From Desulfurococcaceae archaeon (GTDB lineage Archaea > Thermoproteota > Thermoprotei_A > Sulfolobales > NBVN01): a DNA stretch of 35,439 nt. Positions 1 through 35,439 of this stretch are shown piece after piece. The notes under the pieces were generated by a model. That model ran no database searches. It saw only the letters and a program-made list of their open reading frames with translations, and had not been told where the DNA came from. The stretch lies in the NCBI GenBank assembly GCA_020832985.1, contig JAJHRE010000008.1, forward strand, positions 1-35,439. Reading direction: 5' to 3'. Both the position numbers and the translations under genes were made by a program. Every line of letters begins with the position of its first letter. Within the stretch, counting starts at the first letter, position 1.

Positions 1-668
1 AAGAGCATAACCCTATGATGGGTCATAGAGGTGTGAGGGTTGGAGTTACCTACCCAGAATTCTACTACTACCTAACGAAGTCTATGGTTGAGGCAGCTGC
101 AGAGTTAATTAAGGAGGGTAAGAACCCGATACCGGAGATAATGATTCCTCAAGTAGCTATAGCATCTGAGATAAGGTATGTTAAAGAGAAAGCTATAATC
201 CCAGCAATTAAGGATGTTGAGGCTAAATACGGTATCTCATTAATGGGTAAGTTAAAGATAGGTACTATGATAGAGACTGTTAGAGCTTGTCTGACAGCTG
301 ATGAAATAGCTAAGGAAGTAGACTTCTTCAGCTACGGGACTAACGACCTAACACAAGCTACATTCAGCTTTAGTAGAGATGATGTTGAGGCTAAGTTCTT
401 ACATCAATACTTAGAAGCTAAGATACTAACCCATAACCCATTCGAAACGTTGGATGAGGGGGTAGCGAAGTTAATGGAGGTGGGGACAAAGTTAGGTAGG
501 TCAGCAAATCCGAAGCTGGAGGTAGGGATTTGTGGAGAACACGGCGGAGATCCTAAATCTATAGAGGTCTGTCATAGGGTTGGTTTAGACTACGTAAGTG
601 CATCGCCTTATAGAGTAGTAGTGGCTAGATTAGCAGCAGCCCATGCAGCTATAAAGTATAAGAAGTGA
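1..668 (+). CDS. ppdK: Pyruvate, phosphate dikinase, C-terminal part (5' truncated by window)
   Basis: This is the C-terminal phosphotransfer domain of a PEP-utilising enzyme; the dikinase interconverts pyruvate, ATP and phosphate with PEP, AMP and pyrophosphate. The open frame enters from the window edge (first full codon at base 3) and begins with ENPM-type residues followed by GHRGVRVG, so the ATG at 15 is internal. Visible family motifs are GTNDLTQ, with a downstream SRDD, and GICGEHGGDP, whose cysteine is the catalytic acid in this family. The end, YVSASPYRVVVARLAAAHAA, matches the usual dikinase C-terminus (normally SCSPYRVPIARLAAAQAA). The CGEHGG and HRG motifs favour dikinase over PEP synthase. 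It stops in TGA followed by a T-rich stretch (669-677) that could act as a terminator. Only about a quarter of the protein is present. Confidence 0.93.
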   Translation, partial: EHNPMMGHRGVRVGVTYPEFYYYLTKSMVEAAAELIKEGKNPIPEIMIPQVAIASEIRYVKEKAIIPAIKDVEAKYGISLMGKLKIGTMIETVRACLTADEIAKEVDFFSYGTNDLTQATFSFSRDDVEAKFLHQYLEAKILTHNPFETLDEGVAKLMEVGTKLGRSANPKLEVGICGEHGGDPKSIEVCHRVGLDYVSASPYRVVVARLAAAHAAIKYKK

Positions 669-691
669 TTTTATTTTTAAGTAAGTAATAC

Positions 692-1162
692 TTAAATTAA
701 TCTTTTATCAATATTAGGGTTATCCTTAATAACTCTAAAGGCTATGCTAGTGATGGATCTTCTTATATGTGGTACTTTTAACAGCCTCTTAATGAAGTTA
801 TCTAACTCACTCACTGTTTTAAATAACGATATCACAATTACGTCATACTCACCAGTGACGTCATAAACAGCTCTTACATTAGGTTCTGATGCGAGTAACT
901 TCTCAACCTCTTCTATATACGGACCTTCAACTTGAAGGAGTGTTATCGCTGTTACTTGGTAATTTAGTTTTGAGTAATCTATTAATGTAGCATAACCTTT
1001 AATAACGCCAACCCTCTCAAGTTTCTTGATTCTGCTTAGTATAGTTGATGGTGATTTATTTAAGATTTTAGCAATCTCCCTAACACTGAGTTTAGCATCA
1101 TTCTTAATGACATCTAAGATCTTCAGGTCTAACTCATCTACCTCTACTTCAGTACTACTCAT
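692..1162 (-). CDS. Lrp/AsnC family transcriptional regulator
   Basis: A 156-residue protein with the standard two-part Lrp layout: an N-terminal winged helix-turn-helix (about residues 8-60; DLKILDVIKNDAKLSVREIA, then SPSTILSRIKKLERVGVIKG) and a C-terminal RAM effector-binding domain (about 65-145) containing VTGEYDVIV. Members bind DNA as dimers or octamers and usually respond to amino acids. It lies 41 bp downstream of the MetRS beta gene on the same strand, and that gap contains a 14-bp perfect palindrome (1187-1200), a plausible autoregulatory operator. The ATG at 1162 fits the usual N-terminus. The effector cannot be told from sequence. Confidence 0.93.
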   Translation of the reverse strand: MSSTEVEVDELDLKILDVIKNDAKLSVREIAKILNKSPSTILSRIKKLERVGVIKGYATLIDYSKLNYQVTAITLLQVEGPYIEEVEKLLASEPNVRAVYDVTGEYDVIVISLFKTVSELDNFIKRLLKVPHIRRSITSIAFRVIKDNPNIDKRLI

Positions 1163-1182
1163 TAGGTATTTAACCCCTACAT

Positions 1183-1205
1183 GAGTGGTAATTAATTACC
1201 AACTC
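1183..1205. promoter_or_regulatory. Palindrome upstream of the Lrp gene, candidate operator
   Basis: GGTAATTAATTACC at 1187-1200 is a perfect 14-bp inverted repeat. With one inserted base the symmetry extends to GAGT/ACTC over 1183-1205. It ends about 25 bp before the Lrp start codon and its AT core could overlap a TATA element, the arrangement expected for repression by an archaeal Lrp of its own gene. The assignment is inference from position and symmetry. Confidence 0.45.
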
Positions 1206-1536
1206 AGCAGATCTTCGTACCCGGTTTTACCGGTTCTAAAGTTGTGAGTATTACTGGTTTCTCCTCAGGACCGCAACCAGCTGCTAAGATCATACCTTGG
1301 GATTCCAACCCCATCATCTTCTTAGGTTTTAAATTAGCTACTACTATAACATACTTACCAATCAGTTGATTAGGGTCGTAGAATTCTGCAAGTCCAGCAA
1401 GTATCTGCCTCTCCTCAACTCCTAAATCAACTATTAACCTAATTAGCTTCTTAGAACCAGGAACTTTCTCAGCATGTTTAACCACACCTACACGTAGGTC
1501 GACCTTAGCGAAATCATTAATATCTATTAAATCCAT
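1204..1536 (-). CDS. metG-beta: Stand-alone tRNA-binding OB-fold protein, MetRS beta subunit type
   Basis: The 110 residues form a single EMAP II/Arc1p-type tRNA-binding OB fold: DFAKVDLRVGVV near the start, VPGSKKLIRLIVDLG and RQILAGLAEFYDP in the middle, then VVANLKPKKMMGLESQGMILAA. This is the domain found at the C-terminus of many bacterial methionyl-tRNA synthetases and encoded separately in many archaea, where it helps the synthetase hold tRNA-Met. The catalytic MetRS is not in this window. The ATG at 1536 has a GGGGTT motif just upstream. It probably shares a transcript with the downstream Lrp gene. Confidence 0.88.
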   Translation of the reverse strand: MDLIDINDFAKVDLRVGVVKHAEKVPGSKKLIRLIVDLGVEERQILAGLAEFYDPNQLIGKYVIVVANLKPKKMMGLESQGMILAAGCGPEEKPVILTTLEPVKPGTKIC

Positions 1537-1611
1537 AAGTTAACCCCTTTAAAAGTCATTAATAGGATTTAATAACGTTTACGTATTAATAAGTAAGTTT
1601 TTTAAACCCTC

Positions 1612-1620
1612 TATATATAA
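1612..1620 (+). promoter_or_regulatory. TATA box for the cysteine-cluster gene
   Basis: TATATATAA lies about 25-30 bp upstream of the TTG at 1645, which suggests a transcript starting almost at the start codon (leaderless or near-leaderless). Confidence 0.5.
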
Positions 1621-1644
1621 GGATGAAATTGGTAGGTTAAACAC

Positions 1645-2115
1645 TTGGGGAGGATAGCTAGATATTTTGATTTCATAGATTTCGGGGATATATGTAGGAA
1701 TTGTAATGTGAACTGTTGCCGTAGATTTTACGCAGTCCTCCTACCTGAGGAGGAGAAAGAATATGAAGGCATTTCATCAACTGTAGAGACTGATTTAGGA
1801 CCGGTTAAATGTTTGGGTCGTATAGGTAGGACATGTCCATTCTTAAGCACTGAGGGATTATGTCTAAACTATAAGAATAGGCCTTTTGACTGTAGGGTAT
1901 GGCCTATCCTCCTCTACTACGACTTCAAAACAGGTGAGAAGGTCGTATATTTAGATATGGATTGTCCAGCCGTAGTTGAAGGTAGAATTAAGCAGGAGTT
2001 CATAGATAATGTAATTAAGTTGTTAAAGGACATAGAAATAGATATTGAGTGGTTGAAGAAGTATACTCTCGCTCCATGGCCTAATAACCTTAAGGAAGTG
2101 ACTAGGTGGAAGTAA
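1645..2115 (+). CDS. YkgJ-type cysteine cluster protein
   Basis: A 156-residue cytosolic protein with the UPF0153/YkgJ-type cysteine pattern: CRNCNVNCC near residues 17-25, CLGRIGRTCPFL near 58-69, then CLNYKNRPFDCRVWP and a later Cys (DMDCP). Such proteins are thought to chelate a metal (zinc or iron-sulfur), but their role is not established. The start is TTG at 1645: an in-frame stop lies at 1633 and no ATG or GTG lies between. A GGTAGGT sequence sits 7 bases upstream. It is a single gene, convergent with the flippase-like gene. Confidence 0.8.
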   Translation: MGRIARYFDFIDFGDICRNCNVNCCRRFYAVLLPEEEKEYEGISSTVETDLGPVKCLGRIGRTCPFLSTEGLCLNYKNRPFDCRVWPILLYYDFKTGEKVVYLDMDCPAVVEGRIKQEFIDNVIKLLKDIEIDIEWLKKYTLAPWPNNLKEVTRWK

Positions 2116-2137
2116 TTAACCTACTCATTTTTAAACA

Positions 2138-3142
2138 TTAAATAATTTTCTCAGACTTAACCATATCTGTTAACTGCTTAACACGTATTCCTAAGTACGT
2201 TGTTGAAAGTAGTAGTAATGGGTACTCACTAACAACTGTTACAACTCTATTAATAAGTGCTAGTATGCTGGATATCTTTAAGGAGATCCCTAAAGACTTA
2301 AGTAGTATTATCTGTATGGCTTCGAAAACACCTATATTCCCTGGAGTTACTAGAGGTAGTAACCATATAATCATGTATATGGAATCGAAAACTATTAAGG
2401 ATGTTATAAAGTCTATATTAGTTGATACTAATGTACCTAGACATATACCGTATAAGGTGTTAGACAGCTTCTCAAGCAGTATTATTAACGTAGAAATCAG
2501 TAATAAGGTTTTCCCCGAGGTAAACAATTTCCTTACAGAGCTCCTATATTTGTTAGGGAAGTCATTAAGTTGTAAGTTGAACCTACTTGAGATACTATTA
2601 ACTATTCTCTCAAATACCTTTGAAGAAGGTATTAATAATAATACAACATTTATAATTAGTAAACCAGCTATAGATGTTGATAATAATATAGTTAGATTTA
2701 AGGAAGCTCTTATAACATAGATAGCGAACATAGTGACTACTGCTGTAATTACTGTTAATATAAGTCTATGGGTTAGGAGAGCTGGTATAATCACATCCTG
2801 AGGCATTGATAGAATCTGTCTTAGCATTAATATCTTAGCTACTTCAGTAACACCACCGATAGGAACTAATAATTCTGTAGATATAGCTGCTAAGGTTATA
2901 GTAAGTACTTTAGTAATTGATAACTCTTTATAGTATACCTTAAGTATGAAATACCATGAAATCGAATGAAGTGTCAGAGATAGCGTACGTAGTAGTAATA
3001 CTGGTATTAGAAGTATTGTATTTAGTGACATGATAATCGATACAGCATCATTTAAATTAATGAATATTAAGTAGAAAATCACTGAGTATGCTATCACAGC
3101 TACCATCACTACTAACAGTACATTCCTACGTTTACTCAACAT
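2138..3142 (-). CDS. Flippase-like integral membrane protein (UPF0104 / LPG synthase TM domain)
   Basis: A 334-residue, highly hydrophobic protein with about eight predicted membrane segments. Two landmarks match the lysylphosphatidylglycerol-synthase/AglD-like flippase domain: ELLVPIGGVTEVAK (about residues 90-103) and LPLVTPGNIGVFEAIQI (about 262-278), both with the PxG...E pattern. Members are linked to lipid or lipid-linked sugar transfer across the membrane, such as dolichol-phosphate steps in archaea. There is no fused synthase domain. No neighbouring gene fixes the substrate. The ATG at 3142 follows a GGGTTAATGAG sequence. Confidence 0.78.
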   Translation of the reverse strand: MLSKRRNVLLVVMVAVIAYSVIFYLIFINLNDAVSIIMSLNTILLIPVLLLRTLSLTLHSISWYFILKVYYKELSITKVLTITLAAISTELLVPIGGVTEVAKILMLRQILSMPQDVIIPALLTHRLILTVITAVVTMFAIYVIRASLNLTILLSTSIAGLLIINVVLLLIPSSKVFERIVNSISSRFNLQLNDFPNKYRSSVRKLFTSGKTLLLISTLIILLEKLSNTLYGICLGTLVSTNIDFITSLIVFDSIYMIIWLLPLVTPGNIGVFEAIQIILLKSLGISLKISSILALINRVVTVVSEYPLLLLSTTYLGIRVKQLTDMVKSEKII

Positions 3143-3215
3143 CTCATTAACCCGAGGTTTAAGGTACCTCCAAAGTCAATCTTCTTAAAATACTAACTAT
3201 TGCAAATATAAGTAT

Positions 3216-3343
3216 TCATTATCGTTAATGATTGATCGTAGACCTAACAGAGTAGCACCCGTAAAGGGGTGTAACCCTTAAGACCTCGGGGGACCCTCGC
3301 CCTTCAGGGCGGGGAGGAGGTCAGAGCAGTTCGATTACTGTCT
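3216..3343 (+). ncRNA. GC-rich structured RNA resembling a solo IS200/IS605 right end / omega RNA
   Basis: This patch stands out from AT-rich surroundings. Visible pairings: TCATTA/TAATGA (3216-3221 with 3226-3231); CACCC/GGGTG (3256-3260 with 3267-3271); GACCTC/GAGGTC (3282-3287 with 3317-3322) enclosing an 8-bp stem with a TTCA loop (3295-3302 with 3307-3314); and a last stem, 3323-3330 with 3337-3343, containing one bulge. The 3294-3323 part, ending GGGCGGGGAGGAGGTCA, looks like the right end of archaeal IS605-family elements, which doubles as the omega-RNA scaffold for TnpB. I see no tnpB or tnpA here. It could be a MITE-like remnant, an orphan guide RNA or an unrelated ncRNA. Strand is given as for an omega RNA. 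Confidence 0.5.
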
Positions 3344-3408
3344 AAGTAGTTTTAAGCTTATTGACGAAAATAATAAAAACCCCCTCTTGAATATTATAGA
3401 GAGTGCTT

Positions 3409-4278
3409 ATGAGGTTATTCATTAAGGCTTGGTGTGCTTACATACCAAGATATAGAAAATCTGTTAATAACCTCTTAATCCCTGTGTTGGGACCTGATGA
3501 GGATTTAATAACTATGGGTTATGAGGTGTGTCGTATCTTGAGACGTAATGGTTATGCTAATAGTATTAAGGCATTGATCTACTTATCAAGTGATAAGGAA
3601 GTTGCTAATGTTAAGTCTGCATTACTTTCTGAGTTACTTAGATTTAATGGGGTTAAGAATTATGATATAAGTAATTTTTACCACTTAGTAAGTATTGTTG
3701 AGGATATTATAGGGTATGGTGATGTCCTAGTTGTATCAGTTGATTCAAGCACGGCTGCCTCAGCAACCTCTATACTGTTAAGTAGTTCTGGAGGTCCTGT
3801 GGAGGTATTAGCATATGACTTAATAGCTAATACAGTACCTTTAATGCCTGGGAAGAATGCTAGGAACGACTTCCATGCAGAGCTCTACATGAATAAGTTG
3901 TTAATGTCTTTGAGGGAGTTGCTGACTAAGGCAGGAGTCTCACCAAAGGATATCAAGTACGTAGCTACTAACATTAGGGATTTAAAGTACTGTTCTAAGG
4001 TTTTGAAGGCTGTAGGTATTAGCGAGAATGCTTTAGAACCTACTAAGTATGTTGGGAAGATCGCGTATTTCGGTTTAACACATACGTTACTCACACTAAT
4101 CAAGTCTCTTGAGTCGGCATCAGTTGGAGATAATATACTCGTTATTGATTTGGATGAGAACTTCAGTTATAAGGTCTCATTAATTTTAAGAGTTAATGAA
4201 GATTTAAATAATTTACGTGGTTGTGTGAGTTTTATAGATAAGCTACTGAGTAATGACTCAGTAGTAATACTACATTAA
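3409..4278 (+). CDS. HMG-CoA synthase-like protein lacking the catalytic residues
   Basis: A thiolase-fold protein of about 289 residues. Resemblance to archaeal HMG-CoA synthase is visible in the N-terminus (AYIPRYR), in GPDEDLITMGYEVCR, which parallels the family's SPDEDTAT-AVEAAR segment, and in the C-terminal part, YVGKIAYFGLTHTLLTLIKS followed by VGDNILVIDL, which parallels the NTYSG...L-LA...GD-ILAVS region. The nucleophilic Cys segment is replaced (YDISNFYHL, no Cys) and the FHQPNGK histidine motif reads VATNIRD. It is also about 60 residues short of the family. It is followed 29 bp later by thiolase and then DUF35, the partners of HMG-CoA synthase in the archaeal complex, so a structural role is likely. 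The start is ATG 3409, five bases after GAGAG; GTG 3403 is an alternative. Confidence 0.6.
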   Translation: MRLFIKAWCAYIPRYRKSVNNLLIPVLGPDEDLITMGYEVCRILRRNGYANSIKALIYLSSDKEVANVKSALLSELLRFNGVKNYDISNFYHLVSIVEDIIGYGDVLVVSVDSSTAASATSILLSSSGGPVEVLAYDLIANTVPLMPGKNARNDFHAELYMNKLLMSLRELLTKAGVSPKDIKYVATNIRDLKYCSKVLKAVGISENALEPTKYVGKIAYFGLTHTLLTLIKSLESASVGDNILVIDLDENFSYKVSLILRVNEDLNNLRGCVSFIDKLLSNDSVVILH

Positions 4279-4307
4279 GATTAAATACTACATCGATGGT
4301 GGTCCTG

Positions 4308-5453
4308 ATGAGTAAGGTATACGTAGTCGGTGTTGGGATGAGTAATGTTGGGAGGTTTTATGAGAGGTCATTAAGGGATTTAGCAGCTGAAGCCCTCTTT
4401 AAAGCTATAGATGACTCAGGTAATTTAACACCTGAGTACGTAGTAGTTAGTAATATGTTGAGTAGTCAAGCTGAGCAGGAGAACTTAGCATCACTTATAG
4501 CTGATTACTGTGGGTTAAGAGGTTCTTCAGGGTTTAAAGTTGAGGCTGCCTGCGGGTCTGGAGGTGCTGCAGTACTCGTAGGTTACTCATTAGTAGCTTC
4601 AGGACTAGCAAAAGTTGTAGCTGTTGTTGGTGTTGAGAAGTTGAGTGAGAGGACTACACCTGAGGTAGCTCGTGGGTTAGCTTACGCAGCTGATGCAGAT
4701 TTTGAACTACCCTACGGGATAAGTTTCTCAGGTTTAAACGCATTAGTTATGAGGTATTACATGATGAAGTATAATGTGAAGCGTGAGGAGATGTCTGCAT
4801 GGCCTGTGTTAATGCATGAAAATGGTTATTATAACCCCTACGCACATTTAAGGATGAGGATAACTGTTGATGACGTCATCAAATCACCAGTAATTGCAGA
4901 CCCTATAAGACTACTTGATTCATGCCCTATAAGTGATGGGGCTGCAGCAGTTATATTAACTTCTGAGGAATTAGCTAGGAAGTATAACGATACCCCAGTA
5001 CTGATAGCAGGTATTGGTAATGCGTTAGATAGTACTGACATCTCATCTAGGTATGAATTAGATACGTTTTTAGCTTCGAAGTTATCAGCTGAGAGGGCGT
5101 TTAAGTTAGCTAAGTTAAGTCCTAAGGATGTGGATGTTGCTGAACTCCACGATGCTTACTCTATAAATGGTGTTGTAACTCTAGAAGATGTAGGTTTCGC
5201 ACCTAAGGGTATGGGGGCTAAACTAGTTGCTGAGGGTAGGTTTAGAATTGGTGATAAACCAGTTATAAACCCTTCAGGAGGTCTTAAGTCTAGAGGTCAT
5301 CCAGTAGGAGCTACTGGAGTTTACCAAGTATGTGAGGTTGTGATGCAGTTAAGAGGTGATTTCCCAGGTGTTAAGGTCGGTGGTGAGGTTGGATTAACCC
5401 AAAACATAGGTGGTGTAGGTTCGAATATAACGACTATAATCTTAAGGAGGTGA
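4308..5453 (+). CDS. Acetyl-CoA acetyltransferase / SCP-x type thiolase
   Basis: Catalyses thiolytic cleavage or Claisen condensation of acyl-CoA; in archaea this family supplies acetoacetyl-CoA to HMG-CoA synthase or acts in acyl-CoA degradation. Visible motifs are the nucleophilic Cys in VEAACGSGGAA (about residue 82), HDAYSING near residue 280, NPSGGLKSRGHPVGATG and a C-terminal QNIGGVGSN. SCP-x thiolases usually have HDCF and HNIGG in the last two places, so two positions are altered (C to A, H to Q). About 381 residues, a normal length. The start is ATG 4308, five bases after GGTGG; ATG 4296 is possible but lacks this signal. It probably forms a channelled complex with the flanking HMGS-like and DUF35 proteins. 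Confidence 0.88.
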   Translation: MSKVYVVGVGMSNVGRFYERSLRDLAAEALFKAIDDSGNLTPEYVVVSNMLSSQAEQENLASLIADYCGLRGSSGFKVEAACGSGGAAVLVGYSLVASGLAKVVAVVGVEKLSERTTPEVARGLAYAADADFELPYGISFSGLNALVMRYYMMKYNVKREEMSAWPVLMHENGYYNPYAHLRMRITVDDVIKSPVIADPIRLLDSCPISDGAAAVILTSEELARKYNDTPVLIAGIGNALDSTDISSRYELDTFLASKLSAERAFKLAKLSPKDVDVAELHDAYSINGVVTLEDVGFAPKGMGAKLVAEGRFRIGDKPVINPSGGLKSRGHPVGATGVYQVCEVVMQLRGDFPGVKVGGEVGLTQNIGGVGSNITTIILRR

Positions 5454-5473
5454 TCTGAACGTCGTTTCAGAGG

Positions 5474-5854
5474 ATGTGGAGGTTAAAGGACATCCTACTA
5501 AATTTAGTCGGTACTAAATGCTTAAACTGCGGTCATGTATTCTACCCACCTAAGGCAGCATGCCCTAAATGCTCTTCAAGAAATGTTAAGAAGGTGTCTT
5601 TAGGGACTTCAGGGAAAGTAATCACATATACTGTAGTTAACGTACCTATAGAAGGTTTTGAGAGTATGTCACCGTTGATAATAGCATTAGTTGATACTGG
5701 TGGTGGTAAGGTCTTAACTCAGCTAACTAATGTTAAACCTGATGAAGTATACGTGGGTATGGAAGTTGAGGCTACTGTAAGGAGGTCTGCAACTACATTA
5801 GATGGTTATGTACCCTACATAATCAAATTTAAACCTAAAGAACGTTACAGCTAA
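5474..5854 (+). CDS. DUF35 zinc-ribbon / OB-fold acyl-CoA-binding protein
   Basis: 126 residues. An N-terminal rubredoxin-like zinc ribbon (Cys16, Cys19, Cys30, Cys33 in CLNCGHVF...CPKC) is followed by an OB fold (about 44-120). DUF35 proteins bridge thiolase and HMG-CoA synthase in archaea and shuttle the acyl-CoA pantetheine between their active sites. It lies 20 bp after the thiolase gene. A near-perfect SD (GGAGGTGATC, 5447-5456) overlaps the thiolase stop but is 17 bases from the ATG at 5474; the only in-frame codons between are non-initiators. The last four bases overlap the convergent PAP2 gene. Confidence 0.88.
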   Translation: MWRLKDILLNLVGTKCLNCGHVFYPPKAACPKCSSRNVKKVSLGTSGKVITYTVVNVPIEGFESMSPLIIALVDTGGGKVLTQLTNVKPDEVYVGMEVEATVRRSATTLDGYVPYIIKFKPKERYS

Positions 5855-6765
5855 TGCATTTCAAGTCTATACCTAAGCTTAAATACCTTTGATTTTACAG
5901 GTATGACTATAAAAGCAATTATAGCTGAGACTATTACTATGATGGTCTCTAAGGGTCTACTGACTTTATAGTTAATGATTTCTGAGGAAATTGTTAGGTA
6001 GGCAGAACCAACTATTATTAACGATATTATTGATATAAGGACCTTCCTCGAGATTGAGGACTTTACTGGTGAGGTAAATGTATCCACAACCCATACAACT
6101 ACTAACAACCCAGTTATTAAGTTAAGGTCTGGATATGTTAGTAGTTGAGATACTATGAGGAGTATTAGGAGTAGAGTCGGTTTTAAATACGTAGTAACCC
6201 TACTTGAATGTCCTACCCTCTTAGTAGATATGATATAACCTATTAAAGAGATTGTATAACCTATTAACATACCCACAACAACATCAACCTCCGAATGCAT
6301 TCTAAGAACTACTCTAGAATAACTAATTAGTATTGGTATAGCTAACACACAAGCATAAAAAACTACTCTCCGAGTACTTAATGCTAAAGAAAGCCAGAAC
6401 GTAGATGATATCTGGGCATGACCACTAGGTAGTGAAGGTCCCTTACCAATGACTAACATATCAATAACATTCTTAATGACGGTGGGTAAATCATTTAAGT
6501 TTACTACGTAAGTGTTAGGTCTCGGAACACTTAACCAATACTTAAGCAGTATGTTTAAGAACGAACTTATAAGTACTAGACTTAATAGTCTAATACCTAA
6601 ATCTCTATGTATGAATAAGATCATTGATGAGAGCGCTATATATACTAAGTCATCACCTATTATCGAAAGCGTTATCAGTATTGCTATTGTTAGGTCCAAC
6701 ACTTCACACCGTCTAACTACGGAATCTAATGTAATAAATGTTGTTTCATTATAGGGTTTGTTCAT
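5851..6765 (-). CDS. PAP2-family membrane phosphatase
   Basis: A 304-residue membrane protein with the three phosphatidic-acid-phosphatase motifs in order: K-x6-RP (Lys75 to Arg82-Pro83), PSGH (113-116) and SR-x5-H-x3-D (Ser150-Arg151, His157, Asp161). About eight to nine hydrophobic segments are present, with extra ones after the catalytic core. These enzymes dephosphorylate lipid phosphates or polyprenyl pyrophosphates at the membrane face; in archaea polyprenyl carriers and archaeol phosphates are candidate substrates. The ATG at 6765 lies about 20 bases downstream of an AT-rich TATA-like element (6781-6790, minus strand), which suggests a leaderless mRNA. It overlaps the DUF35 gene by four bases at the 3' end. 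Confidence 0.87.
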   Translation of the reverse strand: MNKPYNETTFITLDSVVRRCEVLDLTIAILITLSIIGDDLVYIALSSMILFIHRDLGIRLLSLVLISSFLNILLKYWLSVPRPNTYVVNLNDLPTVIKNVIDMLVIGKGPSLPSGHAQISSTFWLSLALSTRRVVFYACVLAIPILISYSRVVLRMHSEVDVVVGMLIGYTISLIGYIISTKRVGHSSRVTTYLKPTLLLILLIVSQLLTYPDLNLITGLLVVVWVVDTFTSPVKSSISRKVLISIISLIIVGSAYLTISSEIINYKVSRPLETIIVIVSAIIAFIVIPVKSKVFKLRYRLEMH

Positions 6766-6766
6766 G

Positions 6767-6790
6767 TTTAAATACCTTTACTATAAAGTA
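6767..6790. promoter_or_regulatory. Overlapping divergent TATA elements for pheS and the PAP2 gene
   Basis: TTTAAATAC (6767-6775, plus strand) sits about 26 bp before 6797 and fits pheS. ACTTTATAG read on the minus strand (about 6779-6788) fits a leaderless start of the PAP2 gene near 6765. The two promoters interleave in under 50 bp, so transcription from one could hinder the other. Positions are read by eye. Confidence 0.45.
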
Positions 6791-6808
6791 GGTTTTATGG
6801 AGGGTAGC

Positions 6809-8362
6809 ATGTATAGAGTTAGTAGCAGGCAATATACCATAATTAAAACACTCAATGATTACTTAGTTGGTGGGTTTAGATACGTTGATGTTAGAGAAGT
6901 AGCTAAAGCTCTAAATACTAACGTTAGTGATCTTATGAGGGACCTCGCCGAATTAGAGAGTAAGGGGCTTATTAAGACTCAAAGACTTAGTAAGTATTTA
7001 GTGAGGTTAAGTGATTTAGGTATTAAGTACTTAAACGAGGGTTTACCTGAATTTAAATTACTTCAAGTTTTAGTGAATCTTAATTCTAGAGGTATTAAGA
7101 GTTTAAGAGTTGATGAGCTTAAAGAGGTCTCTAAGTTAAGTGATGATGAATTCTCAGCTTCATTAGGTATACTGAGGAGGTTTAACGTGATCTCAATAAG
7201 TAGGAATGTAGTTGATGTTTCATTAGATAATGCTAAGATTCAGGAGTTTAGTAAGTACTTAGAAGATGTTAAGGAGCTACTGAGTAGGTTAAATGAAGGG
7301 CTTATAGTGGGGTCATTAGATAGTAAGCTACAGAGTATTAAGAGGAGGGGTTTCATAGTTGTTGATGAGATTAAGGAATTAAGTGTAGGTCTTACTGACG
7401 TAGCCTTAGAAGCTATTAGGAATAACTTAATAATTGCTAAGGATATAGTCACAGTACTAACCCCGGAGTTAATATCTAGTGGTGGTTGGAAGGATGTAGA
7501 GTTTAAGGAGTTTGATTTAAGTATTGAGGTACCGATGGTATACCCATCTAGGAAGCATCCATACATAGAGTTCTTAAACTATGTAAGAGATATTGTCGTT
7601 TCTATGGGGTTTGAGGAGGTAAAGGGTCCTCACCTAGAGCTAGAGTTCTGGAACTTCGACGTCCTCTACGTCCCACAATACCACCCAGCGAGAACTATAA
7701 CAGATGTTTACTTCGTTAAGGAAGGAGTTCAAGTAAGGTATGATGTAGATGAGGAGGTAATGAGCATCGTTAGGAGGGTTCATGAGGATGGAGGCCCTGC
7801 TAATTCATTAGGTTGGGGGTATAGATGGGATCCTAAGAAAGCATTGAAGTTAATACTGAGGACCCATACAACATCAGTTTCAATGCGTACTATATATGAG
7901 AGAGGTGAGGGTGAGTATAGATGTTTCTCATTAGATAGGGTTTTCAGGCCAGACACTCCAGACCCTACGCACTTGATGGAGTTCCACCAACTTGAGGGTA
8001 TAATAGTTGGTAAGGAAGTCTCCTTCAAACACCTCCTAGGGTTCTTTAAAGAATTTGCGAGACGTCTAGGTTTAGGGGATGTAATATTTAAACCAGCGTA
8101 CTTCCCATTCACAGAACCTAGTGTTGAGGGCTACGTAAAGCATCCTAAGTTAGGATGGATTGAGGTTTTCCCAGGCGGTATGTTCAGACCTGAGGTTTTA
8201 AGACCGCTTAGAGTAGTTAACTGTAATGTTGCGGCTTGGGGTATAGGTATTGATAGGATAGCTATGATGGTGTTAGGTATAGATGATATTAGGGAGTTAT
8301 ACAGTAATTCATTAGATGTGATTAAGGGTATGAAGATTCCTAAGACGTTACTAAAGGGGTGA
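6809..8362 (+). CDS. pheS: Phenylalanyl-tRNA synthetase alpha subunit
   Basis: The catalytic subunit of the (alpha-beta)2 enzyme that charges tRNA-Phe. The N-terminal third (about 1-170) holds winged-helix DNA/RNA-binding-like repeats typical of archaeal/eukaryotic PheRS alpha. The class II core follows, with motif 2 region RTHTTSVSMRTIY and FSLDRVFRPDTPDPTHLMEF, and motif 3 GIGIDRIAMMVLGI near the C-terminus. About 517 residues, a normal length. I choose ATG 6809 because GGAGG ends five bases before it; the frame is open from TTG 6758 and ATG 6797 is an alternative that would suit a leaderless transcript. pheT follows 4 bp after the stop if the ATA start is right. Confidence 0.95.
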   Translation: MYRVSSRQYTIIKTLNDYLVGGFRYVDVREVAKALNTNVSDLMRDLAELESKGLIKTQRLSKYLVRLSDLGIKYLNEGLPEFKLLQVLVNLNSRGIKSLRVDELKEVSKLSDDEFSASLGILRRFNVISISRNVVDVSLDNAKIQEFSKYLEDVKELLSRLNEGLIVGSLDSKLQSIKRRGFIVVDEIKELSVGLTDVALEAIRNNLIIAKDIVTVLTPELISSGGWKDVEFKEFDLSIEVPMVYPSRKHPYIEFLNYVRDIVVSMGFEEVKGPHLELEFWNFDVLYVPQYHPARTITDVYFVKEGVQVRYDVDEEVMSIVRRVHEDGGPANSLGWGYRWDPKKALKLILRTHTTSVSMRTIYERGEGEYRCFSLDRVFRPDTPDPTHLMEFHQLEGIIVGKEVSFKHLLGFFKEFARRLGLGDVIFKPAYFPFTEPSVEGYVKHPKLGWIEVFPGGMFRPEVLRPLRVVNCNVAAWGIGIDRIAMMVLGIDDIRELYSNSLDVIKGMKIPKTLLKG

Positions 8363-8366
8363 GACT

Positions 8367-10010
8367 ATACCGACCATTGAGGTTAAGTTATGGGATATTG
8401 AAAGGATAGTGAAGAGTCGTATAAGGTTTGATGAGTTGGGAGAATATCTTACTAAGCTTAAGTGTGAGGTTGAGGAAGTTCGTGGTGATACGTTAGTTTA
8501 TGAGGCATCACATGATAGGCCAGACTTATTCTCAGCGGAGGGTTTAGGAAGAGCTTTAAGGAGTTTAAAAGGAGTTGATAATGGATTTAAAGAAGTTGTG
8601 GTTAGGGATTCAGATGTTGAGGTAATAGCTTCGAATAAGCCGTCCTACAGACCATACGTCTTAGGAGCTATAGTTAAGGGTTTATCCTTAGATGAGGAGT
8701 CAATAACACAGATAATTCAACTACAAGAGAAGTTACACCTCAGCTACTGTGGTGATAGGGCTTTAGTAGCTATAGGACTCCATGATTATAGTAAGATAAC
8801 ACCTCCAATATATTATAAGGCTGTTAGTGAGTATAGGTTTAAGCCTTTAGGTTATGATGAGGAGATGAGTATTAGGGAAATACTCAGTAAAGTGGATAAG
8901 GGGGTTAGGTATAGGCATTTAGTTAGAGATGGTGAGTACCCCCTACTAGTAGATTCTAAGGGGATGGTACTATCTATGCCCCCAATAATTAACGGTGATT
9001 ACACTAGAATAACTACTAATACTACTCAATTCTTCATAGACATAACTGGGACAGACTTAGAGTTGATGAGTAGGGTCTTGAACGTAGTTATAGGTGCGTT
9101 GTTAGAGAGAGGTGATGAAGTCACAGTATTTAAGGTTAGAGTCTTAGATGGGGATAGGATTATATGGAGTCCTAGATATGATGTAAAGGTATTTAAAGTA
9201 GGTTTAGATGATGTTAAATCGTTATTAGGTATCGACTTAAGTGTTGAAGAAGTTATTAAGTGTTTAAATAGTATGGGGTTTAATGTTAAGGTATTAGACC
9301 TAAGGTCTTTAGAGGTTAGGGTACCTCCCTATAGGATCGATGTAATGCATGTTGTCGATATTATTGAGGATATAGCTATTGCTTACGGTTATGACAGGTT
9401 AACACCGACGCTCCTACCACCTACGCATAACGGTAGTATACATCCGATAGAGGGGTTCTCGAGAATTGTTAGGGATTTAATGATAGGTTTAGGTTTTAAC
9501 GAAGTGGTGAACTTCATGTTAGTAGATTCCGAATACTTAAGTGATTTAAGTATAGGTAATTACGTCATATTGGAGAATCCTAGGATGAAGGCTTATTCAG
9601 CAGTTAGGAATTCATTAATACCTTCAATACTTCAAGCAGTTAGGATTAATTCCTTAACCTCTAAAAACATTAAGTTGTTTGAGGTTGGAGATGTTGTTGA
9701 GTTAAGTAACAACGGCTTCAGAAGTTCTAGGAAGTTAGCTGTAGCAATATCAACCGCTGAGACAACATTAACTGACGTGTTAGTGGTTCTTAAGTCATTA
9801 ATGAATATGTTAGGGATTAACTACTCATTAAGTCGTTGTAGTTCTAACTTAATGATTAGTGGTAGGTGTGGTGAGGTAGTAGTTAGAGGTGCTGTTATCG
9901 GAATTGTCGGTGAGGTACACCCAAGGATACTTAATTACTTAGGGATTACATTACCTGTAGCCTTATTAGAGATAAATCTATCATCCATACTACAGATAAT
10001 TTCTGGTTAA
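8367..10010 (+). CDS. pheT: Phenylalanyl-tRNA synthetase beta subunit with apparent ATA start
   Basis: The beta subunit of PheRS, carrying the B3/B4 editing module and an inactive catalytic-like domain. Near the start it reads CEVEEV...ASHDRPDLFSAEGLGRALR, the archaeal PheT signature; the B5 and core-like parts end near residue 545. The first ATG, GTG or TTG in frame is GTG 8409, but the conserved N-terminus continues upstream as PTIEVKLWDIERI, directly preceded by ATA at 8367. A GGTGA motif (8358-8362), overlapping the pheS stop, ends four bases before this ATA, the spacing seen at clear starts in this window. The coordinates therefore assume ATA initiation; the conservative start is 8409. 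Confidence 0.93.
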   Translation: MPTIEVKLWDIERIVKSRIRFDELGEYLTKLKCEVEEVRGDTLVYEASHDRPDLFSAEGLGRALRSLKGVDNGFKEVVVRDSDVEVIASNKPSYRPYVLGAIVKGLSLDEESITQIIQLQEKLHLSYCGDRALVAIGLHDYSKITPPIYYKAVSEYRFKPLGYDEEMSIREILSKVDKGVRYRHLVRDGEYPLLVDSKGMVLSMPPIINGDYTRITTNTTQFFIDITGTDLELMSRVLNVVIGALLERGDEVTVFKVRVLDGDRIIWSPRYDVKVFKVGLDDVKSLLGIDLSVEEVIKCLNSMGFNVKVLDLRSLEVRVPPYRIDVMHVVDIIEDIAIAYGYDRLTPTLLPPTHNGSIHPIEGFSRIVRDLMIGLGFNEVVNFMLVDSEYLSDLSIGNYVILENPRMKAYSAVRNSLIPSILQAVRINSLTSKNIKLFEVGDVVELSNNGFRSSRKLAVAISTAETTLTDVLVVLKSLMNMLGINYSLSRCSSNLMISGRCGEVVVRGAVIGIVGEVHPRILNYLGITLPVALLEINLSSILQIISG

Positions 10011-10018
10011 TTAAGTAG

Positions 10019-12133
10019 TTATAAACGTAGTAGTTCCTTAGCATTTCTAACTACTTCATAAGCTATCTTCTCACCAAATGTTGGTAGGTTAGAGAGTTTT
10101 CTAGGGTCGGCATTAGCTAAGTCTTCTAAAGTTTTAATACCATTACTTGCTAATATCCTAGCTCTAACCCTACCAATACCCTTAACCATAGTTAACTCTA
10201 AGACATCTTCTTTAACACCGACCTCTATACGTTTAGATAGTGTTTCTAATCTCTTAGCATGTTCTTTCAAACCTACTACATAGCATACTTGGCTTGAGGC
10301 GTGAGCTACCCAACTCCCTGTATCGGTTAGCGTGAGTAGGTCGCCCAAACCTATATCGTACTTACTTATTATTGAATCCTCATCAACTTCGTTAACCCAT
10401 TCATTAAGTATCAAGGCTATTTTAAAACCTCTTAACCAGTCATCATAGTCGACATCCTTTAAATTACTTATATCAGGTATTAGTCCTAGGTCTGAGTAAG
10501 CTAGTGCATCATCTTCTAACCTACTATAACCTGTAACCCTAACCCTACTGAAGTCTGGTGTTATTGAGAGTAAGTGTAGGTAGTAGAGGTCCTTCACATC
10601 CTCTACCCTACTTAAATCCTTTATAATGATCTTAGCTGTTAACGGATCTATATAGAGTTTTGAAACTGTAATGCCTAGCTCTGTAGGTACGTACCTACCA
10701 CCTCTTACCTCAATCATATTATCATTTACTAATTCATCAATAACTCTACGTATTATATATTTGCTTAAGCTGAAGGCTGGTGTGTTGAAGGCTAATGTCT
10801 TATTGAAGAACATGTTTAATTCATCATCATTACTTACATAGCCAGAAGCTACAGATGCTAAGACATGTATCCGTAGGGATCTTATGTTGGTGAGTGCTGA
10901 TGATACAGCCTCAACCTTCCCATATATGTACTTCCAACCCTCAGCAGGTGAGGAAACATCTGCTAATACAACCTCACCGTAGGGGTCGTACTGTGGTCTA
11001 CCAGCCCTACCACCCATCTGCTTATACTCCATAATAGATATAGGCTTCATAAACCCCTCCTCAAACCTCTTAGTAAATATCAATACCCTACGTGCTGGGA
11101 CATTAATACCTGCAGCTAATGTCGGTGTAGCTACGATTACCTTAATCAAACCCTCTCTAAATCCCTTCTCAATAACCCTCCTAGCTATTGGGGATAGACC
11201 TGCATGGTGGTATGAAATGCCATAACTTAATAACTTACTTAAAGACTCTACCTCACTACGTGATGGTGATTCTTCTTTAATAATATTCACTAACTCCGAC
11301 GGCTGCGGCTTAAACCTATCCTTAACTACCTCAATTAACTTAAAAGCAGTTAGTTCTGCCTGCTTCCTTGACTGTTTAAATATTAGTAACTGGTAGTCGT
11401 TATCTAGTGCATGCTTAACACAGTGTATGACTATATCTGAGTTGACGTGTTCTACCCTACCATCGTTAAATTCTATAACGTTCTTCCTCCTATTATAGAA
11501 CCCTTCAATAAGTTTAACAGGTCTCCAATCACTAAGCACTAACTCAGCATTTAACCACTTAGCAATGGTTTCAGGCTCCCCTATAGTAGCACTTAAACCA
11601 ACTATCTGTTTACCTAGCATTAACATCCTAGCACAGATTAACTCGACTATAGGGCCCCTCTCACTATCACCTACATTATGTAGTTCATCAACAACTAAAA
11701 CCCCGATCCTATCAATCCATGAAGGCCTATGCCTGAGTATAGAATCTAATTTCTCGTAAGTAGTTACAAGTATATCGTATTTCCCTAAGTGTTCTCCAGA
11801 TTCCTCATAATCACCTGTGGATATACCGACCTTAAAACCATAACTACTCCAGAATTTAAACTCTTCAAACTTCTCTGATGCTAACGCCTTAAGAGGTGTT
11901 GTATAAATACCTATACCCCCGTTAAGTACTGTATTCACTAATGCTAACTCACCAATAAGTGTCTTACCACTAGCTGTAGGTGCTACAACTACTAAATTCT
12001 TCCCTCTAAGTAGTCCAGCTCTAAGCGCGTCAGCTTGAGGAGGTGTAAAGTGTGTTATTCCTTTAACCTTAAGTCCTTCTAAGATTACCTTAGGCATATC
12101 AAACGAGTGGATATCTATAAAATCATTACCCAC
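10019..12133 (-). CDS. hel308: Hel308-type superfamily 2 DNA helicase
   Basis: 704 residues. An ATP-dependent 3'-5' DNA helicase that acts on stalled replication forks and recombination intermediates. A Q-motif-like FTPPQADAL is followed by Walker A APTASGKT (residues 51-58), DELH box (about 147-150), SAT motif (GLSATIGEP), then motif IV-VI features YHHAGLSPIARR and QMGGRAGRP. A winged helix and ratchet follow, and the C-terminal helix-hairpin-helix domain reads MVKGIGRVRARILASNGIKT. The GTG start at 12133 has GGTGT five bases upstream. It is the last gene of the long minus-strand run and is convergent with pheT. Confidence 0.94.
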   Translation of the reverse strand: MGNDFIDIHSFDMPKVILEGLKVKGITHFTPPQADALRAGLLRGKNLVVVAPTASGKTLIGELALVNTVLNGGIGIYTTPLKALASEKFEEFKFWSSYGFKVGISTGDYEESGEHLGKYDILVTTYEKLDSILRHRPSWIDRIGVLVVDELHNVGDSERGPIVELICARMLMLGKQIVGLSATIGEPETIAKWLNAELVLSDWRPVKLIEGFYNRRKNVIEFNDGRVEHVNSDIVIHCVKHALDNDYQLLIFKQSRKQAELTAFKLIEVVKDRFKPQPSELVNIIKEESPSRSEVESLSKLLSYGISYHHAGLSPIARRVIEKGFREGLIKVIVATPTLAAGINVPARRVLIFTKRFEEGFMKPISIMEYKQMGGRAGRPQYDPYGEVVLADVSSPAEGWKYIYGKVEAVSSALTNIRSLRIHVLASVASGYVSNDDELNMFFNKTLAFNTPAFSLSKYIIRRVIDELVNDNMIEVRGGRYVPTELGITVSKLYIDPLTAKIIIKDLSRVEDVKDLYYLHLLSITPDFSRVRVTGYSRLEDDALAYSDLGLIPDISNLKDVDYDDWLRGFKIALILNEWVNEVDEDSIISKYDIGLGDLLTLTDTGSWVAHASSQVCYVVGLKEHAKRLETLSKRIEVGVKEDVLELTMVKGIGRVRARILASNGIKTLEDLANADPRKLSNLPTFGEKIAYEVVRNAKELLRL

Positions 12134-12155
12134 TCAACACACCACTACTACAGAA

Positions 12156-12167
12156 CTACTTAAGTAG
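12156..12167. repeat. 12-bp palindrome between the PHP and Hel308 genes
   Basis: CTACTTAAGTAG is a perfect inverted repeat in the 47-bp gap before Hel308. It could be a protein site or the core of a separate Hel308 promoter (TTAA centre about 30 bp before the start). Chance is possible in such AT-rich DNA. Confidence 0.3.
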
Positions 12168-12180
12168 AACTCATAAAACC

Positions 12181-12873
12181 TCATACTAAACTCACTAAAT
12201 CATACATTAAATTAGTTTTTCTCAACCCATGTACAGTCCTCTTCAACGACCAACTAAACCTATATATACTTCCTAGTAGTGAGTACCTCATTACAGGTGT
12301 AACGTTTCCTACTCTTATAGATTCTAAGACATCATCAACTGTAAATCCATCAGCGTAGATTATATTAAATGCACTACCTATTAACTCACCTACATGTGCG
12401 TCTGAATTAGCTAGTAATGGTATGTTTAAACCTCTAGCTAGGATGTATGTGATGATATTTGAGATAGGGTCGCTAGAACTATTAAATATTTCAACAGCAT
12501 CCCATACCTTAAGATTAACACCCCACTTAATACCTAGTCTTAAGATATCGTAGGGATGTGATGGAACTAATAAACAGTTATTCTCCCTACAACTATCTAC
12601 TAAAGTACTTAAATCGTAAGAAATTCTAATTGCTTGTGGACACAGTAGTAGTATCTCCCCTAAATACGTCTTCACCTCAGCCCCATATATCAATATCTGA
12701 GACCTCTTATCGACATACCTACTAGCTATCACACTACCTAAGAAAGTATTATGATCTGTTACAGAGATCACGTTAATAGATTTTAGCTTAGAGATCTTAA
12801 CTATCTCTGAAGGGTGTAAAGCACCATCACTTACTATTGAATGTATATGGAGGTCTCCATAGAGTTTAAGCAT
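12181..12873 (-). CDS. PHP-domain metal-dependent phosphoesterase
   Basis: 230 residues with the PHP metal-binding motifs in order: DLHIHS (residues 7-12) followed by SDGALHP, VTDHNTFLG (about 39-47), SHPYD (about 105), EIFNS and LANSDAH (about 154-160). PHP proteins hydrolyse phosphoesters with a di- or trinuclear metal site; substrates range from histidinol phosphate to nucleotides and DNA ends. No fused polymerase or kinase domain is present. The gene is 27 bp from the radical SAM gene and 47 bp from Hel308, so a nucleotide or DNA-related substrate is possible but not shown. Confidence 0.85.
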   Translation of the reverse strand: MLKLYGDLHIHSIVSDGALHPSEIVKISKLKSINVISVTDHNTFLGSVIASRYVDKRSQILIYGAEVKTYLGEILLLCPQAIRISYDLSTLVDSCRENNCLLVPSHPYDILRLGIKWGVNLKVWDAVEIFNSSSDPISNIITYILARGLNIPLLANSDAHVGELIGSAFNIIYADGFTVDDVLESIRVGNVTPVMRYSLLGSIYRFSWSLKRTVHGLRKTNLMYDLVSLV

Positions 12874-12900
12874 TAATCAACATCTCTTTCAACTTAATCC

Positions 12901-14187
12901 TTAACTAAGTATTATTCCCTCCTTCATAAGCTCTACGATCTTACGTGCTAATTCCTCTTGCTTAAGCCAATCACCGAAGATAACACCCCTACCTAGAAGC
13001 TTCATCAACTCCTTCTTAACGGTATTAGGTATGGGCTTTATACCATACTTAGCTAGTGGTGTCCCAGGTAGTGGTAGGTATGTATGGAGTCTCACTCTAA
13101 CATTACCTAAACTAATTAATTTTCGAATAAATCCTAAAGTCTCATACATATCTGTTAATTCCTCAATAGGTAACCCTATTATGAAGTCTACATCAACACC
13201 GAATCCATACTCCCTTAAAATACTGACTGCATTAATGACATCATCAACTGTATGCCCTCTATTAAGTTCCTTAAGCACCTTATCAGAACCTGATTGAGCA
13301 CCTATAGCTATCCTCTTATTATCTACGCAACTCTTAAGTACTTTAACTATGTCATGATCTATGAATTCAGGTCTAACCTCACTTGGGAATGTCCCTAAGT
13401 ATATCCTCCCACCTAAACTCCTTAACCTACTCATAGAATCTAAGAACTCAATAACACTACTATAGTTTAGTTTACGTCCATCACCACCGTAGGCAAGTAT
13501 GTTAGGTGATATGAATCTTAAATCCTTAATACCTTTACTAATTAAGAACTTACAATAATTTGTTATTGAAGTGATTGATCTATGCCTCATAACTACTCCG
13601 AAGATATGACTGACTTGACAATACTTACAAGCGTATGGACATCCCCTACTGACTTCTATAGGGTTAAATAAACCTCCCTCTATTGGGAACGGTGGGTAGT
13701 CATCTAAATTAACGTGTTTGAGAGGGTTCTTAACAACTAACTTATCATCATCTATATACGCTATACCCCCTACTTTAGCTAAGTCATCACCATTGATAAG
13801 ATTACCTAAGAACTCTGTTAATGATTCCTCAGCTTCTCCAATAAATACGTAGTCAAAACCTAAGGACTTTAAAGAACCTAGGGGATCTCCACTTACATGT
13901 GGACCACCGCCAATAATCAACACCCTATCACTATTCAAAGTCTTAAACCTTCTTAAACTCCATATAAATGGTAGTAGGTCGGGTAATTGAGTAGTCATTA
14001 ATGATATACCAACAATAGCTTTATCATACTTAGTGAGTAGAGAGTTAACTGAGTTGAAGAATTCATGAATATTAATTAGATGTACATCTATATCAATTCT
14101 CTTAAATTGAATAGCGGCTATCAATACATGTATACTGTATTTATTGAGGTCTGTATATAGAAACGTTATACAGTACTTCCTACTCAT
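12901..14187 (-). CDS. B12-binding domain / radical SAM protein (MJ1487-like)
   Basis: About 428 residues. The N-terminal part (about 1-130) has a Rossmann-like cobalamin-binding layout with IIGGGPHVSGDP and FIGEAEESL. The radical SAM domain carries the CxxxCxxC cluster motif in SRGCPYACKYCQVSHIFG (about residues 180-197), then RHRSI and downstream GIGAQSGSDKVLKELNRGHT-like and VDFIIGLPIEE segments. This matches the uncharacterised archaeal MJ1487 family, whose reaction is unknown. It sits between ThiD-ThiN and the PHP gene. ATG 14187 is preferred; GTG 14196 is an alternative. Its classical B12 DxHxxG motif is not evident, so cobalamin binding is uncertain. Confidence 0.85.
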   Translation of the reverse strand: MSRKYCITFLYTDLNKYSIHVLIAAIQFKRIDIDVHLINIHEFFNSVNSLLTKYDKAIVGISLMTTQLPDLLPFIWSLRRFKTLNSDRVLIIGGGPHVSGDPLGSLKSLGFDYVFIGEAEESLTEFLGNLINGDDLAKVGGIAYIDDDKLVVKNPLKHVNLDDYPPFPIEGGLFNPIEVSRGCPYACKYCQVSHIFGVVMRHRSITSITNYCKFLISKGIKDLRFISPNILAYGGDGRKLNYSSVIEFLDSMSRLRSLGGRIYLGTFPSEVRPEFIDHDIVKVLKSCVDNKRIAIGAQSGSDKVLKELNRGHTVDDVINAVSILREYGFGVDVDFIIGLPIEELTDMYETLGFIRKLISLGNVRVRLHTYLPLPGTPLAKYGIKPIPNTVKKELMKLLGRGVIFGDWLKQEELARKIVELMKEGIILS

Positions 14188-14213
14188 CGACCACACTATA
14201 AATTCAATACTAA

Positions 14214-15536
14214 CTAACTTTTAATATCATTACGTCTTAATATAGTTCCTAGTCTTAAGATCTTATTAACTACGTCGTTAGGGTCTCTACCTAGTATAAG
14301 TATCATTGCTTCTTTACCGTAATCACCTTTATGATAGATAATATCTGGGACATAACCTAACCTCTTAATAGCTTCACTAACACCCCAAGGTATTGTAGCA
14401 CCTTCAATAGCTTTAACTTCTGGAGGTTCTTGAGACCTATCATAGAACGATACTGTAAAGCCTAACTTATTAACGGCTTTAATTATTAAATCATCGTATT
14501 TTATATTAGCAACAGCTCTTATGGCTGGGTTAAACTCCATTACTTTAACTAATGCTCTAGCTAGGTGTTTAGAGGTATTGAAGTCTGGTGGTGCCATAGC
14601 TTTGATTGAGTTACCTACCTTGATGATTCTACCAGGGATTGCTGCAATGTCTTCAGGACCTGAAGTGAGGTGTTTAGGTAATGCGTAAGCTATGTTTAAC
14701 TGTACCTCAGGAATTAAGTCTACTACTAATTGTGAGTTTTCCTCCAGAACTCTAACAGCCCTGCTTAACTCCCTAATAACCCTATATCTCTCACTATCAA
14801 TTACCTCCCGAATATATACCTCTGGTATGAGGTCATCACAACACCTAACAGCGAACTTCAAGGACTTCTCAGCCAGATCTACAACGTCGTTAAACGCGGC
14901 GCTTAGTTCTTCATTGTTAATGAGTTTTAAGATCATGTACGTAGCTATAAGGTCCTTAGGGATTTTTGTAGGGGTATGTAATTCCAGTAATGTATTACCG
15001 TCGTAGAGTATATGGGTAAACACACCACTACGTACATAGTTTAGTAATATTACATTCTTCACGTTCAGTATATTAGATAAGGACTCCAGTAGCTTATGAA
15101 GTCCTCCACCAACATTAGGGATATCAAGTAGTTCTACCTCCTCAAAATTCAACACGAACATATCTGATTCTTGGTGAAGACCACTCCTTCCTAGGTAGCT
15201 TATAATATCTTTAATTAAGTCTTTAGAGGTTAGATTAGGGTTTACCATTAGTGTTTTTATGAATGACTTGGTAGGGTTGTTAAGTAAGGTCTTAATAACA
15301 TTTAACCCAGAAGCAACATCAAGTTTTAAAGCTTTTAAGGAACTAATATCTACTCTACCGAGTTCTTTAGTTATTTCCTCCTCATTAAACTTTAAGATAA
15401 CTGTACCTCCTTTAGTGATAGCCGTTGTAACTAAGTAACAATTAATCCTGAATAACTTACATAGTTCTACATCTAGGTGAAGACCTTCTCTGAAGGTTAA
15501 GTCAAACTTATTTAGTATTAATACATTACTTTCCAT
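14214..15536 (-). CDS. thiDN: ThiD-like / ThiN fusion protein with degenerate ThiD domain
   Basis: About 440 residues. The C-terminal domain (about 255-430) is ThiN, archaeal thiamine-phosphate synthase, with AIPGRIIKVG, ANIKYDDLIIKAVNKLGFTV, YDRSQEPPEV, EGATIPWGVSEAIKRLGYVP and YHKGDYGKEAMILILG. The N-terminal domain occupies the place of ThiD (HMP/HMP-P kinase) and keeps the fold pattern (VTTAITKGGT, ELHTPTK). However, the GFDPSGGAGI substrate loop reads NKFDLTFREGL and the HGTGC catalytic motif reads HTPTKIPKD. It follows the E3 gene by about 30 bp; the dehydrogenase E1 needs thiamine diphosphate, a sensible pairing. The start is ATG 15536 or GTG 15542, beside a GGTGG. Confidence 0.85.
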   Translation of the reverse strand: MESNVLILNKFDLTFREGLHLDVELCKLFRINCYLVTTAITKGGTVILKFNEEEITKELGRVDISSLKALKLDVASGLNVIKTLLNNPTKSFIKTLMVNPNLTSKDLIKDIISYLGRSGLHQESDMFVLNFEEVELLDIPNVGGGLHKLLESLSNILNVKNVILLNYVRSGVFTHILYDGNTLLELHTPTKIPKDLIATYMILKLINNEELSAAFNDVVDLAEKSLKFAVRCCDDLIPEVYIREVIDSERYRVIRELSRAVRVLEENSQLVVDLIPEVQLNIAYALPKHLTSGPEDIAAIPGRIIKVGNSIKAMAPPDFNTSKHLARALVKVMEFNPAIRAVANIKYDDLIIKAVNKLGFTVSFYDRSQEPPEVKAIEGATIPWGVSEAIKRLGYVPDIIYHKGDYGKEAMILILGRDPNDVVNKILRLGTILRRNDIKS

Positions 15537-15566
15537 ATCCACCGTAGTAACTTAAGTGAGGTTACG

Positions 15567-16931
15567 TTAAATATGTATGGGTTTCTTAAGTGATATAAGC
15601 ACTGCTTCCTTAACTGCTTCGGAGACTGTTGGGTGTACGTAAAGAGTATCTAATAGCTCGCTCACCTTCCCACCCCTACTTACGATTATTGAGGCTATAT
15701 GTATGATCTCAGATGCCTCGGGACCAATCATATGCATACCTAATAACCTACCGTCCTTACTACTTATGATTTTAACAAAACCCTCGTAAGAATCTAACGT
15801 AAGTGCCCTACCGTTAGCTATTAACGGGAACTTACTCACAATGACATCACCTAATGATTTCTTAGCCTCATCCTCACTCATACCAACACTAGCGACCTCA
15901 GGGTCTGTGAATATAGCTATAGGTACTGCTGAGTAATTTATCGTGCTATTAAGACCTAAAGCATTCTCAGCTGCGGTAATACCTTCCTCAAAAGCTGTAT
16001 ATGCTAGGAAGTACTTACCTACAACATCCCCAGCTGCGTAGACGTTCGGGACATTAGTCTCCATCTTATCATTAGTTATTATCTCCCCACGTCTCCCAAC
16101 CTCCACACCTAGTATGTGTAGGTTTAAGTCCTTAGTATTAGGTCTCCTACCAACAGCTACTAAGACCTTATCAACTACTAATCTAATACCGTTTGATAGA
16201 TACGCACTAATACCTTCATTAACCTTCTCAAACCTACTGACTGAGGTATTAGTAAATATTTGGATACCTTCCCTAGATAATATCTTCTGTAGTGTTAGAG
16301 CTACCTCACTATCTATGTTGGGGAGTATGTGAGGCATTATCTCAATCACATAGACTTCACTACCTAACGTCTTAAAGATCTGAGCTAACTCGATACCTAT
16401 AGCCCCACCACCAACTACTAATAACTTCTTAGGTACTTCATTCATTACTACAAGCTCATCACCACTTACAGCGTCTACTCCTTCAATACCCGGTATGTTA
16501 GGTTTTGAAGGTAGGGAGCCTGTAGCTATTATGAGTTTATCGTATTTAAACCTCTCTCCAGAAACTTCAACGACTCCGTTATCAACGATCTTACCTTCAC
16601 CACGTACTATCTGGACTCCATTCTTTCTAAGCAAGTACTCAACACCTCTCACTAACCTACTAACTACACTGTCTCTACTAATGAATACCTTCTCAAAACT
16701 GACCTCTATATCGTTAACTAACACACCCTTCTTCCTAAGCTGTTTAATACGTCTTAAAGTAGATGTTATAGATGCTAGAGCTTTAGTCGGTATACAGCCC
16801 CTATTAAGACATACACCACCTATACTACCCTTCTCTATCACCAGGACATCACCACCTAACTGAGCAGCTCTTATAGCGGCTACATAACCAGCAGGTCCTG
16901 AACCAATGATTACAACTCTAGGTTTATTCAT
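15567..16931 (-). CDS. lpdA: Dihydrolipoyl dehydrogenase (E3)
   Basis: 454 residues. The FAD/NAD disulfide oxidoreductase that reoxidises the lipoyl group of the 2-oxoacid dehydrogenase complex. FAD-binding IIGSGPAGYVAAIRAAQLG is followed by the redox pair Cys41/Cys46 in CLNRGCIPTK, NAD-binding LVVGGGAIGIELAQIF, the second FAD motif VYAAGDV and the C-terminal active-site YVHPTVSEAVKEA. All catalytic features are intact and the length is normal. It is the fifth gene of the complex operon, 22 bp after E2. The ATG has GATGGTATT just upstream. Confidence 0.95.
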   Translation of the reverse strand: MNKPRVVIIGSGPAGYVAAIRAAQLGGDVLVIEKGSIGGVCLNRGCIPTKALASITSTLRRIKQLRKKGVLVNDIEVSFEKVFISRDSVVSRLVRGVEYLLRKNGVQIVRGEGKIVDNGVVEVSGERFKYDKLIIATGSLPSKPNIPGIEGVDAVSGDELVVMNEVPKKLLVVGGGAIGIELAQIFKTLGSEVYVIEIMPHILPNIDSEVALTLQKILSREGIQIFTNTSVSRFEKVNEGISAYLSNGIRLVVDKVLVAVGRRPNTKDLNLHILGVEVGRRGEIITNDKMETNVPNVYAAGDVVGKYFLAYTAFEEGITAAENALGLNSTINYSAVPIAIFTDPEVASVGMSEDEAKKSLGDVIVSKFPLIANGRALTLDSYEGFVKIISSKDGRLLGMHMIGPEASEIIHIASIIVSRGGKVSELLDTLYVHPTVSEAVKEAVLISLKKPIHI

Positions 16932-16953
16932 AATACCATCTCAAAATTACAAC

Positions 16954-17664
16954 TTAGACTTCACCAACTACTTTCTCTGGTGTTTCTAAGAATGACTTCA
17001 GGGTTGCTAGGAATTCAGCTCCATGATAACCATCTATAGCTCTATGATCGAATGTTAAGCTAAATGTACATGTAGGTCTTACTCTAACCTCACCATTAAT
17101 AACTACTGGTTTATCAATTATCCTTCCAATACCTAATATCGCTACTTGCGGTGGATTTATTATCTGTGTAAACCCGTCAACAGAGCCTAACATCCCTATA
17201 TTGGATATTGTGAAGGTCCCACCAGTTAAATCCTTAATACTTAACTTACCCTCACGTGCCTTACTAACTAAGTCATTAAGTTCTTTAGAGACCTCACCTA
17301 AGTTCTTAAGGTCTACATTCCTAATTACTGGGGTTACAAGACCTAACTTCTCACTCTGGACAGCTATTGATATGTTTATATCATCTATAACCTTAACCTC
17401 ATCACCTTCAATTACTGAGTTAAAAATTATATGATTTCTTAAGACATGGGAAACTAGTTTAGTAAATATTGCAGTATATGTTAGACGTGTGTTGTATTTC
17501 TCCTTGACTATAGGTTCTAACCTAACCTTCAAATCCCTTACGTAACCAACGTCGAACTCTGCATGTAGTGTTACATGTACTCTCTCACTATAGCTCTTAG
17601 AGAGTCTCTCAGCTATTGTAGCTCTAGGCCATGTTTTTAAAGAAAAAGTCTTAACTACCTTCAT
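16954..17664 (-). CDS. 2-oxoacid dehydrogenase E2 catalytic domain (acyltransferase), stand-alone
   Basis: 236 residues that make up only the chloramphenicol-acetyltransferase-like catalytic core of dihydrolipoamide acyltransferase. It begins MKVVKTFSLKTWPRATIAER, close to the usual IA--M conserved entry of the core. It contains GGTFTISNIGMLGSVDGFTQ, PPQVAILGIGRI and the active-site SLTFDHRAIDGYHGAEFL (His and Asp of HxxxDG). The lipoyl domain is a separate gene 9 bp upstream and no peripheral subunit-binding domain is seen in either, so E1/E3 docking must occur differently. The core should still form the trimer-based 24- or 42/60-mer scaffold. Confidence 0.9.
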   Translation of the reverse strand: MKVVKTFSLKTWPRATIAERLSKSYSERVHVTLHAEFDVGYVRDLKVRLEPIVKEKYNTRLTYTAIFTKLVSHVLRNHIIFNSVIEGDEVKVIDDINISIAVQSEKLGLVTPVIRNVDLKNLGEVSKELNDLVSKAREGKLSIKDLTGGTFTISNIGMLGSVDGFTQIINPPQVAILGIGRIIDKPVVINGEVRVRPTCTFSLTFDHRAIDGYHGAEFLATLKSFLETPEKVVGEV

Positions 17665-17673
17665 TTAATTACC

Positions 17674-17904
17674 TCACTCAATTATAGCTACTGCCTTCCC
17701 TACAGGAACTACATCACCTACATTAGCTAAGATCTTCTTAATAACCCCTGACTTAGGTGCCTCTAAATCAAAAACTACTTTCTCAGCTTCTACACGTGCT
17801 ATAACTTCACCTTCTTTAACAGTATCGCCTTCCTTCTTCAACCACTCAACAATCCTTCCCTCCTTCATCTCAGGATCCATTCTAGGCATTATGACCTCTA
17901 CCAA
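17674..17904 (-). CDS. Stand-alone lipoyl-domain protein of the 2-oxoacid dehydrogenase complex
   Basis: 76 residues, one complete biotinyl/lipoyl domain. The lipoylation site is Lys42 in VEAEKVVFDLEAP and the hairpin partner is GDVVPVGKAVAIIE near the end. The KEGDTVKEGEVIARVE stretch is typical of E2 lipoyl domains, not biotin carriers (which carry MKM). It would carry acyl groups between E1 and E2 as a free protein, somewhat like glycine cleavage H protein. TTG start at 17904, four bases after GGTGA. No linker or subunit-binding segment follows. Confidence 0.9.
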   Translation of the reverse strand: MVEVIMPRMDPEMKEGRIVEWLKKEGDTVKEGEVIARVEAEKVVFDLEAPKSGVIKKILANVGDVVPVGKAVAIIE

Positions 17905-17940
17905 TTTATCACCGAGTGTTTTACCTCCTCTCAGTTAAAA

Positions 17941-18930
17941 TTATTTACTCCTCTTAACTAAGGACTTGATAGTGTTTATAAGTTTCTCCTCATTAGGTAG
18001 GAACGCGTTATATGCTTTAGGTGAGAATGGTGCAGGCATATCCTCAGCAGCTAATCTAATCACAGGTGCTTTAAGATACTCATAAGCTTCCTCTACAGCT
18101 ATCGCAGCTACCTCAGCACCAACACCAGCTGTTTTATGATCAGGTTCTATAATTACTAATCGACCAGTCTTCTTAACAGACTCTATCAATGTCTTCTTAT
18201 CAAATGGGTTTAAAGTCCTAGGATCTATAACTTCAACGCTGATACCCTCGACCTCCAATTTCTTAGCTGCTGAGAGGGCTACGTGAACCATGATTGAGAA
18301 GGCGAACACTGTAACATCTTTTCCCTCCTTCTTAACATCAGCAACTCCTAAAGGTATTAAGTATTCCTCAGTAGGTACAGGCCCTCTTACCCTGTAGAGT
18401 GCAGCACTCTCTATAAATATATCTGGGTTCTCATCCCTTATAGCAGATTTTAAAAGCCCTTTAGCATCGTAAGGTGTTGACGGTACTTCAATGTAGAATC
18501 CAGGTGTGTTCATCAGGAATGCTGGGAAGCATTGTGAGTGTTGAGCAGCTGCATACCTATAAAATGCGCATTGAGTCCTAATCACGGCTGGTACTTTAAG
18601 CTTCCCACCAGTCATGAACCTGATCTTAGGTAAGTGGTTAATTAGTTCGTCAGCTCCACACATTAGGAAGTCCATATACATTATCTCAGCTACAGGCCTC
18701 ATACCAGCTATAGCAGCACCTATAGCTGCACCGATTATAGCTTCCTCAGATATCGGTGTATCCCTAACTCTTTCAGGGCCGAATTCCTCATAAAGTCCTT
18801 GAGTAACTTTAAAGACACCGCCGATGAGGCCTATATCCTCACCTAGTAGGAATACTCTCTCATCCCTTAACATCTCCTCCCTTAAAGCCTCCCTTATAGC
18901 TTCTGCGTAGGTGATCTCACGTACTACCAC
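17941..18930 (-). CDS. 2-oxoacid dehydrogenase E1 beta subunit (pyruvate/acetoin type)
   Basis: 329 residues, a transketolase-like pyrimidine-binding domain plus C-terminal domain. FLLGEDIGLIGGVFKVTQGL, RDTPISEEAIIGAAIGAA, AAAQHSQCFPAF and EVPSTPYDAKGLLKSAIRD follow the family order; the glutamate in PISE activates TPP. Resemblance is strongest to the acetoin/pyruvate type. The family's usual glycines before AQHSQ read RYAA here, a small active-site difference. GTG start at 18930, five bases after GGTGA. It lies 5 bp after E1 alpha. Confidence 0.93.
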   Translation of the reverse strand: MVVREITYAEAIREALREEMLRDERVFLLGEDIGLIGGVFKVTQGLYEEFGPERVRDTPISEEAIIGAAIGAAIAGMRPVAEIMYMDFLMCGADELINHLPKIRFMTGGKLKVPAVIRTQCAFYRYAAAQHSQCFPAFLMNTPGFYIEVPSTPYDAKGLLKSAIRDENPDIFIESAALYRVRGPVPTEEYLIPLGVADVKKEGKDVTVFAFSIMVHVALSAAKKLEVEGISVEVIDPRTLNPFDKKTLIESVKKTGRLVIIEPDHKTAGVGAEVAAIAVEEAYEYLKAPVIRLAAEDMPAPFSPKAYNAFLPNEEKLINTIKSLVKRSK

Positions 18931-18935
18931 TTACA

Positions 18936-19907
18936 TCACCTCACATATACGAATTGCTTAGCGAATTCAAGGTCTGTCTCCTCACTCTCCTCAGCAAACT
19001 TAACAGCTTCCTCAATCTCTTGAAGAACTCTAACATCAACCATCTCTAACTCTTGCTCAGTAACTACCCCCTCCCTTAACAACCTCTCCTTAAATAGCTT
19101 TATCGGACATCTCTGCTTCCAAGCAAGTACCTCCTCATCTGGACGGTACTTACCTAAGTAGTACATTCCATGATCAAGCCATCTATATGTTCTAGCCTCA
19201 ATAAATGTAGGTCCTCCACCTCTACGAGCCCTCTCAACAGCTTCTAAAGCTACCTCATAAACAGCTAATACATCATTACCGTCAACTACCTTACCAGGCA
19301 TGTTATAAGCTATAGCTCTATCAACTATCTCCTTAGCAGATATAGACTTACTAATATGTGTTGAGATTGCGTAGAAATTATTCTCACATACGAATACCAC
19401 TGGTAGTTTCCATAGTGACGCTAGGTTTAATGCTTCATGGAAGGTACCTCTATTAGTAGCTCCATCACCAAAGAATGAAACAACTACTCGATCCTCCCTC
19501 CTCATCTTAAACGCTAATGCAACACCGACAGCTATCGGGATACTACCAGCTACTATAGCTGATGAAAATATAACACCGACTTCAGGTTCAGTACTATGCA
19601 TAGATCCCCCAATACCTTTACAAACACCGGTCTTCCTAGCCATTAACTCAGCCATTAGGTACTTAGGATCTACACCCTTAGCAAGACTATGTCCATGACC
19701 TCTATGAGTACTTAATATATAATCATCTTTCCTAAGAGCTGAACACACACCAACAGCTACAGCCTCCTCACCTATATAACCATGAGCTATACCTGGAATC
19801 TTACCAATCCTATACAACTCAACTAACTTCTCCTCAAACCTCCTTATCAATACCATCTTATAATACATATCAAGCAGTAATTCCTTACTTAAGGACTTAA
19901 CATCCAA
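18936..19907 (-). CDS. 2-oxoacid dehydrogenase E1 alpha subunit (pyruvate/acetoin type)
   Basis: 323 residues. The TPP-binding subunit that decarboxylates a 2-oxoacid and passes the acyl group to lipoate. The TPP motif starts at GDGATNRGTFHEALN and ends at VVFVCENNFYAIS. STHRGHGHSLAKG and GIGGSMHS line the active site. The phosphorylation-loop region usually reading RGHYVGD is here WLDHGMYYLGKYRPDEEV, keeping the histidine. The substrate (pyruvate, acetoin or branched-chain acid) cannot be fixed from sequence. It is the first gene of the complex operon, with a TTG start at 19907 shortly after GGGGGAG. Confidence 0.93.
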   Translation of the reverse strand: MDVKSLSKELLLDMYYKMVLIRRFEEKLVELYRIGKIPGIAHGYIGEEAVAVGVCSALRKDDYILSTHRGHGHSLAKGVDPKYLMAELMARKTGVCKGIGGSMHSTEPEVGVIFSSAIVAGSIPIAVGVALAFKMRREDRVVVSFFGDGATNRGTFHEALNLASLWKLPVVFVCENNFYAISTHISKSISAKEIVDRAIAYNMPGKVVDGNDVLAVYEVALEAVERARRGGGPTFIEARTYRWLDHGMYYLGKYRPDEEVLAWKQRCPIKLFKERLLREGVVTEQELEMVDVRVLQEIEEAVKFAEESEETDLEFAKQFVYVR

Positions 19908-19933
19908 TACACTCCCCCATAACTAAATTAAGC

Positions 19934-20041
19934 ATCATTTTTAACTCTTTCAGGACTAATAGGTCATGACGCTTAAACGCTTTCAAATTCAATAGCTTAT
20001 ATTATTATTTAATATCTCAAACAGAATTATATTCATGGTGG
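19934..20041. promoter_or_regulatory. Divergent promoter region between E1 alpha and the SDR gene
   Basis: On the minus strand GTTAAAAATG (around 19934-19946) is a TATA-like element about 30 bp before the E1 alpha start. On the plus strand TTATATTATTATTTAAT (about 19997-20013) lies before the SDR. GGTGG at 20037-20041 ends five bases before TTG 20047 and decides that start. Confidence 0.4.
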
Positions 20042-20046
20042 TTTGT

Positions 20047-20793
20047 TTGAGGTTGGTTGGTCGTGTAGCTATTGTTACTGGTGGTGCTAGAGGTATTGGT
20101 AGGGCTATTGCTGAGGAGTTCCTTAAGGAGGGTGCTAAGGTAGTTATAGTTGATGTACTTGAGGAGGAGTTGATGAGTACTGCTAAGGAGTTGAGTAGGT
20201 ATGGTGATGTAACAGCAGTAAAAGCAGACATAACTAAGAAAGAGGATAGAGAGAGGATTGTGAAAGTAACGTTAGAGAAGTACGGTAGAATAGATATACT
20301 AGTGAATAATGCAGGTATCTTCTCAACAACATCTATTGAGGATATGACTGAAGAGCAGTGGGATAAGGTTATGAATGTTAATTTGAAGGCTGCTGCTATG
20401 CTCTCTAAAGAAGTTATAAAGTATATGAAGGCTCAGAGATATGGTAAGATAATTAATATGTCCTCACTTGCTGGTCATGTCGGCGGTATATTTGCTGGTG
20501 TGGATTACGCAGTTTCTAAAGCAGGTTTGATGTGTCTTACGAAATCCTTAGCTAAACGTCTAGCTAAGTATAACATCTTAGTTAATGCTGTCGCACCCGG
20601 AGTTATAGAAAGCCCTATGACTGCACCCTGGCCTGAAGAAGTTAAGAAGAGTTTCATAGAGAAAATACCTTTAGGTAGATTAGGTAAGCCGGAGGATGTT
20701 GCTAAGGTTGTCGTGTTCTTAGCATCTGATGATTCTAACTACATAACTGGACAGATAATTAATGTTGATGGAGGGATTTCAATAGGTCCGTAG
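20047..20793 (+). CDS. Short-chain dehydrogenase/reductase (3-oxoacyl-ACP reductase FabG-like)
   Basis: About 248 residues. Classical SDR with TGGARGIGRAIAEEF (NAD(P) glycine motif), NNAGIF, INMSSLAG catalytic Ser, YAVSKAG catalytic Tyr/Lys and a C-terminal FLASDDSNYITGQIINVDGG. Asp at the end of the second strand (VDVLEEE) suggests NAD(H) preference. I choose TTG 20047 (MRLVGRVAIVTGG), which has GGTGG five bases upstream and gives the usual SDR N-terminus; ATG 20035 would add four residues and overlap the SD. Substrate unknown. It is convergent with the iron alcohol dehydrogenase. Confidence 0.9.
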   Translation: MRLVGRVAIVTGGARGIGRAIAEEFLKEGAKVVIVDVLEEELMSTAKELSRYGDVTAVKADITKKEDRERIVKVTLEKYGRIDILVNNAGIFSTTSIEDMTEEQWDKVMNVNLKAAAMLSKEVIKYMKAQRYGKIINMSSLAGHVGGIFAGVDYAVSKAGLMCLTKSLAKRLAKYNILVNAVAPGVIESPMTAPWPEEVKKSFIEKIPLGRLGKPEDVAKVVVFLASDDSNYITGQIINVDGGISIGP

Positions 20794-20818
20794 GAATAAT
20801 ATAAAATATTAATGTTTT

Positions 20819-22078
20819 TCAGTAAATACTAATTGACTTCATCAAGATCTTCTCTATAATGTCTTTAGAAACCTCTACAGGGCTTTGTGCAAGTAACCTA
20901 CGCATTAGTAAGGTCTTCTCAGCTATGAGAGGTATTTGAGACTCAGAAATCCCTAACTCGTTAAGACCGTTAGGTACTTTAAGACTTATCAATAGTTCCC
21001 TAATAACTTCGATAGACTTACTAATTTGTCTCTTAATATTTACTTCAACTTCAGAGCCTAACAGTATTGATATCTTTGCTACTTTCTCAGGGAGTACGTT
21101 AGCTATTACTTCAAGTAATGCAGGTGCTGTAATCACGGCACATATACCGTGTGGTACATCTACAATACCTCCTAATACTAATGATATTGCGTGTGATATA
21201 TGAGTTCCTGCGTTCCCTAAAGCTACTCCAGCCATGTAGGAAGCTAGTGACATACCGTACCTAGCCTCTAGGTCTTGACCGTTAAAGTACGCTCTCTTAA
21301 GGTACTTCCCTATAAGCTCTATAGCTTTCTCAGCGAAGGTATCAGTTACTGGGTTAGACCCTACATAAACAGGTCTTAAATCACTCCTACTAGGTTTGAA
21401 CCTCATGTTGTAGGGTTTTGCTGTATATGCTTCAATAGCATGCATTAAAGCGTCTAAACCTGTAGATGCTGTAGTGTTTTGAGGCATGGTTACTGTGTTG
21501 ATAGGGTCTACTACAGCGTAGGTTGGTAATAGGTACTCATTTGATATACCGAATTTAATACTATCCTTACTAACTTTAAATACTGCAGTCGGTGTTGTCT
21601 CACTACCACTACCGGAGGTTGTTGGTACAGCAATTAACGGCTTTAAAGCTCCTGGGATAGGTTTACCAGCACCTACTGGTTGTGGTAAGTAGTCTAGGAT
21701 ATTAGGTGTTGGGTATGATGTGTAGAGGTTTACTAACTTAGCAGTATCTATAGCACTCCCACCACCAACCGCTACTATAGCATCAAACTTCAACTCATTA
21801 GCAAATCTAATACCATCATCAATAGATTCTAAAGATGGTTCAGGTTCAACACCACTCCACACATGTACCTCAATTCCTTCAGATTCGATAACCTTAACTA
21901 AACCCTTAGCTATCCCAACTTTATCATAAACATTCTTACCACATATAAGTAATACCCTTGATATGTTCCTCCGTCTTAAGTCCTGACCTAATTCTTGAGT
22001 TGCTCCAATACCAATCTTAGCTGGGGTTAACTTAACAGTAAATACCGGGTCTAGATTTAATTCCGGAACAGGTAGTAT
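20819..22078 (-). CDS. Iron-containing alcohol dehydrogenase, hydroxyacid-oxoacid transhydrogenase-like, apparent ATA start
   Basis: About 419 residues. NAD-binding AVGGGSAIDTAKL, then PTTSGSGSET, and metal ligands in GLDALMHAIEAY, GTHISHAISLVLGG and VPHGICAV are intact. The insert PYNMRFKPSRSDLRPVYVGS followed by NPVTD matches the hydroxyacid-oxoacid transhydrogenase branch of the family. The first ATG, GTG or TTG in frame is GTG 21862, but a clean family N-terminus continues upstream (LPVPELNLDPVF, then KIGIGATQELGQDLRRRNIS and VLLICGKNVYDKVGIAKGL) to a TGA at 22084-22082, followed by TTA ATA. A GGTGGTC (22092-22086) and a TATA box (22118-22125) lie just upstream. ATA 22078 is the best start; a one-base frameshift from GTG 22085 is the alternative. 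Confidence 0.88.
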   Translation of the reverse strand: MLPVPELNLDPVFTVKLTPAKIGIGATQELGQDLRRRNISRVLLICGKNVYDKVGIAKGLVKVIESEGIEVHVWSGVEPEPSLESIDDGIRFANELKFDAIVAVGGGSAIDTAKLVNLYTSYPTPNILDYLPQPVGAGKPIPGALKPLIAVPTTSGSGSETTPTAVFKVSKDSIKFGISNEYLLPTYAVVDPINTVTMPQNTTASTGLDALMHAIEAYTAKPYNMRFKPSRSDLRPVYVGSNPVTDTFAEKAIELIGKYLKRAYFNGQDLEARYGMSLASYMAGVALGNAGTHISHAISLVLGGIVDVPHGICAVITAPALLEVIANVLPEKVAKISILLGSEVEVNIKRQISKSIEVIRELLISLKVPNGLNELGISESQIPLIAEKTLLMRRLLAQSPVEVSKDIIEKILMKSISIY

Positions 22079-22117
22079 TAATCACGACCACCAGATCCGA
22101 ATAAAGTAAAGTTAGGG

Positions 22118-22125
22118 TTTAAAAA
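22118..22125 (-). promoter_or_regulatory. TATA box for the iron alcohol dehydrogenase
   Basis: TTTTTAAA on the minus strand lies about 25 bp before the GGTGGTC ribosome site and about 43 bp before the proposed ATA start, so the mRNA would begin near 22096. This placement supports translation beginning near 22078, not at 21862. Confidence 0.5.
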
Positions 22126-22247
22126 CTTAACTATAACGATAATAGAAGGATTAAGGATTTAGCCATTAACTCAAGTAGTTTACCCTGGAATATTATTTAT
22201 TAGTACTAACTACCACTCTCTACTTAATGTTGTATTAGCGGTCTCGG

Positions 22248-22300
22248 TTTATATAAGGACTTATATGTAATTTCTAACTTATTATATGTAATATTTATAA
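22248..22300 (+). promoter_or_regulatory. Promoter with 11-bp direct repeats before the coiled-coil gene
   Basis: TTATATGTAAT occurs at 22261-22271 and again at 22282-22292, 21 bp apart (two helical turns). TTTATAA (22294-22300) is a TATA box about 26 bp before the GGTGG ribosome site; a second TATA-like TTATATAAGG lies at about 22249-22258. Spaced direct repeats next to a TATA box suit binding of paired ribbon-helix-helix dimers, possibly the downstream gene's own product. Confidence 0.4.
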
Positions 22301-22331
22301 GAATTGTAACATCTTTTAATTAGGTGGTCTT

Positions 22332-23042
22332 ATAGGTGTTGATGAGATTAATAAGAAGTTAGATGATATGATTAAGCAAGCTAATGAGGAGTTTAGTAGG
22401 ATTCGTGAGGAATTGAGTAAGATATCTGAGATGGTTAAGAGAAAGGAGGATATATGGTTGATTAAGGATAGGGTTGCTAATGTTAGAAAAGATATTAGAG
22501 GTTTTATACGTAGGTTTAGAGAGCAGATAAGGCTTATTAGGAGGGAGGTCAGGTCGCTACCTAGAGATATTAGGGACGTTGTTGCTAGTAGGATTGAGGA
22601 TTTTGAGGATGAGATCAGTGATATGATTGATGAGTTACTGACTAGTTTGGATGATATTAGGGAAGGTATTAGGGGTGTTATTGAAGGTAGGGAGGTTCTG
22701 AGTTACTCATTAATACCTAACATATTTAAAATATCTACTATAGCTTTAGATAGTGTTTCTAGAGTGTTAAGTGATGTGTTACAAGATATTCGTTCTGAGG
22801 TTGAGAAAGGTATTGCTAAGGGAGCTTCAAGTGTTGTTTCTGTGAGGATTTTAGATGATGACTTAAAACTTATTGATATGTTAGTTAACGTTGGTGTGTT
22901 TAGGAGTAGGTCTGAAGCTGTAACATTCTTTGTACGTAGGGGTATTAAAGCTAGTGAGGAACTCTTAAATAAGATTAAGGAGAAGATTGATGAGTTATCT
23001 AAGTTAAGGATGGAGTTAGAGAAGGAATTTAAGAAGTCTTAA
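22332..23042 (+). CDS. Coiled-coil protein with C-terminal ribbon-helix-helix-like segment, apparent ATA start
   Basis: About 236 residues, not a family I recognise by name. Roughly residues 1-110 are charged, heptad-like helix (IREELSKISEMVKRKEDIW, then IRGFIRRFREQIRLIRREVR and DFEDEISDMIDELLTSLDDI), followed by a more hydrophobic stretch and then VVSVRILDDDLKLIDMLVNV followed by GVFRSRSEAVTFFVRRGIKA. The last part looks like a CopG-type strand-helix-helix, with SRSEAV at the inter-helix turn. A final helix (EELLNKIKEKIDELSKL) closes the protein. The first ATG is 22368, but GGTGG (22323-22327) ends four bases before in-frame ATA 22332, and the TATA box also fits 22332. A DNA-binding, possibly chromosome-organising protein is plausible. 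Confidence 0.7.
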   Translation: MGVDEINKKLDDMIKQANEEFSRIREELSKISEMVKRKEDIWLIKDRVANVRKDIRGFIRRFREQIRLIRREVRSLPRDIRDVVASRIEDFEDEISDMIDELLTSLDDIREGIRGVIEGREVLSYSLIPNIFKISTIALDSVSRVLSDVLQDIRSEVEKGIAKGASSVVSVRILDDDLKLIDMLVNVGVFRSRSEAVTFFVRRGIKASEELLNKIKEKIDELSKLRMELEKEFKKS

Positions 23043-23578
23043 ACATCTAGACCTTTAATATTTGTATAGCCTTGCTTAAAATAATGTTTTACCTCACAGC
23101 AGTTAGTAACTAAGTCAGCAATATCTAACACCCTCTTAGGTACATACCTACCAGTTACTATAGCGTGGAGTACACTATTTTTTGAATATTTACTTAGGAT
23201 ATCTAATATGAGGTCTTCAGGGATTAAACACATATGTACTGCTAAGCCTAACTCATCAAACACTACCAACTCTGGTTTAAACTCATTAATTATCCTAGGG
23301 TATTCATAAAGTAGGAAACCTACGCTCTTGGCTATGGTTATAGATGCTGAATCACTACCTAAATTATCAGGATTTACAAACTCATCAGTTCCTAAGCAAT
23401 ACCATTTAATAGTAACACCGTAAGTAACTAACCTCTTATAGAAGTTATACTCTCCACTATTATGGGACTTCATGAATTGGAGGACAAGTACCCTACCATC
23501 ATATCCTAAGAACCTGAAGACTGTTCCTAATGCGGCAGTGGTCTTACCCTTACCCTTACCGTAGAATACTAAGAGCAC
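23039..23578 (-). CDS. cobA: Cob(I)alamin adenosyltransferase, CobA/BtuR/CobO type
   Basis: 179 residues. P-loop protein that transfers the adenosyl group of ATP to reduced corrinoids. Walker A GKGKGKTTAALG (residues 7-18), LQFMKS, VVFDELGLAVHMCLI (Walker B region) and the typical C-terminus VTGRYVPKRVLDIADLVT...KHYFKQGYTNIKGLD are present. The family usually ends with ...KHPF--GI-A--GIE. The GTG start at 23578 has GTGGTAATAC upstream. It overlaps the convergent coiled-coil gene by four bases. It fits with the B12-type radical SAM protein in the window. Confidence 0.9.
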   Translation of the reverse strand: MLLVFYGKGKGKTTAALGTVFRFLGYDGRVLVLQFMKSHNSGEYNFYKRLVTYGVTIKWYCLGTDEFVNPDNLGSDSASITIAKSVGFLLYEYPRIINEFKPELVVFDELGLAVHMCLIPEDLILDILSKYSKNSVLHAIVTGRYVPKRVLDIADLVTNCCEVKHYFKQGYTNIKGLDV

Positions 23579-23604
23579 GTATTACCACACTATATTACTC
23601 TATA

Positions 23605-23820
23605 TTACTCTAAACTAACCCTCTTGCTGAAGTCAAATACTGTTAAACTGACTACTCTACGATTCTTTATCCTCACTACGACGTTATTACTCGTTAATAT
23701 AGATTCGTCAGCATCCTCAACATCATAACCAAAATTTATGTATAGTATATCGTTTTGCTTATCATATTCAAACCATATATTCTCCAAATCACCTAATACA
23801 AGATCATTACCTTCACCCAT
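23605..23820 (-). CDS. DUF2283 family small protein
   Basis: 71 residues with the DUF2283 pattern: WFEYDKQNDILYINFG, an acidic ADES segment, VVVRIKNRRVVSLTVFDFSKR. The function is unknown; related genes are often near toxin-antitoxin genes, but no toxin partner is seen here. ATG at 23820, five bases after GGTGT. It lies 26 bp upstream of cobA on the same strand, possibly co-transcribed. Confidence 0.85.
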   Translation of the reverse strand: MGEGNDLVLGDLENIWFEYDKQNDILYINFGYDVEDADESILTSNNVVVRIKNRRVVSLTVFDFSKRVSLE

Positions 23821-23889
23821 TAACTACACCATTAGTTAATCTACAGAAAAGTTTAAAAAGAAGTATTCCTAACGTAATACTGTGTGGTG

Positions 23890-24018
23890 ATGTGTATTGC
23901 CACGTCACAACTATTACTATGTGAAGATAAATGTATAGACCTATGTGTTGATAGAGATTACGACGAATTCCTTAAATGTTCTGATGATTGTTTAAGAATT
24001 TGTGTAGATGTTTCTTAA
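23890..24018 (+). CDS. 42-residue cysteine-rich acidic microprotein
   Basis: Below the usual ORF cutoff. It has seven cysteines, six of them in two CxxxCxxxC blocks (LCEDKCIDLC and KCSDDCLRIC) separated by ten mostly acidic residues; this looks like a helical hairpin with paired cysteine faces, suitable for a metal site or disulfides. GTTTAAAAAG (about 23850-23859) is a TATA box at the right distance for transcription from about 23880. The ATG at 23890 overlaps a GGTGATG; ATT 23896, five bases after GGTGA, is another possible initiator. It stands alone between minus-strand genes. No family recognised. Confidence 0.5.
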   Translation: MCIATSQLLLCEDKCIDLCVDRDYDEFLKCSDDCLRICVDVS

Positions 24019-24062
24019 TAATATATTTAAGACTAAGACATAATATTACTAGCTATTTTTCT

Positions 24063-25310
24063 TTACGTCCCTAATTCCCAACTACTTAAGTACCTCCTCT
24101 GCTCTTCAGTTAATTCATCTATAGATATACCCATACACTTCAGTTTTAACCTAGCTATGGATTCATCTATCTCATCAGGTAGTTTATATACCTTCCTACT
24201 TAATTTACCGGAGTTCTCAACTAAGTATTTTATCGCGTATGCTTGATTAGCGAAGCTTAAATCCATAACCTCACTTGGATGTCCCTCAGCAGCTACTAAA
24301 TTAACTAACCTCCCCTCAGCTAATAGGTATAGCTTCCTACCATTCCTTAACGTATACTCGACTACGTGTTCCCTCAAGGTCCTCTTACTAATGGATAATG
24401 ACTCTAAAGCATTAACGTTAATCTCTACGTTAAAATGTCCTGCATTAGCTAGGATAGCACCATCCTTCATTTTAGTTAGGTGTTCAGCATCAACTACGTT
24501 AATATTCCCAGTAGCTGTTATGAATATATCCCCGACCTCACACGCTTTACTCATAGGCATTACATCAAAACCGTCCATCACAGCCTCTAAAGCTCTGATA
24601 GGGTTAACCTCAGTAATTATTACCCTAGCCCCCATCCCCCTCAACCTATTAGCTATACCTCTACCAACCCATCCATAACCAGCAACTACAGCTACTTTAC
24701 CAGCTATTAATATGTTAGTAGCTCTTAACAAGCCGTCAATAGTTGATTGCCCAGTCCCGTACCTATTATCGAATAAATACTTAGTATATGAGTCGTTCAC
24801 AGCTATTACTGGATACCCCAACCTTCCCTCCCTCTCAAGTATCCTAAGTCTATTAACACCTGTGGTAGTCTCTTCAGTACCTCCATTAACCTTACTACTT
24901 AAACCCTTAGAATGTATATACGCGTGTAGGTCAGCACCATCATCTACTACTATATTAGGTAGTACCTCAGCAACCCTCTCAATACACCAATAATACTCAT
25001 CCTTACTCTCCCCTCTCCAAGCAAATACATGAGCTCCATACTCAACTAACGCAGCAGCAACTTCATCTTGAGTAGATAGTGGGTTACTACCAGCAAGCCA
25101 TACCTCAGCACCACCCTCTAATAAAGTCTTAATAAGTACTGCTGTTTCCTTAGTTACATGTAATACAGCCGATACCCTCAACCCTTTAAACGGCTTAGAA
25201 ATCCTGAATTCCTCCTTAATGAGTCTAAGTACTGGCATATGAGCTTCAGCCCACTCTATCTGAACCCTACCCTTAGGAGCTAGCCCTAAATCCTTAACCT
25301 TAAAATCCAT
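24063..25310 (-). CDS. ahcY: S-adenosylhomocysteinase
   Basis: About 415 residues. Hydrolyses S-adenosylhomocysteine to adenosine and homocysteine, clearing the product of methylation. Substrate-site residues in [32 protein letters not shown] and [13 protein letters not shown] are visible, followed by [18 protein letters not shown] and NAD-binding [19 protein letters not shown]. It ends LSSWELGT, lacking the KPDHYRY tail of bacterial/eukaryotic enzymes, as usual in archaea. ATG 25310 is preferred (GTGGG five bases before); GTG 25322 is the longer alternative. The next minus-strand gene upstream is the GINS-like one, 33 bp away. Confidence 0.95.
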
Positions 25311-25342
25311 CTTACCCCACACAGAATGAATGTATATAGCCC

Positions 25343-25807
25343 TTAAATAATTAAATCATCTAGTACCTCTACATACCCTAACCTAGAAAGTAGTAAAGCA
25401 TCTCTAAGTGGTATAGAGGTAATTGACCTCCTACAATACTTAACACCTCCATACTCTAAATCCTTAAGCACTCTAACCACTACATTCCCACCACTATCTA
25501 CTAAACCATACATTAAGACCTTATAATAATCCCTAGCAATACCTACTAAATCCCCTAGTAATGTAGAATCTACAGAACCTCTAAGTTCCCCATCATAAGT
25601 TAAGAACTTCATACTCCTCAACATTGTTAAAGAATTAATGAATTTATCTAAAACCTTTATAAACTCCTCACAGACAACGACTTCAAAGTTTAAACACCAC
25701 GTAAGTATGTTGTTAACATACTTGCTAACCTCAACGACTTCCTCATTAGTTAAAACTGTTAAACCCTTACTTAACAACTCATTACTTAAGATCTTATATA
25801 ACACCAC
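25343..25807 (-). CDS. Possible GINS complex subunit (Gins51/Gins15-like)
   Basis: 154 residues, not clearly recognised. The N-terminal two-thirds is helical (with [19 protein letters not shown], resembling the LxxLR-xK core of the GINS A domain). The C-terminus [20 protein letters not shown] followed by [20 protein letters not shown] resembles the small beta B domain of GINS proteins, which in archaea often reads VRVLKD...G..Y....-.LP---A--LI-RG-AE. An A-then-B order would make it Gins51, part of the MCM-GINS-GAN helicase. Evidence is pattern-level only. GTG 25807 or 25804 is the start; a TTAAATACTT box lies about 30 bp upstream. Confidence 0.4.
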
Positions 25808-25976
25808 ATCAGCAACCGATTAAAATATTAGTTATTTTAAGTATTTAAGCAGATCTGAAGAAGGTATGAATGTTTATTAATACGTTTTATTAGTTCGTAG
25901 ATAGTGTTTAGATGTTTGTTTTAGGGTGTTTAGGTTAAATAACTTTATTGATAATAATTGCGATTGATAATAATAA
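25808..25976. other. Intergenic AT-rich stretch with short direct repeat
   Basis: No gene seen in 169 bp. ATTGATAATAAT occurs twice near its end (25947-25958 and 25963-25974), just after the stop of the small membrane protein gene on the minus strand. It may be part of a terminator or simply low-complexity AT sequence. Confidence 0.3.
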
Positions 25977-26309
25977 TTACGGACTGCTTTGAACCTCTCC
26001 ATTTACGTTATCTTCAGATGAGCTACTAAGTGGTATGAGTAGTGATGGTTCATCAATTACTACTTCACCTACACTTCTCCTACTACTACCTTTCTGAATA
26101 ACTGTTGTGATGACTATGTAATCACCTAACATATACGCTTTCACAGCCCTTACACTCATTTCCTTAGATTTACTGACATCACCTTCCCCTACTTCATTGG
26201 TCTCTACATCCTTTACAGGTTTCCTAGACAACTTAATAGCTAGTGAGTAGTTGTAGGAGAGTAGGAAGAGTATGAGTACACATATAATTATCAATATGGT
26301 AGCGTCCAA
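25977..26309 (-). CDS. Small single-span membrane protein of unknown function
   Basis: About 110 residues. One hydrophobic segment at the extreme N-terminus (ATILIIICVLILFLLSYNYS) followed by basic residues (KLSRKP), which would leave the rest in the cytoplasm. A charged linker (about 35-50) leads to a beta-like stretch, VRAVKAYMLGDYIVITTVIQ, and a Ser/acid-rich tail. I do not recognise the family. GGTGT ends five bases before TTG 26309, which I take as the start; GTG 26321 is the longer alternative. Confidence 0.6.
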   Translation of the reverse strand: MDATILIIICVLILFLLSYNYSLAIKLSRKPVKDVETNEVGEGDVSKSKEMSVRAVKAYMLGDYIVITTVIQKGSSRRSVGEVVIDEPSLLIPLSSSSEDNVNGEVQSSP

Positions 26310-26420
26310 TACCAACACCACATAACCTTAATGATGTAGTATATTTAAAATAGTTTAGACATATATGTTTAATGACCGGTTTTATAAGGCAGTTGTAAGT
26401 AATGTTATGTGGTATCCGTT

Positions 26421-27185
26421 ATGGATAACACTTACTGTAGGAGGTTTGAGGGTAAGGTAGTGTTAATAGTTGGTGGTGCTGGAGGTATGGGTAGTGTTAC
26501 TGCGAAGGAGTTCGCTAGGGAGGGTGCTGAAGTAGTTATTACTGATGTAGATGTCTCTAGAATGGAGAGGGTTGCTGAGGAGATAAGAAGTTCTGGCGGT
26601 AGGTGTACTACAATTAAATGTGATGTCACCGTAGCGAGTGAGGTTAAAAACACTGTAGATACTGTCTTAAGTAAGTTTGGTAAAATAGATATTCTAGTAT
26701 ACTTCACAGGTATCTTAGGTGAGGTAGCACCGATCTGGGAGAGTTCTGAGGAGAATTGGGATAAGGTTATGAATGTTAACTTAAAAGGTGCTTTCCTATT
26801 CTGTAGGGAAGTAGCTAAACATATGATTAAGAGGAGGGAAGGGAAGATAATCACGATATCATCAGTTGCTGGTAAGGATCCTAACCCCTACATGTTAGCG
26901 TATGATGCATCTAAGGCAGGACTTATAGGATTTACTAGAGGTTTAGCTTTAGAACTAGCTCCTTATAACGTTAATGTTAATTGTGTAGTTCCTGGAATAA
27001 CTGAAACACCCTTCCTAAACTTCATGACTGAAGAAGCTAAGAAGAGATCTGCTAGTTTAGTCCCTCTAGGGAGGTTAGGTAAGCCTGAGGAGATAGCTAA
27101 GGTAGTACTATTCCTAGCATCAGATGATGCTAGCTTCGTTACCGGAGCTGCTTGGAACGTAACTGGTGGTAGATGTCCATACTAA
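26421..27185 (+). CDS. Short-chain dehydrogenase/reductase paired with an aldehyde oxidoreductase
   Basis: About 254 residues. SDR fold with VGGAGGMGSVTAKEF cofactor motif, catalytic Ser region ITISSVAG and YDASKAG (Tyr/Lys). The usual NNAG motif is replaced by YFTGILG. Asp after strand two (ITDVDVSRM) suggests NAD(H). Start ATG 26421, five bases after GGTAT; GTG 26409 is possible. It ends 15 bp before the aldehyde oxidoreductase gene, so an alcohol-aldehyde-acid oxidation pair is reasonable. The paralogue at 20047 is a separate unit. Confidence 0.88.
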   Translation: MDNTYCRRFEGKVVLIVGGAGGMGSVTAKEFAREGAEVVITDVDVSRMERVAEEIRSSGGRCTTIKCDVTVASEVKNTVDTVLSKFGKIDILVYFTGILGEVAPIWESSEENWDKVMNVNLKGAFLFCREVAKHMIKRREGKIITISSVAGKDPNPYMLAYDASKAGLIGFTRGLALELAPYNVNVNCVVPGITETPFLNFMTEEAKKRSASLVPLGRLGKPEEIAKVVLFLASDDASFVTGAAWNVTGGRCPY

Positions 27186-27200
27186 TAATGATGTTAGGGT

Positions 27201-29024
27201 GTGAGTATTACTTATGGGAAGATCTTAAGGATTGATTTAAGTTCTGGGAGTATTAGTGAGGAGGTTTTAAGTGAGGATATATTTAGGAGGTATGTCGGTG
27301 GTTCTGGACTAAATGCTAAGATATTATATGATGTTGTGATAGGGAGGGGGGTTGTAAAACCATTATCAAGTGATAATGTATTAGTATTCTCTGTAGGTCC
27401 GTTAACAGGTACGGGCTTCCCACTAACTAGTAGGTACTTCGTAGCTAGTATCTCCCCACTCACAGGTATATACGGTCAAGCTAGTTCTGGCGGTAAGTTC
27501 GGTTCTGAGTTAAGGAGATGTGGTTATGTATCTATAGTGATTGACGGTACCTCTGAAAAACCAGTGTATATTAAGATTGATAAGGAGGGTGTAGATATAA
27601 GGGATGCTAAGGAATTATGGGGTTACGGTACTTATGAGACTCAAGAAAAGCTACATAGGATATTTCCAAAGTATTCTATAGCATGTATAGGCCCTGCAGG
27701 TGAGAGGTTAGTTAAGTATGCAGCTATAATAAATGATGAGGGAAGAGCTGCTGGGAGGACTGGTTTAGGAGCTGTAATGGGTTATAAGAAACTTAAAGCT
27801 ATATGTGTTAAGGGTTGGTTAACTCCAAGAATCGTTAATTCAGATGCTTTCCGTACTTCCGTAATGGAGGCTTTAGATGCTGTGAAGAAGGCTCCAGCGG
27901 CTAAGATACTCCACGACCTCGGTACCTCCGGTATGATTGAAGCACTCCATGAGTTAGGGGACGTACCTATTAAGAATTTCTCTATGGGTGAGTGGGATAA
28001 AGATAAGATTAGAGTTATCTCAGGTGTTACTATAGCTAGAACAGTACTTAAGGAGAGATATCATTGTGAGGCTTGTCCTGTAGGTTGTGGTAGGGTTGTA
28101 TATTTAAATGGTGTTAGAATTGATGGACCTGAATACGAAACTGTAGCTTCATTCGGTACACTACTATTAAACGGTGACTTAAGGAGTATATTACTTGCTA
28201 ATCACTTATGTAATGACTACGGCTTAGACACAATATCCACAGGTGTTACTATAGCTTTCACTATGGAATGTGTTGAGAAGGGTTTGTTGAAAGTGGATGA
28301 GCTTAACATTAGTTGGGGTAACGGTGAGGTAATCCCTGAGTTAGTTAGGAGGATAGCTTTTAGGGAGGGGTGGCTCGGTAACTTACTTGCTGAGGGTGTT
28401 GCTAGGGCTTCTAAAGTTGTTGGTAGGGGTTCTGAGAAGTTTGCAATGCATGTGAAGGGTTTAGAGATGCCTATGCATGATCCGAGAGCTTTTAAGTCTT
28501 GGGCGTTAGGTTATGCTACATCTAATAGAGGTGCTTGCCATACATATGCACCAGTATACTACATAGAGAAGGGAATGACATTCCCTGAGATAGGGCTTTC
28601 AGAACCTTTAGATAGATTCGATTCTAGAAGTAAGCCGAGAGCTGTTAAGTTGATTCAAGATATGGCTGAGTTCTTAGACTCTATGGTAATGTGTAGGTTC
28701 TGCCTCTACAGCGGTATCAAACTACCCCTAATACTGAAGGCATTAAACGCTGTTCTAGGTACAAACATAACTGTTAATGACGCTATGATCGTCGGTGAGA
28801 GAGTATTTAATACTAAGAGACTCATAAACTCAATCCTAGGAGTAAATAAGGATCACGACATGCTACCTCAAAGGATCTTCGAACCCCCATCACCACCTGG
28901 AGGAGCTGGAGTATTAACTCTAGAAGAATTCAACAACATGCTCAAAGAATATTACGAACTACGTGGTTGGACACCTAACGGTGAAATACCGGAAGACCTC
29001 ATTAAAAGATTAGAAATTAATTAA
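27201..29024 (+). CDS. aor: Aldehyde:ferredoxin oxidoreductase, tungsten-pterin type
   Basis: About 607 residues. Oxidises aldehydes to carboxylates with ferredoxin as acceptor, using tungsten-bispterin and one [4Fe-4S] cluster. Opening YGKILRIDLSSG and YVGGSGLNAKIL are typical. Pterin contacts include GPAGERLVKYAAI and DEGRAAGRTGLGAVMG; cluster ligands are CEACPVGC (about 290-297) and Cys in MVMCRFC (about 497). Length is normal. The start is uncertain: GTG 27201 overlaps the ribosome site, while ATT 27207 (giving TYGKILR) lies five bases after GGTG. It follows the SDR gene directly. Confidence 0.93.
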   Translation: MSITYGKILRIDLSSGSISEEVLSEDIFRRYVGGSGLNAKILYDVVIGRGVVKPLSSDNVLVFSVGPLTGTGFPLTSRYFVASISPLTGIYGQASSGGKFGSELRRCGYVSIVIDGTSEKPVYIKIDKEGVDIRDAKELWGYGTYETQEKLHRIFPKYSIACIGPAGERLVKYAAIINDEGRAAGRTGLGAVMGYKKLKAICVKGWLTPRIVNSDAFRTSVMEALDAVKKAPAAKILHDLGTSGMIEALHELGDVPIKNFSMGEWDKDKIRVISGVTIARTVLKERYHCEACPVGCGRVVYLNGVRIDGPEYETVASFGTLLLNGDLRSILLANHLCNDYGLDTISTGVTIAFTMECVEKGLLKVDELNISWGNGEVIPELVRRIAFREGWLGNLLAEGVARASKVVGRGSEKFAMHVKGLEMPMHDPRAFKSWALGYATSNRGACHTYAPVYYIEKGMTFPEIGLSEPLDRFDSRSKPRAVKLIQDMAEFLDSMVMCRFCLYSGIKLPLILKALNAVLGTNITVNDAMIVGERVFNTKRLINSILGVNKDHDMLPQRIFEPPSPPGGAGVLTLEEFNNMLKEYYELRGWTPNGEIPEDLIKRLEIN

Positions 29025-29329
29025 CCTTAGATCTGATTTAAAGTCGTAAGTACTATATCGTTAAGGTGTTTAACACAGTTGCCTACTAGGTAGTTCATCA
29101 TATTACATCCCTCTGCTCAACCTCACATTATATACTTCTCAACAGCTGTACCTATAACACCTACACCTCCTACGGTACATGTTGGGCATACATATAATTC
29201 TGTAACTACAAGCATGGAGTATCCTTCCTGAGCTGTTTGCTATGTTAATCACTTTGTAGTGTATGAAGTGTTTATAGAGTTTAAATATCTAATAGGAACG
29301 TAGTGTTATGTGACGTTATGCATAGCGAG
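29025..29329. other. 305-bp gap between the aldehyde oxidoreductase and tRNA-Arg genes
   Basis: No long gene. It holds a possible 30-residue minus-strand ORF (29123-29215) with a TATA-like GATATTTAAACTC (minus strand, 29278-29290) about 63 bp before its ATG. The rest is AT-rich with no feature I can name. Confidence 0.5.
29123..29215 (-). CDS. Possible 30-residue peptide with a CPTC motif
   Basis: ATG at 29215, preceded by an AAGGA-like sequence, encodes 30 residues: a hydrophobic start (MLVVTELYV), CPTC, then a glycine-rich GGVGVIGTAVEKYIM ending. The frame is open upstream only to a TAG about ten codons before the ATG. A CxxC next to a Gly/Val-rich segment could bind a metal or be the fragment of a once longer protein. 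A TATA-like box exists upstream. Coding is unproven. Confidence 0.25.
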   Translation of the reverse strand: MLVVTELYVCPTCTVGGVGVIGTAVEKYIM

Positions 29330-29404
29330 CGGGCCCGCCGGGATTTGAACCCGGGACCACCGGCTTAGAAGGCCGGCACTCTGTCCTGGCTGAGCTACGG
29401 GCCC
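29330..29404 (-). tRNA. tRNA-Arg (anticodon UCU)
   Basis: 75 nt, full cloverleaf by hand: acceptor GGGCCCG/CGGGCCC, D stem GCTC/GAGT, anticodon stem CCGGC/GCCGG with loop CTTCTAA (UCU, decodes AGA/AGG), T stem CCGGG/CCCGG with loop TTCAAAT, discriminator G. No intron and no encoded CCA. A TTTAAAA box (minus strand, about 29428-29435) lies about 26 bp before the 5' end and falls inside the last codons of the DUF434 gene. High GC, as expected for a thermophile tRNA. Confidence 0.97.
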
Positions 29405-29413
29405 TATCATTTA

Positions 29414-30106
29414 TTATCTATGATGAGTTTTAAAGTTATTATGTTTTTTAATGATTTCCCTCAAGTCTAAGATTTTATCTTTAAATTCCTTAGATATTAT
29501 GTATCCAGCCATGTCGAATACTTTACTAGCTTTCTTAAGAATTACGAAATCGCTTGAAGCTATAACCCCTCCCTCCGATAGTACAGCTATATCTGCTTTA
29601 GATGCTAACATTATATTTACATGTCCTAGCAACTCTGTTAGTATCTTCTTTAACTCCCCACTCTTACTTACTTGTTTATCGAGGATGATTATACTGTCTA
29701 TAGGTTTCAGAAAGTTTATATAGTTAATGAGTTTTTGAGCAGATTCCTTAATAATATCTAACTCGAAATCCTTAAACTTAGTACTTCTTAAGTCCCTTAC
29801 AAAGCAGTCATCACATAAGAATACATTATCACCCTCAAGAACTGAAGTCACTGTTAGTAATGTATTAAATCCATCAATTACCATCCTATAATTACTTACT
29901 TCAGTAGGTGTTATAAGTTTCCTACATATTTCAGAAGCATCTACATCACTATGTACGCATCTAAAAAGTAACATCCTCTCAGCACGACTCAGCATGTAAC
30001 GTGAAGTCACTAAATCTAGTGATGTTTTCTGATTATATCCTCTATTAAGTAAGTATTTATAGTCAAGTATAGCGTTGAAAACCTCATCTCTTAATATGAG
30101 GGACAT
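29414..30106 (-). CDS. DUF434 domain protein
   Basis: 230 residues. Resembles the archaeal DUF434 family (with its C-terminal DUF5616-type part): an N-terminal helical region with YLLNRGYNQKTSLDLVTSRY and SRAERMLLFRCV, then VIDGFNTLLTVTSVLEG and LCDDCFVRDLRS, which recall PIN/NYN-like nuclease segments (acidic residues in DGFN and CDD). The biochemical role is unknown. It starts 2 bp after the alaS stop, so it is translated from the same mRNA as AlaRS; its 3' end contains the promoter for tRNA-Arg. Confidence 0.75.
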   Translation of the reverse strand: MSLILRDEVFNAILDYKYLLNRGYNQKTSLDLVTSRYMLSRAERMLLFRCVHSDVDASEICRKLITPTEVSNYRMVIDGFNTLLTVTSVLEGDNVFLCDDCFVRDLRSTKFKDFELDIIKESAQKLINYINFLKPIDSIIILDKQVSKSGELKKILTELLGHVNIMLASKADIAVLSEGGVIASSDFVILKKASKVFDMAGYIISKEFKDKILDLREIIKKHNNFKTHHR

Positions 30107-30108
30107 GA

Positions 30109-32853
30109 TTAAATCTTAGTGAGGTATTCCCTAACTATATTCTTGATAGTATTGATGACAGTATCTAAGTCTTTATCAACATTTATATAACCGCTTACAT
30201 GGTCTCTCTTACCACCACCCCTACCGCTATAGACCTTAGATACCTCATTAAATACCTCAACAGCGTTAACACCTGATATATTAGGACTTATAGATATCTC
30301 TATAAAGACTTTACCACCACCCTCGGGTATCAGTGCTACTGCTATGATTTCATTCTTACTGGTTAACTCCTTAAGTAATTCCTTAATAACCTCCTTATCA
30401 TTGATTGTAAATAACTTCACGTTGAACGGTATACCCTTCACGATTTCAGAGGTTTTAATCATCTCATCGTATGTATGTTTAAGCCATAAACCCCTATAGG
30501 TATTTAACAAGGTCTTCATATTGTTTAACTCCTCATTAATAGACTTCAACCTCTTAATGAGGTCACTACCACCAACTAATGTGAGAGCCTCATTAACTAA
30601 CTCCTCAACACCTCTTACATACCTTACTAACTGTGTCCCAGCAACGAACTCAAGCCTGATAACACCATCCTGGATCTTCTGAACATTAACTATCTTAATA
30701 CCACCGACTTCACAAGTATTCCTTAGGTGTGTACCGAAGCATGCTTGAGCATCAACACCAGGTATCTCAACAACTCTAATCACTGGTTCTAACGGGACAC
30801 CGCCTTGATATAATGTTAACCCGTATCTAGATTCAGCATCATATCTAGGTAGGTATGTGGTGTTAACATCAATGCATTTAAGTACTACTTCATTAGCAAG
30901 ATCCTCAATACGTAGGATATCCTCCTTACTTAAACTCTTATAATGTGTTATATCTAACCTACTACGGTCTTCACTTTTCTCAGCACCTGCTTGCCATACA
31001 TGACTCCCAAGTACTGACCTAGCAGATGCTAAGACTATATGTGTAGCTGTATGATGCCTCATTAACGAATACCTTCTAAACCAATCAATCTCACCAGAGA
31101 CTTCACTACCTAAGATGTTAGGGGGTAATTCCTTATCAAGTACATGTACTATGACATCGCCAATCTTCTGAACATCAATAACTTTGAAGACTTCATTACC
31201 AATAAAGATCTCACCAACATCACTTTTCTGACCACCGCCTTCAGGGTAGAAGGAAGTCTGATCTAGTACTAAGTAATTCTTTAAAACCCCTACGACTCTA
31301 GCTTTAAACCTCCTAATATAGGGGTCTTCATGGAATAACCTCCTAGTTGGTGGTAAGTCCTTAAAAGCATCTATAACCTCCTTAGGAAGCCCAACAGTTT
31401 TGATAGGTTTTATAGGCGGTCTACTATGTCTTGAAGCTATTAACGAATAGAAATTCTCCGGTACCTCAACACTAACACCTAACCTCCTACACTCTTCAGC
31501 GACTAAATCAGGTGGTAGGCCGTGACTATCGTATAACTCTACTAGCTTATTAATATCTAATTTCTTATAGGTAGAGACATACCTACGTAAAGTTGATGTA
31601 GCTTTCATCATAACATCGTTAAACCTACTTAACTCGTTCTCAACTACATCGAGTACGTATTCAGAATTCTTACTAACGTTTAAGTACATACCACTCCAGA
31701 AACGTATCTGTGTTTTGAATAACTCGTGAACCACATCTAATTTATTGATGAGTTTTAGTATTCTGAAGATCCTCCTCAATACTAACCTAGCTAGGTAACC
31801 TTCACCAGCGTTAGACGGTACTACACCATCTGATAGCATAAGTAATGCTGTCTTAACATGGTCTAATAACGTAAAGACCCTTACCGCATTATCTAAGTGT
31901 GTTGAGACATCCTGAATATTAAGACCTAACTCATTAGATATAAGTGACTTAATCTTAGAGTATCCTTCAGACCTCTTAGTATCGTATCTACTGATTAACC
32001 TAGTAGCTCCCCATAAGATGTCAGGAGGCGTTACTTCAGTATCTAGGAGTTTGTAGTATGTGTTTATTAAGTCGTTATAAACTGCGTGGAAAGCTGTCGG
32101 TGTTTTAGATGTTAACCATGAAATCCTCTCAATACCGTAGCCAGTATCAACTATCTTAAGAGGAAGTTCTGAGTAACCACCATCTAAACTCTTAAACATC
32201 ATGAAGACTAAAGTAGCTACCTCCAGACCTCCAACACATACCTCTAGACAGGGTCCTGCGTTACCACCACCTTCCCACCAAGACTCCTTAAACGTTATTT
32301 CCTCCTCAGGAACCCCTATCTCATCCTTGAAGAACTCTCTTGCGTAGTCTATAGTTTCATCTATAAAGTATACATACTTATCTGGGTAGTTGAAAGCGTG
32401 GTGACCACCCATTATGAAGTTAGTTAAATGTCTACCTAATGTATAACCCACAGCATCTATATCCTCAAGTCTTATACATGGTTGAGCTATAACTAATGGA
32501 TTGGCTGGTGGCGGTACAATACCTGAGGTTACGTGGGGTTGGAAAACAACTATACTAGCTATCGTTAAGTATAGATCATCCCTCCACCTAGCTACGACAG
32601 GTTTAGGTTCTATGACTTCATGACCTCTCCTACTGAAGAAGTTTAGAAATATGTCACGAGATTGTCGGACATTTAATCTAACTTTAGTAGGTATGTTGAA
32701 GAATGTGTAGTCACTACAAGGTACGTCATTACATGTATCTCTGGGTATTAACGACCAGAAATTAGCACCACAAACTTTACATTTATATCTACGATAGCCG
32801 TTAGTTGGAAGGGTCTTAATCCTTAGCTTCTCCCAATAACTTTCTACATCCAT
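30109..32853 (-). CDS. alaS: Alanyl-tRNA synthetase (archaeal type)
   Basis: 914 residues. N-terminal archaeal extension with a zinc-type CKVCGANFW...C...C segment, class II core (FFSRRGHEVIEPKPVVARW, then WWEGGGNAGPCLEVCVGGLE and VDTGYGIERISW). The editing domain carries HHTATH (about residues 598-603) and CFGTHLRNTCEVGGIK. The C-terminal DHHA1 domain ends with GGGKRDHVSGYI. All motifs are intact. It follows the L10 gene by 6 bp in the ribosomal operon; in several crenarchaea L12 sits between these genes, but here it does not. Confidence 0.97.
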   Translation of the reverse strand: MDVESYWEKLRIKTLPTNGYRRYKCKVCGANFWSLIPRDTCNDVPCSDYTFFNIPTKVRLNVRQSRDIFLNFFSRRGHEVIEPKPVVARWRDDLYLTIASIVVFQPHVTSGIVPPPANPLVIAQPCIRLEDIDAVGYTLGRHLTNFIMGGHHAFNYPDKYVYFIDETIDYAREFFKDEIGVPEEEITFKESWWEGGGNAGPCLEVCVGGLEVATLVFMMFKSLDGGYSELPLKIVDTGYGIERISWLTSKTPTAFHAVYNDLINTYYKLLDTEVTPPDILWGATRLISRYDTKRSEGYSKIKSLISNELGLNIQDVSTHLDNAVRVFTLLDHVKTALLMLSDGVVPSNAGEGYLARLVLRRIFRILKLINKLDVVHELFKTQIRFWSGMYLNVSKNSEYVLDVVENELSRFNDVMMKATSTLRRYVSTYKKLDINKLVELYDSHGLPPDLVAEECRRLGVSVEVPENFYSLIASRHSRPPIKPIKTVGLPKEVIDAFKDLPPTRRLFHEDPYIRRFKARVVGVLKNYLVLDQTSFYPEGGGQKSDVGEIFIGNEVFKVIDVQKIGDVIVHVLDKELPPNILGSEVSGEIDWFRRYSLMRHHTATHIVLASARSVLGSHVWQAGAEKSEDRSRLDITHYKSLSKEDILRIEDLANEVVLKCIDVNTTYLPRYDAESRYGLTLYQGGVPLEPVIRVVEIPGVDAQACFGTHLRNTCEVGGIKIVNVQKIQDGVIRLEFVAGTQLVRYVRGVEELVNEALTLVGGSDLIKRLKSINEELNNMKTLLNTYRGLWLKHTYDEMIKTSEIVKGIPFNVKLFTINDKEVIKELLKELTSKNEIIAVALIPEGGGKVFIEISISPNISGVNAVEVFNEVSKVYSGRGGGKRDHVSGYINVDKDLDTVINTIKNIVREYLTKI

Positions 32854-32859
32854 AAGTCT

Positions 32860-33945
32860 CTAACCGAAGAGTGATGATAGACCTTCAGCAAGTTCCTCCT
32901 CACTAACTTCTTTCTTTTCTTCCTTACTAACCTCGGTACTCTCCTTACTAGCTTCTACTGGTTTACTTTCACTAGGTTTTGTAGGTTGTTCTGCTTGAGG
33001 TTTGATAGTTATACCTAACTCAGGTGTTTTAGTACTGATGATTGATGCTAACGTTACAGCCTTAGAGATAGCTCTACTTAATACGTAGTGGATGTTTTCC
33101 CTAGATATAATACCAGCTTCAGCAGATAGTACTAAGGCATTATTATACGCTTTAGAAAGTACTGACGGTATGACTTCAGGTAATGGGATTGCTAATGCTG
33201 TTGCTAAGTCAATAGCCCTCCTAACAGAGCTTAATAAGTCATTCTTAAACGACGTAATATCAAGTCTTAACTCCTCAGGCTTAGTAAATACTAAACCTTC
33301 ATCATATATGAGCTTTATCTTAAGACCTACGTCAATTACCTTAATATCTAACTTCCTAAGAAGTGATGCTAATTCATTACTTATCTTATCGCCTGGTTTA
33401 GCTACAGTTACGTCCTTAGCTATCCATATGAAGCCCTCCCTAACTTGGGTCGATATCTTCAACTTACCAAACATTGAGAGGGAAGGTCCTGGAGGGATGT
33501 TTGTAGGACCTGAAGGTATTACTACCTCAGAAGTAGCGATATCACCTGGTCTAGCGTATCTCTTACTCTTAAGTCTCTCACAAATTCTAAAGATCTCGAA
33601 GGCATTCAGATTAGTTAGTAAGATAGCGTTAGAACCACTTAAGTACTTAATAACTTCCTCATAATTCCTAAGCTTTAAGTCTTCTAAAGCTCTAGCTAGT
33701 AAGCTATTCTTTACAACTCTAACAACTCCGTAATTACTAAGTAATCTCTTCAACTCTTTAAACTGCTGTGTAGGCATATTATTTAAATCTATGATGCATA
33801 AAGTCCTATACTTCATTAACAACTCACTTAACTCTCTAACTTTAGCTTCTTTCTCAAGTCTAGACTTAGATTTCTCACTGATTTCAGACTTCTTAGAGAG
33901 TGTCTTTAATACCTTAACATATCGTGCGAGAGTACGTGAATTCAC
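32860..33945 (-). CDS. rpl10: Large ribosomal subunit protein L10 (P0)
   Basis: 361 residues. The stalk base protein that anchors L12 dimers. An N-terminal rRNA-binding domain (TLCIIDLNNMPTQQFKELKR, VVKNSLLARALED) and the archaeal insertion domain (PSGPTNIPPGPSLSMFGKLK) are visible, followed by spine helices, a Pro/Lys/Glu-rich linker and the shared P-stalk tail EEELAEGLSSLFG, which contacts elongation factors. GTG start 33945 overlaps the L1 stop by four bases, with GGTGA seven bases upstream. Confidence 0.96.
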   Translation of the reverse strand: MNSRTLARYVKVLKTLSKKSEISEKSKSRLEKEAKVRELSELLMKYRTLCIIDLNNMPTQQFKELKRLLSNYGVVRVVKNSLLARALEDLKLRNYEEVIKYLSGSNAILLTNLNAFEIFRICERLKSKRYARPGDIATSEVVIPSGPTNIPPGPSLSMFGKLKISTQVREGFIWIAKDVTVAKPGDKISNELASLLRKLDIKVIDVGLKIKLIYDEGLVFTKPEELRLDITSFKNDLLSSVRRAIDLATALAIPLPEVIPSVLSKAYNNALVLSAEAGIISRENIHYVLSRAISKAVTLASIISTKTPELGITIKPQAEQPTKPSESKPVEASKESTEVSKEEKKEVSEEELAEGLSSLFG

Positions 33946-34583
33946 TTCATCATCACCTCTACAGGCTCACCCATAGTGGTCTTAATATAGACCCTACATA
34001 CCGACTCTATAGGTTTCTTTATCTTAGATTCTATAAACTCTAAAACAGTCATTATGTTCTCCGTTATGTCGTCAGGGTCCATATCTTCAGTCCCTACCCT
34101 ACACCCAACCCAGGGTTGTTCCTTATTCCTTAACCTAGTACTCATGCTGTACTGCTTAATTATAGCGTCTAAATTAGCTGATGGTTGGATAGGTATTGGG
34201 AACTTACCTCTAGGGCCTAGGGAAGGCCCTAAAACCTTACCGACAACAGTCATTAAATCAGACTTAACTAAGAACCAATCATACTTACGGGCTATCTTCT
34301 TAGACCCTCTCTTACTAAGTTTTTGAACCTCCTCCCTACTCAATACGTCAACACCTAACTCTCTAGCTTTAGTTAGTAATTCCCCATCAGCTATAACCAA
34401 GATCTTAGGAGGTTTCCCTAGACCTTTAGGTAGGTAGACAGCATCTCTAAACTTTATATCTGGTGATTTAGGGTCATACCCCTTAAAAACAACTATTAAC
34501 TCTACTGACTGTTTAAATCTCCTACCACTTCCTAACTTTATAGCTTCTAATACAGCCTTCTTTATACTATCCTTACTGATCAT
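33942..34583 (-). CDS. rpl1: Large ribosomal subunit protein L1
   Basis: About 213 residues, typical archaeal length. It forms the mobile L1 stalk and in archaea also represses its own operon. GRRFKQSVELIVVFKGYDPK, DAVYLPKGLGKP, KVLGPSLGPRGKFPIPIQPS and the C-terminal KTTMGEPVEVMMK are characteristic. I choose ATG 34583, five bases after GTGAT; TTG 34586 immediately precedes it. It ends overlapping the start of L10. Confidence 0.96.
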   Translation of the reverse strand: MISKDSIKKAVLEAIKLGSGRRFKQSVELIVVFKGYDPKSPDIKFRDAVYLPKGLGKPPKILVIADGELLTKARELGVDVLSREEVQKLSKRGSKKIARKYDWFLVKSDLMTVVGKVLGPSLGPRGKFPIPIQPSANLDAIIKQYSMSTRLRNKEQPWVGCRVGTEDMDPDDITENIMTVLEFIESKIKKPIESVCRVYIKTTMGEPVEVMMK

Positions 34584-34589
34584 CAATCA

Positions 34590-35099
34590 TCACTTCTTAC
34601 TTAACCACCTACTCTCATATTTTTGAAGAATTTCATCATATAAGCCTTCATCAACTTCTTTTAAGACTTGCTTAAACTCCTTGTTATCAATTGTAAGACC
34701 TATAGAACCAGCTGTTGATATGATTGATTTAACAGCTGACTTAAGCGTCTTAGCATTTAATTCATTCTTCTTAAGTATAGCGACTTCAACAACCTTCTCA
34801 AAATTGATGTTACCGACCTTCTTATGTGCAGGATCTCCTGAAGGTTGCTGAACACCAGCAAACTTAAGAAGAAGTGATGTTGTGGTCGGTGATTTAACCT
34901 CTACCCTATACTCTTTAGTTGCGGGGTTGACGTATATATCAACACGTACTTCAAGACCTTCGAAGTCCTTAGTTAATTCATTAATCTTACTTACGACTTC
35001 ATTCACATCTAATCCAAACTGTTTTAATGTAGGACCTAAGGGTGGGGCTTGAGAGGCCTTCCCACCCTCAACTCTAACTCTTACTAACCTCTCACTCAT
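34590..35099 (-). CDS. rpl11: Large ribosomal subunit protein L11
   Basis: About 169 residues. It binds the GTPase-associated centre of 23S rRNA. VRVEGGKASQAPPLGPTLKQ followed by FGLDVN, the PTTTSLLLKFAG segment and the C-terminal rRNA-binding AKTLKSAVKSIISTAGSIGL are typical. The start ATG 35099 gives the standard archaeal N-terminus and lies four bases after GTGAT; GTG 35108 and ATG 35105 are longer alternatives that overlap the Spt5 stop. Confidence 0.96.
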   Translation of the reverse strand: MSERLVRVRVEGGKASQAPPLGPTLKQFGLDVNEVVSKINELTKDFEGLEVRVDIYVNPATKEYRVEVKSPTTTSLLLKFAGVQQPSGDPAHKKVGNINFEKVVEVAILKKNELNAKTLKSAVKSIISTAGSIGLTIDNKEFKQVLKEVDEGLYDEILQKYESRWLSKK

Positions 35100-35104
35100 T
35101 TCCA

Positions 35105-35439
35105 TCACTTCTTAACAGGTCTTACGTAATCACCTGGAACAGTAGCTTCAAGTTTATATGATGATTCAAGCATATTTAATGTTACCTCATTTCTTTGGAG
35201 ATTTACAGATACTACAGTAGCTTTTAAGCCTTTAAAAGGTCCTGAGATTATCTCTACAAGATCTCCAGGTTTTAACTCTGTGATGACTGGTTTAGTTATG
35301 ATTAACTTCTCTAACTCCTCAATACTTATAGATCCTGTAGCACGTCCCTTAACATGTTTTATATCCTTTATTAAGTTGTAGATTATGTGTAAGCCTTTAA
35401 CCTCAAGTATTATATATCCCTTAATATCTGGCGGGATTA
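35105..35439 (-). CDS. spt5: Transcription elongation factor Spt5 (NusG), C-terminal part
   Basis: The frame runs from the window edge to TGA at 35107-35105, about 111 residues. It includes the end of the NGN domain (IPPDIKGYIILEVKG, then IKDIKHVKGRATG) and a KOW domain (ELKPGDLVEIISGPFKGLKA). Spt5 clamps RNA polymerase with Spt4 and raises processivity. It is directly upstream of L11, as in other archaea, where secE often precedes it beyond this window. Confidence 0.93.
   Translation of the reverse strand, partial: IPPDIKGYIILEVKGLHIIYNLIKDIKHVKGRATGSISIEELEKLIITKPVITELKPGDLVEIISGPFKGLKATVVSVNLQRNEVTLNMLESSYKLEATVPGDYVRPVKK

Follow-up and report, generated by a model that had tools for sequence, protein, structure and literature searches.

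The gene for the beta subunit of phenylalanyl-tRNA synthetase (pheT) of a Desulfurococcaceae archaeon is very likely translated from an ATA codon at position 8367 of the window, the whole stretch of 35,439 nucleotides analysed here, by initiation driven by a Shine-Dalgarno (SD) sequence. Judged from sequence comparisons, it would be one case of a recurrent habit of near-cognate initiation in the archaeon's own assembly (G000) and in a sister genus (G005). After the stop codon TAA, the pheT frame reads AGG GGT GAG ACT ATA(8367) CCG ACC ATT GAG GTT AAG TTA TGG GAT ATT GAA AGG ATA GTG(8409), and no ATG, GTG or TTG occurs in it before GTG 8409. A preliminary description of this DNA had stated this absence and had placed the expected N-terminus of the beta subunit directly after ATA 8367; both statements hold, the former as far back as TAA 8352-8354. 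The predicted protein scores 472.8 bits over its full length against the archaeal equivalog model TIGR00471 (pheT_arch, cut-off 282.65), with residues 1-540 on profile positions 2-550/551, and the neighbouring pheS gene ends at 8362. PheRS beta from P. horikoshii (2cxi) aligns from its residue 2 with the protein directly after ATA. As the matches to model and structure both begin at position 2, ATA takes the place of residue 1. The motif GGTGA, which had likewise been described as lying four bases before ATA, contains the pheS stop codon TGA (8360-8362). A spacing of 4 is the commonest one at conserved ATG starts of the G000/G005 pair (68 of 327 sites), so that the arrangement of GGTGA and ATA appears to be more than chance. 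The pheT gene thus displays both features of a near-cognate start, namely the absence of a canonical codon before the conserved N-terminus and an ATA preceded by GGTGA at spacing 4.

Features of the pheS-pheT junction and further near-cognate start sites in the window
Feature	Position	Strand	Evidence or remarks
pheS (PheRS alpha)	6758..8362	+	NF003210 547.5 bits, TIGR00468 321.9 bits; ORF; start coordinate provisional
TAA, upstream in-frame stop of the pheT frame	8352..8354	+	sequence read
GGTGA, Shine-Dalgarno-like	8358..8362	+	overlaps pheS stop; ends 4 nt before ATA
ATA, putative pheT start codon	8367..8369	+	ATG/GTG/TTG at homologous codon in 55/56 relatives; HMM residue 1
pheT (PheRS beta), 547 codons including ATA, stop TAA 10008-10010	8367..10010	+	TIGR00471 1.3e-141; Pfam B3/4, B5, tRNA_synthFbeta
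GTG, first canonical in-frame start of pheT; use would cut 14 residues including conserved PTIEVKLWDIERI	8409..8411	+	
ATA, putative second ATA start, AGGTGGtcttATA, spacing 4, ORF 22320-23039	22332..22334	+	ATG at aligned codon in G005 orthologue
TTA-ATA, putative start of Fe-dependent alcohol dehydrogenase-like gene, complement(20822..22081)	22076..22081	-	
ACG, putative start of ChsH2-type zinc ribbon/OB protein	5459..5461	+	directly behind full AGGAGGTGA, spacing 5; ATG at aligned codon in G005

The start of pheT was readable in 56 relatives, half of them (28) from the same family and the other 28 from other families of the order. At the codon corresponding to ATA 8367, 55 of these have ATG, GTG or TTG, which is the outcome for the orthologue alignment that the preliminary description had proposed as a check; the exception (G039) has ACG at this codon and a GTG two codons upstream. 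From the NTG codons at the aligned position it is evident that the position of the pheT start is well fixed and that the codon alone is unusual. Among the genomes compared, ATA at this place was seen in one metagenome-assembled genome (MAG) only, which is 82% complete. Collections of genome contigs and viral contigs were searched for another assembly of this species, and none was found.

A screen for genes lacking canonical starts covered 812 kb of G000 and 1.10 Mb of G005. Open reading frames were taken from stop to stop and paired by reciprocal best hits, and antisense shadow frames were removed by overlap filtering, which yielded 598 orthologue pairs with a median identity of 69%. A start was counted as missing when at least 14 aligned residues at an identity of at least 45% preceded the first canonical codon in a match of at least 100 bits; the requirement for length and identity drops many flagged genes that merely have conserved leaders before a normal start. 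Under this rule, 19/535 conserved genes in G000 and 21/549 in G005 had no canonical start. As a few flagged genes are unexplained or artefacts, we estimate that about 2-3% of conserved genes have a putative near-cognate start, most often AUA and as a rule with a GGTGR motif at suitable spacing. In the genes without canonical start, in-frame codons located 4-7 nt after a motif of the GGTG/GGAGG type were tested, and ATA was found at 10 of 36 such positions (1.65 expected, p=3.4e-6; p=2e-6 when compared with SD-like sites inside genes). ATA, ATT, ATC, CTG and ACG taken together accounted for 16 positions, with 3.2 expected (p=2e-8). AAG and AGG, which are also one change away from ATG, showed no enrichment, which is what one would expect if the pattern reflects decoding and not error. 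Six of the ATA starts have exactly the form GGTGR-N4-ATA. AUA therefore looks like a regular minor start signal in this group rather than an isolated case. The preliminary description, confined to pheT, had missed this recurrence, which comprises three further genes in the window (22332, 22081-22076 on the minus strand and 5459) and about ten ATA-start genes in the two genomes. Its proposal of AUA initiation in an essential gene is supported at the sequence level by the start position in orthologues, the SD motif with its spacing and the enrichment of ATA in the two genomes.

Exchanges between ATA and ATG were observed in both directions. The start of a HerA-like ATPase gene reads GGTGAgttcctATA in G000 vs GGTGAgttcttATG in G005, and the L084 gene for an unknown protein has AGGAGGGTGAgaacATA where its orthologue has ATG. 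In the reverse direction, L101j|32311 has ATA in G005 (AGGTGGtaccATA) and ATG in G000 (GGTGGtgttATG), and L113j|71062 also has ATA in G005 vs ATG in G000. Other sites are common to both genera: L085j|112798 and L110j|27223 share GGTGGttac-ATA (GGTGGttacATA), and L085j|6465 and L110j|12831 share GGTGG-N4-ATT. The Rio1 kinase gene, located directly behind the gene for aIF1A, has a putative ATA start (GGTGGttctgaATA). Putative CTG starts were noted for L115j|29394 (CTG in G005, TTG in G000) and for L196j|69840. Within the window, the next canonical codon after ACG 5459 of the ChsH2-type gene is ATG 5474. For the Fe-dependent alcohol dehydrogenase-like gene, TTA-ATA, GGTGGTC and TTAATACTACC are conserved in G000, G004, G005 and G013, which represent three genera; the first canonical codon in G000 is codon 74, G013 has an in-frame ATG upstream, and either TTA or ATA may begin the protein.

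Several other loci were recorded on the way. An apparent CTG start is kept in L207|6666 (G000) and L156j|57367 (G005), where the first canonical codon comes only after codon 60 of the frame. In the porG-like genes L090j|34740 (G000) and L107j|62668 (G005), which begin (I)EIRWHGRGGQGVW, ATT stands directly behind a stop with GGTGG 9 nt upstream. The genes for release factor aRF1 (L089:1753-2853 in G000 and L109j|30063 in G005) have no canonical start before the conserved sequence in either genus; both have TTT at SD spacing 6 (GGTGAgtaggaTTT, GGTGAgatgtaTTT), and the upstream codons are not conserved. In two genomes of another family, the aRF1 homology (G035:C1:807513-808598 and G045:C1:1195569-1196639) crosses an in-frame TGA, and the real start could lie downstream of it. 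The homocitrate/isopropylmalate synthase-like genes L087j|23229 (G000) and L113j|13557 (G005) lack both an SD motif and a canonical start within their first 80-100 codons, and may be leaderless with a near-cognate start. Two genes with an intact counterpart in G005 are broken up into several frames in G000 (L093:11921-13161 and L072:6251-7318); one of them matches L103j|21841 and one is permease-like, and they are either pseudogenes or assembly errors.

Three of the ATA starts (HerA-like, Rio1 and L084) overlap the upstream stop in an ATAG arrangement (distance -4). ATA follows the upstream stop by 4 nt in the case of pheT, behind the pheS stop, and by 10 nt in the case of L101j|32311; the other ATA starts stand free. 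When the G of an ATGA junction is replaced by A, ATG becomes ATA and the stop is preserved (TGA to TAA), which is a possible origin of some ATA starts. This suggests that part of them may have arisen by G-to-A changes in ATGA start/stop overlaps (ATGA to ATAG).

As a control, short loci from other genera of the family and from other families were analysed, which provided 228 testable genes. Eight of these (8/228) were flagged, and all were judged to be rRNA or tRNA neighbourhoods, overlapping frames or conserved leaders, leaving, in our reading, 0 genuine missing starts. The difference from the two-genome screen (Fisher p=0.0009) suggests that near-cognate starts may be specific to the lineage, the control being smaller and less sensitive, with few locus types and more distant homologues.

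An error of base calling or consensus, or a minor strain in the metagenome assembly, might have placed the A at 8369 where the true codon is ATG. ATA at pheT occurs in this MAG alone, NTG stands at or near this codon in the readable relatives, and a single G-to-A change would suffice. However, at a random error rate of about 1e-5 per base, far fewer than one damaged start is estimated for about 600 genes, random hits on ATG would also have produced AAG and AGG, neither of which is enriched at SD-spaced positions, and ATA at SD spacing recurs in many independent genes of two genomes, some of them at shared positions. Because some ATA starts are common to both genera, sequencing error is excluded as the general cause; for pheT itself an assembly error is unlikely, and it has no power to explain the ATA pattern. 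It is less likely again that translation begins elsewhere in the neighbourhood. ATT 8376 is near-cognate as well, and some other genes of the lineage seem to start with ATT, but this codon lies 13 nt from GGTGA, outside the preferred 4-7, and in relatives its position is that of a normal residue within the protein, two or three places past their start; its use, or that of an out-of-frame canonical codon combined with frameshifting, is very improbable. Slightly less credit still is given to a start at GTG 8409 and the loss of the 14 N-terminal residues. Although this is the first canonical codon in the frame, the upstream PTIEVKLWDIERI is conserved (12/18 aligned residues identical to G005), the residues before GTG are part of both the PheT family model, from its position 2, and the P. 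horikoshii domain of known structure, and no readable relative starts PheT at this position.

The least probable explanation, and one to which we give almost no weight, is that AUA is decoded by a dedicated initiator tRNA bearing UAU as its anticodon. The 5' half of an initiator tRNA is indeed present at two places in G000, but the anticodon is CAU at both of them, as it is in G002, G004, G005, G007 and G013, with CTCATA as the sequence in all cases; an altered anticodon was therefore rejected. The initiator tRNA of G000 (one copy read) has the expected A1 start, introns and the anticodon CAU. The two places (G000:C47:5854-5921 and G000:C92:2709-2776) represent either a second gene or overlapping contig ends, and the initiator tRNA genes of the family (L213-L217) are interrupted by several introns, located on either side of the anticodon and in the T-arm, and were missed by ARAGORN. 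The factors aIF1, aIF1A and KsgA/Dim1 influence the choice of the start codon (PMC6237735, PMC7897474), and aIF1 is reported to favour the rejection of non-canonical starts (PMC6237735). All three are present in G000 and G005, the aIF1 sequence of G000 being ordinary, and relaxed initiation through the loss of one of them was rejected. With the CAU initiator tRNA and these factors in place, tolerance of AUA is not due to an obvious loss; a modification of C34 or a change elsewhere in the initiation complex may be its source.

For translation of pheT from AUA 8367, we envisage that GGTGA at 8358-8362 would place the ribosome on the AUA four nucleotides downstream and that the ordinary CAU initiator tRNA would pair with AU and tolerate C-A at the third position, so that the first residue of PheT is presumably methionine. 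Given the overlap of GGTGA with the pheS stop, ribosomes ending pheS are probably able to re-initiate at pheT, which would keep the alpha and beta subunits balanced. On a wider scale, we consider it somewhat likely that in an uncultured Desulfurococcales-type clade AUA serves as a regular minor start codon, with AUU, AUC, CUG and ACG in the same role more rarely. This would concern about 2-3% of the conserved genes, among them essential ones, and the CAU initiator tRNA would be unchanged, so that a changed property of the initiation complex or of C34 modification would have to make it permissive, some of these starts having come from ATGA to ATAG changes. If this is true, the lineage offers a natural setting in which to ask what determines the stringency of start-codon choice in archaea, and several natural pairs of ATG and ATA orthologues are ready for testing it. 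As standard gene finders work with ATG, GTG and TTG, they would truncate or mis-start 2-3% of conserved genes in such genomes.

A partial search of the literature brought up no description of archaea in which AUA recurs as a start codon. In animal mitochondria, AUA specifies methionine through a change of the code, and mitochondrial initiation at AUA uses the same start codon as proposed for pheT. Unlike in mitochondria, ATA is a common internal codon here (4.6%) and a CAU tRNA resembling tRNA-Ile2 is present. Among bacterial genes, infC starts with AUU. The bacterial gene sigR has a GTC start that is repressed by IF3 (PMC5472188). The pheT gene resembles sigR and infC in that an otherwise ordinary gene begins with a weak codon, whereas those are single regulatory cases and the present putative starts are distributed over many unrelated genes of one lineage, including that of an aminoacyl-tRNA synthetase. 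In rpoS of E. coli O104:H4, a natural mutation of the start from ATG to ATA lowers RpoS (PMC12864459); this is the same base change as here, but not a start kept across genera. For archaea, the accessible text of a review names only AUG, GUG and UUG as start codons (PMC7531240). Measured against the canonical SD-dependent initiation outlined there, the SD of the GGTGA type, the short spacing, the CAU initiator tRNA and the presence of aIF1 and aIF1A in G000 are all alike, and the difference lies in AUA as the start codon of pheT.
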